Shown here: positions 1 to 64,000 of the stretch, piece by piece
How the letters are laid out: every line of letters starts with the position of its first letter
Numbering within the stretch: the first letter of the stretch is position 1
NCBI GenBank assembly: GCA_902615995.1
Contig: CACMRF010000001.1
Coordinates: forward strand, 62,001-126,000
Reading direction: 5' to 3'
From: an uncultured SAR116 cluster alpha proteobacterium
GTDB taxonomy: Bacteria; Pseudomonadota; Alphaproteobacteria; Puniceispirillales; Marisalimonadaceae
Length of the DNA: 64,000 nucleotides
The notes under the pieces: model-generated
Databases searched by the model: none
What the model was told of the DNA's origin: nothing
What the model saw: the letters and a program-made list of their open reading frames with translations, nothing else
Program-made: the position numbers and the translations under genes

Positions 1-562
1 TACCAATTATCAAATTCGACGGATTATAATTTTGATTACAAAATTCTTTTAAATCATCTTTATTAAACCCACCAACTGAAACTTTTGTTCCTAATATTGG
101 TTTTCCAATTGATTGATTTTTATAAGCTAAAGAGTAAAACTTATCAAAGACCTTATCATCTGGCATATCATTAGACTGACCAATTTCTGAAATTATAACT
201 CCTCTTTCTCTTTCAATTTCTTCTTTGGGAAAAGTAGAGTTTAAGAAAATATCAGATAAAATTTCAATACCTAACTCATGATTACTAGGGAGTAACTTTA
301 CATAATAAGCAGTATTCTCTTTACTTGTATATGCATTAATGTCTCCACCCACATCTTCTATTTCCTTAGAAATATCAAAAGCATTTCTATTTTTAGTTCC
401 TTTAAAAGCCATATGTTCAAGCATATGTGCAATACCTAATTGTTTATTATTTTCATTTACACTTCCAACATTCAACCACAAACCAATTGATAATGTATTT
501 GAGTTAAAATGATCTAAAAGGATGGTAAGTCCATTACTTAAAGTAATTGTTTTTGCTGTCAT
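1..562 (-). CDS. M16 family zinc peptidase, N-terminal part (truncated by window edge)
   Basis: This is the first ~187 residues of an insulinase-type (M16) metallopeptidase; the rest lies left of the window. I translated it from the raw sequence because it is not in the ORF track. It starts MTAKTITLSNGLTILLD and carries the inverted zinc motif HMLEHM (HxxEH) near residue 47, followed by KGTKNR and a downstream IERERGVIISEI segment, as expected for the catalytic half of the family. The ATG lies 2 nt after the thrC stop, so it is the last visible gene of the cox-thrC transcription unit. M16 peptidases next to thrC are common in Alphaproteobacteria. The substrate is unknown. No signal peptide is visible, so a cytoplasmic or mitochondrial-processing-peptidase-like form is more likely than a secreted one. 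Confidence 0.9.
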   Translation of the reverse strand, partial: MTAKTITLSNGLTILLDHFNSNTLSIGLWLNVGSVNENNKQLGIAHMLEHMAFKGTKNRNAFDISKEIEDVGGDINAYTSKENTAYYVKLLPSNHELGIEILSDIFLNSTFPKEEIERERGVIISEIGQSNDMPDDKVFDKFYSLAYKNQSIGKPILGTKVSVGGFNKDDLKEFCNQNYNPSNLIIG

Positions 563-564
563 AT

Positions 565-1974
565 TTATCTCATATTGTTCTTTATGTAAGATTTAATTTC
601 ATGAATCTGATTATTTAAAATTTTAAAATTTTCTTCTTTTTCTAAAATTAGTTCTAAAGCATGAGGATTTTTTGGAGAAAAATTTAAACTTTTTTCTGTT
701 ACTTTTGGAAATTTTGCTGGATGAGCACAAGCTAGAGAAATTAGTGGAATTTTATCATCTACTCTTCCTTCAAAAATTGCAGTTTTTGCGGCTCTTACAC
801 CTACAGCTGAATGAGGATCTAACAAATATTGAGATTTATTATAAGTATTTTTAATTTCATCTGTTATGCCAATATCACAAACTTTGAAACTTGCAAAATC
901 ATCATTAAATTTTTCCAACATTGGTTTATCAATATTAAATTTTTTATTTTTTTCAAATTGTCCCATATAAAAATTAAGTGCATTACTATCCCTTTCCAGC
1001 ATTTCAAATAAAAGTCTTTCAAAATTACTTGAAACCTGAATATCCATACTAGGACTATAAGACTCTTCTACACTCTTTCTTTCCATAGTTCCTGAATTAA
1101 AAAATCTGGTTAAAATGTCATTTTGGTTAGAAGCACAAATAAGAGTATTAATTGGTAATCCCATTTTTTTAGCAACCCAGCCAGCAAAAATGTTTCCAAA
1201 ATTCCCAGTTGGAACTGAAAAATTAACTTTTTTATTTGGAGCTCCTAACTTAAATGCTCCATAAAAATAATACACAACTTGAGGTATTAATCGCGCCCAA
1301 TTAATAGAATTGATCGCTGACAACTTTACTTCATCTTTAAAAATCAAATCGCTGAATAAACTTTTTACAATAGATTGACAACCATCAAAGTCAGTTTCAA
1401 TAGCTACAGATTGACACCCTTTTTTAAAAATTGTTGTCATTTGTTTTTGTTGAATTGAGGAAATTTTATTATTTGGAAATAAAATAAATAAATCAACATT
1501 TTTATTATTTTTAAAAGCTTCTAGTGCGGCAGATCCTGTGTCACCACTAGTTGCGCCTACAATTAAAATCTTTTTTTTCTTCTCTTTCAGAACATAATCA
1601 AATACGTGAGCTAAAAATTGCATTGCATAATCTTTAAATGCAAAAGTGGGTCCATAAAAAAGTTCCATGACATATAAATTAGTATCTAACTTTTTAATTG
1701 GCACAACCTCTTCATGATTAAAATTACTATACACTTCTCTACACATTTCATACAATTTAGATCTAATTTCTTTACCAACAAAAGGCGAAATTATTTTATC
1801 AGCAAGAGAAATATAATCTAAATTTTTCATCTCATTTAATTCTAAATTAGAAAATCTTGGCCAAGTATTAGGTAAATACAATCCACCATCTCTTGCCAAT
1901 CCTGACAAAAGAACATCTTCAAAATTCAAATTAGATTCTTGACCTCTTGTACTTAAATATTTAATTTCGGTCAT
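565..1974 (-). CDS. thrC: Threonine synthase
   Basis: Converts O-phospho-L-homoserine and water to L-threonine and phosphate using PLP, the last step of threonine synthesis in the cytoplasm. At 469 residues it matches the long bacterial form. Visible signatures are GPTFAFKDYAMQF (PLP-binding lysine about residue 114), the phosphate-binding GATSGDTGSAALEAF loop, and LDPHSAVGVRAA near the C terminus. The start ATG overlaps the SURF1 stop by one base (TGATG), which suggests translational coupling. thrC downstream of the cox genes is a recurrent alphaproteobacterial arrangement. No leader or attenuator is visible, so expression probably follows the upstream operon. Confidence 0.97.
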   Translation of the reverse strand: MTEIKYLSTRGQESNLNFEDVLLSGLARDGGLYLPNTWPRFSNLELNEMKNLDYISLADKIISPFVGKEIRSKLYEMCREVYSNFNHEEVVPIKKLDTNLYVMELFYGPTFAFKDYAMQFLAHVFDYVLKEKKKKILIVGATSGDTGSAALEAFKNNKNVDLFILFPNNKISSIQQKQMTTIFKKGCQSVAIETDFDGCQSIVKSLFSDLIFKDEVKLSAINSINWARLIPQVVYYFYGAFKLGAPNKKVNFSVPTGNFGNIFAGWVAKKMGLPINTLICASNQNDILTRFFNSGTMERKSVEESYSPSMDIQVSSNFERLLFEMLERDSNALNFYMGQFEKNKKFNIDKPMLEKFNDDFASFKVCDIGITDEIKNTYNKSQYLLDPHSAVGVRAAKTAIFEGRVDDKIPLISLACAHPAKFPKVTEKSLNFSPKNPHALELILEKEENFKILNNQIHEIKSYIKNNMR

Positions 1975-2711
1975 CAGCTTCTTTTCTTAAATGTTAATCT
2001 TTTTTCTTTAATATGAAATATAAAATAAATTATAAGTAGAGTTAAAGCTAAACTATACCAAGTGATAGCATAAGACAAATGTTGATTCCTAAAATTTGGT
2101 TTTCCAAGGGCAGCAATAGGTAATTTTCGATTTGTTTTATTTCTAATTGCATCTATAAAAAAGCTTTCTTCAAAACTATATTTCTCTAACTCACGAGCTT
2201 TTTTTATTTCATTTGGTTTTATTGTAAACCAAAAATCATCTTTTATATCATTTTTAGGAACAAAATATCCCTTTAATTGTGGCTTTCTTATTATTCCATC
2301 AATGGTAACTTCTTCTTTAATTATAGTAAATGGCCTTGATTTTTGTAGTTTAAGTTTTTCACTAATCCAACCTCGATTTATTAGTACAACCTTATTTTCA
2401 TTTGTTAAAATTGGTGTAACTAAATGGAATCCGGCATTTCCTTCATATGTTTTTCCTATAATTAAAGTTTCTTTATTGTTTAAAAACTTTCCTTTAATTA
2501 AGACTCTTCTAAATTCCTGTGTGCCATCATATTTAAATGATTTTTCATATAAAATCTTATTCTTTTCAAATTTTTCTATATAATTTGATATTATATTATT
2601 TTTCCAAAAAAGTCTTTTAACCTGCCAAGTACCAAGTGAAATTAAAACTAAAAAAGAAACTATGCTAAATAATGTTGGCCATAATAATGGACGAAATTGA
2701 ATTGATTTCAT
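1974..2711 (-). CDS. SURF1-family cytochrome oxidase assembly protein
   Basis: SURF1/Shy1 proteins help insert heme a into subunit I of aa3-type oxidases at the inner membrane. The ORF-track start (2795) lies inside ctaE. I place the start at the internal ATG MKSIQFRPLLWPTL, 14 nt after the ctaE stop, giving 245 residues. The protein shows the family layout: an N-terminal membrane helix leading to GTWQVKRLFWKN, a periplasmic domain with INRGWISEKL, and a C-terminal helix QHLSYAITWYSLALTLLIIYF. It sits between ctaE and thrC, the usual place in Alphaproteobacteria. The call rests on family features and context. Confidence 0.92.
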   Translation of the reverse strand: MKSIQFRPLLWPTLFSIVSFLVLISLGTWQVKRLFWKNNIISNYIEKFEKNKILYEKSFKYDGTQEFRRVLIKGKFLNNKETLIIGKTYEGNAGFHLVTPILTNENKVVLINRGWISEKLKLQKSRPFTIIKEEVTIDGIIRKPQLKGYFVPKNDIKDDFWFTIKPNEIKKARELEKYSFEESFFIDAIRNKTNRKLPIAALGKPNFRNQHLSYAITWYSLALTLLIIYFIFHIKEKRLTFKKRS

Positions 2712-2725
2712 TTGACTAAAAGACT

Positions 2726-3511
2726 TTAGCCACCCCACCAATAAACACAGACAAATAGAAACAACCAAACAACATCTACAAAATGCCAATACCAAGCTGC
2801 TGCTTCAAAACCAAAATGATGTTCTGATGTGAAATGACCTTTAATTCCTCTAAACAAACATACAGCTAAAAATATTGTTCCAACCAGAACATGAAACCCA
2901 TGAAAACCTGTAGCCATGTAAAAAGTTGATGCATATATACCGTCTGTGAAGCCAAAAGCTGCATGAGTATACTCATACGCTTGCAATGCAGTAAAAGCTG
3001 CACCTAATAAAACTGTAAGAACTAGACCTGTTATAAAATCTTTTCTATTGCCATGTTGTAAAGCATGGTGAGACCAAGTTACTGTACATCCAGATAAAAG
3101 AAGTATCATTGTGTTTATTAGTGGAAGATCAAAAGGATCAAACGTTGTGATATCTGCGGGCGGCCAAACACCTGTATCAGGATAAAGACTTGCATCAAAG
3201 AAAGCCCAGAAAAAAGCCACAAAAAACATTACCTCTGATGATATAAATAACATCATCCCATAACGCATACCTATTTGAACTATAGGTGTATGATGACCTT
3301 GGTATTCAGCTTCTCTAACAACATCTCTCCACCAGAAAAACATTGTAGCTAACACCATTAAAACACCAGCCCCTAATATGTAAACGGAATAAGTATATTC
3401 ATGCATAAACATTGTTAAACCTAATACTAGAGTAAATCCAGCTGCAGAGCCAACTGCAGGCCAAGGACTTGGTTCAACTAAATGATATTGATGTTTTTGG
3501 TCTCCGCTCAT
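2726..3511 (-). CDS. ctaE: Cytochrome c oxidase subunit III
   Basis: Subunit III of the aa3-type oxidase, an integral membrane protein that stabilises subunit I and its proton uptake path. The 261 residues match the usual ~260-290. It begins MSGDQKHQYHLVEPSPWPA and contains family segments such as MRYGMMLFISSEVMFFVAFFW (with the conserved glutamate), TFYMATGFHGFHVLVGTIFL and AAWYWHFVDVVWLFLFVCVYWWG at the end. An AAGGAG ribosome binding site precedes the ATG, one of the better ones in the window. It is cotranscribed with ctaG upstream (70-nt gap) and SURF1 downstream. Confidence 0.98.
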   Translation of the reverse strand: MSGDQKHQYHLVEPSPWPAVGSAAGFTLVLGLTMFMHEYTYSVYILGAGVLMVLATMFFWWRDVVREAEYQGHHTPIVQIGMRYGMMLFISSEVMFFVAFFWAFFDASLYPDTGVWPPADITTFDPFDLPLINTMILLLSGCTVTWSHHALQHGNRKDFITGLVLTVLLGAAFTALQAYEYTHAAFGFTDGIYASTFYMATGFHGFHVLVGTIFLAVCLFRGIKGHFTSEHHFGFEAAAWYWHFVDVVWLFLFVCVYWWGG

Positions 3512-3581
3512 AAATACTCCTTAGAATATTTATAAATTAAAATTTCGTATAAATCAAAGTAATTTGGCTTGAAATTCCTAA

Positions 3582-4118
3582 TTATTCAACTTTAAAAAAA
3601 GTATATGACAAAGTTATTTCATTTAAGGATTTAAGATTATCATCATTGTCAATTTCAGGATCAATATAAAAACTCACAGGCATTTTAACTTCTTCATCAG
3701 GCATTAATTTCTGATTTATAAAACAAAAACATTCAATTTTCATAAAAACTGATCCTGCTTTAGGAGGCGACACGTTAAATGATGCTGTGCCTGTAGATGG
3801 TTCCTTAGATAAGTTTTTTGCAGTATAATAAATAATTTTTTCAACACCCGGTTTTAATTGAATTTCATTACTAGGTGCAACAAATTTCCAATTTAGGTCT
3901 GGAGAAATATTTGCATCAAATCTTACTTTATACAAACTACCATCAACTTTTGGACCTGGGGCTATAGAAGCTTTTTGTGTTGTACCCGCATACCCAGTAA
4001 CTCTACAAAATAAATCATATAAAGGAACAGATGCAAACGATAGGCCTAGCATTCCAAAAGCAAAAAGGAAAACGTAGAACACAAAATAAATATTTTTAAA
4101 CTTGGTTGTTTTTTCCAT
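3582..4118 (-). CDS. ctaG: Cytochrome c oxidase assembly protein CtaG/Cox11
   Basis: Copper chaperone that delivers Cu(I) to the CuB site of subunit I. The 178-residue protein has one N-terminal membrane helix (about residues 10-30) and a periplasmic beta domain. The copper motif CFCF is present in KIECFCFINQKLMPDEE, followed by MPVSFYIDPEI, both hallmarks of Cox11. The cysteine between the helix and the domain (DLFCRVTGYAGTTQ) is also conserved. Its ATG directly follows the stop of the small membrane protein upstream (TAAATG), so the two are probably coupled. Confidence 0.96.
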   Translation of the reverse strand: MEKTTKFKNIYFVFYVFLFAFGMLGLSFASVPLYDLFCRVTGYAGTTQKASIAPGPKVDGSLYKVRFDANISPDLNWKFVAPSNEIQLKPGVEKIIYYTAKNLSKEPSTGTASFNVSPPKAGSVFMKIECFCFINQKLMPDEEVKMPVSFYIDPEIDNDDNLKSLNEITLSYTFFKVE

Positions 4119-4259
4119 TTAGGTAATATTCATTCTAAGTATTGTTATAAAAAAAAACAAAATGACAAAAAAAATAATTAAAAGTAATATAGCATTATTT
4201 TTTGATTTTCTGTCTTTATAAAATTTTTCAATGAAATTAGGTGTTTTCAAATCGTTCAT
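4119..4259 (-). CDS. Small single-helix membrane protein between ctaB and ctaG (CoxF-like position)
   Basis: A 46-residue ORF missing from the supplied track. It reads MNDLKTPNFIEKFYKDRKS, then a very hydrophobic helix (AILLLIIFFVILFFFITI, about residues 23-41), and ends MNIT. Its ATG shares a base with the ctaB stop (TAATG) and its stop abuts the ctaG start (TAAATG), so it fills the gap exactly and should be translated. Alphaproteobacteria commonly carry a short, poorly conserved membrane protein (often called CoxF) at this position. I assign it by location, size and topology (charged, basic N terminus in the cytoplasm, one helix), not by a diagnostic motif. A role in oxidase assembly or stability is inference. 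Confidence 0.72.
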   Translation of the reverse strand: MNDLKTPNFIEKFYKDRKSKNNAILLLIIFFVILFFFITILRMNIT

Positions 4260-5179
4260 TAAATTAGCCTTACAAAAATTTTATCTATAAGTATTAACGA
4301 AAAGATTAAAAACAAGTATATTATTGAAAAGTTAAAAACTTTTCTTTCATCATAATTTTTAATTTTCAATAAATTATATGCTTCAAATAAAAATTTGACC
4401 CCAAGAGATAAACTAAAGGCAAGATAAAAAATTGAATTAAAATCAAAAAAATAAGGCAATGTCGAAAATATAACAAGTATTAAAGTATATAAAAAAATAT
4501 GCCACTTGGTTGATTTATCACCTTTAACATTTGGTAACATTGGAATATTAACTAATTTGTATTCTAACTTAGTTTTTAGAGCTAATGCCCAAAAATGTGG
4601 AGGTGTCCATAAAAATATGATCCCAAATAAAATTAATGCCTCTACACCAAAAGAACCCGTTGAACACACATATCCAATTACAGGTGGAAAGGCACCAGAT
4701 GCACCACCAATAACAATATTTTGATAAGAATATCTTTTTAAAAATATAGTATAAAAAATCGCATAAAAAATTATTGTAAAAAACAGTAAAAATCCAGCTA
4801 ACCAATTTATACACAAACCTAAGATTACAATTGACAAAATACTTCCAATCAAGCCAAATGCTAATGCATCTGATGGTTCAATTTTTCCTTTTGGAATAGG
4901 ACGATTTTTGGTTCTTTCCATCATTGAGTCAACTTCTCTGTCATACCATTGATTAAGGACTCCGGATGACCCTGCACCCAGAGCAATAGCTAAAATACCT
5001 ATCATTGATAAATAAGGATTTAAGATCGTTTCTGTTGAAAACACTCCACAGAAATAACCTATTAATGCGGTAAAAATTACTAAAGACATAACTCTAGGTT
5101 TCATCAATTGGAAAAAATCACTTATTGAAGAAATTTTATTTTCTAAAATTTCTCCATCTTTTTGTAAGATAGTTGTCAA
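4259..5179 (-). CDS. ctaB: Protoheme IX farnesyltransferase (heme O synthase)
   Basis: Transfers a farnesyl group to heme b to give heme O, the precursor of heme A for the oxidase. It is a UbiA-superfamily integral membrane protein of 306 residues. The first Asp-rich motif is NQWYDREVDSMMERTKNRPIP (about residues 75-95), and YTIFLKRYSYQNIVIGGASGAFPPVIGY is typical of CtaB rather than UbiA. The start codon is TTG, about 20 nt after the ctaD stop; no ATG nearby fits better. It sits between ctaD and the small CoxF-like gene, as in other alphaproteobacterial cox operons. Confidence 0.96.
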   Translation of the reverse strand: MTTILQKDGEILENKISSISDFFQLMKPRVMSLVIFTALIGYFCGVFSTETILNPYLSMIGILAIALGAGSSGVLNQWYDREVDSMMERTKNRPIPKGKIEPSDALAFGLIGSILSIVILGLCINWLAGFLLFFTIIFYAIFYTIFLKRYSYQNIVIGGASGAFPPVIGYVCSTGSFGVEALILFGIIFLWTPPHFWALALKTKLEYKLVNIPMLPNVKGDKSTKWHIFLYTLILVIFSTLPYFFDFNSIFYLAFSLSLGVKFLFEAYNLLKIKNYDERKVFNFSIIYLFLIFSLILIDKIFVRLI

Positions 5180-5199
5180 TTTAATACCACAAAATTTAA

Positions 5200-7640
<2,441 letters not shown>

Positions 7641-7732
7641 ATCCGGATACTTTATTTTTTATATTAATTATTTAAACTTTTTAAATAAAATTTCTAGTAA
7701 AAATGTTTTTTTTTTTTAATTAATGATTAAAA

Positions 7733-7738
7733 TATAAT
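7733..7738 (+). promoter_or_regulatory. Candidate -10 element for tldD
   Basis: A perfect TATAAT lies about 25 nt upstream of the preferred tldD start. The -35 region falls in a T-run and is not convincing, so this is a weak, composition-prone call in AT-rich DNA. Confidence 0.3.
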
Positions 7739-7762
7739 ACAAATAAAATGAATTTAGGAATT

Positions 7763-9208
7763 ATGTCTGAACAAGATACAATAAAATCAACGGATAAATT
7801 ATTTTTTGAACATAATGACATCTCTAAAAATAAGACGTTCGACTGTGTTAATAGTACATTAAATAATTGTAATGGTGGTGAACTTTATTTTGAAAATACA
7901 GATTTTGAAACACTTTATTTTACAGATTCTAGAATACAAAATATATCACAAAGTTCATCTCAAGGTTTTGGTTTTAGATCTATTAAAGACGATACCGTAG
8001 CCTTCTCATGTTCAGATAATATTTCTTATGAAAATATAATTAAAGCTTCAAAGACAGTTAATTCAATTATTAATTCAAATAATAAGGATGATACAGTTTA
8101 TAAAAAAAATCAGAATATTAAACCATTATATATTTCTAAAAATCCACTGACAAACTTAGAATTTTCAAAAAAAATTATGCTTTTAGAAAAGATAAATATT
8201 TTTGCAAGAAAATTAGATAATAGAGTTGTCCAAGTTTCAATCTCACTAACAGGAAGCTATTCACATATTCAAATATTAAAAAAAGATTATGAAAATCATG
8301 CCGATTTAAGACCTTTAGTCAGATTGAATGTTCAAATTGTTGTTGAATCAAATGATAAAAAATCTTCTGGGTCTTCCGGCTACGGGGGAAGATCTTTATA
8401 CGATGAATGGATCGATGAAAAAAACTGGAAAAGAAAAGTTAAAGAGGCATTAAGGTTAGCTATTTTAAATTTGGATGCTAAACCTGCTCCAGCAGGTGAG
8501 TTACCTGTTGTTCTAGGTCATGGTTGGCCAGGAGTTATGTTACATGAAGCAGTTGGGCATGGCTTAGAAGGTGATTTCAATAGAAAAGGTACATCAATGT
8601 ATTCTAATAAAATTGGAGAAAGAGTTGCTGCTAAAGGTGTAAACGTATTTGACGATGGAACAATCATGAATAGAAGAGGTTCATTAACAATTGATGATGA
8701 AGGAGTACCTACGCAAAAAAACTTACTAATTGAAGATGGAATACTTGTAAAATATATGCAAGACACTCAAAACGCTTATTTAATGAATGTTGATCCAACC
8801 GGTAATGGAAGAAGACAATCTTTTGCTCATTGCCCTATGCCAAGGATGACAAATACCTACCTTGATAATGGTTCTTTCTCTTCAAAAGAAATCATTGAAA
8901 GTGTAGATAAGGGTATCTATGCTGTGAATTTTGGTGGAGGTCAAGTTGACATCACTAGTGGTGACTTTGTTTTCTCTTCATCAGAAGCTTATATGATTGA
9001 AAATGGTAAAATTAAGTATCCTATAAAAGGGGCTACTTTGATTGGTAATGGGGCAAATGCAATGCACAAAATTAAAATGATCGGAAATGATCTTAAACTT
9101 GACGAAGGCGTTGGCACTTGTGGAAAAGATGGTCAAGGTGTACCTGTGGGTGTTGGACAACCTACATTATTGATGGACGGCATTACTATTGGTGGAACAA
9201 ATATTTAG
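7763..9208 (+). CDS. tldD: Metalloprotease TldD
   Basis: TldD is the active subunit of the TldD/TldE protease, which cuts unstructured peptides and processes some modified peptides. The catalytic motif HEAVGH (HExxxH), about residues 261-266, sits in HGWPGVMLHEAVGHGLEGDF, and DITSGDFVFSSSEAYMIENG near the C terminus is family-typical. I prefer the second ATG (MSEQDTIKST, 481 residues) because AGGA lies five bases upstream; the first ATG at 7748 would add five residues. The partner subunit TldE is encoded in this window about 11 kb away. The 3' end overlaps gshA convergently by 4 nt. Confidence 0.95.
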   Translation: MSEQDTIKSTDKLFFEHNDISKNKTFDCVNSTLNNCNGGELYFENTDFETLYFTDSRIQNISQSSSQGFGFRSIKDDTVAFSCSDNISYENIIKASKTVNSIINSNNKDDTVYKKNQNIKPLYISKNPLTNLEFSKKIMLLEKINIFARKLDNRVVQVSISLTGSYSHIQILKKDYENHADLRPLVRLNVQIVVESNDKKSSGSSGYGGRSLYDEWIDEKNWKRKVKEALRLAILNLDAKPAPAGELPVVLGHGWPGVMLHEAVGHGLEGDFNRKGTSMYSNKIGERVAAKGVNVFDDGTIMNRRGSLTIDDEGVPTQKNLLIEDGILVKYMQDTQNAYLMNVDPTGNGRRQSFAHCPMPRMTNTYLDNGSFSSKEIIESVDKGIYAVNFGGGQVDITSGDFVFSSSEAYMIENGKIKYPIKGATLIGNGANAMHKIKMIGNDLKLDEGVGTCGKDGQGVPVGVGQPTLLMDGITIGGTNI

Positions 9209-10557
9209 TTATTAATTGTAAAAATTTTACTAATATCTTTTTCCCAAATACTATTAAATTTTTTTAACAACTCATCGGCCGATGTTTCTTGATTTTCTAA
9301 CATATTTAATAATGGGTCTAAAAATTGTGTTTCACTTACCCCATTTCTATCCTTAAAATTTCTTCTCTTAAGACCTTCATAAGAGATATTCAAAAGATCT
9401 TTTGCTACATTAATTATTTTAGATGAACCTATAATCCCATTTAATCCAAATTTAGCAGCAGAGATTCTACTTTCTTCTAACAAGGAAACACTCATAAATT
9501 TTTTTGCAACATGGAAAGCTTCATCTAAACTTTTTTCATCATATAAAAGCCCCACCCAAAAAGCAGGTAACGCACAAATTCTATTCCATGGACCTCCATC
9601 CGCACCTCTCATCTCTAAGTATTGTTTTAATCGAACCTCAGGAAAAGCAACAGTCACATGATCCTCCCAATCTGACATTGTAGGAAATTTACCTTCAAAT
9701 CCATCAAGTTTTCCATTCAAAAATTTTGCAAATGATTTTCCAGCTACGTTATGATATGTGCCTTTGTCATAAATAAAATACATTGGTACAGACAAAAGAT
9801 ATTGCGTCCATGCTTCATATCCAAAATCTTTACTAAAAACAATATCAGGGAAACCAGATCTTTGACTATCTGTATCTGTCCAGGTGTAAGCCCTTAAAGA
9901 CGAATAGTTACTGATTTTACCTTCAATAAATGGAGAATTTGAAAATAAAGCAGTTGCAATAGGTTGCAATGCCAAAGAAGTTTTAAATTTTTTAACCATA
10001 TCCGTTTCATCTGAATAATCTAAATTAACCTGTATAGTACAAGTCCTTATCATCATGTCTATTCCAAGGTTTCCAACTTTTGGCATATGATTTTTCATAA
10101 TTTCATATCTATTTTTTGGCATCCAATTTATTTGATCTCTTTTCGAAATAGGATCAAATCCCAATCCAAGCATCACAAAATCCAACTCTTTAGAAATTTT
10201 TCTCATTAAATTCAGATGCAAACCCGCTTCATTACATGTCATATGTAAGTTTCTTAAAGGTGCACCAGATAATTCAAATTGTCCTCCAGGTTCAAGAGAT
10301 ATAGAAGAACCTGATTTATGTTTCAATCCAATTAAATTGTTACCTTCATTAATTTTCTTCCAATCTTCTTCTTCTGCAATTTTGTTTAAAATAGTTTTTA
10401 TTCCATTTAAATCTTCATAACCCAATCTTTTAAAGTCATTTTTTTTAAATAAAAATTTTTCATGTTCAGTTCCAATAAGCCAATCATCTCTTTTCTTTTC
10501 ACCTTCTTTGAACCACTGGAAAATTTTATCAAGATGAAATGTTTGTTTATTGTCCAT
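9205..10557 (-). CDS. gshA: Glutamate-cysteine ligase (proteobacterial/plant-type)
   Basis: ATP-dependent ligation of glutamate and cysteine, the first step of glutathione synthesis. The ~450 residues and the motifs GTEHEKFLF, SISLEPGGQFELSGAPLRNLH, MIRTCTIQVNLDY and EVRLKQYLEMRGADGGPW match the alphaproteobacterial/plant GCL type rather than the E. coli type. The track start is a GTG; the ATG one codon later (10557) is the likelier start. It lies downstream of rsmE with about 21 nt between them, a common alphaproteobacterial pairing. The glutathione synthetase gene is not in the window. A glutathione peroxidase-like protein and a ChaC-like cyclotransferase elsewhere in the window could use its product. 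Confidence 0.95.
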   Translation of the reverse strand: MDNKQTFHLDKIFQWFKEGEKKRDDWLIGTEHEKFLFKKNDFKRLGYEDLNGIKTILNKIAEEEDWKKINEGNNLIGLKHKSGSSISLEPGGQFELSGAPLRNLHMTCNEAGLHLNLMRKISKELDFVMLGLGFDPISKRDQINWMPKNRYEIMKNHMPKVGNLGIDMMIRTCTIQVNLDYSDETDMVKKFKTSLALQPIATALFSNSPFIEGKISNYSSLRAYTWTDTDSQRSGFPDIVFSKDFGYEAWTQYLLSVPMYFIYDKGTYHNVAGKSFAKFLNGKLDGFEGKFPTMSDWEDHVTVAFPEVRLKQYLEMRGADGGPWNRICALPAFWVGLLYDEKSLDEAFHVAKKFMSVSLLEESRISAAKFGLNGIIGSSKIINVAKDLLNISYEGLKRRNFKDRNGVSETQFLDPLLNMLENQETSADELLKKFNSIWEKDISKIFTINN

Positions 10558-10578
10558 CACTAAGTCTCTTATAATTCA

Positions 10579-11304
10579 TTAATTTATCTTATAACTTGAG
10601 TTAATTATATTTAAATAAGATAGACCAACTATTGCAGCAGTATCAGATCTTAAAATGGTCTTACCGAAACTTATAGGAAAAACAAATTTAAAAGTTTTTA
10701 ACATCTCATTCTCTTCCATAGAAAACCCACCTTCTGGTCCAATTAATAAAGATGATTTAACAAAATTTTTTTTATTTAGGATAGTTAAATTTTTATTAAT
10801 TTTTAAAATTTCATCTGCATATAAAATACTTCTATTTTTATCCCATTTTTTCAATAACGCTTGCATTGTCTGTAAATCACTAATTTCTGGAATTGAAATT
10901 CTATTTGACTGTTCGCTAGCTTCCCTAACGATAGCATACATTCTATTCATATTTATATCTCTGATAGATGATCTTTCAGTTAAAATTGGAAAAATCTTCT
11001 TTACACCTAACTCTGTTGCTTTTTGTACAATAAAATCAATTTTATTTTTTTTTACTAATGAAAAGATAAGAAAAATATCATTAAGAATTTCAGTATTTTT
11101 TGAGGGTTCAAAAATTTTTAAGGTTATTTCATCTTTTTGTATTCTTAATATTTTAGAAAAAAACTCCTTATCGTTTTCATTAAATAAATTAATTTGATCA
11201 TTTTCTTTGCATCGCATTACATTTTTCAAATAATGAGTATCATTTTTGCCTAATACAATTGTCTTATTTAAAGAGAGTTTTTGACTACAATATAATCTTA
11301 TCAT
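10579..11304 (-). CDS. rsmE: 16S rRNA (uracil-1498-N3)-methyltransferase
   Basis: SPOUT-class methyltransferase that methylates N3 of U1498 in the decoding region of 16S rRNA using SAM. The knotted SAM site is visible at the C terminus as LLIGPEGGFSMEENEML and FGKTILRSDTAAIVGLSYL. Family segments VKKNKIDFIVQKATELGVKKIFPI and REASEQSNR are also present. The start chosen is the internal ATG (MIRLYCSQKL, 241 residues) because RsmE proteins begin at this point and the longer version would only add MKTKLNK. It is divergent from ubiA and upstream of gshA. Confidence 0.94.
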   Translation of the reverse strand: MIRLYCSQKLSLNKTIVLGKNDTHYLKNVMRCKENDQINLFNENDKEFFSKILRIQKDEITLKIFEPSKNTEILNDIFLIFSLVKKNKIDFIVQKATELGVKKIFPILTERSSIRDINMNRMYAIVREASEQSNRISIPEISDLQTMQALLKKWDKNRSILYADEILKINKNLTILNKKNFVKSSLLIGPEGGFSMEENEMLKTFKFVFPISFGKTILRSDTAAIVGLSYLNIINSSYKIN

Positions 11305-11384
11305 TTTATTTAATTTTGTTTTCATTGTTATTTTTATTTATCATATATAATAACAATAATTTATACATATATTTACTATCAAAT

Positions 11385-12293
11385 ATGAAAATAAAAACAG
11401 ACATGCCTGAAAATGGTTGGTGGGATAAATTACCAAAAACAACACATAAATGGATTAGGTTAGGTAGGTTCGATAGACCAATAGGAAGTTGGCTATTATT
11501 ACTTCCGTGCCTTTGGACAATTCCAATTTTTTTAAATTCAATAAATAAATTATTTGAAATGTATTTAATATTTATAATCGGTGCTTTTTCAATGAGGGCA
11601 GCTGGCTGTATAATTAACGATCTATGGGACAGGGATATTGACAGAAAAATTTCTAGAACTCGTTTAAGGCCAATTGCAAGTGGAGAAATATCTCCAAAAA
11701 AGGCCTTTGGATTATTAATAATTCTTTTGACAATTTCTTTGTTTTGCTTGTTAAACTTAAATAAATTTACTTGGTTAATTGCTTTATCGTCTCTCCCATT
11801 AATTATATTATATCCACTCGCAAAAAGAATAACAAAATGGCCTCAGTTTGTATTAGGAATAACATTTAGTTGGGGAGTTCCCACAGCATGGGCTGCAACT
11901 AATACAGAATTTAATGTTGGAATTTTTTTTCTTTATTTGGGAACTGTTGCTTGGATCATAGGTTATGACACTATATATGGTTATCAAGATAAATCTGAAG
12001 ATAAAGTCTATAACATAAAAAATACAGCAATCACAACTGAAGATTATTATGTTAAATTTATAATGCTCTTCTACATAATTTCTATTTTAAATTTTCTGAT
12101 AGCAGGTATTATTTTAAAGACACATTTTGGTTGGTATATAGGTCTATTTTTTATGTTTATTCATTTTACATACCAAATTAAAAAGGCAAAAACCATTAAT
12201 AGAACTGGGGCATTACAACTATTTAAATCCAATAAGTTTGCAGGATTATTTTTAACCTTGGGATCAATGTCTAAATTTTTAGAGATGGTCTAA
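11385..12293 (+). CDS. ubiA: 4-hydroxybenzoate polyprenyltransferase
   Basis: Membrane prenyltransferase attaching the polyprenyl tail to 4-hydroxybenzoate in ubiquinone synthesis. The two Asp-rich motifs are INDLWDRDIDRKISRTRLRP and YDTIYGYQDKSEDK. The track extends the ORF 42 codons upstream into a hydrophobic stretch. I use the ATG at 11385 (MKIKTDMPENGWWDKLPK, 302 residues), which matches family length and avoids overlapping rsmE on the other strand. The 3' end overlaps blh convergently by 23 nt. Together with coq7 and a UbiH-like gene in this window it supports aerobic ubiquinone synthesis. Confidence 0.95.
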   Translation: MKIKTDMPENGWWDKLPKTTHKWIRLGRFDRPIGSWLLLLPCLWTIPIFLNSINKLFEMYLIFIIGAFSMRAAGCIINDLWDRDIDRKISRTRLRPIASGEISPKKAFGLLIILLTISLFCLLNLNKFTWLIALSSLPLIILYPLAKRITKWPQFVLGITFSWGVPTAWAATNTEFNVGIFFLYLGTVAWIIGYDTIYGYQDKSEDKVYNIKNTAITTEDYYVKFIMLFYIISILNFLIAGIILKTHFGWYIGLFFMFIHFTYQIKKAKTINRTGALQLFKSNKFAGLFLTLGSMSKFLEMV

Positions 12294-13080
12294 AATATAA
12301 ATCTACTAATATCATATGAGGAAAGGTTAAGGCAGCAAGACCAATAAATGTTACTTTAATTATAGAATGATCTAAAGAAATATTAAAATTTAAATATGTT
12401 AAAATCAAAAAACCTAAAACCCAAGTTAAAAGTGTAAAAAATAAAAACATATTTCTGATATTTTTGTCAGACAAATTATTTCTTAATGATGGCAATATTC
12501 TTTTGATGTGGTTAAAACTATGAATGAAACAAAAGTAAAAAGAAAAAGCAAAAATTGCATTTGTTGTATAAATGATCATAGATATTAAAAAAATACGAAC
12601 AATGTAATTTTTTTTAATTTCATCAAAATTTATATAAAAGTGAAATGGCAATAATATTAACCATAGGTATAAGCCATATTTTAAAATTAGCCAAAGATCA
12701 TCAGTGTTGTGATTATTTAAAAGAATTTGGTAAATTGAATTAACTTCATTGAAATGAAAAAAACTGATTCCAAAAATTACAATACCTCCATTTATATATG
12801 CCGATAACAAACATTTATAGCTTTTTGACCAACTTATATCACCGAGTCCAAAATGAATAATACTTACAAACAAGAAAATAATCAGAGTAATATTAGGAGT
12901 TAAATACCAAATCAATGTAATAGCTAAAGCTAAGAATAAATAACAAAATATAAAAAAAAATTTTGATTTTAAATTCTTATAATAACCTAATGTTAATGCT
13001 ATTGAAGCATCAAAAGCACCATGCGGAACTCCAAAAACAAAAATTAAAATCAAAGATAAGTAATCTAATAAATCAAACAT
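12271..13080 (-). CDS. blh: Beta-carotene 15,15'-dioxygenase, Brp/Blh family
   Basis: Cleaves beta-carotene with O2 into two retinal molecules, supplying the chromophore for the rhodopsin encoded upstream. The 269-residue protein is a polytopic membrane protein. Visible family motifs are GVPHGAFDASIALTLG near the N terminus, IHFGLGDISW, and the later His segments FIHSFNHIKRILP and FPHMILVDLYF; these histidines are likely iron ligands. It is the last gene of the crt block, 10 nt after crtY. It collides with ubiA (23-nt convergent overlap). Confidence 0.93.
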   Translation of the reverse strand: MFDLLDYLSLILIFVFGVPHGAFDASIALTLGYYKNLKSKFFFIFCYLFLALAITLIWYLTPNITLIIFLFVSIIHFGLGDISWSKSYKCLLSAYINGGIVIFGISFFHFNEVNSIYQILLNNHNTDDLWLILKYGLYLWLILLPFHFYINFDEIKKNYIVRIFLISMIIYTTNAIFAFSFYFCFIHSFNHIKRILPSLRNNLSDKNIRNMFLFFTLLTWVLGFLILTYLNFNISLDHSIIKVTFIGLAALTFPHMILVDLYFRPSLKI

Positions 13081-13090
13081 TAATTAATTT

Positions 13091-14185
13091 TCAATTTCTT
13101 TTAATACATTGCCATATTGCACGCAAAAATAAAAGTTTTGGTAAAGAATTTATAATTTTAAACCAAATTTTAAATGTTTGATTACCATTCATAAATAAGG
13201 CCATTTCATCTCCAGATAATTTACTATTCATTCTATAAAATAAATCTGGAAAAATTTTAGGGTTTTTTTCAAGTGCTTTCATAAAAATTTTATCCATAAA
13301 TAAACTGAATTTTGTATGAATTATATTATTTATTTTTAAGTTATTATTTAATTGATAAATAATATTACTAATTTGTTTTTGTATGTTAATAAAAGTGTAT
13401 CCAGACGAAGGTTTTGTTGCTCCACCTCTGCTTCCAATGCTAACAGAGTTTTCTTGAAAAAAATTCATATAGTGCATTGGTATTATCCCTTTTTCTTCCT
13501 TAATAACTTTAAAAAACTTTATATTAAAAAAATTTTTTAAATAAGAATTAATGGCATTTAAATAAAACTTCCTGTTTTCAACATTTTTTGAAAATAAAGT
13601 AGACTCTATTAAAGCTTTGTTCTCTGAAAAGGGTATAAAATAAATAAAATGTAACCCACGTGATTGATCGCACCTAAAATCCATAAGAATAACTGTAGAT
13701 GGGTCAAATTTATTATCGTCAGTCTCAATTGTTAAGCCTATGAAATGCTGCAATAATATATTCTTACAGAAGGCAAGATTCCTACTATCAAAAAAGTAAT
13801 CTCCTTCAATAAGTTTTTCATCAACAAAAAATTTTGAATTTTTATCCGCAACCTTTTTTTTTATGATTTTTACATTTGAATTTTTTATCTTTTCCTTACA
13901 AAAATTTATCCATTTATTTTTATTTATTAAACAGTAAGGATGCTGATACGAAAAAAATGTTTTTTCATTCTCATAATTTATAATTTTCCATTTATTCCAT
14001 TTAAGACAAATTTCATCAAAATCATGAGAATATTTATTTCTCCAAAAACCCCAATAATGATCTTTTTGATTATTTTCCGATCCTAAATAAAATTTAAATA
14101 TAGCGTCTTTAACTTCTTGTGATCTTCTTATAAAAGAAAAACCTGCACAGCCACCACCAAAAATATTTATAATTTTTTTCTTCAT
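13091..14185 (-). CDS. crtY: Lycopene beta-cyclase
   Basis: Flavin-dependent cyclase that closes both ends of lycopene to beta-carotene. The 364-residue protein begins with a dinucleotide-binding loop (IINIFGGGCAGFSFIRR). It also has VILMDFRCDQSRGLHFIYFIPF and the conserved GSRGGATKPSSGYTF segment that marks CrtY. Sequence conservation outside these blocks is low, as is usual for AT-rich marine homologs. Its start overlaps the crtB stop by 4 nt, and blh follows after 10 nt, so crtB-crtY-blh are very likely one message. Confidence 0.92.
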   Translation of the reverse strand: MKKKIINIFGGGCAGFSFIRRSQEVKDAIFKFYLGSENNQKDHYWGFWRNKYSHDFDEICLKWNKWKIINYENEKTFFSYQHPYCLINKNKWINFCKEKIKNSNVKIIKKKVADKNSKFFVDEKLIEGDYFFDSRNLAFCKNILLQHFIGLTIETDDNKFDPSTVILMDFRCDQSRGLHFIYFIPFSENKALIESTLFSKNVENRKFYLNAINSYLKNFFNIKFFKVIKEEKGIIPMHYMNFFQENSVSIGSRGGATKPSSGYTFINIQKQISNIIYQLNNNLKINNIIHTKFSLFMDKIFMKALEKNPKIFPDLFYRMNSKLSGDEMALFMNGNQTFKIWFKIINSLPKLLFLRAIWQCIKRN

Positions 14186-15081
14186 AAAATTTCTTTTAGG
14201 TTTTTATGTAAACTTTGATTATGTTTTGGAAACTTTAATGCCAAAAGTTTAAATATTTTTATAAAAGTTTTAAGTGTAAGTTTAAGCTTTTCAAAATTCG
14301 TCGTGTATATTCTTCCTTTATACCAAATAAATTTATTTTTTTTTAATTTTACGCCAATTTCTCTATATAAATTTGAAGCAATAAAGATAGCAATTCTGAA
14401 CTTTAGATTTAGAAAAACTAATCCTTTATTTCCACTTTTGTAATATAATTCAGAAATCACTAAAATTTTTTTTATGGCATCTTTTAAAATTGAGTGATTT
14501 GAATGATTATGATCTTTAGTTAAAATTAAGATTTCCTTGGGAGTTAAATTGTTGATAAATTTACCTGGCAAGTAACGTCTATTAAGTTTTGCATCTTCTT
14601 CTATATCCCTAAGTATGTTTGTAAGCTGCATAGCTATACCTAAATCAGTAGCAAAATTAAAAGAATTTTTATTTTTACATTCAAGAGCAATACACATTAA
14701 CACACCTACAGTACCAGCAACTCTGTAACAATATAAAATTAATTCTTTTTCACTCTTTATTCTAACTGATTTTTGATCAAAGATTAAACCATGCATAAGA
14801 TCTATAATTTTACTTTTGGCTAACTTACATTTTTTCAAATAACTAGGGACATATATATTATTTTCTTCTAATTTTGGGTAATCATTTTTCTTAAATAAAT
14901 TTAAAATATAGTTTAACTTTATTAAATTTTTATCTTTTGTTTTGGTATCAGCTATATCATCCAATAATCTACAAAAAGAGTATAATTCAGCACACCTAAT
15001 AAGATATTTTTTTGGTAATAATTTACCAGCCCAATAAAAACTTTTTCCATTTTGTCTTAAAATTTCTAGATAATTACTCAT
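14182..15081 (-). CDS. crtB: Phytoene synthase
   Basis: Condenses two geranylgeranyl diphosphates to phytoene. The two Asp-rich Mg-binding motifs are present: RLLDDIADTK (about residues 38-47) and QLTNILRDIEEDAKLNRRYLPG. The start SNYLEILRQNGKSFYWAGKLLP and the 299-residue length fit bacterial CrtB. It overlaps crtI by 8 nt and crtY by 4 nt. No GGPP synthase (crtE) lies in this cluster, so the substrate must come from an isoprenoid gene elsewhere in the genome. Confidence 0.95.
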   Translation of the reverse strand: MSNYLEILRQNGKSFYWAGKLLPKKYLIRCAELYSFCRLLDDIADTKTKDKNLIKLNYILNLFKKNDYPKLEENNIYVPSYLKKCKLAKSKIIDLMHGLIFDQKSVRIKSEKELILYCYRVAGTVGVLMCIALECKNKNSFNFATDLGIAMQLTNILRDIEEDAKLNRRYLPGKFINNLTPKEILILTKDHNHSNHSILKDAIKKILVISELYYKSGNKGLVFLNLKFRIAIFIASNLYREIGVKLKKNKFIWYKGRIYTTNFEKLKLTLKTFIKIFKLLALKFPKHNQSLHKNLKEIL

Positions 15082-16552
15082 TTAATATAATATTTTCAAC
15101 CACTTTTGCTGATGATAAAACACCTGGTATACCTGCTCCAGGATGAGCTCCAGATGATGAAAAATATAAATTCTTAATATGACGGTCCTTATTATGGTAT
15201 CTAAACCAAGCTGATTGTAAAAATATAGGAGCAATTGAAAAACCAGCGCCGTGCATTGATCTATATTGATTTTTAAATTCATTCGGTGTCATATAAAAAT
15301 CATTACAAATGCTTTGTTTTAATTTTGGCAATATAGTTTTATCTAAACTTTCAATTATTCTTTGTTTTAGATTATCTCCTTCAATCTTCCAATCTACTTT
15401 ACCTTGTAAATTTGGAACAGGACATAAAACATAAAAACTATCGCACCCCTTAGGGGCAAAACTTTTATCTGTAGCTGTAGGTCTATGAATATAAAGAGAA
15501 AAATCTTTGGCAAGAATTTTCTTATCAAATATATCTTTTAACAAACCCTTAAATCTTTTTCCCATCCATATAGTATGATGTGCAACTTTTGGATATTTTT
15601 TAGTTGTTCCAAAAAAAAGAACAAACATACCCATAGAATACTTTGTAAAAAATTCAGGTAAAAATTTTTTTCTTTTTCTTGTTTTTAAAATTTCTTTATA
15701 GAATGTTGGTGGATCACCATTAAAAACTAACTTATCACATTTATAAAGATTATTATTATTATCTGATATAGATACAATCCTTCCATTTTCTAAGTTAACA
15801 TTTTTTATATCTACATTTAATTTTATTTCAATTTTATGCCTTAACATTAATTTTTTTAATTCTGTTATAATTTTACCTGTTCCACCCATACAAAAATATA
15901 CACCCCAATTTCTTTCTAGAAAGTGAATTAACGCGTAAATAGAAGTTGTGTTAAAAGGATTTCCTCCAACTAGCAAAGGATGGATTGAAAATGCTGAACA
16001 TATTTTCGGATTTTTTAAGTATCTTCCAACTAATTGAGAAACCGTTAAATGAGCTTTTAATTTAATTAACGCAGGTATTTGTTTGCACATGAACCAAAAG
16101 GAATTAAAAGGCTTATCAGATAATTGAGTAAACCCAATATCAAAAATATCTTTTGAAATTTTCAATAACTTTTCATAGCCTTCCGCGTCATCCTTAGAGA
16201 ATTTTTTAATTTCAAGTTTTGTATCTTTTACAGTTCTACGATAGTCAAAAGATGATTTATCATAAAAATAAAATCTGTACCATGGATCTAAAGCAACAAA
16301 ATTTAGATATTTTTCTCTATTCTCTCCAAATAAATTAAATAACTCGTCAAACATAAACGGAGCAGTAATTACTGTAGGTCCAGCATCGTGCTTAAATCCT
16401 TTTAAATTAAAAACTTGGGCTCTACCACCAATTTCTGGTAATCGATCAATCAAAGTTACTTCATGTCCTAAAGCTTTTAGTCTAAGAGCACTTGCAATAC
16501 CACCAAAACCTGATCCAACAACAATTGAACTTATTTTTTTTTTCTTGCTCAT
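15074..16552 (-). CDS. crtI: Phytoene desaturase
   Basis: FAD-dependent desaturase converting phytoene to lycopene. The 492-residue protein has an N-terminal Rossmann motif SSIVVGSGFGGIASALRL with DRLPEIGGRAQVF. Substrate-domain signatures are FKHDAGPTVITAPFMFDELF and the C-terminal FSSSGAHPGAGIPGVLSSAK, characteristic of CrtI rather than plant-type PDS. It is the first gene after the opsin and begins just beyond the hairpin terminator that follows the opsin. It is therefore transcribed by readthrough or by its own promoter in the short gap. crtB begins within its last 8 nt. Confidence 0.96.
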   Translation of the reverse strand: MSKKKKISSIVVGSGFGGIASALRLKALGHEVTLIDRLPEIGGRAQVFNLKGFKHDAGPTVITAPFMFDELFNLFGENREKYLNFVALDPWYRFYFYDKSSFDYRRTVKDTKLEIKKFSKDDAEGYEKLLKISKDIFDIGFTQLSDKPFNSFWFMCKQIPALIKLKAHLTVSQLVGRYLKNPKICSAFSIHPLLVGGNPFNTTSIYALIHFLERNWGVYFCMGGTGKIITELKKLMLRHKIEIKLNVDIKNVNLENGRIVSISDNNNNLYKCDKLVFNGDPPTFYKEILKTRKRKKFLPEFFTKYSMGMFVLFFGTTKKYPKVAHHTIWMGKRFKGLLKDIFDKKILAKDFSLYIHRPTATDKSFAPKGCDSFYVLCPVPNLQGKVDWKIEGDNLKQRIIESLDKTILPKLKQSICNDFYMTPNEFKNQYRSMHGAGFSIAPIFLQSAWFRYHNKDRHIKNLYFSSSGAHPGAGIPGVLSSAKVVENIILNE

Positions 16553-16576
16553 TTTAAATTATTTTAAATTTAGATT

Positions 16577-16605
16577 AAAAAAAAAGCCAGTCCAAAAGGA
16601 CTGGC
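16577..16605 (-). terminator. Rho-independent terminator after proteorhodopsin
   Basis: On the minus strand the sequence reads GCCAGTCC-TTTT-GGACTGGC followed by nine T. The stem is a perfect 8 bp, GC-rich in an otherwise AT-rich region, with a four-base loop and a full U-tract. It lies about 22 nt downstream of the opsin stop and just before crtI. It should end or sharply reduce opsin transcription before the crt genes. Confidence 0.9.
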
Positions 16606-16627
16606 CTTTATAATAATAATGTTAAAT

Positions 16628-17389
16628 TTAAGCTTTTGCAGTAGAGTCCGCAGCTGCCCAAATTGCTAAACAAAATCCAATTTTGTTTAGTACGTCAGCT
16701 ATGTTATAAATCATATTTAAACTGTTAGCGTCTGCGCCTCCAGCCATATAACCTACAAAATAACCGATTGGATAAATTGCCCAACCAATGGTTACAATCC
16801 ATCTCATTGTCGAAAAACCTGATTGTACTGCTGCAGGTGCATCAGATGCACTTACTTTACCAGCTTCACCAGCAAAGATTTCATACAGAATGTAAATCCA
16901 ACCAGCCATTCCAATAACAAAACCAAGTGTAGCATTTATAAATCCAGCTTCACCTAAATATCCACCAACAAGCATTATTACGGATCCTATAAATAGTCTC
17001 CAGAATACACCCATTGCAATAGTTGTGCATGCTGCAAGTATAATGTAGAACTCTATCATTTGTAATGGAACAGTAATAATCCAGTCTACATATCTAAAAA
17101 CAGTAGGTGATGCTCCTGTGGAAACCCAAACATCTCTCATGTAAAAATAATGGACTGCTGCCACCATACATACTAAGCCGCCAACAACTAAAGATGTTCT
17201 CCATTTGCCTTCAAATCTTAATGATTCTAAGAAAAAGAATGTGGCTGCTGCTACCATAGCAATAGAGATGATCCAAAAAGTGATACCTACTGGATCTGTA
17301 GGCTCTAAGTTGCCAGAAGCATAACTTAGAGTTGGTAGTCCAGCAAACAATATTGCTGGTAATATATATTTTAAAAATTTGAACGACAT
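16628..17389 (-). CDS. Proteorhodopsin, light-driven proton pump, predicted blue-absorbing
   Basis: Seven-helix retinal protein that exports protons in light. A signal peptide (about residues 1-24, ...LSYASG) precedes the helices. In helix C, RYVDWIITVPLQMIEFYI gives the proton-pump residues D102 (acceptor), T106 and E113 (donor), the DTE pattern of proteorhodopsins. The tuning position (105 in the reference numbering) is Q110, which marks blue-absorbing variants. H80 (AVHYFYM) matches the conserved His partner of the acceptor. The Schiff-base lysine is K236 in IADVLNKIGF, with D232 as counterion. A strong GGGGAGG ribosome binding site precedes the ATG, better than most in the window, suggesting high expression. 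The retinal pathway genes follow directly. Confidence 0.98.
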   Translation of the reverse strand: MSFKFLKYILPAILFAGLPTLSYASGNLEPTDPVGITFWIISIAMVAAATFFFLESLRFEGKWRTSLVVGGLVCMVAAVHYFYMRDVWVSTGASPTVFRYVDWIITVPLQMIEFYIILAACTTIAMGVFWRLFIGSVIMLVGGYLGEAGFINATLGFVIGMAGWIYILYEIFAGEAGKVSASDAPAAVQSGFSTMRWIVTIGWAIYPIGYFVGYMAGGADANSLNMIYNIADVLNKIGFCLAIWAAADSTAKA

Positions 17390-17447
17390 TAAGGACCTCC
17401 CCTATAAGTTAAAATTCGCTCGTAATTAGAATACACTAATTTTGATG

Positions 17448-17476
17448 AGAATATGTTTTAAATGAATATGAATCAA
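17448..17476 (-). promoter_or_regulatory. Candidate sigma-70 promoter for proteorhodopsin
   Basis: Read on the minus strand: TTGATT, 17-nt spacer, TATTCT. This would start transcription about 50 nt upstream of the opsin ATG. The spacing is ideal and the location sensible, but both hexamers deviate from consensus and the region is AT-rich. The rest of the 250-nt gap up to the next gene shows no other clear structure. Confidence 0.35.
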
Positions 17477-17639
17477 CTGTTAAAACGATCTGTTTTTTCT
17501 AATTAAGAAAAATTTAAATTATCTTATTGAATTTATTGAATATTTTAATTTCAAAAAAAAATAATTAATTTTCTTGATTTTTAAAATTTTTCGTTTTTTT
17601 AAAAGAAATAACTACATATTGTGGTATTAAACAATTATT

Positions 17640-18413
17640 TTAATAAATATTGTTACCACTAACTTTTAAATCCAGAATTTTCCAAGGGACATGCTTAGGC
17701 AAAAAGCTTTTTTTTGACATTTTGTCGATTAATGAGAGTCTTTTACTTTTATTAGAAATAAAATTTTTTAACCAAGTTTCTAAAGAAGTTTGACCATCAG
17801 GATTTTCTAAAAATAATTTATTTAATGCTTGATACTCATTAATAGATGAATGTGTATTTGCATTTGATTTTATTTTTTTCAATCTCAATGGTCCATTTCC
17901 ATCAAACAAATACCCTCCTCTAGTTGAAATGTACCCAAAAATAGAGCCAGAATAATCATCTTCTTGAATAGTAACTGTATTTTTATCTAATTCTACGTAA
18001 TGATAAGCTATTCCCAAACCCTCTGAAAGGTGCATAATTTGTAATTGATCATGATTTAACCAAAGCAAATTCAAATCAGACACTGATCCTTCACAAGGCC
18101 ACTGAGTTGCAGGTATAGAACCGTATGCTGACATTGAAGCCGCGTAAACAATGACAGAATTATATAATTTTGCTGGAGTTACACATAGATTCTCTTTTAC
18201 ACCAAATTTATTTTTTAATTGATATGGAGATCTATTAGATCCAATGGATAAAATTGGAACTCTATCTTTAAGTGATATGTGTATCCCTTGATAAAATTTT
18301 CTATTCTTGAATGTAAATGAGGTTGTAGGTGCTTTATAAGGGTAACTTATTGCTTTTTCAAACCAGTTATATTCTGGGAAATATTTTTTATCTGCATGAA
18401 CAAAACATTCCAT
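17640..18413 (-). CDS. Conserved-looking hypothetical protein downstream of argC
   Basis: 257 residues, soluble, with no signal peptide or membrane helix. I do not recognise a named family. Visible blocks: FYQGIHISLKDRVPILSIGSNRSPYQL (the segment GSNRSPYQLKNKFG looks like a conserved motif), YAASMSAYGSIPATQWPCEGS, LSEGLGIAYHYVELD and GYISTRGGYLFDGNGPLRL. The GSNRSP loop is faintly reminiscent of the substrate loop of gamma-glutamylcyclotransferase-fold proteins, but this is not enough to assign a function. It starts 5 nt after the argC stop, so it is cotranscribed with argC and perhaps regulated with arginine synthesis. It ends 250 nt before the opsin. Confidence 0.8.
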   Translation of the reverse strand: MECFVHADKKYFPEYNWFEKAISYPYKAPTTSFTFKNRKFYQGIHISLKDRVPILSIGSNRSPYQLKNKFGVKENLCVTPAKLYNSVIVYAASMSAYGSIPATQWPCEGSVSDLNLLWLNHDQLQIMHLSEGLGIAYHYVELDKNTVTIQEDDYSGSIFGYISTRGGYLFDGNGPLRLKKIKSNANTHSSINEYQALNKLFLENPDGQTSLETWLKNFISNKSKRLSLIDKMSKKSFLPKHVPWKILDLKVSGNNIY

Positions 18414-18418
18414 TATAA

Positions 18419-19360
18419 TTACAAACCTAAAATTTCATCAAAACCAAATCTTAAATTCATACATTGAATTGCTGCAGCAGAAGCTCCTTTTCCAAGATTA
18501 TCAAAATTTGCAGAAATAATTAATTGACCACTATTTGTATTTTTAAAAATATTAATTTCAACATCGTTAGAATTTACAATTAAGTTTGGTTTATAAAAAC
18601 CATCAGGCAATTGAATGTCATCATTAGATTTCACTTTAATAAATTGTTGATTTTGATAATAATCGCTAAAGAAACTCTCAATCTCAAAAAAAGAGGTTTC
18701 TTTTTCAAAATCTATTATGGTTAAAAATAAATTTACAATCATTCCTTGATAAAAATTTGCGACCGATGGTAAAAAAATTGGATTATTTTTTAAACCACAA
18801 TGAAATTTAATTTCTGGTAGATGTTTGTGATTTAAATTTAATCCATAGTAAAAAAAAGGGGAAGCATTATTGTTCTGATATTCAATTAAATGTTTGCCGC
18901 CTCCACTAAAACCACTAATTGCTTGAATTATAAACTGGTGAGAATCGGAAATTAATCCCATCTTTATCAATGGATATAAAATTAGATTTGATCCTGTTGC
19001 ATAACATCCTGGAACTGCAATTAAATTAGATTTATATATATTATTTCTGTATTCATCTGATAATTCAGGCAATCCATAACTCCAAATTGCGGAAGTTCTA
19101 TGTGCTGTGGAGGCATCTATAAAAATAGGACAATGTTCTTCAAGTTCTTTTCCTAAATCAACAGCTTCTCGTGAGGCTGCGTCAGGTAAACACAAAAATA
19201 CTAGATCAGCCTTTTTCATCATTTCTTTTTTCTCTAATAAATTCTTTCTTTTATTAGGATCAATTTTAATCACTTCTACATTTGGATGTTTTTCTAATCT
19301 TTCATAAATTTGAAGCCCTGTAGTTCCTTCTTCACCATCAATAAAAACTTTTTTTATCAT
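18419..19360 (-). CDS. argC: N-acetyl-gamma-glutamyl-phosphate reductase (type 2)
   Basis: NADPH-dependent reduction of N-acetylglutamyl phosphate to the semialdehyde in arginine synthesis. The protein begins IKKVFIDGEEGTTGLQIYERL, the short-form nucleotide-binding start. It has the catalytic cysteine in AVPGCYATGSNLILYPLI and a later GFSGGGKHLIEYQN. The 313-residue length is that of the short type 2 family. A GAGGAT ribosome binding site precedes the ATG. It heads a two-gene unit with the hypothetical protein downstream and is divergent from tldE. Confidence 0.94.
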   Translation of the reverse strand: MIKKVFIDGEEGTTGLQIYERLEKHPNVEVIKIDPNKRKNLLEKKEMMKKADLVFLCLPDAASREAVDLGKELEEHCPIFIDASTAHRTSAIWSYGLPELSDEYRNNIYKSNLIAVPGCYATGSNLILYPLIKMGLISDSHQFIIQAISGFSGGGKHLIEYQNNNASPFFYYGLNLNHKHLPEIKFHCGLKNNPIFLPSVANFYQGMIVNLFLTIIDFEKETSFFEIESFFSDYYQNQQFIKVKSNDDIQLPDGFYKPNLIVNSNDVEINIFKNTNSGQLIISANFDNLGKGASAAAIQCMNLRFGFDEILGL

Positions 19361-19434
19361 ACAAATCCTCTAATTATTGAAAGAAATTAAAAAACATTTA
19401 AATTACTTATAATCAATTAATCGAAATAACTAAA

Positions 19435-20796
19435 ATGAAAACGTACAAACCAAATAAAATAATCTCTCTATTGCTTGAAAAATCCAAAAAAAATGGATCT
19501 ACTGATACTGAAGTTATTATATCAAAGAGCTATGGAAAATCATTAGAAGTTAGAAATAATGTAAAAGAAAAAATAGAAGAATTTCATACATTCAATATTG
19601 GAATTAGAGTATTTAAAGGCAAAAAGTTTTCTATACTTTCAACAAATAAAATTGATGAAAAATCATTAATAAAATTAGCTGACAAAGCTACAGAAATTGC
19701 TGAAGTTTCACCTGAAGATAATTTTAGTGGCATTGCCACAAAAAATGATATGGATCAGAATCCTATAAATAAAAAAGTTGAAATTCTTACAAATGATTTG
19801 TTTGAACCCTCAATTGATCAATTAGAGACTAGGGCTAATGAAATAGAAAATCATGCTTTAAATTTTTCTAATCAATTAGTCAGTGATGGAGTTCAAGTAG
19901 CGTGGACTAAGAGCGAAACTTATTATTCTAATAGCAATAATTTTCATGACAAACATCTTAGATCAAACAATTTAAATTCTTTGACACTTATAGCTTCTAA
20001 ATCAGATAAAATGGTAAGAGATTATGATTATTCTTCAAAGGTATTTTATAACGATATTGAAGAACCAAAATTAATAGCTAGTAAAGTTGCTAAAAAGGTT
20101 TTAGATAAAATTGGATCTACTAAAGCACCTACAGGTAAATTCCCAGTAATTTTTGAACCAAGGGTAGCTAAATCAATTCTAAGCCATATAATTTCTGGAA
20201 TTAATGGAACTTCAATTATAAATGGAACGAGTTTTTTAAAAGGAAAACTAAATGAACATATCTTCAATAAAAAAATAAATGTCGTTGATGACCCACATTT
20301 AAGGAAAGGACTAGGATCAAAATTATTTGATGCAGAGGGTTTAGGATCAAAAAAAATGGAGCTTGTTTCTAATGGGATATTAAAAAATTATCTACTTAAC
20401 CTTTCATCAGCAAGACAATTAGGTTTGAATACTAACTGTAATGCTATAAGAAGCTTGACTTCACCTCCAGGGATAGGTGTAAGTAATGCTATGATTATGC
20501 CGGGAAATATTGATGAAAAAGATATGATAAAAAATGTTTCAAATGGGTTTTATATTACAGAATTACTCGGATCAAGCGTTTCTTTAATTACTGGTGATTA
20601 TAGTAGAGGAGCTAGTGGATTTTGGATTAAAAATGGCAAACTCTCAAATCCGATATCTGAAGCTACAATCGCAGGAAATTTAAAAGAAATGTTTTTACAA
20701 ATGGTGCCTGCAAATAACTTAGATAAAAATTCAACCATTTCTGCACCTAGCATATTAATTAATGAAATGACAATTGCAGGGGGATCTAATACTTAA
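19435..20796 (+). CDS. tldE: Metalloprotease subunit TldE/PmbA
   Basis: Partner of TldD in the heterodimeric peptidase. The 453-residue protein shows the family fold (TDTEVIISKSYGKSLEVRNN at the start; GKFPVIFEPRVAKSILSHIISGINGTS in the middle; SLITGDYSRGASGFWIKNGKL and EMTIAGGSNT at the end). It lacks the HExxxH zinc motif found in TldD, as expected for TldE. It is divergent from argC. The stretch before the phosphatase-like gene is only about 34 nt. Confidence 0.93.
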   Translation: MKTYKPNKIISLLLEKSKKNGSTDTEVIISKSYGKSLEVRNNVKEKIEEFHTFNIGIRVFKGKKFSILSTNKIDEKSLIKLADKATEIAEVSPEDNFSGIATKNDMDQNPINKKVEILTNDLFEPSIDQLETRANEIENHALNFSNQLVSDGVQVAWTKSETYYSNSNNFHDKHLRSNNLNSLTLIASKSDKMVRDYDYSSKVFYNDIEEPKLIASKVAKKVLDKIGSTKAPTGKFPVIFEPRVAKSILSHIISGINGTSIINGTSFLKGKLNEHIFNKKINVVDDPHLRKGLGSKLFDAEGLGSKKMELVSNGILKNYLLNLSSARQLGLNTNCNAIRSLTSPPGIGVSNAMIMPGNIDEKDMIKNVSNGFYITELLGSSVSLITGDYSRGASGFWIKNGKLSNPISEATIAGNLKEMFLQMVPANNLDKNSTISAPSILINEMTIAGGSNT

Positions 20797-20830
20797 TAGC
20801 AAACTTAAAATTTTAAGATATTGGTATGAA

Positions 20831-21442
20831 ATGATGATAGTTGATCATGGTTTTTTAAGACTATTATATAATAATTTTCATAAAATTGATGATAATATGT
20901 ATAGATCTAATATGCCGACTCCTCAAAGAATTAAAAAATATAAGAAACTTGGAATCAAGACTATTATCAACCTTCGAGGTGGGAAAAAAGATGGTGGCTG
21001 GTTTCTTGAAAAAAAAGCATGTGAGCAAAATGGAATAGAGCTTGTAAACTTAGTAGCTCGATCACGTGCAGCACCAGATAAAAATATAATTTTTAAAGCT
21101 AACGCAGTTTTTAACTCAATAAAATACCCAGCCTTAATTCATTGCAAATCTGGAGCTGATAGAGCTGGTATAATAGCATTTCTTTTTAAAGTTTTAAAAT
21201 CTAAAGAAAATCCAGAAGTAGCAAAAAAACAACTTTCATTAAAATATCTTCATATAAAACACGCAAAGACTGGTATACTTGATGCTTTTTGTGATCTTTA
21301 CATCAAATACTATAAAAAAACTAAAAATGCAGATTTTATTTATTGGACAAGAAATATTTACAAACCTCAAGAATTAGAAGCAAGTTTCTCTGGAAATAAA
21401 TTTTTCGAAAAAATAATTACAAAAATTTTGAGAAGAGAATAA
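20831..21442 (+). CDS. Tyrosine/dual-specificity phosphatase-like protein
   Basis: The protein contains the Cys-based phosphatase signature HCKSGADRAG (C(x)5R), with the nucleophile about residue 105 and Arg about 111 from this start. The upstream segments MYRSNMPTPQRIKKYKKLGIKTIINLRG and SRAAPD (a possible general-acid loop) also fit the atypical DSP/PTP group seen beside envelope genes in bacteria. The track start is a TTG inside tldE; the ATG pair at 20831 gives 203 residues and avoids that overlap. The substrate could be a phosphoprotein, phosphoinositide-like or sugar-phosphate compound and cannot be told from sequence. It ends 2 nt from the convergent msbA-like gene. Confidence 0.85.
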   Translation: MMIVDHGFLRLLYNNFHKIDDNMYRSNMPTPQRIKKYKKLGIKTIINLRGGKKDGGWFLEKKACEQNGIELVNLVARSRAAPDKNIIFKANAVFNSIKYPALIHCKSGADRAGIIAFLFKVLKSKENPEVAKKQLSLKYLHIKHAKTGILDAFCDLYIKYYKKTKNADFIYWTRNIYKPQELEASFSGNKFFEKIITKILRRE

Positions 21443-21444
21443 TT

Positions 21445-23115
21445 TTATATAATTTTAGTATTAGAAATTATTAATTTTTGAGAATTTTTATTTATTTCAT
21501 AGTCATCATGAGAAATATATATACATGTTTTATTTTTACTTAATTGATTAATTGATTTTAAGATATTTTTTGAGGTTTTAGAATCTAGAGCACTAGTAAC
21601 TTCATCTAACAATAAGATTTTTGAGTTTTTTAAAAACGCTCTTGCTATTGATATTCTTTGTTTTTGACCTCCAGATAAATTACTACCTGCTTCACTAATA
21701 ACAGTATCATAACCATTTTCTTGACTTATAATAAAATCATGAATATTGGCTAATTTAGCAGCTTTTATTATTTCACGTTTTGTAGCGTTTAATTTACCTA
21801 AAGATATATTATTATTAAAAGTATCGTTGTATATCATCGTCTCTTGACTAACTAAACTTATATTTTGTCTCAATGAAAAGAGTGACACATCTTTTATATT
21901 CACATCATTGATGAAAATATTTCCTTTTTTAGGATCTATAAATCTACTGATTAAATTAAATATTGTTGATTTTCCACTACCACTTTCACCAATAATATTA
22001 ATTTTTGATTTTTTTGTTTTAAAGGAGATTTTATCAAGAATAATTTTATTTTTTTCGTAAAAAAAACTTACATCTTTAAATTCAACAGTTGGATTATTTG
22101 GAATTTTAAGTTCTTTTTTTACATTACTAATTCTTTCAATTTTTGGCATTTCATTTAATTGTTTATATATTCTTTGCAATGCGCTTAGACCTTCTTGCAA
22201 AATAGTGTTAAAAGTTCCCAAAGCTCTGGCAGGTTGAGCTAACATTAGTAATGCAGTAACAAACCCAATTACGCTTCCAATTGTCATAAAACCTGAATTA
22301 ATTCTATAACTAGCAATTAAAATTACAAAGGCAGCCGCAATTCCTCCCAACACCTCTAAAAGTGGTAAAACTTTTGCTCTTCCCTTTACTATATCAAATA
22401 AATTTAGAAATAAGCTATCTAAAGATTTATTTATTCTATTCTTCTCTAGTTTTTCTAATGAATATGACTTTATCATTGAAATATTCCTAAAAATTTCTGA
22501 TAAAAAAGAGGTTAAGCTCTCCATTTTTTCTTGTAATGATAATGCATAAAATCTTTGTTTTTTTCCTATGGATATAATCGGTTTTAATGCAATTGGATAA
22601 ATTGATAAGACAACTACAGCCAAAACCCAATCTAACCAAATCAAATAAACTATCAAAAATATAATTGTTATTAGATCTCTAATTAAATTATTTAAAGATC
22701 TTTCCACACTATCTCTTATTAGATTAACATCATTCATTATTCTAGAAATATGATTTCCAGAAGAGATTTTTTTAATCACATCTAAATCAGAGAATAACAA
22801 ATGATTTGATAATTTTTTTTGAATATCAATACTAACTTTTAATGTTACTTTTGATACTTGTTTTATTTGAAAAAACATTGCTATACCTCTTATAGATGCA
22901 ACAAGAGCAATTATAATTGGAAGAAAAAACCACGAATATTTATTTTCAGTGAAATTATCAAAAACTTTTTGTATTAAAAATGGATAAATTGCAGTAGTTA
23001 GACTTACAATTAAGAGTAAAATTAAACAAATAAATATATCGGATTTTTGATTAATAAAAAAATCTTTGTTTATTTTTTTTATTAATTCAAAGTTTTTTAG
23101 ATTTTTTTTATTCAT
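21445..23115 (-). CDS. ABC transporter, fused permease/ATPase, MsbA-like lipid exporter
   Basis: A 556-residue half-transporter with six N-terminal membrane helices followed by an ATPase domain. Walker A is IGESGSGKSTIFNL, the signature is NLSGGQKQRISIARAF, Walker B is ILLLDEVTSALDS and the switch His is in YISHDD. It is divergent from the acyltransferase-waaA-lpxK-lpxL operon, so lipid A or LPS flipping at the inner membrane is the most likely role. ABC exporters of this class are hard to separate by sequence alone, so MsbA is an inference from context. Confidence 0.88.
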   Translation of the reverse strand: MNKKNLKNFELIKKINKDFFINQKSDIFICLILLLIVSLTTAIYPFLIQKVFDNFTENKYSWFFLPIIIALVASIRGIAMFFQIKQVSKVTLKVSIDIQKKLSNHLLFSDLDVIKKISSGNHISRIMNDVNLIRDSVERSLNNLIRDLITIIFLIVYLIWLDWVLAVVVLSIYPIALKPIISIGKKQRFYALSLQEKMESLTSFLSEIFRNISMIKSYSLEKLEKNRINKSLDSLFLNLFDIVKGRAKVLPLLEVLGGIAAAFVILIASYRINSGFMTIGSVIGFVTALLMLAQPARALGTFNTILQEGLSALQRIYKQLNEMPKIERISNVKKELKIPNNPTVEFKDVSFFYEKNKIILDKISFKTKKSKINIIGESGSGKSTIFNLISRFIDPKKGNIFINDVNIKDVSLFSLRQNISLVSQETMIYNDTFNNNISLGKLNATKREIIKAAKLANIHDFIISQENGYDTVISEAGSNLSGGQKQRISIARAFLKNSKILLLDEVTSALDSKTSKNILKSINQLSKNKTCIYISHDDYEINKNSQKLIISNTKII

Positions 23116-23169
23116 TTGATTTATGTATACAATATATTAATTAATTAATAAAAATGTAATTATTATAAA

Positions 23170-23856
23170 ATGAAATTTATAAAAAGAATTAGCAAAAATA
23201 AATTTGGACAAAAATTCCTGGGTTTTTTAGTATTTATTGTTACCAATTTTACATATAAATCAATCTCTTGGAAAGAGCTAAAAAAACCAAATAGTTATCA
23301 TTATAAAAAAAAAGAACCTGTTATTTTTTGCACTTGGCATAATAGACTTTATTGTGGACCATATTTATTACCAACAAAAAAATTAGAAATAAATGCTCTT
23401 CAATCATCTCATTCTGATGGAATGATGACTGATATCTTATTTAAATTAATAAATATGAAAATAATTTATGGTTCCTCCAAAAAAAAAGGCGTTAGCGCAT
23501 TTATAAAAATGATTAAAGCTATTGAAAATGGAGAAAGTATTGCAATAACACCAGATGGACCAAAAGGTCCAAAAGAAATTGTAAAAGATGGAATAATCAA
23601 ACTTGCACAAACTACTGGAGCTCCAATTGTACCTTTATTTTGGAAAGTTAAAAATCATAAACTTTTGAATTCATGGGATAACTTTATAATACCATTTCCT
23701 TTTTCAAAAGGTGTTTACATTTTTGGTAAACCCATTCATGTTAAAAGAAAAGTTACAGCAAAAAGCCTCTTTCAAATTAAGAATTTAATTCAAAATGAAT
23801 TTGATAAACTTACAAAAGAAGTAGAAAATTATAATTTTAATAAAAAAGTTAAATAA
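23170..23856 (+). CDS. Lysophospholipid acyltransferase family protein (DUF374)
   Basis: A 228-residue protein of the DUF374 branch of the LPLAT superfamily. Visible motifs are FCTWHNRLYCGPYLL, where the usual HX4D is modified, SSHSDGMMTDILFKL and IAITPDGPKGPKEIV. In Alphaproteobacteria this family regularly sits next to waaA and lpxK, which points to acylation of a lipid A-related or envelope lipid substrate. The exact reaction is not established by sequence. The stop codon abuts the waaA start (TAAATG). Confidence 0.88.
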   Translation: MKFIKRISKNKFGQKFLGFLVFIVTNFTYKSISWKELKKPNSYHYKKKEPVIFCTWHNRLYCGPYLLPTKKLEINALQSSHSDGMMTDILFKLINMKIIYGSSKKKGVSAFIKMIKAIENGESIAITPDGPKGPKEIVKDGIIKLAQTTGAPIVPLFWKVKNHKLLNSWDNFIIPFPFSKGVYIFGKPIHVKRKVTAKSLFQIKNLIQNEFDKLTKEVENYNFNKKVK

Positions 23857-25170
23857 ATGACCTATGCGTTTTATAATTTTTTATGGAAATTAATTGATTA
23901 TTTTTTAATTAAATATCTCAATTATAGAGTTGAAAAAGGGAAAGAAATTAAATCAAGGCTTAATGAAAGATTTGGCAAATGTTATATTAGAAAAGTAAAT
24001 AAAAAAATAATTTGGATACATGGCTCAAGCGTTGGAGAGTCAGTTGCTGCTCTTGCCTTAGCAAACTCAATGTTGAAAAACGGATTTGATAAAAAGAAAT
24101 TCCATTTCTTAATTACAACAAATACTATTACTTCATCAAACTTCGTCAATAATAAAATTAAAAATGGATTTCCAGGAACACATCAATTTAATCCTTTAGA
24201 TAACCCAAAGTTCGTAAACAAATTTTTAGACTTTTGGACTCCAGAAATGGCCATATTTGTTGAATCAGATTTTTGGCCAAATTTAATTTATAGATCATCA
24301 GTTAAAAAAATTCCCTTAATTTTAGCATCATCTCAAATGTCCTTAAAATCTTCTAGATTTTGGCGAGGGTTAGGAAGAGGGTTAGCTAAAAAAGTTTTTA
24401 AAAAAATTGATCTTGTTTTGGCTGTTGATCCATCAAATGCTGAATTATTTAAATCCTTAGGCTCCAAAAAAGTAAAAAGTTTAACAAGTTTAAAATCTAT
24501 TGCTGAAAAACCACAAGTTAATATTGATTACATATTGAAATTAAAAAGTTGTTTAAAAAATAAAAATATTTTTTTAGCTGCATCGACTCATCCTGGCGAA
24601 GAAGAAATTCTAATTAAGCTTGCAAATAATTTAAGAAGCAAAGGAATTGACAATATACTTATTATTATTACACCTCGGCATATTGAAAGAGGAAAAGATA
24701 TAAAAAAAATTATATTAAGTGCTGGATATGATATTAAATGTAGAAGCAATGATGAATTGCCTTCTCAAAGCGATTATTTTTATTTGGCAGATACTATGGG
24801 AGAAATGGGATCATTAATTGAAATTTCTAATCTTGTTTTTGTAGCTGGTTCTTTAGTTAAAAAAATTGGAGGTCACAATCCAATAGAGGCTGCTAGTTTA
24901 GGAAAGGCTGTAATTATGGGACCTTACACAGAAAAATGTGATGCGCAAATCAATGATTTAGTTTGGTCTGGAGGCGCAATTAAAATTGAAAACTCATCTG
25001 AATTTAAAAATGTTTTTATTGAAAAAGTAATTTCATTACTTAATCAACCATTAATACTAGAGGATATGGGCAAAAATGCACTTGGTGCTTGTAGTTATGC
25101 TCAATTAAGAGCAGATGAAGCTAGCGAACATCTTTTAGAAATTTTTAAGAATAGAAGCTTAGTCAAATGA
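23857..25170 (+). CDS. waaA: 3-deoxy-D-manno-octulosonic acid transferase
   Basis: Transfers Kdo from CMP-Kdo onto lipid IVA at the cytoplasmic face of the inner membrane. It is a GT-B glycosyltransferase of 437 residues with an N-terminal anchor. Signature segments: IWIHGSSVGESVAALALA, FVESDFWPNLIYRS and GGHNPIEAASLGKAVIMGPYTEKC. It is the second gene of a tightly packed operon and overlaps lpxK by 4 nt (ATGA). Its presence shows the lineage makes Kdo-containing LPS. Confidence 0.95.
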   Translation: MTYAFYNFLWKLIDYFLIKYLNYRVEKGKEIKSRLNERFGKCYIRKVNKKIIWIHGSSVGESVAALALANSMLKNGFDKKKFHFLITTNTITSSNFVNNKIKNGFPGTHQFNPLDNPKFVNKFLDFWTPEMAIFVESDFWPNLIYRSSVKKIPLILASSQMSLKSSRFWRGLGRGLAKKVFKKIDLVLAVDPSNAELFKSLGSKKVKSLTSLKSIAEKPQVNIDYILKLKSCLKNKNIFLAASTHPGEEEILIKLANNLRSKGIDNILIIITPRHIERGKDIKKIILSAGYDIKCRSNDELPSQSDYFYLADTMGEMGSLIEISNLVFVAGSLVKKIGGHNPIEAASLGKAVIMGPYTEKCDAQINDLVWSGGAIKIENSSEFKNVFIEKVISLLNQPLILEDMGKNALGACSYAQLRADEASEHLLEIFKNRSLVK

Positions 25171-26153
25171 CTTTTCTTTATAATTTGTGGTACTCAAACT
25201 CATTACAATACAAATTAATTTCCTTAATGCTTTACCCTTTTTCTTTATTATGGATCATTATAGACAAGTTAAAATTTCTTGTGATAAAACCTTACACTTC
25301 TCATCTAAAAATAATATGTGTAGGTAATATAAATGTAGGTGGAACTGGAAAAACACCAATATCAATATTTATATTTAAAATTCTAAAAAAAATGGGACAT
25401 AATCCCATATTTTTGACATCTGGCTATAAAGGTAAAATTTCTAAACCTTGTATAGCTAACAATGATGTTACCCTCTTTGGAGATGAAGCTATAATTTTAA
25501 AAAATATAGGACCAACAGTTGTATCAAAGAATAAGTTAGTGGGAGTCAAATATATTGAGAACTTAAACTCAAAAAAGAAAATTTACGATATTATAGTTAT
25601 GGATGATGGCTTACAAAATTATTCAATAGCAAAAGATTTATGTTTTTTGACTATTGATAGAAAATCATTATTTGGAAATGAGTTTTGTTTACCCTCAGGT
25701 CCGTTAAGACAATCATTAAATTCATGCAAAAAAAATATTAATAAAATTATTTTAACTGGAAATCGAAATTTTAAAAAAAATCAAACTATTTTTAATAGTG
25801 ATGTATTAAACAGTTATATAAAAGTTGAAAAAGTTTCTGTTAAAAAAAAATATTTAGCTTTCTCTGGCTTAGGTAATAACCAAAAATTCTTAGATACTCT
25901 TAAAAGCGCTAATTATGATGTAACTTTAACAAAGGAATTTGAAGATCATCATAATTATAAAGAAAATGAAATAATTGATCTTATAAAACTTTCAAATGAT
26001 AATAACCTTACACTAATAACCACTGAAAAAGACATTGTTAAAATACCAAAAAAGTATCATTTTAAAATTAAGTGCTTAAAAATGAAAATAGAATTTGATA
26101 AAAATGATTTAATTAGCTTAAGGTTATTATTAAAACAGAAGTTAAATGACTGA
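25167..26153 (+). CDS. lpxK: Tetraacyldisaccharide 4'-kinase
   Basis: Phosphorylates the 4' position of the lipid A disaccharide using ATP. The 328-residue protein has an N-terminal membrane-associated helix, then the P-loop in ICVGNINVGGTGKTPI and the catalytic-region motif IVMDDGLQNYS. The family segment EFEDHHNY(K) and LITTEKDIVKIP are present near the C terminus. It overlaps waaA by 4 nt and lpxL by 8 nt, consistent with translational coupling of the lipid A operon. Confidence 0.95.
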   Translation: MTFLYNLWYSNSLQYKLISLMLYPFSLLWIIIDKLKFLVIKPYTSHLKIICVGNINVGGTGKTPISIFIFKILKKMGHNPIFLTSGYKGKISKPCIANNDVTLFGDEAIILKNIGPTVVSKNKLVGVKYIENLNSKKKIYDIIVMDDGLQNYSIAKDLCFLTIDRKSLFGNEFCLPSGPLRQSLNSCKKNINKIILTGNRNFKKNQTIFNSDVLNSYIKVEKVSVKKKYLAFSGLGNNQKFLDTLKSANYDVTLTKEFEDHHNYKENEIIDLIKLSNDNNLTLITTEKDIVKIPKKYHFKIKCLKMKIEFDKNDLISLRLLLKQKLND

Positions 26154-27033
26154 CCCATTTTCTTATAGATTTAAAAAAAAAATTGATAGATATATTCATG
26201 ATCCTGTAGTTGCACTAATAATATTACCTTTTTTTATAATGTTAAAAATTCTTCCTTATAAGATTTCTTCGTTAATTTGTGGGTCTATACTCTTTTTAAT
26301 TGCACCATTTTCAAAATATCAAACAAGAGTTATGAAAAATTTAAATATTGCTTTCCCTAAAAAAAAAGAAGCAGAAAAAATTAAAATATCAAAGAGATTC
26401 TGGTTTAATTTTGGTCAAATAATCGGAGAACTTCCTCATATAGATAAGATTATTTCATCAAAAAAAGTTTTGATTACTGGTCATAAGAAAATTCAAAAAG
26501 GTCCAGCTATTTTAATTGGAGCTCATTTAGCAAATTGGGAATTTTTATTACGAGTTGGAGAAATGTCTGGAAGACGAGTAAGTTTTATATATAGACCAAT
26601 CAATAATTGGATATTAAATAAATTACAATTTTCGAGGAATAGTAAAATTAATGCTGATTTTTTTAAAAAAGGACGTGCAGCTGCTATTGGAATGGCAAAT
26701 CAATTAAAGAAAGGTGAAGTAATTGGATTAACAAATGATCAAATTTTAAGAGAAGGTATTATGGTTCCTTTTTTTGGAAAAAAAACACCGACTCCACAAG
26801 CTGCAGCAATAATGTCGATTAAATGGAATGTTCCCATTTTTATGGTAAGAGTTGAAAGGTTAAACTTACTTAATTTTAAATTAACTATTGAAGATAAAAT
26901 CAAATTACCAAAAAATATTAAAAATGATAATGCTGTCTACAAATTAACTGAATTAATTTCTAGAAGAACAGAACAATGGATAATTGAGAAGCCTGAGCAA
27001 TGGCTTTGGGCTCACAGAAGATGGGGAAAATAA
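26146..27033 (+). CDS. lpxL: Lipid A late acyltransferase (LpxL/HtrB family)
   Basis: Adds a secondary acyl chain to Kdo2-lipid IVA. The 295-residue protein has an N-terminal hydrophobic segment, the catalytic HX4E motif in GAHLANWEF, and downstream blocks VSFIYRPINNWILNK, NDQILREGIMVPFFGKKTPTPQAA and PEQWLWAHRRWG. The ending WxWxHRRW is diagnostic of the family. It could be LpxL or LpxM by acyl specificity; sequence alone does not say. It ends 4 nt before the convergent xseA. Confidence 0.92.
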   Translation: MTDPFSYRFKKKIDRYIHDPVVALIILPFFIMLKILPYKISSLICGSILFLIAPFSKYQTRVMKNLNIAFPKKKEAEKIKISKRFWFNFGQIIGELPHIDKIISSKKVLITGHKKIQKGPAILIGAHLANWEFLLRVGEMSGRRVSFIYRPINNWILNKLQFSRNSKINADFFKKGRAAAIGMANQLKKGEVIGLTNDQILREGIMVPFFGKKTPTPQAAAIMSIKWNVPIFMVRVERLNLLNFKLTIEDKIKLPKNIKNDNAVYKLTELISRRTEQWIIEKPEQWLWAHRRWGK

Positions 27034-27037
27034 TTAT

Positions 27038-28375
27038 TTAATTTTTGAATGTTATTTTTCTTATTCCATCAATAAACTGAACTTTACCTTCTTGAAAGCC
27101 TTTTGCATCATCATATTTTTTTATTATATTATTTTCATTATCAAGTACTATAGCAAATCCCTTTTCTAAAGTTTTTTGAAAACTATTTGCTTCCATTAAT
27201 TTTAATGTTGTAATTAATCTTAATTTTTTACTATCAATTATCCTTCTAAACGAATTGAAAAACTCTAATATTAACAAATTCAATTTATTCTCTAAATTAT
27301 TGATTAAAATAATGGGTGGTTTTAACAAATTAGAGTTTGTATAAAGTATATTCTCAATATCTTTAATTTTTTTATTCATTAAATTAAACATGTTCATTAG
27401 AATAAAATCATAACTTTGTATTTTATGATTTAAAATATCTTTTGGCCTATTTAATTTCATTTTAGATAATAAATTTATTAAATTTTCTAAATTATTTTGA
27501 TAAGCAACATGTCTCCTTGAATTTAATTCAAATATTTTTCTTTTTAATTCTTTTGCAACCGGAAGACATAGTTCAATCGCTGCAGAAGGTGTTGGTGCTC
27601 TCAAATCAGCAACATAATCAATTAATGTTACATCAGTTTCATGCCCAATAGCAGATATTATAGGAATTTTACTTTCAAATGTTGATATTATAACATTCTC
27701 TTCATTAAACCCCCAAAGATCCTCAACACTTCCGCCTCCTCGAGCTATAATTATAGCATCAATATCGTGAAGAATTTTTTCAGACTTAAGTTTATTTATC
27801 TTTTTTATTGCATTTGAAATTTCATTAGATGAATTAATGCCCTGTACACTTACAGAAAACAAATAAATCTTTAACGGAAATCTATCTAATACTCTATTAA
27901 TCATGTCTTGAATTACAGCACCTGATTTACTTGTAATAATAGCTAAAGATCTAGGCAAAAAAGGTAATCTCTGTTTTTGATTATTTTCAAAGTAACCCAA
28001 TTTAAGAAATTTTCTCTTTCTTTCCTCAAAAAGCTTTAATAAAGCTCCTTCTCCTGAAATTTCTATTGATTCAACGATAATTTGATATTTAGACTGACCA
28101 GAAAAAGTTGTAAGTTTCCCTGTGCATATTATCTCTAAACCTTCTTCGAGGTTTATATTTATTTTAGAGGAATTATATCTCCAAATAACTGCGGAAATAA
28201 TTGAATTTTCATCTTTTAAATTAAAGTAAATATGACCTGATGCAGGAAAGGATGGCTTTGAAATTTCACCTTTTATCTTAATTGATGAAAAATTTTGTTC
28301 TATCAATTTCTTGATCGAATCAGAAATGTCGGACACAGAAAAAATAGAATTATTTAAATTGAAATTTATTGGCAT
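27038..28375 (-). CDS. xseA: Exodeoxyribonuclease VII large subunit
   Basis: Large subunit of the bidirectional single-strand exonuclease ExoVII used in repair and recombination. The 445 residues include the N-terminal OB fold (IKGEISKPSFPASGHIYFNLKD), and the catalytic region with TSKSGAVIQDMINRV, IIARGGGSVEDLWGFNEENVI and AIGHETDVTLIDYVADLRAPTPSAA. A coiled-coil stretch follows. The small subunit gene xseB is not in the window. It is divergent from purD across 54 nt. Confidence 0.96.
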   Translation of the reverse strand: MPINFNLNNSIFSVSDISDSIKKLIEQNFSSIKIKGEISKPSFPASGHIYFNLKDENSIISAVIWRYNSSKININLEEGLEIICTGKLTTFSGQSKYQIIVESIEISGEGALLKLFEERKRKFLKLGYFENNQKQRLPFLPRSLAIITSKSGAVIQDMINRVLDRFPLKIYLFSVSVQGINSSNEISNAIKKINKLKSEKILHDIDAIIIARGGGSVEDLWGFNEENVIISTFESKIPIISAIGHETDVTLIDYVADLRAPTPSAAIELCLPVAKELKRKIFELNSRRHVAYQNNLENLINLLSKMKLNRPKDILNHKIQSYDFILMNMFNLMNKKIKDIENILYTNSNLLKPPIILINNLENKLNLLILEFFNSFRRIIDSKKLRLITTLKLMEANSFQKTLEKGFAIVLDNENNIIKKYDDAKGFQEGKVQFIDGIRKITFKN

Positions 28376-28429
28376 TTTTAAATTCTATGTCATATTTTTA
28401 GAAATAAAAACAATTTTGGAAATTAAAAT

Positions 28430-29698
28430 ATGATTATTTTGTTAATTGGAAGTGGTGGAAGAGAACATGCAATTGCTAGAGCTATAAAAAATTCACCTCT
28501 TACAAGTAAATTATTTATTACTCCTGGAAATCCAGGAATGCAAAAGCTTGGTGAATGCAAAAATATTCCTGTTGATGATATAGAAGGACTTTGTAATTTA
28601 GCAAAATTTATTGAAGCTAATCTAGTTATTATTGGACCAGAAGTGCCACTTGTAAAAGGGCTTAAAAATAAACTTAATAATATTGGCATCAAAGCATTTG
28701 GACCTACTGCTGAAGCAGCTATGCTTGAAGGTTCAAAAACATTTTCTAGAAATTTTTGCAAAAAATATAATATTCCTCAACCAACATTTAATTATTTTAC
28801 TGATATTGAACTGGCATTGGCTGAAGTAGAAAAACTCAATGGTTACTGCGTAGTAAAAGCAGATGGGCTGGCAGCTGGAAAAGGTGTTGTTGTTTGTGAT
28901 AATAAAGAACAAGCTCAACTAGCATGCGATGAAATGTTGAATAATAAAAAGTTTGGGCAATCTAGTTCGAAAATTCTTATTGAAGAAAGAATATCTGGAA
29001 GAGAAGCAAGTATTTTTGTTGTTTCGGATGGACATGATTTTAAGCTTCTAGGAACAGCACAAGATCATAAGCGAGCTTTTGATAATGACTGCGGACCAAA
29101 TACTGGAGGAATGGGAGCGGTTTCGCCAGCACCAACTCTGAATCAAAAAATACTTCAAAAAATAATAAAAGACATTGTTGAGCCAACAATTAAAGGTATG
29201 CATTTAGAAAATAAAAATTATGAAGGAATTTTATATATTGGAGTTATGATAACTGATGATGGACCAAAACTTATTGAATATAATTGTCGTTTTGGAGATC
29301 CTGAAGCACAAGTAATTTTACCTTTACTTGATACAGACATATTAGAAATTATGCTGAAATCATTAGATAAAAATTTAAAAAACTGTTTAATTAAATTTAA
29401 AAATAAAAAATCAATAACAGTTGTACTCGCTAATGTAGGATACCCAAATAAATTTGAAAAAAATAAAATCATACCAAATATTTCTTCATTTGATAATGAT
29501 GATGATATCATTATTTTTCATGCGGGAACTGGTCTTAACAGTAAAAATGAATTAATCGCTACTGGTGGTAGAGTTTTATGCATAACGTCAATTTCAGACA
29601 CAATCGAAAGTTGTAGAAAAAAAGCCTATACCACTATAGATAAAATAAATTGGTCTGAATGTTTTTACAGAAAAGATATTGGTAAATTATCAATCTGA
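28430..29698 (+). CDS. purD: Phosphoribosylamine-glycine ligase
   Basis: ATP-grasp enzyme making glycinamide ribonucleotide in purine synthesis. The 422 residues show the N-terminal LLIGSGGREHAIARAI, GPEVPLVKGL, the ATP-grasp segment VVKADGLAAGKGVVVC, GPNTGGMGAVSPAPTL and EYNCRFGDPEAQVILPLL. Length and motif order are standard. It overlaps tadA convergently by 9 nt. Confidence 0.97.
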   Translation: MIILLIGSGGREHAIARAIKNSPLTSKLFITPGNPGMQKLGECKNIPVDDIEGLCNLAKFIEANLVIIGPEVPLVKGLKNKLNNIGIKAFGPTAEAAMLEGSKTFSRNFCKKYNIPQPTFNYFTDIELALAEVEKLNGYCVVKADGLAAGKGVVVCDNKEQAQLACDEMLNNKKFGQSSSKILIEERISGREASIFVVSDGHDFKLLGTAQDHKRAFDNDCGPNTGGMGAVSPAPTLNQKILQKIIKDIVEPTIKGMHLENKNYEGILYIGVMITDDGPKLIEYNCRFGDPEAQVILPLLDTDILEIMLKSLDKNLKNCLIKFKNKKSITVVLANVGYPNKFEKNKIIPNISSFDNDDDIIIFHAGTGLNSKNELIATGGRVLCITSISDTIESCRKKAYTTIDKINWSECFYRKDIGKLSI

Positions 29699-30127
29699 CC
29701 TTATTTTTTTAAAAAAATCTTTTATTAATTTTGAACATTCATCTTCTCGTATTCCTGAATATATCTCGCTACATACCCTATTATTAATTTTATTTTTAAT
29801 ACTACTATGGGGAATACTTGCTCCATAATACAATCTTTTGATTCTTACTTGTTTTATCATTCCCATACACATTTCGCATGGCTGTAATGTTACCCAAATA
29901 TCACAATTATCTAAGTATCTTTTATTAGTTTTTAAAAGAGCTTTATCAATTGCTATTTTTTCAGCATGGAATAATGGATTATTTTTTTCTTCAACTTTAT
30001 TATATCCTTTTGAAATAATATTTTTAAATTCGTCAACGATAATTGCTCCAACTGGAATTTCTTTTTTTCGTGAACATTTTTTTGCTTCATTTAAAGCTAG
30101 TTTCATAAAATCATCATACTTTAACAT
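29690..30127 (-). CDS. tadA: tRNA-specific adenosine deaminase
   Basis: Deaminates A34 to inosine in tRNA-Arg(ACG). The zinc and catalytic motifs are NPLFHAEKIAID (HAE, about residues 54-56) and LQPCEMCMGMIKQ (PCxxC). The length is 145 residues. A GAGGGG ribosome binding site lies seven bases from the ATG. Its neighbour across the divergent gap is a pseudouridine synthase, a frequent pairing in Alphaproteobacteria. Free-base cytosine or guanine deaminases share the fold, but the motif spacing and context favour TadA. Confidence 0.92.
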   Translation of the reverse strand: MLKYDDFMKLALNEAKKCSRKKEIPVGAIIVDEFKNIISKGYNKVEEKNNPLFHAEKIAIDKALLKTNKRYLDNCDIWVTLQPCEMCMGMIKQVRIKRLYYGASIPHSSIKNKINNRVCSEIYSGIREDECSKLIKDFFKKIRSD

Positions 30128-30193
30128 TGAAAGCCCCTCTAATTTAAATTAATTAATACTGTAAAATTGAATTAGTTAATTATAAACTTAATA

Positions 30194-30922
30194 ATGGTTA
30201 ATAATTTAATTAATGAAAGAATAGCAAAAAAAATTGCCAATTCAGGCTTATGCTCAAGACGAGAAGCTGAGCGTTTGATTAACAATGGATATGTTAAGTT
30301 AAATGGTAATGTTATTAAAAATTGTAATATAAATGTTACAAAAAAAGATATTATTGAAGTAAATAACCAAAAGTTAAAAGCAAAAGAAAAGATTAAACTT
30401 TGGTTATATTATAAAAAAAAAGGCTTTCTAGTAACAACAAAGGATACTCAAGGAAGACCAAATATTTTTGATGAAATAAAGTTAAATTTTAATAAAAGAC
30501 TAATATCTATTGGTAGACTTGATTTTAATTCTGAAGGATTATTGTTATTAACAAATAATGGCGACTTTGCTCGAAAACTTGAATTACCTCAAAATAAATT
30601 TCAAAGAACTTACAAAGTAAGAATTTATGGAACAATTGATAATAAAATCAAAGATAAACTTAAAAATGGAATCATAGTGAATAGTATCAAATACAAACCT
30701 ATCGAATTAGAACTAGAAGAAGAAAAAGGTAAAAATAGATGGCTAACTATGAGACTATACGAAGGTAAAAATCGAGAAATAAGAAAAATTATGGATTATT
30801 TTGGTTGCACAGTAAATAGACTCATAAGAATATCTTACGGTCCATTCAATTTGAAAGACCTTAAACCTGGGCAGTTAACTGAACTTAAATATAAAAATTT
30901 TAACAAATTACTAAAATCTTAA
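30194..30922 (+). CDS. rRNA pseudouridine synthase, RluB/RsuA family
   Basis: The protein has an S4 RNA-binding domain (RIAKKIANSGLCSRREAERLI, about residues 8-28) and a catalytic domain with the Asp-bearing motif ISIGRLDFNSEGLLLLTNNGDF. Later family segments are FQRTYKVRI and LYEGKNREIRKIMDYFGCTVNRLIRISYGPF. At 242 residues it fits RluB/RluE/RsuA enzymes. RluB (23S rRNA) is the usual alphaproteobacterial member beside rsmD, but the exact target is not proved. rsmD follows after 7 nt. Confidence 0.92.
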   Translation: MVNNLINERIAKKIANSGLCSRREAERLINNGYVKLNGNVIKNCNINVTKKDIIEVNNQKLKAKEKIKLWLYYKKKGFLVTTKDTQGRPNIFDEIKLNFNKRLISIGRLDFNSEGLLLLTNNGDFARKLELPQNKFQRTYKVRIYGTIDNKIKDKLKNGIIVNSIKYKPIELELEEEKGKNRWLTMRLYEGKNREIRKIMDYFGCTVNRLIRISYGPFNLKDLKPGQLTELKYKNFNKLLKS

Positions 30923-30929
30923 ATATTTT

Positions 30930-31508
30930 ATGAGAATTATTTCAGGCAAATTTAAAGGTCATAAGTTAAATATTCCTAAAAACTTCTTAATAAGACCTAC
31001 TACTGATAGGTTTAAAGAGACATTATTTTCAATTATTAATTCAGAAAAATATTCAAGTAATATTGATGGGAAGTATTTTCTAGATTTATGCTCTGGATCA
31101 GGCGGAATTGGAATTGAAGCTTTTTCCAGGGGTGCAAAAAAAGTATACATGATTGATAAAAATCAAGATGCAATAAATTTAATCAATAAAAATTTATCTA
31201 AAATAGAATTAAACATTGAACTTGGTAAAAACCTGTTTGTTTTAAAGCAAGATATTACAAAGATCAAAAAATTACAATTACCTCAATTTGATTTTATTTA
31301 TTTAGATCCACCATATAGCTCTAAAATTTATTCGATTGTTTTAAAAAATATTTTAGATAGTAAAATTTTAAAAAACAAGGGGCTTATTTTAATTGAAACT
31401 GATAGATTAATAAATGTAGATGGACTTAATTTAGAGGAGATCTTCTCAAAAAAAATTGGTTCATCATACTTACAGAGTGTTAAAAAGTTACTAAATCCTC
31501 TCAAATAA
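30930..31508 (+). CDS. rsmD: 16S rRNA (guanine-966-N2)-methyltransferase
   Basis: SAM-dependent methylation of G966 of 16S rRNA in the small ribosomal subunit. The protein begins MRIISGKFKGHKLNIP, with RPTTDRFKETLFSII, the SAM motif FLDLCSGSGGIGIEAFSRGA and the catalytic DPPY in FIYLDPPYSSK. The length is 192 residues. It is in an operon with the pseudouridine synthase and overlaps mutL convergently by 18 nt. Confidence 0.95.
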   Translation: MRIISGKFKGHKLNIPKNFLIRPTTDRFKETLFSIINSEKYSSNIDGKYFLDLCSGSGGIGIEAFSRGAKKVYMIDKNQDAINLINKNLSKIELNIELGKNLFVLKQDITKIKKLQLPQFDFIYLDPPYSSKIYSIVLKNILDSKILKNKGLILIETDRLINVDGLNLEEIFSKKIGSSYLQSVKKLLNPLK

Positions 31509-33245
31509 TTTTTCAATTTGTTTGACAGACAAAGCTATAGAAGTAGGCCTTCCATGATTACACTGACCTGAGTTTGGAGTAACTTCCATTTCTCTTAGCA
31601 AAGCATTCATTTCATCAAGATTTAATATTCTTCCTGACCTTATTGATTTATGACAACATATATTTCCTAAGATTAAATTAATTTTTTCATCAAGACTTTT
31701 TGGCATTCCTATTTCCATTAAATCATCAATTAAATCAATTATGATTTGTTTAACATCATGATTTATTAATAGAGATGGTACTTCTCGAACAAGAATGGAC
31801 TTCTCACCAAATTTTTCAATTTCTAATCCAATTTTTTTTAATAAGTCATTATATTCAAATAATGTTTTAATTTTATTTTGATCCATATTTATATTTATAG
31901 GAATTAACAAAATTTGCTTAGTTACATTTTGTGTTGAAATATTTTTTTTCATTTTTTCAAATAATATTCTTTCATGCGCAGCATGTTGATCAATTAATAA
32001 AATATCATCAGAGGTAATAGAAATAATGAAATTTTTCTTAAACTGATATAAAGCAGATCCTAATGGGTATTCTGTTGTTTTTTTTAAAAATTCATCCTTT
32101 TCTTGATCATATAAAGTCTTAATTTTAGGATTTTCACTTAAAGTATCTAGAAAGGTTTGTTCTTTTAATTCACTTTTATGTGATGGAATATTTTTACTTA
32201 TTTCTGAAATGTTAAAAGTCTTACTTATCTTATTATTATTTTTAATTTGTAATGCTTTTGTAATTGAGGTTATTACAAAACTCTTTAAAAATTCATAATT
32301 TTGAAACTTGACTTCTAATTTTGTAGGGTGAACATTTACATCAATTTGATCATTTGAAAGATCTAGCATTAAACAATATAAAGGATGTCTTCCTCTAGGC
32401 AAACTGTCTCTATACGATAGTCTAATAACTGCAGATAAGCCTCTATCTTGAACTGGTCTACCATTTACAAATAAAAATTGATGACTTTGATTCACTTTAT
32501 TATAACTTGGAATACTAATAAATCCTCTCAACTTTATATCGCCTAAATCAGATTGAATTTTATTTTCAACTAGTAATGAATTTGAAAAAAAATCATCTTG
32601 AAATACTTCCAAAATTCTGTGTTTAAAACCTTCATTATTAAAGTTCTCTTTTTTATAAACGTGAGTTAAATTTTCTTCAAATTTGTAGAAAAATTTTATC
32701 TCAGGATGACCTAAAGCAATTTTTTTTATAATTTGCAATGAATTTTTATTTTCTACTTGATTAGATTTTAAAAATTTTAGCCTTGCAGGAACATTTTCAA
32801 ATATATTATTTACTGTTATTTTCGTACCAATTTTTATTACCGAAGGGCAGAATTTTATAACCTGATTATTTTTCAATTTAATACACCAGCCTTCATTTTG
32901 CTCTTTTCTGCAACTTTCTATTTTTAACTCACTTATAGATGCAATTGAAGGTAATGCTTCACCTCTAAAGCCTAGAAATTTGATGTCATTTAAATTATTT
33001 TGAGGAAGCTTAGAGGTAGCATGTCTTTTTATACAAAGCTTCAACTGGTCAGAGGTCATACCCATTCCATTATCAGAAACAATTATTTCTTTTTTTCCAC
33101 CATCCTTAACAATTATGTTTATTTCATTAGCTTTAGCATCAATAGCGTTTTCTATAAGTTCTTTTATTATAAACGCAGGTCTTTCTATGACTTCTCCAGC
33201 TGCAATTTGGTTAATTAAAAAATCAGGAAGTGTTCTAATTTCCAT
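31491..33245 (-). CDS. mutL: DNA mismatch repair protein MutL
   Basis: Mediator of mismatch repair that links MutS to strand nicking. The GHKL ATPase is N-terminal: ELIENAIDAKANEI, VSDNGMGM and GFRGEALPSIASI. The C-terminal dimerisation domain carries DQHAAHERILFEKM, matching the DQHA(x)2E(x)4E endonuclease motif, so this MutL probably nicks DNA itself rather than relying on MutH. CCHKSIRSG and CNHGRPTSIAL near the end are further metal-site blocks. It is 584 residues long and follows the BamF-like gene by 6 nt. Confidence 0.96.
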   Translation of the reverse strand: MEIRTLPDFLINQIAAGEVIERPAFIIKELIENAIDAKANEINIIVKDGGKKEIIVSDNGMGMTSDQLKLCIKRHATSKLPQNNLNDIKFLGFRGEALPSIASISELKIESCRKEQNEGWCIKLKNNQVIKFCPSVIKIGTKITVNNIFENVPARLKFLKSNQVENKNSLQIIKKIALGHPEIKFFYKFEENLTHVYKKENFNNEGFKHRILEVFQDDFFSNSLLVENKIQSDLGDIKLRGFISIPSYNKVNQSHQFLFVNGRPVQDRGLSAVIRLSYRDSLPRGRHPLYCLMLDLSNDQIDVNVHPTKLEVKFQNYEFLKSFVITSITKALQIKNNNKISKTFNISEISKNIPSHKSELKEQTFLDTLSENPKIKTLYDQEKDEFLKKTTEYPLGSALYQFKKNFIISITSDDILLIDQHAAHERILFEKMKKNISTQNVTKQILLIPININMDQNKIKTLFEYNDLLKKIGLEIEKFGEKSILVREVPSLLINHDVKQIIIDLIDDLMEIGMPKSLDEKINLILGNICCHKSIRSGRILNLDEMNALLREMEVTPNSGQCNHGRPTSIALSVKQIEKLFERI

Positions 33246-33251
33246 AGTTTT

Positions 33252-33764
33252 TTATTTAATTAGTAAATTCTTGTCATCAGTAATATTAATAGAAGGTGAA
33301 GGCTTGGAAAGTAGAGACTTATCTTTATTTTTTTTAATTCTTGAGGTTTCTTTTTCGGAATCTAAATAAACCCCTACCTCTGGTTCATTTCCTAAAAGAA
33401 TATCCAAACCAGTTCTTTCGCTCCTACTAATACCCAGCGTTTCATCATCAACAATTTTTCTTATATCTTGTTTAACTGAATTAAAATTAAATAAATTGTC
33501 GAATCCTGATTTATTAACTTTATTCTTTAAACTTAATTCAGGTGTTTCTCTCATAGTATTTCTTTTTTCAATAATATTATCTTTATTACCAAATTCTGGT
33601 GGCATAATAAGTTTAGGAGTACTTAAAAATGAATATTCATTAGGAATAAACTTTTCTTTTCCAATAGCCTGCCTGAAATCTGAACATCCTGAATTAAGAA
33701 AGCTAAAAACTATCAGTAATCCAAATGCACTTAATTTTCTTAAATCAAAAATATAATCAAACAT
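33252..33764 (-). CDS. DUF3035 lipoprotein (alphaproteobacterial BamF-like)
   Basis: A 170-residue protein with a lipoprotein signal: hydrophobic segment LSAFGLLIVFSFLNSGC, with the lipobox cysteine about residue 27. The mature part starts SDFRQAIGKEKFIPNEYSFLSTPKLIMPPEFG, the conserved block of DUF3035, a family named BamF in Alphaproteobacteria and linked to outer membrane protein assembly. The rest is low-complexity and charged. It overlaps lspA, the enzyme that processes lipoproteins, by 8 nt, and precedes mutL. Family assignment is by motif and the conserved ileS-lspA-DUF3035 order; a Bam-complex role is from family knowledge. Confidence 0.82.
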   Translation of the reverse strand: MFDYIFDLRKLSAFGLLIVFSFLNSGCSDFRQAIGKEKFIPNEYSFLSTPKLIMPPEFGNKDNIIEKRNTMRETPELSLKNKVNKSGFDNLFNFNSVKQDIRKIVDDETLGISRSERTGLDILLGNEPEVGVYLDSEKETSRIKKNKDKSLLSKPSPSINITDDKNLLIK

Positions 33765-34242
33765 TGTTTTTACCCCTTATAACTATAAATTCGTTATACA
33801 AAAATAATAACACACCTATAAAAATAAAACTATCTGCCATGTTAAATGCTGGCCAATGATATACTTTGTAATGAATATCAATAAAATCTATGACTTTACC
33901 ATGAACAATTCTATCTATAACATTTCCAATAGCTCCACCTGCAATCATATTATAACCAACAAAACCAATAGTATTTAGCTTTTTTGAATATATTACAATC
34001 CACAAACTTATAATTAAAGCTATTATAATAAATATAACTCTTCCAAGATTACCATATCCCTGTAACATACCAAAAGAAATACCATCATTCCAAACTGGTC
34101 TAAAATTTAAAAAATGATTTATAATTAAAACTTGTTGGTCTTTAAATAAAACGATAAAGGCAATATATTTTGTCAGTTGATCTATAAATATAGTTAAAGA
34201 TAAAATTAAAATTACACCTATGATAAATTTTTTAATGCTCAT
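33757..34242 (-). CDS. lspA: Signal peptidase II (lipoprotein signal peptidase)
   Basis: Aspartic protease in the inner membrane that removes signal peptides from diacylglyceryl-modified prolipoproteins. The 161-residue protein has four hydrophobic helices. Catalytic motifs are GGAIGNVIDRIVHGKVIDFIDIHY and FNMADSFIFIG, with NDGISFGM upstream. It starts 1 nt after the ileS stop and overlaps the lipoprotein gene, the classical ileS-lspA arrangement. Confidence 0.96.
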   Translation of the reverse strand: MSIKKFIIGVILILSLTIFIDQLTKYIAFIVLFKDQQVLIINHFLNFRPVWNDGISFGMLQGYGNLGRVIFIIIALIISLWIVIYSKKLNTIGFVGYNMIAGGAIGNVIDRIVHGKVIDFIDIHYKVYHWPAFNMADSFIFIGVLLFLYNEFIVIRGKNNV

Positions 34243-34243
34243 T

Positions 34244-37018
34244 TTATCTTAAAGTATCGATTACATTTGTACATCTTGGACATATTAAAGAATCAATTTT
34301 TACATCATCTGAAATTTTCCAACATCTTTCGCATTTTAAACCAGAAACTTTTTTACAATTAACTTTGTGTTCATCATTTACAAGATCATCAGAGACATTT
34401 AACTCTACCTTAGAACATATAAATATTTCTGATAAATTTAAGTTACTTAGTATTTTGAGATAATTAGTTGAAACCTCCAAATCAATTACCGCTTCTAAAC
34501 TTGAACCTATTAAACCTTCTCTTCTTTTCTCTTCAATTTTATTAGTTACTTTTAATCTTAAATTTCTAATAATCCCCCATTTTTTTGACAAAGTATCATT
34601 ATTCCAAACATCATTAGGTTTGAAGTATTCTTGTAAATGAACAGATTCATTCTCATCGATATTATGAGTTTTCCAGGCTTCTTCAGTCGTGAAACAAAGA
34701 ATTGGCGCCAACCATGTACAAATACAATTAAATAAAATATCTAAAACAGTTCTGCATGATCTTCTCTCAATACTATCATAGCTAGAACAATATAAAGTGT
34801 CCTTTCTTATATCAAAATAAAATGAGGATAAGTCATCATTACAAAAATCGTAAACTTCTCTATAAATGTCACCAAGTTGATAATTTTGAGTAAATTGAAT
34901 TATTTTTTTTGACAATTTATAAACTTCATTTAGAACCCATTTTTCAATCTCAGGCATATCTGAATAATCTATAGTTTCTTTTTTATCAAAATCACTTAAA
35001 GCGCCTAACAGATATCTTAGAGTATTTCTAAGTCTTCTGTAATGATCAGCATGTCTTACTAAAATTTCTTTACCAATTCTTAAATCGTCGTAGTAATCTG
35101 AACCTATAACCCATAATCTTAGAATATCAGCACCATACTCTTTCAAAACATCTTGCGGTGAGGTTACGTTCCCTAATGACTTAGACATTTTTCGACCATT
35201 TTCATCTAACACAAATCCATGAGTTAAAACTGATTCAAAGGGAGCAACACCTCGGGTACCACAAGATTCTAATAATGAAGAATGAAACCAGCCTCTATGT
35301 TGATCTGTACCTTCTAAGTATAAAGAAGCAGGCCATTTAAGATCATTTCTGTCTTCTAAGACATATGTATGTGTTGAACCAGAATCAAACCAGACATCAG
35401 CAATATCTGTAACTTTTATATAATTTTCTGGATTATATTTTTCACCTAGAAAAAAAGATGCATCAAATTTATACCATGCATCCGCTCCATGTTCTTTAAA
35501 AGATTTTATAACTCTATCTAAAACTTCTTGATCTCTTAAAGGTTCAAGTGTCGTTTTATTATAAAAGATTCCGATTGGAACGCCCCAAGCTCTTTGCCTA
35601 GATATACACCAATCAGGTCTATTTTTAATCATACTTGATAGACGGTTTGCGCCTTGTGATGGAAAAAAATTTGTTTCTGAAATACCTTTTAATGATTTTT
35701 TTCTTAAATCATTTTCATCCATTGATATAAACCACTGTGGTGTGGTTCGAAAAATTAAAGGTGCTTTTGATCGCCAGCTATGTGGATAAGAGTGATTAAT
35801 AGTTCCTCTTCCAATAAGACATTCATTTTCATTTAAAATATCTGCCATTTTTTCATTATCACGAAGAACGTGCAATCCACCAAATAATGGCAAAGTTTCT
35901 TTTAAAAAACCATCATCTTCTACAGTCTCTAGTGTTGTTAGAGAATGCTTTCTTCCTAACTCAAAATCATCTGCACCATGACCAGGCGCGATATGGACAA
36001 AACCTGTCCCTTGTTCAGTAGTAACAAAGTCAGCTTCTAGAAGCGGAACTTCAAAATCATAACCTTTATTAAATAAAGGATGTTTTAAAATTGTTCCTTC
36101 AAAGTCTTTGCCTTCTAATTTTAATTTTACATCAAATTTTTCAATAAAAGTGTCTTCGATGAAACTATCCAATAATTCTTCTGCAACAATTATTTTATCA
36201 GATATTTTGGCAATAGAATTTTCTTTAATTGATAGAACTTCGATGAGTAAATATTTTAGGTCAGCTTTATAAGCAACAGCTCTATTACCAGGGATGGTCC
36301 AAGGTGTAGTTGTCCAAATAATAATATTTGAATTTTTTAATTCATCAATTTCAGTGTTATTAACGGGAAACCTTACATAGATTGTAGTACTTCTATGTTC
36401 ATGATACTCAATTTCAGCTTCAGCTAATGCAGTTTTTTCTACAGTAGACCACATAACCGGCTTAACACCTCTGTATAGTCCTCCATTCATCAAAAATTTG
36501 CCAATTTCAGACATTATTTTTGCTTCAGACTCAAATTTCATTGTTGAGTAAGGATCCTTCCAATCACCACAGACGCCTAATCGTTCAAATTCTTCACTTT
36601 GAATTTTCATCCATTTATCAGCAAATTCTCTACACTCTTTTCTGAAAGCTATTATCGGGATTTCATCTTTATTCTTTTTTTTCTTTCTATAATTTTCTTC
36701 AATTTTCCACTCAATAGGTAACCCATGACAATCCCATCCTGGAACATAATTGGCATCTTTACCTAACATAGACTGAGATCTATTAATTATGTCTTTTAAT
36801 ATTTTGTTTAATGCATGACCAATATGAAGATTACCATTTGCATATGGTGGACCGTCATGCAGAACGAACAATTCTCTGCCTTTTCTTGTACTTCTTAATT
36901 TTGAATATATATCAATCTTTTGCCAAAACTTTAAAATTTCTGGCTCTTTCTTTGGAAGTCCTGCCCTCATAGAAAAAGTTGTTCTAGGTAAAAATACAGT
37001 ATCTTTATATTCAGACAT
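34244..37018 (-). CDS. ileS: Isoleucyl-tRNA synthetase
   Basis: Class I aminoacyl-tRNA synthetase charging tRNA-Ile. The 924-residue protein has the ATP motifs GNLHIGHALNKIL (HIGH) and DENGRKMSKSLGN (KMSKS). The editing CP1 domain includes WTTTPWTIPGNRAV and GTGFVHIAPGHGADDFELG. The C-terminal zinc finger has CERCWK and CPRC, so this is the type with C-terminal Zn. No T-box leader is visible in the 54-nt gap upstream. It leads into lspA. Confidence 0.98.
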   Translation of the reverse strand: MSEYKDTVFLPRTTFSMRAGLPKKEPEILKFWQKIDIYSKLRSTRKGRELFVLHDGPPYANGNLHIGHALNKILKDIINRSQSMLGKDANYVPGWDCHGLPIEWKIEENYRKKKKNKDEIPIIAFRKECREFADKWMKIQSEEFERLGVCGDWKDPYSTMKFESEAKIMSEIGKFLMNGGLYRGVKPVMWSTVEKTALAEAEIEYHEHRSTTIYVRFPVNNTEIDELKNSNIIIWTTTPWTIPGNRAVAYKADLKYLLIEVLSIKENSIAKISDKIIVAEELLDSFIEDTFIEKFDVKLKLEGKDFEGTILKHPLFNKGYDFEVPLLEADFVTTEQGTGFVHIAPGHGADDFELGRKHSLTTLETVEDDGFLKETLPLFGGLHVLRDNEKMADILNENECLIGRGTINHSYPHSWRSKAPLIFRTTPQWFISMDENDLRKKSLKGISETNFFPSQGANRLSSMIKNRPDWCISRQRAWGVPIGIFYNKTTLEPLRDQEVLDRVIKSFKEHGADAWYKFDASFFLGEKYNPENYIKVTDIADVWFDSGSTHTYVLEDRNDLKWPASLYLEGTDQHRGWFHSSLLESCGTRGVAPFESVLTHGFVLDENGRKMSKSLGNVTSPQDVLKEYGADILRLWVIGSDYYDDLRIGKEILVRHADHYRRLRNTLRYLLGALSDFDKKETIDYSDMPEIEKWVLNEVYKLSKKIIQFTQNYQLGDIYREVYDFCNDDLSSFYFDIRKDTLYCSSYDSIERRSCRTVLDILFNCICTWLAPILCFTTEEAWKTHNIDENESVHLQEYFKPNDVWNNDTLSKKWGIIRNLRLKVTNKIEEKRREGLIGSSLEAVIDLEVSTNYLKILSNLNLSEIFICSKVELNVSDDLVNDEHKVNCKKVSGLKCERCWKISDDVKIDSLICPRCTNVIDTLR

Positions 37019-37072
37019 TTTAGTAACCTTTAGTTTGTTATTAACTAAATACCATTTTTGAAATTAATTTCA

Positions 37073-38056
37073 TTATTTATTTTTATGAAATAGTTTTGCT
37101 TTTTTTACATCCTTTAGTATTTGATCTTTTAACTCTTCAAAAGAATTAAATTTTTTTTCATCTCTTAAAAAATCTAATACTTCAACATGTATTCTTTGAT
37201 CATAAATTTCATTATTTTTGAAATACTCTTCGTAATTAAGAATATGTGTTTCGAAAAGTTTTTTTTGTCCATCTAGTGTAGGTCTAATTCCAAAATTTGT
37301 AATTGAAGGCATATGTGTAGAGGTAAAGTCATTTCCATCATGATTCATGATACGTGATCTAGTAAAGTAAACTCCGAATTTGGGTTCTAAAGTTTTTAAC
37401 AAATGTATATTAGCAGTTGCAAATCCAAGCTTTCTTCCATTTTGATCACCCTTTTGAACTATTCCAGTTAAAGCCCAATTTCGGCCTAAACAAGATTTTA
37501 CAAATTTAAAATCTAAACTTAAGATTGATTTTCTAATTGCTTCAGAGCTAACTATTTTATCATTTTCATTTTTATGTAATGTGCAAGTTTTAGCCTCAAT
37601 TTCATATTTTTGAAAAAGCACTTTATCTTCAAAAGAACCCTCTCTATTTTTTCCGAATTTAAAATTTTCACCAGCATAAATAGAGTTTACATTGATAGTA
37701 TTTTTCAAGACTAACTTAATAAAATTTTCTGGATTTAACGTTCTTAAATCATCATTAAATCTTATTTTAAAAAAATAATCTATCCCTGCTTCTTCAAATA
37801 ATCTTTTTTTCTCTAAAGCGTCCGTTAATAAAAAATTAGATTTTGATTTTGAAAAAAAATCTCTTGGATGAGGGTCAAAGGTGACAATACCAAAAGGTAA
37901 TTTAAGATTAGCCGCCTCTTTTTTTGCAATCTTTAAGAGTTTTTGATGCCCTTTGTGCAATCCATCAAAATTACCAATTACAACTACAACTTTTGAATTA
38001 CAATTTAGAGTGGAAAAAACTTTATCATTAGAAATATGAATATCTATTAACTTCAT
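37073..38056 (-). CDS. ribF: Bifunctional riboflavin kinase/FAD synthetase
   Basis: Makes FMN and then FAD from riboflavin and ATP. The N-terminal nucleotidyltransferase half has VVVIGNFDGLHKGHQKLLKIA and FGIVTFDPHPRDFF. The C-terminal kinase half has QKGDQNGRKLGFATANI and PSITNFGIRPTLDG. It is 327 residues long, as expected. It lies 54 nt upstream of ileS, a frequent order in Proteobacteria, and is divergent from mscS. Confidence 0.96.
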   Translation of the reverse strand: MKLIDIHISNDKVFSTLNCNSKVVVVIGNFDGLHKGHQKLLKIAKKEAANLKLPFGIVTFDPHPRDFFSKSKSNFLLTDALEKKRLFEEAGIDYFFKIRFNDDLRTLNPENFIKLVLKNTINVNSIYAGENFKFGKNREGSFEDKVLFQKYEIEAKTCTLHKNENDKIVSSEAIRKSILSLDFKFVKSCLGRNWALTGIVQKGDQNGRKLGFATANIHLLKTLEPKFGVYFTRSRIMNHDGNDFTSTHMPSITNFGIRPTLDGQKKLFETHILNYEEYFKNNEIYDQRIHVEVLDFLRDEKKFNSFEELKDQILKDVKKAKLFHKNK

Positions 38057-38110
38057 TATAAATTACTTGCAAAATTTTTAGTTATTTAAAATATCTTATT
38101 ATATATAGTA

Positions 38111-38116
38111 TATAAT
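38111..38116 (+). promoter_or_regulatory. Candidate -10 element for the mscS operon
   Basis: A TATAAT lies in the divergent ribF/mscS gap, with transcription expected to begin around 38123. That would place the alternative upstream GTG (38122) at or before the start site and supports the downstream GTG at 38146 as the mscS start. No good -35 is visible. Confidence 0.35.
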
Positions 38117-38145
38117 TATTTGTGTTAACTCTTTTAGGGGAAAAA

Positions 38146-38997
38146 GTGAATAAAAATAATTTTGAATTAGACATAGAAATTTTGAGCAATTTAATTCAGA
38201 ATTTCATTGAGATATCAGTTTCTTATACCGGACAAATAATTGGTGCTGCACTAATATTAATTCTAGGATTTTATCTTGCTGGTAAACTTGGAAGAATTGT
38301 AAGAAACAATTTAGAAAAACTTAATAAACTAGATCCTCTTATTGTGCCTGTTATTGGTAATGTTGTTAGATATGGTATTATTGTACTTACAATTATTGCA
38401 GTACTTGGCCAGTTTGGAGTTCAAACAACATCAATTATTGCCGTTTTAGGTGCTGCTGGTTTAGCTATTGGTCTTGCTTTACAAGGAACATTATCAAACG
38501 TAGCAGCTGGTGTTATGCTTTTACTGCTAAGACCTTTCAAGAGTGGTGATTGGGTTGAAACAACTGATATTTCTGGAACAATTAAAGAAGTAGGACTATT
38601 TACAACAATAATTAACACTTTTGATAATGTTTTTGTATCCATTCCAAATTCAAGTATTTGGAATAATACAATAAAAAATCATTCCCATTATGATACTCGA
38701 AGAATAGATGTTGATATTGGAGTTCATTATGATACTGATCTTGAACTAGCATCTCAAACTCTTTTAAAATTAGCTGATGACAAAAGAGTTTTAAGAAAAC
38801 CAAAAGAACCACAATTTCTTGTTATGAGCTATGATGATAGTGCAATCACTGTAAGATTAAGATTATACGCAAATACTAATGATTGGTATAATTTATATAC
38901 AGACTTGATGAGAAAATTAAAACCTGCACTTGATGAAGCAGGAATTGAAATTCCATATCCTCACAGAGTAATCAACTCAATTCCTATTAAAAAATGA
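38146..38997 (+). CDS. mscS: Small-conductance mechanosensitive channel, MscS family
   Basis: Tension-gated inner membrane channel that releases solutes on osmotic downshock. The 283-residue protein has three N-terminal helices. The pore helix is Gly/Ala-rich (TTSIIAVLGAAGLAIGLALQGTLSNVAAGVMLLLLRPF), and the cytoplasmic beta domain follows (GDWVETTDISGTIKEVGLFTT). I chose GTG 38146 over the track's GTG 38122 because an AGGGG site sits five bases upstream and a -10 candidate fits. The length matches minimal MscS. It is first of a tightly overlapping three-gene unit. Confidence 0.94.
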   Translation: MNKNNFELDIEILSNLIQNFIEISVSYTGQIIGAALILILGFYLAGKLGRIVRNNLEKLNKLDPLIVPVIGNVVRYGIIVLTIIAVLGQFGVQTTSIIAVLGAAGLAIGLALQGTLSNVAAGVMLLLLRPFKSGDWVETTDISGTIKEVGLFTTIINTFDNVFVSIPNSSIWNNTIKNHSHYDTRRIDVDIGVHYDTDLELASQTLLKLADDKRVLRKPKEPQFLVMSYDDSAITVRLRLYANTNDWYNLYTDLMRKLKPALDEAGIEIPYPHRVINSIPIKK

Positions 38998-39677
38998 AAA
39001 TAACTAAAAAACTCAACAATGGAAAAATAAAGCTTACCAAAAATAATATTAATGATGGTTATATTAGGGAATTTATTAGTAAAATTGAAGGAAGTGACAA
39101 GGTTTTAACTGACAAAGAACTTATTGAAGAAAGAGATAAAATTTTACCCGCATCATTTAGAAATAAAAACTTATATGTTTTCGCATATGGATCTTTATTA
39201 TGGAATCCTACCATTGATTTTGAAAAGCAAGTTTTTGGGAAAATATATGGTTTTCATAGAAGTTTTTGCATGCTAACAAAACTAGGACGTGGATCATATG
39301 AAAATCCAGGCTTAATGTTAGGTCTAGATAAAGGCGGTTCATGTAAAGGGATCTTGTTTAAATTAAACAAAAAAAACGCATTAAAAAATGTAGATATTCT
39401 TTTCAAGAGAGAAATGGTTACTAAAGCTTATATTCCAAAATTATTAAATGCTCACTTAAGCAATGGAAGAAAAGTTAAAGCAATAGCTTTTACGGTTGAT
39501 AAAAATCATAAAAATTATTTTGAAGAAAAATGCTATTATAAAAAAATAAATCTAATATTAAAAGCATCAGGTTTTTTAGGAAGCTGTTTAGAATATTTGA
39601 AAAATACTGCAAAAAGTTTGGAAGAAATCAATATTAAAGATAAAGAAATTTCAAACTTAATGAAAATTTTAAAATAA
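38994..39677 (+). CDS. ChaC-like gamma-glutamylcyclotransferase
   Basis: The 227-residue protein has the GGCT-fold substrate loop in YVFAYGSLLWNPTIDFEKQ and a downstream LFKREMVTKAYIPKLL that should contain the catalytic acid, as in ChaC enzymes that degrade glutathione to 5-oxoproline and Cys-Gly. The FCMLTKLGRGSYENPGLMLGL segment is also typical of the ChaC/GGACT group. Residues 1-55 form a charged extension before the fold. Its ATG overlaps the mscS stop by 4 nt, so glutathione turnover may be coupled to osmotic response; that link is inference. Confidence 0.88.
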   Translation: MKITKKLNNGKIKLTKNNINDGYIREFISKIEGSDKVLTDKELIEERDKILPASFRNKNLYVFAYGSLLWNPTIDFEKQVFGKIYGFHRSFCMLTKLGRGSYENPGLMLGLDKGGSCKGILFKLNKKNALKNVDILFKREMVTKAYIPKLLNAHLSNGRKVKAIAFTVDKNHKNYFEEKCYYKKINLILKASGFLGSCLEYLKNTAKSLEEINIKDKEISNLMKILK

Positions 39678-40222
39678 TGTATAAGAATATTTTTTTTATT
39701 ATAGTTATTCTGTCAATGAGTTTTAAATCACATTCAGAAATTATTTTTACTGATAAATTCACCACAGATACAAACTGGAAGATGATAACAGATCAGGTTA
39801 TGGGGGGTATTTCTCAGGGTCAATTTAATTTCCAAAAAATAGGTTATGATGACGCTGTAATTTTAACTGGCAAAGTATCTACAAAAAATAATGGTGGTTT
39901 TATTCAAATTAGAAGAAATTTAAATAATGTTAACTTAAACAACGTAAAAAAAGTAACAATTATCGCTAAAGGAAATGATGAGAAATATTTCATTCACTTG
40001 AGAACAAGTTTTACTATTTTACCATGGCAATATTATCAGTCATCATTTGTTGTTGAAAATAATTTTAAAAGCTTTGTTTTACCGTTAAGCGATTTCAAAA
40101 GGTCTGGATATCTTTTACCAACAAGGATTAACCCTAATAATATTAAGTCAATTGGAATAGTAGCCTTTGGCAAAGACTATAATGCAGAATTAATTGTTAA
40201 AGAAATAAGTTTTGTAAAGTAA
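39677..40222 (+). CDS. CIA30-domain protein, exported
   Basis: A 181-residue protein related to the complex I intermediate-associated protein 30 (CIA30) domain. The core begins FTTDTNWKMITDQVMGGISQGQF, with GKVSTKNNGGFIQIRRN and a C-terminal IKSIGIVAFGKDYNAEL, a galactose-binding-like beta sandwich. The N terminus (KNIFFIIVILSMSFKSHSE) looks like a signal peptide, so it should act outside the cytoplasm. Bacterial members are not well characterised; the complex I link in mitochondria may not apply. The start overlaps the ChaC stop by 1 nt (TAATG). Confidence 0.85.
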   Translation: MYKNIFFIIVILSMSFKSHSEIIFTDKFTTDTNWKMITDQVMGGISQGQFNFQKIGYDDAVILTGKVSTKNNGGFIQIRRNLNNVNLNNVKKVTIIAKGNDEKYFIHLRTSFTILPWQYYQSSFVVENNFKSFVLPLSDFKRSGYLLPTRINPNNIKSIGIVAFGKDYNAELIVKEISFVK

Positions 40223-40235
40223 TTTTATAAAGTTA

Positions 40236-41495
40236 TTATATTATTTCATTATAGTTATCTTTTAAGTCTAAGATACTTTTTAAAATCACCTCCGAACCTT
40301 TTTTAATATTAATACTTTCTGTAAATTCCTCTGGGCAATGACTTAAACCGTTTTGACATGGTATGAAAATTATTGATGCTTTTGAAACTTTTGCTAAATG
40401 GGCTGTATCATGACCAGCTCCACTATCCATCATCATAAATGTGAAGTTTAAGTCATTTACTGATTTTTTTAAACTTTCATTTAAAGTTTTGTTCATCTCT
40501 ATGTAAGGTGAATTCATAAGATCTTGAAAATTAATTTTTAAATTTCCCACTTTTTTAAATTTTACAATTTCTTTGTTTAATTGATTTAAAAAAAAATCTC
40601 TTGATGTTTTATTTACAACTCGTAAATCAATTATAAATTCTACATCAGAAGGTATAATCGTCACATAATTTGGAGAGACTTCAATTTTTCCAACTGTTGC
40701 AACAAAATGTCTGTTATCTTTTTGTGAGATTTCTTTTGCTAATTTATTAATAAATATTATCAATTTCGATGCTACAACTAAAGCATCTTTTCTATTTTCC
40801 ATCAAAGTGGTCCCACTATGACCAGCTTGACCTTCAATTAAAATTTTATGTCTTGAGATATTGGGCATCGATTCTACTACCCCAATGTCAATTCCTTTAT
40901 TTTCTAAAGTAGTACCTTGTTCTATATGAAGTTCAAAGCATGCTAAAACATTTTGAAATTGATTTGATAATTTATCAATATTATTTGTGTTGCCTCCAAT
41001 TCTATTAATTTCGTCTTTTAGCAAAATTCCATTAGAATTTTTACTATTAAGCATTTCTTCACTTAAAGCACCACATATTCCCCTAGAACCAATACAAGAC
41101 ATATTCCAATCATTGAGTTCTTCACCTAGATAATCATAAACTTCAATGTCAAAAGGTAATTCTATGTCGTTATCTGACAAATATTTTATGATAGAAAGGC
41201 CCGAAATAACTCCTGCAATGCCATCATACTTGCCTCCATAAGCTACTGTATCTATATGAGATCCAATTAATATTTTTTTAGAGGCATTATTACTTGATTT
41301 GTAGATGCCAACTAAATTACCTGCTTCATCTACCTTAGTAATTAAATTTAGTTCTTTAAACTTTTGAGTTAGCCAAACTCTTCCTTGAATAAATTCATCA
41401 CTAAAAACTAATCGAGTAAAAGGTCTATCTTTCTCAGTACAGTTTGCTAACTGAGTAATACATTTTTCAATAAAATTTAGATCAACAAAATTCAT
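40236..41495 (-). CDS. M20-family amidohydrolase (hydantoinase/carbamoylase type)
   Basis: A zinc-dependent hydrolase of the N-carbamoyl-L-amino acid hydrolase/allantoate amidohydrolase/ureidoglycolate group. It has 419 residues. Metal-site blocks: IGSHIDTVAYGGKYDGIAGV, YLGEELNDWNMSCIGSRGICG (the EE pair), FELHIEQGTTLENKG and MDSGAGHDTAHLAK. The dimerisation lid lies between. The substrate among carbamoyl amino acids, allantoate and related ureides cannot be fixed by sequence. The motif after EE (LNDWNM) differs from the usual EEGSRF, which hints at a distinct substrate. It reads away from the tRNA-Leu relict element. Confidence 0.88.
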   Translation of the reverse strand: MNFVDLNFIEKCITQLANCTEKDRPFTRLVFSDEFIQGRVWLTQKFKELNLITKVDEAGNLVGIYKSSNNASKKILIGSHIDTVAYGGKYDGIAGVISGLSIIKYLSDNDIELPFDIEVYDYLGEELNDWNMSCIGSRGICGALSEEMLNSKNSNGILLKDEINRIGGNTNNIDKLSNQFQNVLACFELHIEQGTTLENKGIDIGVVESMPNISRHKILIEGQAGHSGTTLMENRKDALVVASKLIIFINKLAKEISQKDNRHFVATVGKIEVSPNYVTIIPSDVEFIIDLRVVNKTSRDFFLNQLNKEIVKFKKVGNLKINFQDLMNSPYIEMNKTLNESLKKSVNDLNFTFMMMDSGAGHDTAHLAKVSKASIIFIPCQNGLSHCPEEFTESINIKKGSEVILKSILDLKDNYNEII

Positions 41496-41531
41496 ATTTA
41501 AAAAAAATTAATGTTAGTTTAATTTAGTTTT

Positions 41532-41584
41532 TGGTAGGGATACCCTGAATCGAACCGTGAAGCCTTGCGGCACTGGTTTTTGAG
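41532..41584 (-). repeat. attL-like fragment of tRNA-Leu (3' portion, decayed)
   Basis: Starts with TGG (the CCA end on the minus strand) and matches the functional tRNA gene for 53 nt, through the T arm, variable arm and into the anticodon loop, then diverges. The two mismatches (41546 and 41558) are both T here instead of G, and each breaks a T-stem pair. It cannot form a tRNA because the 5' half is missing. Confidence 0.88.
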
Positions 41585-41701
41585 TAAGTTGATGACACTT
41601 ACGTACAGTCAACATAGTCAAGTAACTCTAGGTATACCATAAAATAACTATATCTCCTCTTTATATATTGTAAACATAGTAAAGCTAGTTTTATTGATTT
41701 T

Positions 41702-41720
41702 CGTACCATTTCCCGTACCA
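41702..41720 (+). repeat. Paired CGTACCA motif, left end of element
   Basis: CGTACCA-TTTCC-CGTACCA, two 7-mers in direct orientation. A near-identical pair (4-nt spacer) lies near the other end of the element at 43873-43890. They may be arm-type binding sites of the integrase; this is inference from position and repetition. Confidence 0.6.
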
Positions 41721-41747
41721 TAAAAATATGAGAAAAATGTGTATAAA

Positions 41748-41885
41748 ATGAGCAAACTTTTATTTTATTTAGCTATCAAATTAAATTTATTAATTATAAT
41801 TGTCACACTACCTGTTTTCGTAATTGGAATAGATAACGAATATACAGTTGGCTTGGCTATTTCAATTTTTAGGCTCTGCAAATAA
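41748..41885 (+). CDS. Possible 45-residue membrane peptide
   Basis: An ATG-started ORF too short for the track: MSKLLFYLAIKLNLLIIIVTLPVF..., with one hydrophobic helix, ending SIFRLCK. It lies between the left CGTACCA pair and the methyltransferase and overlaps the latter's 3' end by 17 nt on the opposite strand. No ribosome binding site is evident. In AT-rich DNA such ORFs arise by chance, so the call is weak. Confidence 0.22.
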   Translation: MSKLLFYLAIKLNLLIIIVTLPVFVIGIDNEYTVGLAISIFRLCK

Positions 41886-43107
41886 TAGTAAAAACCAACG
41901 ATGACAACTCCTCTAGCGAATATTTTTGAAATTCCTCATCCATTTTCTTAACTTCATTAGCTGTAACTGTAACTGGAAGTTTCGATTGATTACTTACAAT
42001 CCATTTCTCTGGCCCTAATCTTGCTACTTCAAACATGTCAGTATTACCATTTGGTAAAACAGGTAGTGTTCCTGTATAAAAACTTTGCTCAATTGTCCAG
42101 CCAGCATTTGCTAAAAAATTTTTATAATCTGAATATCTCCAGCGGTTATGATCCTTAGAATATGAACTTAAAAACTCCTCCTCACTTAAATAAAGATACT
42201 TTAAAGGATTAGAAAAATCTGTGTGGTCTCTGGCATCTATTGAGTGAATGGATACACAACCATCATTAGATAGTTGTTTTAGAACTTTAGAGATTTGCGG
42301 TAGATCTCTCATATGCTCAAGAACACTCAAAGAGAAAATCAAATCTATATTTGAAACCTTACCTTGCAAATTTAAAGCATTTGTATTGTCGACAACTGTA
42401 AAAATATCTGGGTTCAATCTACAACTTTTTTTATCTTCAGAAAAAATTACAATTTCATCAAGTTCTCTAGAAGTTGGTAGCATTAGAGAGCATAGTAAAG
42501 ATATATTTTCAGCAAATTGAACATCAATATTATTATTAATTGAAACTATATTATTAAGATATAAGTGTTTGATACCAGCAAGACCAAGACATATTGCCAA
42601 GCCATTTGTTGGGCTAGCACCGAGTTCCAAACCAATAGTTTTTTTAATGTCAACACAAGCTATATTTAAGTACATCAGAAACATTCTAAATGAATATGAA
42701 CTATGGAATTCACCCCCATTTGTTGAAATGGAATTTATAATTAAGTTATTAAGAAGCTTAGATGATAAACTATTAGTATAAATTAATTTTGATAGTATTT
42801 TAGTTTCTTCCTCGATATCATTAGGAATCTGAACAACATATTCATGATCACTTTTAAGTGGACTGGTGTTGTCACTGGAAGAAAAATATAACTGATTTTC
42901 CCAATGTGAAAACAATCCTTTCCCAATTTTTCTTATATCTTCATGTGAAGAGCTAGATACTCCGATTGAAACACCATCTTCAAAAAGAATTAATTGTGAT
43001 TTTCTTAATGAATTTAAATTTTCTCCAGGGTATTCTTTTAAATCTAGATTAGCTATGTAGCAAAAGCCACTATCGTGCTGAATATTAAGCAATTTAATTA
43101 ACTTCAC
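41869..43107 (-). CDS. SAM-dependent methyltransferase with N-terminal accessory domain (island cargo)
   Basis: A 412-residue protein with a GTG start. Residues 1-95 form a domain with LFEDGVSIG...HEDIRKIGKGLFSHWENQLYFSSSDNTSP, a pattern I associate with proteins of polysaccharide clusters, though I cannot name the family. Residues about 155-340 are a class I methyltransferase: GLELGASPTNG (SAM loop, about 159-169), FSLSVLEHMRDLPQISKVL (motif IV/V region, about 258-277), then DARDHTDFSNPLKYLYLSEEEF and RWRYSDYKNFLANAGW, blocks typical of O-antigen/capsule methyltransferases. It is the only intact gene of the relict tRNA-Leu element, with no operon partner. It probably acted in surface-glycan modification; the substrate is unknown. 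Confidence 0.75.
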   Translation of the reverse strand: MKLIKLLNIQHDSGFCYIANLDLKEYPGENLNSLRKSQLILFEDGVSIGVSSSSHEDIRKIGKGLFSHWENQLYFSSSDNTSPLKSDHEYVVQIPNDIEEETKILSKLIYTNSLSSKLLNNLIINSISTNGGEFHSSYSFRMFLMYLNIACVDIKKTIGLELGASPTNGLAICLGLAGIKHLYLNNIVSINNNIDVQFAENISLLCSLMLPTSRELDEIVIFSEDKKSCRLNPDIFTVVDNTNALNLQGKVSNIDLIFSLSVLEHMRDLPQISKVLKQLSNDGCVSIHSIDARDHTDFSNPLKYLYLSEEEFLSSYSKDHNRWRYSDYKNFLANAGWTIEQSFYTGTLPVLPNGNTDMFEVARLGPEKWIVSNQSKLPVTVTANEVKKMDEEFQKYSLEELSSLVFTIICRA

Positions 43108-43118
43108 GATTTTTGCTC

Positions 43119-43250
43119 TTATAGGTTCAATTGAGAATAGTTTGGATAAATTAAATTTTCTTTGGTAAAGAATAAAACACTTTCTAATATCTTTTCTTTT
43201 AATTTCTTATATTTAATTAGTTTTCCTGATTTATTCATACTTAAACTCAT
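43119..43250 (-). CDS. Possible 43-residue ORF upstream of the island methyltransferase
   Basis: Reads MSLSMNKSGKLIKYKKLKEKILESVLFFTKENLIYPNYSQLNL, lysine-rich and without a recognisable motif. It precedes the GTG of the methyltransferase by 11 nt on the same strand, so it could be a leader ORF or the remnant of a longer gene. The rest of 43251-43439 shows nothing I can call. Confidence 0.25.
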   Translation of the reverse strand: MSLSMNKSGKLIKYKKLKEKILESVLFFTKENLIYPNYSQLNL

Positions 43251-43439
43251 TTTCTAATTTTAATATTAAACAATAAAATTATAAATACATTAACTGTATC
43301 TTATTTTATGAATTTATGTGGTCTAAAGATAGCTATGAAATTTTAATATCTAAAATTTTTTAAATTAGCAACACATTTTTTGAAGAATTTAGAAACAATA
43401 CCTTAAAACTTTTCGACTAAAGCAGACTCAATTTAGAGT

Positions 43440-43841
43440 GATTTGATACCAAAACTATCTAAGTTAAAAACAATATTTAGTGAATGGTAAATTGCTCTTA
43501 CAGATGAAAATATCAAAACTTTCAAAAAGTACAGAGCTTGGTTGTCAGAAATGATGTTACCTCAATCGGATACACCATTTATTCCAAAATTAGATGGTGG
43601 TCACCTGAATAAAAACTTTGGTAGAACAACAATGACAATTTTGACCAGAGAAGCTGAACTACCCTATTATGCTCCTCATGGTTTAAGACACACTCATGCT
43701 TCCAATTTAGCAAATACAGAAATAACTATAAAATTGTTATCACATCGCCTAGGTCACACTTCTGTAAAAACTACTATGGATTAATATGCTAAAGTAAAGG
43801 CTAAAGCTTCAGTTAAGTATCTAAAGAAAGTCCAAAAGTAA
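43440..43841 (+). pseudogene. Tyrosine recombinase (integrase) remnant
   Basis: The C-terminal catalytic part of a phage-type integrase. HGLRHTHASNLANTE (H-x-x-R box) and LSHRLGHTSVKTTMD match the conserved boxes. The reading frame is then closed by TAA, and the next codons in the same frame read YAKVKAKASVKYLKKVQK before another TAA at 43839-43841. The stop therefore sits immediately before the expected nucleophilic tyrosine. Upstream, the same frame extends as DLIPKLSKLKTIFSEW, another TAA (43488), then IALTDENIKTFKKYRAWLSEM. The N-terminal half is missing or unrecognisable. At least two in-frame stops make this a pseudogene; the track's 80-residue ORF uses a TTG start and is only the middle part. 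Confidence 0.85.
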
Positions 43842-43872
43842 GATGTATTTAGTGTCATCAAGTACTCAATTT

Positions 43873-43890
43873 CGTACCATTTTCGTACCA
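43873..43890 (+). repeat. Paired CGTACCA motif, right end of element
   Basis: CGTACCA-TTTT-CGTACCA, in the same orientation as the left pair and 84 nt from the right tRNA copy. It lies just downstream of the integrase remnant. Confidence 0.6.
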
Positions 43891-43974
43891 CGTTTAGATA
43901 AATTAAGAATGTTAGTTGGACTGAAAATAACGAATAATCTTCTAAAATCGTTATCTACCTTAATTTGTGAAGTT

Positions 43975-44059
43975 TGGTAGGGATACCCGGAATCGAACCG
44001 GGAAGCCTTGCGGCACTGGTTTTTGAGACCAGCGTGTTTACCTATTTCACCATATCCCC
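43975..44059 (-). tRNA. tRNA-Leu (anticodon CAA)
   Basis: An 85-nt gene with encoded CCA end. The acceptor stem is GGGGATA/TATCCCT (first pair G-U), the D arm GGTGAAATAGGTAAACAC, and the anticodon arm CTGGT-CTCAAAA-ACCAG with anticodon CAA. The long class II variable arm is TGCCGCAAGGC, and the T arm CCCGG-TTCGATT-CCGGG. It decodes UUG. Its 3' 53 nt served as the integration site of the relict element to its left. Confidence 0.96.
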
Positions 44060-44105
44060 AAATATAATTCTTTAATAAATATTATATTAGTATAATCATA
44101 CGGAT

Positions 44106-44702
44106 GTGAAAACCAAAATCAAAATTACAAATATCCCTTTTTTTGAGAAACTAATCGAACAATCTAAGTCAATTTATGCAAAAATATTGCTCTATTTTAT
44201 TTCTTTCATAGAAGCTATTTTTTTTCCTATTCCAGTAGATCCTTTATTGGCAATATTAGTATTAAATAACAAACAAAAATATATCGAACTTACTATTTAT
44301 TGTACATTAGCTTCAGTAATTGGGGGATTAGTTGGTTGGCTTCTGGGTTATTTTATAGGAGAAGAAATAGAAAAGCTTCTTACTATTATTCCATGGATTA
44401 AAGATGATAGCTTTAATACTGTTAAAACAGCTTTTGATGAGCACGGTATTTTAATTATATTTTTAGGAGCATTTACACCTTTGCCATTTAAAATAATTTC
44501 AGTAACAAGTGGTGTCTTTCATATAAACATTGTAGCGTTTTTTGTTATGTCTTTAATTGGAAGAGGGTTAAGGTTTTTTTTAGTGAGTTTAATTGTTAAA
44601 AATTTTGGTGACAAAGGAATTTATCTTTTAAAAAAACATACATTTGTATTTTCAACTTTATTTGGATTAATGTTGATTCTATTGTATTTTATATTTATTT
44701 GA
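44106..44702 (+). CDS. YqaA/DedA-like membrane protein
   Basis: A 198-residue integral membrane protein with a GTG start. It contains FISFIEAIFFPIPVDPLLAILVL, ASVIGGLVGWLLGYFIGEEI and FLGAFTPLPFKIISVTSGVFHI, the pattern of the YqaA branch of the DedA/SNARE-associated family, whose members are linked to membrane homeostasis and possibly lipid scrambling. The transport role is not proven for this branch. The following dsbB gene starts within a few bases, so the pair is likely cotranscribed. Confidence 0.86.
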   Translation: MKTKIKITNIPFFEKLIEQSKSIYAKILLYFISFIEAIFFPIPVDPLLAILVLNNKQKYIELTIYCTLASVIGGLVGWLLGYFIGEEIEKLLTIIPWIKDDSFNTVKTAFDEHGILIIFLGAFTPLPFKIISVTSGVFHINIVAFFVMSLIGRGLRFFLVSLIVKNFGDKGIYLLKKHTFVFSTLFGLMLILLYFIFI

Positions 44703-44704
44703 AA

Positions 44705-45181
44705 ATGAAGATTATTTCTAACAATTTAAACGCAACTCTATCTTTATTTCTATCTTCAGGCTTGCTACTTGGAGCATATTTTTTAGAGTTTTATCTCTCA
44801 CTTATTCCTTGTGATTTATGTATTAAACAAAGAATTGTTCATGTCTTTATTCTTATATTAAGTTTGTTAATTTTTTCATTACATAAATTTTCTAAATTAA
44901 AGTTTATTATGTTATCAATTTTAAATTTACTTTGGTTAGTTAGTTCCTCTCTAGCTTTTTATCACTTTGGTATTGAAAAAAAACTGTGGAAAGGATTTTC
45001 AGGATGTAGCTCTAATTTAATATTTAATGAAAATACTTTAGACCAATTATTATCAAAAAGTCCTATTAGATGTGACGAAACACAATTTGAATTGCTTAAT
45101 CTTAGTTTAGCTGGATGGAATGGAATTTTATCTATAATCATCTTTATTATTTTATCATATCTATTATATAAGGATTATTAG
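44705..45181 (+). CDS. dsbB: Disulfide bond formation protein B
   Basis: Inner-membrane quinone reductase that reoxidises DsbA. The ~158-residue protein has four helices. The first periplasmic cysteine pair is in LIPCDLCIKQRIVH (CxxC). The second pair is C in FSGCSSNL and C in SPIRCDETQFEL. I use ATG 44705; the track's TTG two codons earlier overlaps the previous stop. No dsbA is in the window. coq7 follows after 8 nt. Confidence 0.92.
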   Translation: MKIISNNLNATLSLFLSSGLLLGAYFLEFYLSLIPCDLCIKQRIVHVFILILSLLIFSLHKFSKLKFIMLSILNLLWLVSSSLAFYHFGIEKKLWKGFSGCSSNLIFNENTLDQLLSKSPIRCDETQFELLNLSLAGWNGILSIIIFIILSYLLYKDY

Positions 45182-45189
45182 GAGACGAA

Positions 45190-45702
45190 ATGAACATTAA
45201 ACTAGATAAAATTCTGCGTGTTGATCATGCTGGTGAAGTTGGTGCTGCCAAAATATATGAGGGTCAATTAAAGGTTTTAGGAAAAACTGACGTTGGTCCA
45301 ATGATACAGCATATGAAAGATCAAGAAAAAGAACATCTAGACACCTTTCATGATCTATTAAATGAACATGAGGTTAGACCAACTATAATGTTACCTGTTT
45401 GGAACCTTGCTGGCTACGGCTTAGGTGTTATCTCTGCTGCAATGGGAAAAAAAGCTGCAATGGCTTGTACAATTGCTGTTGAAGAAGTAATTGGAAAGCA
45501 TTATGAAAAACAAGCAGATCAATTAACAGAAAAAAAATATCAAGGCCTTAAAAAGAAGCTTCTTAAGTTTAGAGATGACGAATTAGAACACAAGGACATT
45601 GCAACAGAACATGATGGACAGAAAACGCCTGGATATAAACTTTTAAAATTTGTTGTTCAATCTGGATGTAAAGCAGCAATTAAAATTTCAGAAAAGATTT
45701 AA
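45190..45702 (+). CDS. coq7: Demethoxyubiquinone hydroxylase Coq7
   Basis: Di-iron monooxygenase catalysing the last hydroxylation in ubiquinone synthesis. Carboxylate-bridged di-iron ligands are in DHAGEVGAAKIYEGQL, DQEKEHLDTFHDLL, AVEEVIGKHYEKQ and RDDELEHKDIATEH. At 170 residues it is the compact bacterial Coq7 form. An AGGAGA ribosome binding site precedes the ATG. It is likely cotranscribed with dsbB, which depends on the quinone. Its 3' end overlaps the HNH gene by 4 nt. Confidence 0.96.
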   Translation: MNIKLDKILRVDHAGEVGAAKIYEGQLKVLGKTDVGPMIQHMKDQEKEHLDTFHDLLNEHEVRPTIMLPVWNLAGYGLGVISAAMGKKAAMACTIAVEEVIGKHYEKQADQLTEKKYQGLKKKLLKFRDDELEHKDIATEHDGQKTPGYKLLKFVVQSGCKAAIKISEKI

Positions 45703-46253
45703 TTTTTTACAAGTTCAGTATCCCAATACAAGAAATCCATCCAGGTTTCATGCAAAAAATTTGGTGGAAATAATCTACCATTATTTTTTAATATAGCTTC
45801 AGATGGAATATAGGGTTTAACCTTTAATTTTAATCCTGAATTCTTTAGAGATTTATTTCCTTTTTTAAAATTACAACTTCTACAAGCTGAAACTACATTT
45901 AGCCAATTAGTTTTTCCACCATGTGATCTAGGTATTATATGATCAAAAGTAAGCTCTTTTATTTTTTTCTTAATTCCACAATATTGACATGTACATTTAT
46001 CTCTTAAAAAAACATTAAATCTAGTGAATGCAGGATCTTTTTTTGCTGAAATATATTCTTTTAAGGCGATTACACTGGGTAACTTAAGGGAAAATGTTGG
46101 TGAATTTATAACCTGGTCATATTCTGCAACAATATCAACTCTATTCAAAAAAACTGCCTTTACAGAATCCTGCCAAGACCATAAAGAAAGTGGATAATAA
46201 CTTAAGGGTTGATAATCTGCATTAAGTACGAGAGTAGGTGAAAAATTAAGCAT
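45699..46253 (-). CDS. HNH endonuclease family protein
   Basis: About 184 residues from the internal ATG (MLNFSPTLVLNADYQPLSYYPLSLWSWQD); the track's longer start is a TTG. The C-terminal half has the HNH fold with zinc knuckles: CTCQYCG, LTFDHIIPRSHGGKTNWLNVVSACRSCNFKKGN. Chromosomal HNH proteins with this N terminus are widespread in Alphaproteobacteria, but their substrate is unknown. There is no sign of a restriction or phage context here. Confidence 0.88.
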   Translation of the reverse strand: MLNFSPTLVLNADYQPLSYYPLSLWSWQDSVKAVFLNRVDIVAEYDQVINSPTFSLKLPSVIALKEYISAKKDPAFTRFNVFLRDKCTCQYCGIKKKIKELTFDHIIPRSHGGKTNWLNVVSACRSCNFKKGNKSLKNSGLKLKVKPYIPSEAILKNNGRLFPPNFLHETWMDFLYWDTELVKN

Positions 46254-46322
46254 AATAATAACAAATCTTAAGAACAAATATCCAGTCTTTACAACAATTA
46301 TTTTAGTTTTGTTAAATCTATT

Positions 46323-46985
46323 TTAAAAGTTGACTATTTTTTTTACAAAGTTCATTCCGGCAGAAATACCATCTGGATCTATCCCATGACCTAATCCCGG
46401 CCTGATTACTGTTTTAACATCAAAACCAATTCCAGTAAGTAATTTTTTTGCATTTTCTAAGGAGCTAAATGGAACAATATCATCTTTCTCTCCGTGAACC
46501 AATAATACAGGTGTTGAAGAGTTTCTATGTATATTTTCATTAATTAAATGTTTTGAAGCATTAATATTTTCTAGAGAAGTTCCTCCAGAATAACCAATAA
46601 TACCAAAAAAATTGTTCTTACTTAATAACAAACTTTGAATGCACATCATTGCACCTTGAGAAAAACCAATTAATAAAACATCTTCAAATTTTAAACTTTC
46701 CTTATCACACTCTTGTTTTATTAAACTTAACAATTCGTTAGACGCATTTATTGCACCATTTGGAATTTCTTCTATAGGAAACCATTCTTTACCTATTGGT
46801 GACATCTTACAATCAAAAGGAGCATCAGGAGAAATAAATTTTGCATAAGGCAAAATCATTGAGAATGGTGATGAAAGATCTATAAGGTCTGCTCCATCAG
46901 CGCCATAACCGTGGAGAAAAAAAACTATTTGTTTAGGGGACGTTCCTGCAGTTGGCGATTTTGTATGAATTTTTCTTTCTTCCAT
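46323..46985 (-). CDS. Phospholipase/carboxylesterase family alpha/beta hydrolase
   Basis: A 220-residue serine hydrolase. FFLHGYGADGADLIDLS forms the oxyanion region, GFSQGAMMCIQSLL holds the nucleophilic Ser, VHGEKDDIVPF the Asp, and GLGHGIDPDG the His. The length and motif set match the YpfH/Est family of short-chain esterases and lysophospholipases. It is cytoplasmic, with no signal peptide, and divergent from moaA. Confidence 0.9.
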   Translation of the reverse strand: MEERKIHTKSPTAGTSPKQIVFFLHGYGADGADLIDLSSPFSMILPYAKFISPDAPFDCKMSPIGKEWFPIEEIPNGAINASNELLSLIKQECDKESLKFEDVLLIGFSQGAMMCIQSLLLSKNNFFGIIGYSGGTSLENINASKHLINENIHRNSSTPVLLVHGEKDDIVPFSSLENAKKLLTGIGFDVKTVIRPGLGHGIDPDGISAGMNFVKKIVNF

Positions 46986-47066
46986 ATGTAATTATTATGT
47001 ATACTTGTAATATTAATATTTTATAGAGTAGATTAAATTATTTTTTTGTTAATTAAAGGATAAATT

Positions 47067-48065
47067 GTGTCAAATCAATTAATTGATCCATTTGGTAGAG
47101 AAATAAACTATTTAAGAGTTTCTGTTACCGACAGATGTGATTTTAGATGTACGTATTGTATGTCTGAAAACATGGCTTTTCTTCCAAAAAAAGATATTCT
47201 TTCTTTAGAAGAACTGGAAACAATATGTAATGTATTTATAAAACTTGGCACAAAAAAAATTAGGCTTACAGGTGGTGAACCATTGGTTAGAAAAGGAATA
47301 TTAAACTTAATTAAAAACCTTGGAAAAAAAATTGAAAAAGGTTTAGACGAGCTGACTTTAACTACTAACGGAAGTCAACTTGAGAAGTATGCAGAATTTT
47401 TAAAAGAAAATGGTGTGAACAGAGTAAATGTTTCTCTTGATCATTTAGATCCAAGTAAGTTTAGAGAAATTACCAGATGGGGAGATTTAGACAAAGTATT
47501 AGCTGGAATTGAAAAAGCAAAAAGTGTTGGGATTAAAGTTAAAATTAATACAGTTGCACTAAAAGATTTTAACGAAAAAAATATTATAGAAATGATAGAA
47601 TGGTGTTCTTTAAATGAATATGACATGACGTTAATAGAAGTAATGCCAATGGGTGACATTGGGAGTGAAAATAGGTTTAATCAATATTTACCACTATCAG
47701 AAGTTAAGGAAAGACTATCTAAAAAATTTAATTTAACAAATATCCCAAAAAAAACTGGTGGGCCAGCTAAGTATTATAAAATAGAAGGTAAAAAAATTGA
47801 TTTAGGATTTATTACGCCATTAACTCACAATTTTTGTGAATCTTGTAACAGGGTAAGATTAACTTGTACTGGTATTTTGTATATGTGTTTAGGCCAAGAT
47901 GATAATGTTGATTTAAAAAATATTTTAAGAAATAAAGGTTCCTCTTTTCTTGAAAATAGTCTCTTCAAGGCCATTTCAAAAAAACCTAAAGGACATGACT
48001 TTAATATCTCAAAAAGTGGAATTAACATATCCTCTAATAGGCATATGTCTGTAACAGGCGGTTAA
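47067..48065 (+). CDS. moaA: GTP 3',8-cyclase MoaA
   Basis: Radical-SAM enzyme for the first step of molybdenum cofactor synthesis. The N-terminal cluster motif is DRCDFRCTYCM (CxxxCxxC), and the C-terminal cluster is NFCESCNRVRLTCTGILYMCLG. It ends with the GG tail (MSVTGG). It is 332 residues long with a GTG start and an AAAGGA site upstream. Other Moco-related genes in the window are xdhC and a MobA-like gene further right; moaC, moaE and moeA are not here. Confidence 0.96.
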   Translation: MSNQLIDPFGREINYLRVSVTDRCDFRCTYCMSENMAFLPKKDILSLEELETICNVFIKLGTKKIRLTGGEPLVRKGILNLIKNLGKKIEKGLDELTLTTNGSQLEKYAEFLKENGVNRVNVSLDHLDPSKFREITRWGDLDKVLAGIEKAKSVGIKVKINTVALKDFNEKNIIEMIEWCSLNEYDMTLIEVMPMGDIGSENRFNQYLPLSEVKERLSKKFNLTNIPKKTGGPAKYYKIEGKKIDLGFITPLTHNFCESCNRVRLTCTGILYMCLGQDDNVDLKNILRNKGSSFLENSLFKAISKKPKGHDFNISKSGINISSNRHMSVTGG

Positions 48066-48079
48066 ATAATAAAACTTTT

Positions 48080-49090
48080 ATGAAAAATTTAATTACAGAT
48101 ATTGAAGGAGTTTTAGTTGGTTGTGCAGAGGATCAAAATTTTTCTACTGGTGTAACCGTATTATCTGGACCAAGTCCTTTTACAGCTGCAGTAGATGTTA
48201 GAGGTGGTGGAGCTGGAACAAGAGAAACTGAGATTCTTAAACTTGAAAGTTCAATTGGAAAAGTTGATGCTATTGTTTTATCAGGAGGTTCAGCATTTGG
48301 ACTAGATGCAAGTTCTGAGGTTCAAAAACTTTTACTTGAAGAAGGTAAAGGTTACAAAGTTAAAAATCATTCTATTCCCTTAGTATCCTCTGCTGTCATT
48401 TTTGATTTAATTCAACCAGATAATTATTGGAAAAAAAATGTTTCAATATGGAGAACTTTAGCTAATAAAGCATATAAAAATCTATCAGATAATTTCTTAC
48501 TTGGATCTAAAGGAGCAGGTTACGGAGCAAATACCGCTACTGTAAAAGGTGGACAAGGTTCGGCCTCTAGTGAAGTAGAATTAAGTAATGGAAAAAAAAT
48601 TAAAGTTGGATCTTTAGTTATAAATAATGCTGTTGGGAACCCTCTTTTAAATGATGGGCCAAATTTCTTGTCTGGTCATCTGGAGGTAAATAATGAATTT
48701 GGTGGATTAACTCTATCTAATCAAAAATATGATGGTAAAATAAGAGCAAAAAGAATTTTAAACAACTTTGAACAATTAAATACTGTTATCGGAATAATTG
48801 CTACAGATGCTCCTTTGAATAGAATGCAGCTAAAAAGAATGTCTATTATGTGTCATGGCTCTATATCAAGATCAATACACCCATCTCATACACCAATGGA
48901 TGGAGATACTATTTTTGCAATCTCTACATCAGATAAAAGTCATAAAATTTCTGAAGAAATTAGTAAATTAGACTTAACTATTATAAGTTCAATAGCTTCA
49001 GACACATTTTCAAGAGCTTGTAACCGAGCAATCTTTGAAGCTAAAAATATAGGAGGTAAACCTTCTTGGAAAGATTTATTTAAAAACTAA
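48080..49090 (+). CDS. P1 family peptidase (S58, DmpA-like)
   Basis: A 336-residue Ntn-type, self-processing hydrolase. N-terminal blocks are DIEGVLVGCAEDQNFSTGVTV, VDVRGGGAGTRETE and VLSGGSAFGLDASSEVQ. The likely cleavage and nucleophile site is Thr in QLNTVIGIIATDAPLNRMQ, as in the broader P1 family, which uses NT rather than the GS of DmpA. SRSIHPSHTPMDGDTIFAI follows. The substrate may be beta-peptides or D-amino-acid peptides; this cannot be told here. It lies 14 nt after moaA and overlaps pssA convergently by 4 nt. Confidence 0.9.
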   Translation: MKNLITDIEGVLVGCAEDQNFSTGVTVLSGPSPFTAAVDVRGGGAGTRETEILKLESSIGKVDAIVLSGGSAFGLDASSEVQKLLLEEGKGYKVKNHSIPLVSSAVIFDLIQPDNYWKKNVSIWRTLANKAYKNLSDNFLLGSKGAGYGANTATVKGGQGSASSEVELSNGKKIKVGSLVINNAVGNPLLNDGPNFLSGHLEVNNEFGGLTLSNQKYDGKIRAKRILNNFEQLNTVIGIIATDAPLNRMQLKRMSIMCHGSISRSIHPSHTPMDGDTIFAISTSDKSHKISEEISKLDLTIISSIASDTFSRACNRAIFEAKNIGGKPSWKDLFKN

Positions 49091-49878
49091 TTGTTTTTGT
49101 TATTTTTTTCAAATTTTGACCTTAATCTATAATAGAATACCGGTGAAATAGGTATTGTAATAATGTAAATAAGTACTAAAAGTGTAAAACCTTGTGTAGG
49201 ATCGCTAATTATATAATGACTCAAAATTCCAAGAAAAATTAAAAAGGGTATTACAAATTTCCTAGGTACAAGCATGACTTTTCCAGAAAAAGTTGGTAAA
49301 TTACTTACCATTCCAATAGCAATTAGAGAAATCCAAATACTAATAAAAAATTCTGTTTTAAATTCATTAAGATCAAATATTTCTAAACCTGTTATTGGAA
49401 AAAGAGCTAAAAATGCAGCTGCCGGTGTTGGAATTCCACTAAAATAATTTTTTGCATAAGTTGGTTTATCTGAGAGCTCAGAATTAAATCTAGCAAGCCT
49501 TAATGAAGAACATATTATAAAAAGAACTACCACAATCCAAAGGTACTTATTTTCAGTTCCTCCCATCCAAAAATAAATCGTAATTGGAGGAATTGTACCA
49601 AATACAACAAAATCTGATAATGAATCTAAATACATGCCAAAATTACTTGTTGATTTTAAGAGTCTTGCTACCCTTCCATCTAATAAATCAAACACAGCAG
49701 CTATAATTATAAAAATTATTACTAAATTCCAATTTTCTAATAATGCATGATAGAATGCTTGTAGTCCAAAAATAAGAGCACATATAGTCAGAAAATTTGG
49801 CAAAAGCCAAGTTATCGAAAATTTTTTAGGTCTATCAGAAAAAGCTTTTCTGGCTAATTTAATACCTCTTATTTTCAT
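49087..49878 (-). CDS. pssA: CDP-diacylglycerol-serine O-phosphatidyltransferase
   Basis: Makes phosphatidylserine from CDP-diacylglycerol and serine. The CDP-alcohol phosphotransferase motif is FDLLDGRVARLLKSTSNFGMYLDSLSDFVVFG (DGxxAR...GxxxDxxxD). The 263-residue polytopic protein is the membrane (type II) form. It begins 3 nt after the psd stop, so the two steps to phosphatidylethanolamine are encoded together. Confidence 0.95.
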   Translation of the reverse strand: MKIRGIKLARKAFSDRPKKFSITWLLPNFLTICALIFGLQAFYHALLENWNLVIIFIIIAAVFDLLDGRVARLLKSTSNFGMYLDSLSDFVVFGTIPPITIYFWMGGTENKYLWIVVVLFIICSSLRLARFNSELSDKPTYAKNYFSGIPTPAAAFLALFPITGLEIFDLNEFKTEFFISIWISLIAIGMVSNLPTFSGKVMLVPRKFVIPFLIFLGILSHYIISDPTQGFTLLVLIYIITIPISPVFYYRLRSKFEKNNKNN

Positions 49879-49881
49879 AGT

Positions 49882-50571
49882 CTATTTTTTTTTTGAATTT
49901 ATCTCAGCAAGGATAGTTTCTCCAGCAATTGAAGTTTGTCCTTTTAAAACATTAATTTTTGATCCTAATGGTATGTAAACATCCACTTTACTTCCGAATC
50001 TAATAATGCCAAAAATTTCACCTGTAATAAGTTTTTGTCCTTCTTGAGCTTCATTTACAATTCTTCTTGCCAATAGGCCAGCAATTTGTACAAAAGCTAT
50101 TTTAATTTTGTTATTAACATTCATTACTAAAGACAGTCTTTCATTTTCTTTGGATGCTTTGTCTAAACTAGCATTAAAAAATAAGCCTGGTATATAATTT
50201 CTCTTTGAAATTGTTCCAGACATTGGAGATCTATTTACATGAACATTGAAAACATTCATAAATATTCCAATCTTGGTATATTTATTTTTAGGTAAACCTA
50301 TTTCTTCATCAGGAGTAATGTCCTCTATCTCAATAATTTTACCATCAGCTGGAGCTATAACCAAACTATTATCGATATTTTCTGGGGTAATTCTCTCAGG
50401 GTTTCTAAAAAAATATATGCACCAGAGCGTTAAAATCAGCCCAATAAAAAACAAAGGAGTCCAGATCCAACCAATTATCAAAGTTACTAGACAAAATATA
50501 ATTATAAAAGGCAAACCAGATGGATGAATTGGAACTAATACATTTTTTTTAATTGAATCTAATATTGACAT
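49882..50571 (-). CDS. psd: Phosphatidylserine decarboxylase
   Basis: Pyruvoyl enzyme that turns phosphatidylserine into phosphatidylethanolamine. It is the short, alphaproteobacterial-type form, 229 residues. Features: N-terminal hydrophobic segments, VIAPADGKIIEIEDI, FMNVFNVHVNRSPMSGTI and the C-terminal self-cleavage site IIRFGSKVDVYIP, where the Ser becomes the pyruvoyl group. It is transcribed before pssA. Confidence 0.95.
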   Translation of the reverse strand: MSILDSIKKNVLVPIHPSGLPFIIIFCLVTLIIGWIWTPLFFIGLILTLWCIYFFRNPERITPENIDNSLVIAPADGKIIEIEDITPDEEIGLPKNKYTKIGIFMNVFNVHVNRSPMSGTISKRNYIPGLFFNASLDKASKENERLSLVMNVNNKIKIAFVQIAGLLARRIVNEAQEGQKLITGEIFGIIRFGSKVDVYIPLGSKINVLKGQTSIAGETILAEINSKKK

Positions 50572-50609
50572 TTTTTTAAAACCTATGAATATTAATGTAG
50601 AGTACTATA

Positions 50610-50864
50610 ATGTTAAATCCTGAAGAACACAAGCTTGATAAATTAGAACAAGAGTTATTGAACATAGAAAAAGTTGCTAAAAATTTAGATTTAAATTCAA
50701 AAGACGAAGATCGTATGGTTTTAACAAATATTGTTTCCGAAACTCAAAATGTTCAAAAAAATCAGAGTAAAAATGATCTGATTAGTAGCTTAAATAATAT
50801 TAAGCTGCATCTTCACCAACAAATCAAAAAAATTGATGAAATAATTAAAAGCTTTGATAAATAA
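50610..50864 (+). CDS. Small hypothetical protein, predicted helical
   Basis: An 84-residue protein starting MLNPEEHKLDKLEQELLNIEK, with heptad-like leucines and high Lys/Asn/Glu, suggesting a coiled coil. No known motif, signal peptide or membrane helix. It lies in the gap between psd and the secreted repeat protein, with its own 38-nt divergent upstream space. I cannot assign a function. Confidence 0.55.
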   Translation: MLNPEEHKLDKLEQELLNIEKVAKNLDLNSKDEDRMVLTNIVSETQNVQKNQSKNDLISSLNNIKLHLHQQIKKIDEIIKSFDK

Positions 50865-50945
50865 ATATTTTGTTGATAAAAAATAAAAATATCTTATTTT
50901 AGAAATTAATATAAAATAGTTTATATTTAAACTTTGGAGATTTTA

Positions 50946-52106
50946 ATGTATACATATTTAGCTAGATTATGGGGATACACTTCATTAGCAGCATTTGTAA
51001 TTATTGGAACTACAAATTTAAATATTTCTTTTGCTGGAGGCGATCCAAGCATTAAAGATAAAAAAATTAATCAAACTAAATCTAATATTAAACAACATGA
51101 TCATAGTAGCATCTACAAAACTCAAAATAAAAAACAAAATTTAAAGAAAAGTAATAACACTTCTAATTCTAAAAATACTAAAAAAAATGAAGAATCAACA
51201 GTTTCTGGATTTTCTGCGGTAGAAGATGAGCCTTTAATTGTTGATTTGTCATCCGTTATTGATTCAGACGGAATGGGGCAAGTAAGTGTTCAATGGCAAA
51301 TATCAAAGACAGGGAAAAATTGGAAAAATATAAGTAAAGAAGTAAGCCAATCATTTACTCCAAGAGAAATTCATGTAGGTAAGAAATTAAGAGTTGTTAT
51401 TTCTTACGTCGATGGGCAAGGAAATTTGGAGACATTAATAAGCCCACCTTCATCTACTGTAAAAAATGTTAATGACAAACCTACTGGTTCCGCTAGACTT
51501 ATTGGATCACCAATAGAAGATAGTGCTCTCGTAGTTGATACATCAAGTATTTCTGATGAAGATGGTATAGGTGGATTTGAAATTTCTTGGCAACGTTCTT
51601 CATCACAGTCTGATTGGGAAGCTTTTCCATCAGAAAACAATGAAGTTCTTAGATTACAACAAGAACATGTGAACTATTCTTTTAGAGCCGTGGTTTCATA
51701 TGTTGATAGCCATGGAACTAGAGAAGTATTATACACGAGCCCATCAGAATCTATAGACAACTTAGATGATCCTGTCCAAGGTGATGTTACTATTAATGGA
51801 TTACCAAAAGAAGGTTCTGTTCTTAAAGCAATCTCAAATTCTTTGTCAGATGAAGATGGTATAGCTTCTATTAACATTAGCTGGGAAAAATCTAAAGATG
51901 GACGTAATTGGATAGCTCTAAACAGTCTTAGTGGCCCATCACTTAATCTTAATCAAGATTTAGTTGGTTTTCAAATAAGAACAAGAGTTGCAGTTGTCGA
52001 TAATTTTGGCATTGAAACAAATCTTTATAGCCTAGCAACAAGAACTGTTGAAAATGTTAATAACAAACCTTCAGGAAGAATAATTATTCGTAGGGTTGGT
52101 CAATAG
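50946..52106 (+). CDS. Secreted protein with three adhesin-like repeats
   Basis: The track start is a TTG. The ATG at 50946 has TTGGAG upstream and gives 386 residues. An N-terminal hydrophobic segment with probable cleavage after residue 30 (NISFA-GG) is followed by a Lys/Asn-rich linker (36-85). Then come three ~97-residue repeats (about 87-183, 184-282, 283-378), each with the pattern S(D/E)DG(I/M)...W(Q/E)xSxxxxxW...V(S/A)xVDxxG...VxNVNxxP. These resemble Ca-binding, Ig-like repeats of large RTX/VCBS adhesins. It has no anchor, hemolysin-type C terminus or LPXTG. The protein stops shortly after repeat 3 (RIIIRRVGQ), where a fourth repeat would start, so it may be a shortened adhesin. Binding partner unknown. 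Confidence 0.75.
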   Translation: MYTYLARLWGYTSLAAFVIIGTTNLNISFAGGDPSIKDKKINQTKSNIKQHDHSSIYKTQNKKQNLKKSNNTSNSKNTKKNEESTVSGFSAVEDEPLIVDLSSVIDSDGMGQVSVQWQISKTGKNWKNISKEVSQSFTPREIHVGKKLRVVISYVDGQGNLETLISPPSSTVKNVNDKPTGSARLIGSPIEDSALVVDTSSISDEDGIGGFEISWQRSSSQSDWEAFPSENNEVLRLQQEHVNYSFRAVVSYVDSHGTREVLYTSPSESIDNLDDPVQGDVTINGLPKEGSVLKAISNSLSDEDGIASINISWEKSKDGRNWIALNSLSGPSLNLNQDLVGFQIRTRVAVVDNFGIETNLYSLATRTVENVNNKPSGRIIIRRVGQ

Positions 52107-52176
52107 GTTAATGATAAACGTACAATAATAATTGTAATTAAATTTAATTCTGTGTTATTAATAATAAGGTGCTTAG

Positions 52177-52455
52177 ATGACTGCTAAAACTGAAGATAAA
52201 AAAACGAATTCAAACATTATTAATTTTAATAATTTTAAGAAAAAGAATAAAAAAATAACCTCTACAATTGCTGCTATAATTGCTGTAAACGTAGAACATT
52301 CCGAAGATAGTTCACCTGAAGATGAATTAATCTATAGTATTGAGTTTAATAAAAATATTGAACTTGTTGCTTTTGAAGATGCATTGGAAGATTTGGCTGA
52401 CAATTCTCAAATTGATAATTCTAAAAACACCAAAAATTTTGTAAATGATGCTTAA
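52177..52455 (+). CDS. Small acidic hypothetical protein
   Basis: A 92-residue protein: basic, Asn/Lys-rich first third (NFNNFKKKNKKITSTIAAIIAV), acidic remainder (HSEDSSPEDEL, ALEDLADNSQIDNSK). The AAxxAV segment is too short for a full membrane helix. A TAAGGTG site precedes the ATG. It follows the repeat protein by 70 nt on the same strand and may belong with it. I do not recognise a family. It overlaps the rhodanese gene by 4 nt. Confidence 0.55.
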   Translation: MTAKTEDKKTNSNIINFNNFKKKNKKITSTIAAIIAVNVEHSEDSSPEDELIYSIEFNKNIELVAFEDALEDLADNSQIDNSKNTKNFVNDA

Positions 52456-52835
52456 ATACTTTTTATTGGTAAGTTATTTTTCCAATTTTGGTCATTTTCG
52501 TTATAAAACCCCTCATAAATATTAAAAGAATTTTTGAAACCAAATTCAATTGCAATTTTTGCTGCCATTAGTGATCTTGACCCAGATCTGCATATAAAAA
52601 ATAAACTATCTTTTTGATTAAAACTAATTAAAAGAAATTTTTTATATTGTTCAAAAAAAGTTTGATCTAAAATTGGCCCCCAATTTATTAAATAAGTTTC
52701 TTTATTTATTGATGATAAGTCTGGTATTCCTGTAGTCTTCCATTCTATATCTGATCGAGTATCAATTAAATGAGAATTAATTTTTTTTGATAAAAAATCA
52801 AAGGCGTCTATAGCTCTAATTTTTATAGGTTTCAA
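52452..52835 (-). CDS. Rhodanese-like sulfurtransferase domain protein
   Basis: A 127-residue single-domain rhodanese. The active-site loop is FICRSGSRSLMAAKIA with the catalytic Cys, preceded by HLIDTRSDIEWKTTGIPD, the CH2A-like motif. The partner pathway is not evident; it follows bioY by 14 nt and is probably cotranscribed. Sulfur transfer to a biotin-related step would be speculation. Confidence 0.88.
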   Translation of the reverse strand: MKPIKIRAIDAFDFLSKKINSHLIDTRSDIEWKTTGIPDLSSINKETYLINWGPILDQTFFEQYKKFLLISFNQKDSLFFICRSGSRSLMAAKIAIEFGFKNSFNIYEGFYNENDQNWKNNLPIKSI

Positions 52836-52849
52836 AGTATTAATTTAAT

Positions 52850-53440
52850 TTATTTAGATATTTTCCAGATATAGGGGGTAATTATCCCAGCTAAAAGCAA
52901 TTTATAGAAATCACCCAATAAAAAAGGGTAAAAACCTTTTAACAAAGCAAAATTAAACCCTTTTAAAAGTGCTAATTGAAAAATCCCTAAAGTATAAATT
53001 AATAACATGCCTATCAACATTGAAATTATTGATAATGAGAACTTTTTTCCCCAACCACGATCAGCTAAATGCCCTACTATTAAAGCACTTACAAAGAAAC
53101 CCAAAATAAATCCTCCAGTTGGACCCATTAAATACATTAGGCCTCCTCCGAACGCAAAAACTGGAAGTCCAATAATACCTTTAAAAATATATAAACCAAC
53201 TGTAAGAGTTGCTAGTTTTCCTCCAAATAACATTGCTATCATCAATACGGCCAAAGGTTGCAAAGTCATTGGAACAGGATAAAGAGGAACTTTAATTTTT
53301 GCAGATGCTATTAATAACAAACTACCTAGAAAAACTGTAATTATTGAAAAGAGTATTTTTATATTTTTATTTTCAGTATTCTTACCTATAAGGTTTCCAA
53401 TCCAAGTCTCAGTATTCATAGCATTTAATTGATTCAACAT
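52850..53440 (-). CDS. bioY: Biotin transporter BioY
   Basis: S component of an ECF-type biotin importer, 196 residues, about six helices. Signatures: AKIKVPLYPVPMTLQPLAVLMIAMLFGGKLA and GLPVFAFGGGLMYLMGPTGGFILGFF. No bioM/bioN energising genes are visible, so it may act alone or with shared ECF parts elsewhere. Biotin uptake fits an auxotrophic, streamlined lifestyle. Confidence 0.94.
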   Translation of the reverse strand: MLNQLNAMNTETWIGNLIGKNTENKNIKILFSIITVFLGSLLLIASAKIKVPLYPVPMTLQPLAVLMIAMLFGGKLATLTVGLYIFKGIIGLPVFAFGGGLMYLMGPTGGFILGFFVSALIVGHLADRGWGKKFSLSIISMLIGMLLIYTLGIFQLALLKGFNFALLKGFYPFLLGDFYKLLLAGIITPYIWKISK

Positions 53441-53516
53441 TTATAAACAGCCTTGTTTGTATTTATTGTTTAATGATAATATAAATAACATAACTAAATA
53501 ATAAATGAAATAAAAT

Positions 53517-54476
53517 ATGAATAATTTAGATGATATTATCACGCCAACTTTTAACTGGTTAAAAGAAAAGAATAAAGTTGCGATTGCGACTGTTATTTCT
53601 ACATGGGGTAGTGCTCCTAGACAAGTTGGTGGTCAAATGGCTATTAACGAGACCGGCGAAATTATAGGTTCTGTATCTGGAGGATGTGTAGAAAACTCTG
53701 TAATTACAGAAGCTCTTGATTCATTAAAAGATAAAAAACATAGAATCAAAAATTATGGAATTACAAATGATTTAGCATGGGAAGTTGGGTTAGCATGTGG
53801 AGGTAATTTAAAAATATTAATAAACCCATTAGAAGATAATGACAAAATTATTTTCAAAACAAAAAGCATGATCCAAAAAAGAGAAAGAGTTATAATTAAA
53901 GCAAATTGCAAAACTGGAAAAAGAGAAATTATTTCAAAATTAGATCAAGAACAAAATAAAACTAGTTACTTAGATCATAATGAAAATGTTTTTTATCATA
54001 TAATTGACCCAAAACCACGTCTTTTCATAATAGGAGGAGTTCATCTATCACAAGCACTTTCTTCATTAGCAAATATATGTGAATATGAAGTTATAATAAT
54101 TGACCCAAGAGAATATTTTGCAAATAAAAAAAGATTTCCAAATGATTTAATTATTAATGAATGGCCAGATGTTGCATTAGAAAATTACAATTTTAATTTT
54201 TCAGACAATATAGTTACATTGACCCACGATCCTAAAATAGATGATCTTGCCTTAAAAATAGCTTTAAATTCTAAAGCGGGTTATATTGGTTCCCTTGGGA
54301 GCAGAAAAACTCATGCAAGTAGAATTGAGAGACTTAAAAGTGAGGGCTATAATTTAGAACAAATAAGTAAAATTCATGCGCCAATTGGATTAAATATTGC
54401 ATCTAAAACACCGCAAGAAATTGCTCTTTCTATCATGGCTGAAATTACACAAGTAAGAAGAAGTTTTGAAAAATAA
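53517..54476 (+). CDS. XdhC/CoxI family molybdenum cofactor insertion protein
   Basis: XdhC-type chaperones bind and sulfurate Moco and insert it into xanthine oxidase-family enzymes. The 319 residues have the N-terminal VATVISTWGSAPRQVGGQM and GEIIGSVSGGCVENSVI, and a C-terminal Rossmann part with RLFIIGGVHLSQALSSLA and GYIGSLGSRKTHASRIERL. The partner hydroxylase (xdhAB or coxLMS) is not in the window. It overlaps the MobA-like gene by 11 nt. Confidence 0.9.
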   Translation: MNNLDDIITPTFNWLKEKNKVAIATVISTWGSAPRQVGGQMAINETGEIIGSVSGGCVENSVITEALDSLKDKKHRIKNYGITNDLAWEVGLACGGNLKILINPLEDNDKIIFKTKSMIQKRERVIIKANCKTGKREIISKLDQEQNKTSYLDHNENVFYHIIDPKPRLFIIGGVHLSQALSSLANICEYEVIIIDPREYFANKKRFPNDLIINEWPDVALENYNFNFSDNIVTLTHDPKIDDLALKIALNSKAGYIGSLGSRKTHASRIERLKSEGYNLEQISKIHAPIGLNIASKTPQEIALSIMAEITQVRRSFEK

Positions 54477-55080
54477 TAAAATTATAAAGGTTGTTTTAGC
54501 TGCCGGATTAAGCAAAAGATATGGATTAAAAAATAAAATCTTAGAAAAAATTAATGGGAAAACTGTTATTGAAACTATTTTAGATCGATTAATTCAAATT
54601 GATTCAAATAAAAACAATATAATAGTAATTGGCGGAAATAATTATAATTCTTTGAAAAAAACATTGAATAAATATGATGTAAAACTTTTTTTTAACAAAA
54701 ATTATAAAAATGGTTTAGGAAGTTCAGTCTCATTTATTTTAAAAAAAAAAATAAATAAAAATGGCATAATGTTTATTCCTGGAGATATGCCTTTAATTTC
54801 TATAAAAGATTTTAAAAAACTAATTAATACTTTTGTTAAAAAAAAAAATAAAATCATTTCCCCATGTTACAAAAAGAAAATCGGAAACCCTATAATAATT
54901 CCAAAGATCTATTTCAATTTGTTAAAAAACCTCAAAAGAGATGAAGGGGCTAGAAAATTTTTACCCTCTGAAAATTTTATTTATGTTCCATGTAGCTATG
55001 GAACTATTTTTGACATAGATACAAAGTATGAGTTGTTAAAAGCAAAACAATTAAATAAAAAAATAAATTATCAAATTTAA
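54466..55080 (+). CDS. MobA-like nucleotidyltransferase (molybdenum cofactor cytidylyltransferase type)
   Basis: A 204-residue NTP transferase with a TTG start overlapping xdhC. The nucleotide motif is KVVLAAGLSKRYGLKNKILEKI, with FIPGDMPLISIKDF and CYKKKIGNPIIIPKIYFNLL downstream. Beside xdhC it is likely the MocA-type enzyme that makes the cytosine-dinucleotide cofactor. It is very Lys/Asn-rich and less conserved than the core. It overlaps the RND gene by 4 nt convergently. Confidence 0.86.
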   Translation: MKNNKIIKVVLAAGLSKRYGLKNKILEKINGKTVIETILDRLIQIDSNKNNIIVIGGNNYNSLKKTLNKYDVKLFFNKNYKNGLGSSVSFILKKKINKNGIMFIPGDMPLISIKDFKKLINTFVKKKNKIISPCYKKKIGNPIIIPKIYFNLLKNLKRDEGARKFLPSENFIYVPCSYGTIFDIDTKYELLKAKQLNKKINYQI

Positions 55081-58000
55081 TTACTTTTTTGATATCTCAA
55101 GGCTATCATTAATAATGGAGGGATCATAAAAAAAGTAAGTAACGTTGACATTGTTAAGCCTCCAAAAATAACTGCGCCAATACCTCTATAAAGCTCCGAA
55201 CCTGCTCCCGGAAATAAAAGTAAAGGTGTTAAACCGAATAAACTAGTTAACGTAGACATAAAAATAGGTCTTATTCTATTCTTAGTAGCTTCTTTAATAC
55301 AATTTTTAAGTGTTAAGTTTTCATGTTTTTTATGCCAAACTGTTTGCTCCACCATTAAAATTGAATTATTAACAACTACGCCTGTTAATATTATGAAGCC
55401 TAGCATAGTTAACATGTCTAAAGGTTGTTTAATAAACAAATTTAAAATAATCAATGCCATAATTCCACCTGCCGCTGCGGAAGGAACAATAACTAAAACG
55501 ATAAAGGGTAGTGTAAATGATTTCATTAAAATTGTTAAAAGAATAAATATTACAAAAATTGCAATTAAGACATTTTGCTTCATGGTATTCCATGTTCTTT
55601 CTAATTCACTTGCAGCTCCAGATATATTTACAAATACACCTTTAGGAATTTTACTATTTAGGGGCTTAATTAATTTATCATTTAAAACTTTAATTGATTC
55701 CTCTAATGAAATCTCTTCATTAGGTCTTAATTGTATAGATAAAACTCTTTTACCTGAAAGGCGTTGTATTTGATTAGGAAGACCTACAATTTCTAAATCA
55801 GCGACCTGAGACAGTGTTATATTTTCACCATTATTTGTTACAAAAGTAAAATTCTCTAAATCATCAATTTTATTAAAGTTTCTATTGCTAGATAACAATG
55901 TCATGTCAATTAATCTTCCTTCAAAAGGAACTTCAGAAACCCTTAAACCATCATTGTAAACATCCAAAACTGTTGCAAATTCTCTAGCGGAAATACCATA
56001 CTCTGACAATTTTAAGTTATTTGGCTTTATTATCACCTGAGGAACGCCATTATTTAAAGTTGGTATTGAACGCACCTGATGACCATCTGATGGAGGAAAT
56101 TCTTTTCTAATTCCTCTAAATAAATTTTGTGCAACTGGTTTGATCTGTTTCAGTGAAGGTCCTGTAATATTAACTCTTATTGATCGAGAACCGCCAACAG
56201 ATCTCCCAAAAAGTGATGCTTGTTGAGCAAATGCTCTTGCACCAGGTTGAGCTCTAACAGGATTAGTCAAGATTGGTAAAATTTCTTTTACCCTTTTAGC
56301 ATTTTCAGTAGCAGCACCAGCAAAAGCACCTCCTGAATATGCCACAAAAAAGAACTTAGATATTTTTGGCTTTTCACCTTCAATATCAGTTTTCTTTTCC
56401 CACAATGGTTGAGCTGATTTTTCCATTGCTTTAGCTATTTCTAATGTAGCTTCTTTATTATACCCTGGAGGAACAATTATTCTTGCAAATACAAAGTTTC
56501 TGTTTCCGTCCGGCAAATAATCCAAAGGAGGTATAAATGAAAAAACAAAAATAAACGATATTAAAATTATGCTTAATATTACTGTCAAACCTCTTTTTGA
56601 TGATTCAAGAGACCATTCAATATACTTTAATATCCATGTTTTAAAATTATCAGCTAAGTTATCAATAATTGGCATCTTTAATATTTTATCCTGATTAAAT
56701 TTATTTCTTCTTAATGAAATATTAGCCATTGTAGGTATTAACGTTAATGATACTAAAACAGAAATAACTACAGAAACGGATATGGCGACAGCTATATCAC
56801 GAAATAATTGTCCAATAGGAAGATCAATCATTAAGACTGGTATAAAGACAACAACAGTGGTTAACGCAGAACCTAAAATAGGTTTCCATACTTGTAACGC
56901 ACCATTTAATGACGCTTTTTCTGAATTTAAACCAGATTGATTGAGCCTATATATGTTTTCTTGGCTAACAATAGAAGCATCAACAACCATACCAACAGCA
57001 AAAGCTAAACCTGCAAGAGAAATTACATTTATTGAAAGTCCCAAAGAAGAAATTATTACAAAAGTTCCAACGACTGAAACTGGAATAGCAAACATAATTA
57101 TAAGAGTAGGTCTTAAATTTCTTAAGAAAATCATTAAAACACAAATAGCCAGAATTCCTCCAATGATTATGTTTTGTTGAACTAAATCTATTGCATTGTT
57201 AATGTAAACGGTTTCATCATATACATTGTATAAGTCTAAGCCTTTTTTATTTAAATTTGTTTTGTTTAAATTTTTTATTTCTTTATTTAATAATTCCATG
57301 GTTTTGACAACATTCGCTCCTGGTTCTCTCAAAACCGCAAAGGTTATAGCATCTTCACCATTAATTCTTCTAAAGCTAGTTGGGTCTTTGAAAGAAATAA
57401 AAATATCAGCAACATCACCTAATTTTACGGAAGTACTACTAGTGCTAGATGAATTATCAGTTTTTATAATTATATTTTGAGCACTTTCAGGAGTATAAGC
57501 AATTGATACAGCTCTAAGAGTATATGTCCTTTTACCTTCGATTAATTCTCCTGCCGTTAATTGAGCAGAGCTATTTTTAAGCGAATTAACTAAACTATTG
57601 ATATTAATACCAAAGTTAGCAAGCTTTCGCATATCTACACTTATTTTTAATTCTTTTTTACTACCTCCTCTAAATGTAACTTCAGAAACACCGTCAATTC
57701 TTGATAAATTTTCTATTATTTCAAATTCAACTAAATCACCTAAAGTAGTCATTTCACCAATTTTAGAGTCTTTAGTTTTGATTAAAACTAGTCTTGATAT
57801 AGGGCTGTCTTCTGAATTAGATGTCCTAACTACAGGTTTTGAGGCTTCTTCGGGAAGTCCATTAATTGTTGAAATTCTATTCAACAATTTAATTACAACA
57901 TTATCTATATTTTCTCCAATGTTATAAGTTAAGGTAACTCTACCTGAACCGTATCTACTATCTGATTCTATTTTTTCAACGCCTGATAAAGAACTTATTG

Positions 58001-58211
58001 ATCTTTCTAATCTTGTAATTATTTCTCTTTCAACATCATCAGGTGAAGCGCCGGGCCAGGACACACGAACTTGAAGAATGGGTTTATCTATGTCTGGGGT
58101 CATTTGTATTGGAATTTGTTTTAGAGCAACAATTCCAAAGACTACGGTTAACATGACCAGAGCTAAAATAGCTACAGGGTTAAGTATACAAAGCCTTATA
58201 AACTTTTTCAT
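55077..58211 (-). CDS. RND-type efflux transporter, inner-membrane subunit
   Basis: A 1044-residue AcrB/HAE1-class proton antiporter. Twelve helices flank two large periplasmic loops. The start ILNPVAILALVMLTVVFGIVALKQIPIQMTPDIDKP, the helix-4 region GLAFAVGMVVDASIVSQENIYRL (proton-relay Asp) and the late TGVVVNNSILMVEQT are family features. It is paired with a fusion protein immediately upstream (4-nt overlap). The outer-membrane factor is absent here. Substrate unknown; the class could export drugs, lipids or other compounds. Confidence 0.95.
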   Translation of the reverse strand: MKKFIRLCILNPVAILALVMLTVVFGIVALKQIPIQMTPDIDKPILQVRVSWPGASPDDVEREIITRLERSISSLSGVEKIESDSRYGSGRVTLTYNIGENIDNVVIKLLNRISTINGLPEEASKPVVRTSNSEDSPISRLVLIKTKDSKIGEMTTLGDLVEFEIIENLSRIDGVSEVTFRGGSKKELKISVDMRKLANFGININSLVNSLKNSSAQLTAGELIEGKRTYTLRAVSIAYTPESAQNIIIKTDNSSSTSSTSVKLGDVADIFISFKDPTSFRRINGEDAITFAVLREPGANVVKTMELLNKEIKNLNKTNLNKKGLDLYNVYDETVYINNAIDLVQQNIIIGGILAICVLMIFLRNLRPTLIIMFAIPVSVVGTFVIISSLGLSINVISLAGLAFAVGMVVDASIVSQENIYRLNQSGLNSEKASLNGALQVWKPILGSALTTVVVFIPVLMIDLPIGQLFRDIAVAISVSVVISVLVSLTLIPTMANISLRRNKFNQDKILKMPIIDNLADNFKTWILKYIEWSLESSKRGLTVILSIILISFIFVFSFIPPLDYLPDGNRNFVFARIIVPPGYNKEATLEIAKAMEKSAQPLWEKKTDIEGEKPKISKFFFVAYSGGAFAGAATENAKRVKEILPILTNPVRAQPGARAFAQQASLFGRSVGGSRSIRVNITGPSLKQIKPVAQNLFRGIRKEFPPSDGHQVRSIPTLNNGVPQVIIKPNNLKLSEYGISAREFATVLDVYNDGLRVSEVPFEGRLIDMTLLSSNRNFNKIDDLENFTFVTNNGENITLSQVADLEIVGLPNQIQRLSGKRVLSIQLRPNEEISLEESIKVLNDKLIKPLNSKIPKGVFVNISGAASELERTWNTMKQNVLIAIFVIFILLTILMKSFTLPFIVLVIVPSAAAGGIMALIILNLFIKQPLDMLTMLGFIILTGVVVNNSILMVEQTVWHKKHENLTLKNCIKEATKNRIRPIFMSTLTSLFGLTPLLLFPGAGSELYRGIGAVIFGGLTMSTLLTFFMIPPLLMIALRYQKSN

Positions 58212-59326
58212 TTTTTGTTTTTCTTAATTTTTACAGATTGATTAGGTCTAATGTTTTCATTGCCTTTGATAACAACTAAGTCACCTTCATTTACTCCAGA
58301 TTTTATTTCAATTTGATCTTTAAATGATTGTCCAAGAGTAACCGATTTTCTTTTAACTTTATTTTTTTCAACTATGTAAACTAATTTTTCAATGCCATCT
58401 GCAATTAAGCCATCTTTAGGTATAATTAATCTAGTTTTACCATCATTTATCGGAACTCTTAATTCAATTCGTTTGTTTGGAAAATTAAACTCTTTTGGAA
58501 GAGATTTTGGTAATTTAATTTTTAATAATCTAGATCCAGTTTTTAAATTTTCTGATGCAATTATAGCTCTGATTTTAGAATTTAAAATTTTACCATCAAT
58601 AACAATTTGTACAGGAAACTTTGGTTTTAACTTTGAGGCTAAATCAGATCTTAAAGATGTCTCTATTTCATTCTTTGTAGGATCTAAAATTGAACCAATA
58701 TTTCCTCCCTTTTTTAAAACAGAACCCAATTTAACATTAAATTTAATGAGATTACCATTTATAGGTGATTTAATTACCGTATTATTTAAATCGTCTTTAC
58801 TTGATAAAAGGAGATAAAATAATTTTTTTAAATTAAATTCTAATTTTGAAACCTGTTTATTCAAATTAATTTTCTTGATTCTCAAATCATCAAATAAATC
58901 ATTCGAAATGACTTTATTTTCTTTTAGATTCAAGAATCTTTTTAGTTTATCATTAACAATTGATAATTCTTCATTTAAGAATTTGAGATTTTCTTTGGTG
59001 TATAAAATTTCAGCTTCATATCTAGCAATTAGCCTTTTTATATTTTTGTTCTCCAACTCAATTAGTTTCTGACCTTTTACAACTTCAGCGCCTTCTAGTA
59101 CGTGTATTTTTTTTACCTCTTCATTGATTTTTGAAATAATTGAATGTGGTTCTAAAGAAATAATTCTTCCATAAGATGGTATCAAACTGTATAAATTGGT
59201 TTTTTTAGCTTCGATAACCTCAACAGGCATAGCTCTACTGCCCCAACCTTTTTTTGACTGTTTTTGTTGAGCATATACTTCAATTTGTGCACTAACTAAT
59301 AGTAAAACAAATAAAATTATCTTCAT
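58208..59326 (-). CDS. RND efflux periplasmic adaptor (membrane fusion protein)
   Basis: A 372-residue HlyD/AcrA-family adaptor. The signal peptide MKIILFVLLLVSAQIEVYA is followed by a lipoyl half-motif (SIISKINEEVKKIHVLEGAEVVKGQKLIEL), an alpha-hairpin coiled coil (about residues 100-170), the second lipoyl part (VIKSPINGNLIKFNVKLGSVLKKGG) and a C-terminal IKSGVNEGDLVVIKGNENI. It links the RND pump to an outer membrane channel and is translated just ahead of it. Confidence 0.93.
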   Translation of the reverse strand: MKIILFVLLLVSAQIEVYAQQKQSKKGWGSRAMPVEVIEAKKTNLYSLIPSYGRIISLEPHSIISKINEEVKKIHVLEGAEVVKGQKLIELENKNIKRLIARYEAEILYTKENLKFLNEELSIVNDKLKRFLNLKENKVISNDLFDDLRIKKINLNKQVSKLEFNLKKLFYLLLSSKDDLNNTVIKSPINGNLIKFNVKLGSVLKKGGNIGSILDPTKNEIETSLRSDLASKLKPKFPVQIVIDGKILNSKIRAIIASENLKTGSRLLKIKLPKSLPKEFNFPNKRIELRVPINDGKTRLIIPKDGLIADGIEKLVYIVEKNKVKRKSVTLGQSFKDQIEIKSGVNEGDLVVIKGNENIRPNQSVKIKKNKK

Positions 59327-59344
59327 AAATAGTAGATATGTAAG

Positions 59345-60949
59345 TTAAACCTGTGGGCCAAATTTTACTAAATTTTTGCCATTTTCGCTATCACAAAATT
59401 GATTAAAATTGGCAATAAATAATTTTGCTAATTCTGTAGCTTTATTTTCCCAAGCTATATTTGAACCCCAACTTTTTCTAGGATCAAATATCTCAGAATC
59501 CATGTTATTTAATTCCATTGGAACTTCTAAATTAAAAATTGGAATATTAGTTGTCGGTACATTATCAATTTTGTCATTTAAAATATTATCAATTATTGAT
59601 CGAGTATTTATTAAAGAGATTCTCTCGCCTCTACCATTCCACCCAGTATTAACAAGATAAGCTTTAGAATTATTTATTTTCATCCTTTTTGATAGTACTT
59701 CAGCATATTTAGTTGGATGTAAAGTTAAAAAAGCAGCACCAAAACAAGCAGAAAAAGTTGGAGTTGGTTTATCTACACCTCTTTCAGTACCAGCTAGTTT
59801 TGCTGTAAAACCTGATAAGAAATGATATTGAGCTTCTTCATTACTCAATATAGATACAGCTGGCAAAACGCCAAATGCATCTGCGGTTAAGAAAATAACT
59901 TTATTAGCATGACCACCTTTTGAAATTGGTTGAACAATATTATCTATGTGATAAATCGGATAGGATACTCTAGTATTTTCAGTCAGAGATATATCATTAT
60001 AGTCTACTTTACCATTGTCATCGACGATTACGTTTTCTAAAAGAGCATCTTTTTTTATAGCTTTAAAAATATCAGGTTCTTTCTTAGGATCTAAATTAAC
60101 TGTTTTGGCATAACAGCCCCCTTCAAAATTAAATATTCCATCATCATCCCAACCATGTTCATCATCACCAATTAAACTTCTTTTAGGGTCAGTAGATAAA
60201 GTTGTTTTTCCAGTTCCAGATAATCCAAAAAATAAAGCGACTGTATCGTCGTTAATACCTTTATTCGCAGAGCAATGCATGGAAGCTATATCCTTTTGAG
60301 GTAACAAATAATTCATGACGGCAAACATGCCTTTTTTCATCTCACCTCCATACCAAGTACCCCCGATAAGTTGCACCCTTTCGGATAGGTTGAAAGCTAT
60401 AAATGTTTCGGAATTCATGTTATGTTTCTTATAATCTTTGTTACTAGTCTTAGATCCATTAATTACATGAAAATCTGGAACAAAATTTTTAAGTTCTTCT
60501 TCAGACGGTCTAATAAACATATTTTTTACAAAATGAGCTTGCCAAGCTACTTCCATTACAAATCTAACTCTTAAGCATGTGTCTTTGTTAGCTCCACAAA
60601 ACGCATCAATTATATATAATTTTTTATTTGATAATTGTTTTGTTACATTAAGTTTTAAATCTTCCCAAACTTCTTGTGAAATTGGTTTATTATCATTTTT
60701 TCTATCACTTGACGTCCACCAAAAATTATCTTCTGTAGTTTTATCTTTAACTATGTATTTATCTTTAGGAGACCTGCCAGTATAAATTCCAGTTTTAACA
60801 TTCAATGCCCCAAATTCTGTTTTTTGAGATTTTTCATAACCAGTTAATTCCGGAAGCAATTCCTCTTCGTATAATTTATCAAATGAAGGATTATAAATTA
60901 TTTCAAGAGGGTTAATTATACCAATTTTTTTAAGTTGATCAGAAATCAT
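59345..60949 (-). CDS. pckA: Phosphoenolpyruvate carboxykinase (ATP)
   Basis: Interconverts oxaloacetate and PEP with ATP, the entry to gluconeogenesis. The 534 residues show the P-loop [15 protein letters not shown], the metal site [24 protein letters not shown] and [11 protein letters not shown]. It stands alone, 18 nt from the adaptor gene's start but likely with its own promoter in the ~130-nt gap upstream. It fits growth on organic acids and amino acids. Confidence 0.97.
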
Positions 60950-61080
60950 TCGAGTGTTTGTAACAATATGTAACAGTTAAAAAAAAGTAATTTAACAACT
61001 ATTTACTTATTGCCAAGAAAAAAATAAAAAAAATTCTACTTTTTTATGTTTATTTTAAATTAATTATTTAAATTAGTAAA

Positions 61081-62175
61081 ATGAAGAAGATTTTAATCAT
61101 TGGAAATAGTTTATCTGCATGGGCTGTTGCTAGTGCATTTATAAATAAAAAAGTTAATATTACAATAATTGGAAATAAGAATAAAACATTTGGAGCACAA
61201 CAATTATCTCCTAATGGGTTCGAAGCCTTAAAAAAATTAATTCAAAATGGTGATGTCAAAAACATTGTTTATGAAATAGTTAAGTTTGAAATAAATAGTT
61301 ATAATAATAATGAAACTAAAAACCTGAAAAATTTTTATTTTAATGAATTTGATTTAAAATATTTTTCTGTAAGCAGAGAAATGCTAATTAATTTTTTAAT
61401 AAAAAATGTAAAGAACAACATCAAAGTAAATGAAATAAATAAATCCTGTGTTGGCATTATTCAAAGAGAACCAGGAATGCTTGAAGTTTTAATGGATAAT
61501 AAAGAATTTATATCAGCTGACGTGATAATTGGGTGCGATGGTGTTAATGGCATTACTAGAAAATATGTATGTGGCACTACTAAAATAGTCAAAAAACAAG
61601 TTTTTCGTGGAACATCAAATGATAAAAAACAATTATTATTAAAACAAAAAACACTTGAATTAAATTTTTCAGATTATGGACATTTTGTTTCTTATCCGTT
61701 TATAAAAAATAACAATACATATATTAATTATGTTTTTATCCCTAACAGACTTTTTCAAAACTCAAATAAAATGTTACATAAACTAAAAAGCATTTCAAAA
61801 TTTTCGCCAATAGATTGGAATGAAGGTCATTTTTATTTTTACGAAGATGAAATTCAAACAATTCACAGAAATAATGTTTTGCTATTTGGAGACGCTGGAT
61901 TTTCTTTTGAACCCCATTTAGCCCAAGTAGGAAATAATATAATCGAAGATGCAAATTATCTAAAAATTTTAGTAGAAAACACTAATTCATATGATGAAAT
62001 ATTCAAAGATTTCTCAAGAAATACTTGTGAAAAAAAGAGAAAACTAAAATCCATTTCAAATATAGTTGGAATTTCTTTTGGAATTAATACTTTTACTAAA
62101 TTAAGAGATAAGTTAGTTTCTAATTTTTCAGATCAACTAATGTGTAATTTTCTTAAGAAAGTTTGGTATGATTAG
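61081..62175 (+). CDS. FAD-dependent monooxygenase, UbiH/Coq6-like
   Basis: A 364-residue flavoprotein. The C-terminal FAD motif LLFGDAGFSFEPHLAQVGNNIIEDANYL resembles the GD(A/S)AH...P...GQG(L/A)N..I.D block of UbiH-type aromatic hydroxylases. A mid-protein VIIGCDGVNGITRKYV is the DG motif. The N terminus ILIIGNSLSAWAVASAF is an altered Rossmann loop lacking the second and third Gly of GxGxxG. A role in ubiquinone ring hydroxylation is possible since ubiA and coq7 are nearby, but other substrates such as aromatic or carotenoid compounds cannot be excluded. It overlaps the peroxidase gene by 8 nt. Confidence 0.8.
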   Translation: MKKILIIGNSLSAWAVASAFINKKVNITIIGNKNKTFGAQQLSPNGFEALKKLIQNGDVKNIVYEIVKFEINSYNNNETKNLKNFYFNEFDLKYFSVSREMLINFLIKNVKNNIKVNEINKSCVGIIQREPGMLEVLMDNKEFISADVIIGCDGVNGITRKYVCGTTKIVKKQVFRGTSNDKKQLLLKQKTLELNFSDYGHFVSYPFIKNNNTYINYVFIPNRLFQNSNKMLHKLKSISKFSPIDWNEGHFYFYEDEIQTIHRNNVLLFGDAGFSFEPHLAQVGNNIIEDANYLKILVENTNSYDEIFKDFSRNTCEKKRKLKSISNIVGISFGINTFTKLRDKLVSNFSDQLMCNFLKKVWYD

Positions 62176-62707
62176 CAAAAGTTTTTTAATTATGCTATTT
62201 ACTCTTTTAATGAGCATCAGTTCTCCTGCAAATTCTGACTTCTTTGATTTAAGTTTTGAAAGTATTGATGGAAATATTATTTCATTAAAAGAATTCAAAA
62301 ATAAACCAATAATAGTTGTAAATTCAGCTTCATTTTGCGGTTTTACTTATCAATATGAACAATTAGAAAGCCTTTATCAAAAATATAAAAAAAATGGGCT
62401 TGTTATAATAGCAATTCCATCTAATGATTTTGGAGGACAAGAATTTAAAGATAACAAAAAGGTAAAAGAATTCTGCGAAGTAAATTTTAATATTTCTTTT
62501 CTTATTACTACAATAACTAAAGTTAAAGGAAATAGCCGACATCCTTTTTTTAAGTGGGTTGAAAAGGAAGCTGGATATTTATCGCTTCCAAAATGGAACT
62601 TTTATAAATATTTGATAAGTAAAGATGGTAAGTTATCATCCTGGTTTTCCAGTGTAACTAAACCTTCTTCAAAAAAATTTTTAAATGAGCTAAAAAAAAT
62701 AATGTAA
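62168..62707 (+). CDS. Glutathione peroxidase-family protein, exported
   Basis: A 179-residue peroxidase of the Cys type. It has an N-terminal signal-like segment (about residues 1-23, SSPANS) and the active site NSASFCGFTYQYEQLE (Cys about 57). The second family motif reads IAIPSNDFGGQEF, with Asp where classical enzymes have Gln (NQFGGQE). The third is LPKWNFYKYL (W and N of the catalytic set). It probably reduces peroxides in the periplasm using thioredoxin- or glutathione-type donors. It is translated with the monooxygenase and is followed by a strong hairpin terminator. Confidence 0.92.
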   Translation: MISKSFLIMLFTLLMSISSPANSDFFDLSFESIDGNIISLKEFKNKPIIVVNSASFCGFTYQYEQLESLYQKYKKNGLVIIAIPSNDFGGQEFKDNKKVKEFCEVNFNISFLITTITKVKGNSRHPFFKWVEKEAGYLSLPKWNFYKYLISKDGKLSSWFSSVTKPSSKKFLNELKKIM

Positions 62708-62708
62708 T

Positions 62709-62739
62709 ATAAAACCCATCGATATAGAATGGGTTTTAT
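62709..62739. terminator. Bidirectional rho-independent terminator
   Basis: Perfect 11-bp inverted repeat ATAAAACCCAT...ATGGGTTTTAT with a 9-nt loop, between the convergent peroxidase and Bax-inhibitor genes. The A/T ends supply U-tracts in both directions. Confidence 0.85.
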
Positions 62740-62750
62740 TTTAATATTAA

Positions 62751-63479
62751 TTACTCACGATTACCAAGTAATGATAATAAAAACTGAAACATCAAAATAA
62801 AATCTAAGTATAGAGTTAAGGCACCTATTATAGATTTTTTACCTGCTGTTTCACTATCGTCAGCGGCATAATACATATTTTTAATCTTCTGAGTATCATA
62901 GGCTGTAAGGCCAGCAAAAATTAATACCCCTATGACCGAAATCATAAAGTCTAGACCTGATGATGCTAAGAAAATATTGACAATTTGTGCTATTATAAGC
63001 CCAAAAACGCCCATAATAAGAAATGATCCAAGTCCACTTAAGGACTTTTTTGTAGTATATCCATATATTGACAATCCAGCAAAAGATGCTGCAGTTATAA
63101 AGAATACCCTTACAACTGATTCACCAGTGTAGACTAATAAAAGTGATGATAGAGACAAGCCCATCAGACCCGAATATATATAAAAAAGATTTCTAGCTTT
63201 TTGTGAGCTAATACTTTGCAATTTAGCTGATATGTAAAACACCATCCCTAAAGGTGCTAATATAACTACCCACTTAAGAGGGCTTAGAAAGAAAAGTTCT
63301 CCTATTGGGGTCAACTGACCATTAGAAACTGATAGAAAATTTAATCCTAATGCCAATAAACCAGTTAATGCAAGTGCTGTAGTCATATGATTATACACGC
63401 CTAGCATATATGATCTTAGACCAACATCAATCTGAGCAGCTTGCGCTTGAGAACTCGACATGAAACGATTATCATTCAT
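62751..63479 (-). CDS. Bax inhibitor-1/YccA family membrane protein
   Basis: A 242-residue protein with seven hydrophobic helices. The family signature region is GLTAYDTQKIKNMYYAADDSE near the C terminus, with MLGVYNHMTTALALTGLLALGL at the start. Members are ion-leak or protease-modulating (YccA/FtsH) membrane proteins; the precise role here is unknown. A cytoplasmic N terminus rich in Ser/Gln precedes helix 1. An AAGGAT ribosome binding site precedes the ATG. Transcribed alone. Confidence 0.92.
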   Translation of the reverse strand: MNDNRFMSSSQAQAAQIDVGLRSYMLGVYNHMTTALALTGLLALGLNFLSVSNGQLTPIGELFFLSPLKWVVILAPLGMVFYISAKLQSISSQKARNLFYIYSGLMGLSLSSLLLVYTGESVVRVFFITAASFAGLSIYGYTTKKSLSGLGSFLIMGVFGLIIAQIVNIFLASSGLDFMISVIGVLIFAGLTAYDTQKIKNMYYAADDSETAGKKSIIGALTLYLDFILMFQFLLSLLGNRE

Positions 63480-63581
63480 AATTTATCCTTTTGATTTGTT
63501 TTTTTTTATTAATATAGTTATTAAAGTTTATGAAAGCAAGAACATCATTCGCTAAAAATATTGATGAATTCATAATAAATA

Positions 63582-64000
63582 TTAATGAATAGAGGATAAT
63601 AGAGATTTTTTTCTTTTTTCAGTTTTTGATTTAAGTTGACCACAAGCAGCCAATATATCATCACCTCTTGTTGATCTTATTGGAGTTGGATAGCCAGCTT
63701 TCATAATAATATTAGAAAAAAGTTTAATTTGTTCTTTAGTAGAAGTTTCATAAAAAGTTCCGGGCCAAGGATTAAAAGGAATTAAATTTATTTTTGAGGG
63801 TATTCCTTTAATTAAATTTAATAAATTGATAGCATCTTCTTTTCTATCATTTACATCTTTTAACATAACATATTCCCAGGTTATTCTTCTAGAATTAGAT
63901 AAACTTGGGTATTTTTTACACGCTTGTAAAAGAGTTGAAATATTGTATTTTTTATTTATTGGTACTAATTCATCTCTAAGCTTGTCATCAACAGCATGAA
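63582..64000 (-). CDS. rlmN: 23S rRNA (adenine-2503-C2)/tRNA methyltransferase RlmN, C-terminal part (truncated by window edge)
   Basis: Radical-SAM methyltransferase for A2503 of 23S rRNA and some tRNAs. Only the last ~139 residues are in the window. They begin [18 protein letters not shown], then [31 protein letters not shown] and [14 protein letters not shown]. The Cys in that last segment is the methyl-carrying catalytic residue. The track shows only 94 residues from an internal ATG; the frame stays open to the window end. Confidence 0.95.

Follow-up and report, generated by a model that had tools for sequence, protein, structure and literature searches.

Genes and expression signals at the opsin locus

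On the minus strand of the window, that is, the whole 64-kb stretch of DNA that was analysed, which stems from an uncultured SAR116 alphaproteobacterium, a gene for a 253-aa proteorhodopsin (16628..17389; Pfam Bac_rhodopsin, 1.3e-41; solved proteorhodopsins, 1.7e-76) heads a cluster of co-directional genes. It is followed by crtI (15074..16552), a phytoene desaturase-like gene with no Shine-Dalgarno (SD) sequence (Pfam Amino_oxidase/NAD_binding_8, its identity as crtI coming from synteny), crtB (14182..15081; phytoene synthase; SQS_PSY, 6e-41), which overlaps crtI by 8 nt, crtY (13091..14185; lycopene cyclase; Lycopene_cycl, 3.8e-38), which overlaps crtB by 4 nt, and blh (12271..13080; beta-carotene 15,15'-dioxygenase; BCD, 2e-45), the last gene, behind which there is no hairpin. 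The crtY-blh gap is 10 nt, and the 75-nt opsin|crtI junction is the sole wide one in the cluster. The residue at the tuning position of the opsin is Gln (TVPLQ), which makes it a blue type.

The opsin gene is well equipped with expression signals. A putative -35 element (TTGATT, 17471..17476, minus strand; 4/6 consensus) is invariant in nine loci of the genus and in genome G006, and a putative -10 element (TATTCT, 17448..17453, minus strand) is invariant in the same 10 loci, in which the spacer between the two is a constant 17 nt of variable sequence. With 8/12 consensus matches, this pair is likely to be the opsin promoter. The strong GGGGAGG ribosome site singled out in the initial annotation can be read directly at 17396..17402 (minus strand) and is conserved in the genus; the opsin is one of only three among 58 ORFs of at least 100 aa with at least six SD-like bases, while crtI, crtB, crtY and blh have at most three in the same census.

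Two observations concern the surroundings of the cluster. Upstream of the opsin lies orf257 (17640-18413, minus strand), the 257-aa product of which has no Pfam match; within the family, this gene is conserved as a neighbour of both argC and the opsin. As for crtE, it is missing from the cluster in the family of the window; in other SAR116 families the opsin-crtI gap is ~1.2 kb, which leaves room for it. A 308-aa polyprenyl synthase that could supply GGPP or FPP is encoded elsewhere in 12/13 genomes of the genus (G000:C1:17475-18194), and ispA has been reported missing in low-GC SAR116 (PMC8547437).

A hairpin and U-tract between opsin and crtI

Read on the minus strand, the junction consists of the opsin stop, 22 nt, GCCAGUCC-UUUU-GGACUGGC, nine U, 24 nt and the crtI start. 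The hairpin core (16586..16605), which is found at the same position in relatives, has arms at 16586-16593 / 16598-16605 (GCCAGUCC/GGACUGGC) that form 8 perfect pairs, a 4-nt UUUU loop (16594-16597) and an energy of -19.3 kcal/mol. If the outer A-U and G-U pairs between the flanking AAAG and UUUU are included, the helix extends to 12 bp (16582-16609). The U-tract (16577..16585), read directly, abuts the stem with a gap of 0. A stable, G-C-rich hairpin with a short loop and a contiguous U9 are thus both present at the junction, which makes this by its structure a textbook intrinsic terminator, an element of a known kind, and we infer that it terminates transcription in this SAR116 organism. The initial annotation had placed hairpin and U-tract at 16577-16605, which is exact for U-tract, stem and loop alike; its 'perfect GC stem' of 8 bp is right about the pairing and slightly loose about the composition, since 6 of the 8 pairs are G-C.

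Folding of the 78 nt from opsin stop to crtI start yields -21.9 kcal/mol, vs -7.6 +/- 2.5 for shuffled sequences (z = -5.8), and 0/200 shuffles are equally good. When a strict rule is applied (a stem of 5 or more pairs including 4 G-C, 6 or more T among 8 nt, and an energy of -10 kcal/mol or better), the opsin terminator is the only site on either strand of the window, and shuffled windows contain a mean of 0.6 sites with a best energy of -16.0. Of the two clear hairpins in 64 kb in the earlier description, the strict rule retains the opsin one; the other one meant was probably 25392-25408, which has only 3 G-C pairs. A chance hairpin in AT-rich DNA is ruled out by the shuffles together with the neighbouring junctions. 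Two congeners likewise have few strict intrinsic terminators, 4 over 238 kb in one and 5 over 160 kb in the other, and in each of them the opsin's is the strongest. Most other transcript ends in the genus are presumably Rho-dependent, since the Rho gene is present in 10/13 of its (incomplete) genomes.

Conservation of the hairpin among relatives

The junction was compared in 20-kb stretches from 100 relatives and 80 named loci, and all counts refer to distinct sequences, which are not independent evolutionary events. In 118/123 distinct opsin 3' regions, the 80 nt behind the stop contain a hairpin with an energy of -14 kcal/mol or lower; the rest mostly have weaker, bulged or longer-looped hairpins. 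Across SAR116, SAR11, HIMB59, beta- and gammaproteobacterial loci, 130/142 distinct opsin 3' ends have a hairpin, as do 4/304 other cluster ends in the same loci (crtI 1/81, crtB 2/89, crtY 1/76, blh 0/58) and 0/41 ends of the upstream orf257. In sequence from the genus, a hairpin is found in 7/89 co-directional gaps (8%), the opsin's own counted. The hairpin as a generic 3' end of any operon was rejected because the true end of the cluster, behind blh, is hairpin-free in all 58 loci.

SAR11-order opsin loci have the hairpin in nearly all cases, mostly with U7-U8, regardless of the next gene, and among the 1.2-Mb SAR11-type genomes of the G459 order the terminator stays behind the opsin whether the neighbour is co-directional or convergent, so it is an element of the opsin gene and not of the crt genes. 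Position and structure are conserved between clades, and stem sequences are unrelated: GCCAGYCC in the genus of the window, GCCUGUAGG in its sister genus, CCAGGCAAG in HIMB59-like loci, GGGCGAGUAUG or GGGGCC in SAR11-type genomes and GGCUCGCUG in gammaproteobacterial loci. In covariation alignments built from extracted hairpin cores, the 17 distinct stems of the sister genera are 100% paired (187 cells), two pairs are changed on both sides (6 double-change cells), and the covariation score is reached by 0/500 shuffles; the genus of the window alone, with 5 sequences, is too shallow for a covariation signal. These compensatory changes in the sister genera, and the unrelated stems elsewhere, argue that structure rather than sequence is under selection.

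Several individual loci are worth mentioning in their own right. In L043 (G006), which belongs to the same genus, argC and orf257 are 93-95% identical and the opsin promoter and SD sequence are conserved; the opsin is only 69% and crtI 79% identical, the terminator stem is different, and the tuning position is Leu instead of Gln (green instead of blue). From these comparisons, the opsin has apparently been exchanged together with its terminator. In L343-L349 (Methylophilaceae), the crt cluster begins with a pair of neighbouring opsins from different subfamilies, and the hairpin lies behind the first only. A putatively viral locus, L303 (IMGVR_UViG_3300046323_000337, filed as viral), has an opsin (~41% identical) followed by a hairpin and U7. 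Finally, the stretch from U-tract to crtI in the window (16553-16576, minus strand) is unusually conserved in the genus and is a possible leaderless promoter.

Probable limited readthrough, its rivals and known systems

Measured transcript levels across such a junction come from the OM43 betaproteobacterium NB0046, for which PMC5120137 (Table 1) gives 16,208/36,814/27,421 opsin and 522/630/673 crtE transcripts per 1000 cells in three conditions, that is, opsin/crtE ratios of 31, 58 and 41, which fall to ~10 in nutrient-depleted cells. The steps further down the crt genes are gentle (at most about 3.5-fold), and depletion lowers opsin 11-25-fold and crtE 3.6-4.6-fold (PMC5120137). In OM43-type genomes – members of the NB0046 family that share its gene order, opsin-crtE-crtI-crtB-crtY-blh, rather than NB0046 itself – a hairpin with U7-U8 sits at opsin|crtE. 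If mRNA half-lives are similar, these ratios correspond to a readthrough of 2-3% in growing cells; differing half-lives would also give a drop. Since the ratio shifts on depletion, a constant share of readthrough does not fully account for crt mRNA, which hints at a small extra source of crt transcript or at decay effects in depleted cells.

It is quite probable, in our judgement, that hairpin and U9 are an operon-internal terminator with limited readthrough to the crt genes from one opsin promoter, as we infer for this organism. The terminator would end most transcripts begun at the opsin promoter, leaving the cell with an abundant, short, well-translated opsin mRNA, and a minority of RNA polymerases, probably a few per cent, would read through to make crtI-crtB-crtY-blh mRNA. 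Enzyme mRNA would then be far below opsin mRNA and yet follow the same promoter, to which a weak additional source of crt transcription is a possible complement. Partial readthrough was one of two alternatives offered in the initial annotation and gains support from (i) the conservation of the hairpin, (ii) its compensatory changes, (iii) the hairpin-free other junctions, (iv) the missing promoter room in relatives and (v) the drop measured in OM43.

The other alternative, two separately controlled units in which the terminator fully closes the opsin unit and crtI is served by a promoter of its own, perhaps a leaderless one just past the U-tract, we regard as unlikely. The 18 nt past the U-tract do show 92% pairwise identity in the genus, compared with 66% in the stretch of equal length just ahead of the stem, a TANNNT lies 8 nt ahead of the crtI ATG in 9/9 genus loci with the window-type opsin, and the OM43 opsin/crtE ratios are inconstant (PMC5120137). 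However, TANNNT is frequent in DNA of 28% GC, 8 of the 9 loci are close relatives, and the region is not enriched in promoter-like sites over shuffles, none being listed ahead of crtI. Several relatives also have no promoter room between U-tract and next start codon: in L043 (UUUUUUUAUG) the U-tract runs straight into the crtI start, and in OM43-type genomes crtE starts 3 nt past the U-tract. With 0-3 nt there is no space for a promoter, so the downstream genes in these genomes must be transcribed through the hairpin, by polymerases that started either at the opsin promoter or inside the opsin gene. The unequal factors by which OM43 opsin and crt levels change between conditions (PMC5120137) could also be read as a sign of a regulated attenuator or riboswitch, in which an alternative fold or a ligand such as retinal sets readthrough. 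We consider this very improbable, as the opsin-crtI fold has one dominant hairpin and the poor conservation of the 18 nt before the stem argues that there is no conserved anti-terminator. A riboswitch or described RNA family was set aside because an Rfam search of the junction returned nothing above threshold, its one sub-threshold match (E 0.78) being on the opposite strand.

A role after transcription deserves separate consideration, namely that the hairpin is mainly a barrier to 3'-exonucleases, a long opsin-crt transcript being cut, its crt part decaying and its opsin part surviving. There are decay-hairpin precedents in the Rhodobacter puf operon (PMC6238624, PMC5927463), and many GC-richer relatives (e.g. 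L051, L059-L063 and L070-L078) have a hairpin without a U-tract; in at least one such genome, G058, U-tract terminators are present at ordinary convergent gene ends. Above 40% GC, 19/46 loci have at most 3 T of 8 and still have the hairpin, and in L070-L072, L075, L077 and L078 (SAR116 order, family f2) its loop contains a run of 7-10 C and there is no U-tract. Since these GC-richer relatives keep the hairpin and lose the U-tract, a second, puf-like role as mRNA-decay barrier is plausible in such lineages by analogy, and is not needed for the window. As the main function of the hairpin, we give it little credence, because every one of the 69 distinct loci under 33% GC has at least 6 T in the 8 nt past the stem, and the full U-tract found there and in the window would be superfluous for a pure decay barrier.

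More tentatively, and with rather less confidence than for termination with limited readthrough in the window itself, the hairpin behind the first opsin may be a general, selected control element of proteobacterial rhodopsin-chromophore operons, which would survive sequence turnover, opsin exchange and even loss of the U-tract (passing from termination to decay protection) and fix the ratio of opsin to retinal enzymes. Proteorhodopsin is among the most abundant marine light-harvesting systems. To our knowledge, little work has addressed the balance that cells strike between tens of opsin mRNAs and the few mRNAs needed for the pigment enzymes. A single conserved hairpin would be a simple, testable answer, seemingly applicable to SAR116, HIMB59-like and OM43 clusters alike, and it would imply for metatranscriptomes that opsin and crt reads need not match, even within one operon. 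Our literature search did not find a terminator described between proteorhodopsin and crt genes, which is no proof of absence, and the accessible part of the NB0046 study contains no discussion of one (PMC5120137); the near-universal, sequence-independent placement of a hairpin behind the opsin thus appears to be undescribed in the literature searched.

How does this junction compare with known systems? Operon-internal readthrough terminators likewise place a GC hairpin and U-tract between a gene whose product is required in excess and co-directional genes of low need; here, by comparison, readthrough is predicted, and the post-opsin placement recurs across classes. The rhodopsin-crtEIBY-blh cluster of OM43 NB0046 also has its opsin first, with a 31-58-fold drop at the junction (PMC5120137), and differs in having an opsin of another subfamily (~34% identical to the betaproteobacterial proteorhodopsin query) and in the presence of crtE. 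Rhodobacter puf (pufBA | pufLMX) is likewise a phototrophy operon, with a hairpin right behind the excess-product gene and a similar outcome. However, the puf hairpin, which is stable and has no uridine tract, acts by differential mRNA decay, whereas the window has U9, a complete U-tract that speaks for termination; the resemblance to puf is closer in some GC-richer SAR116 relatives than in the window.
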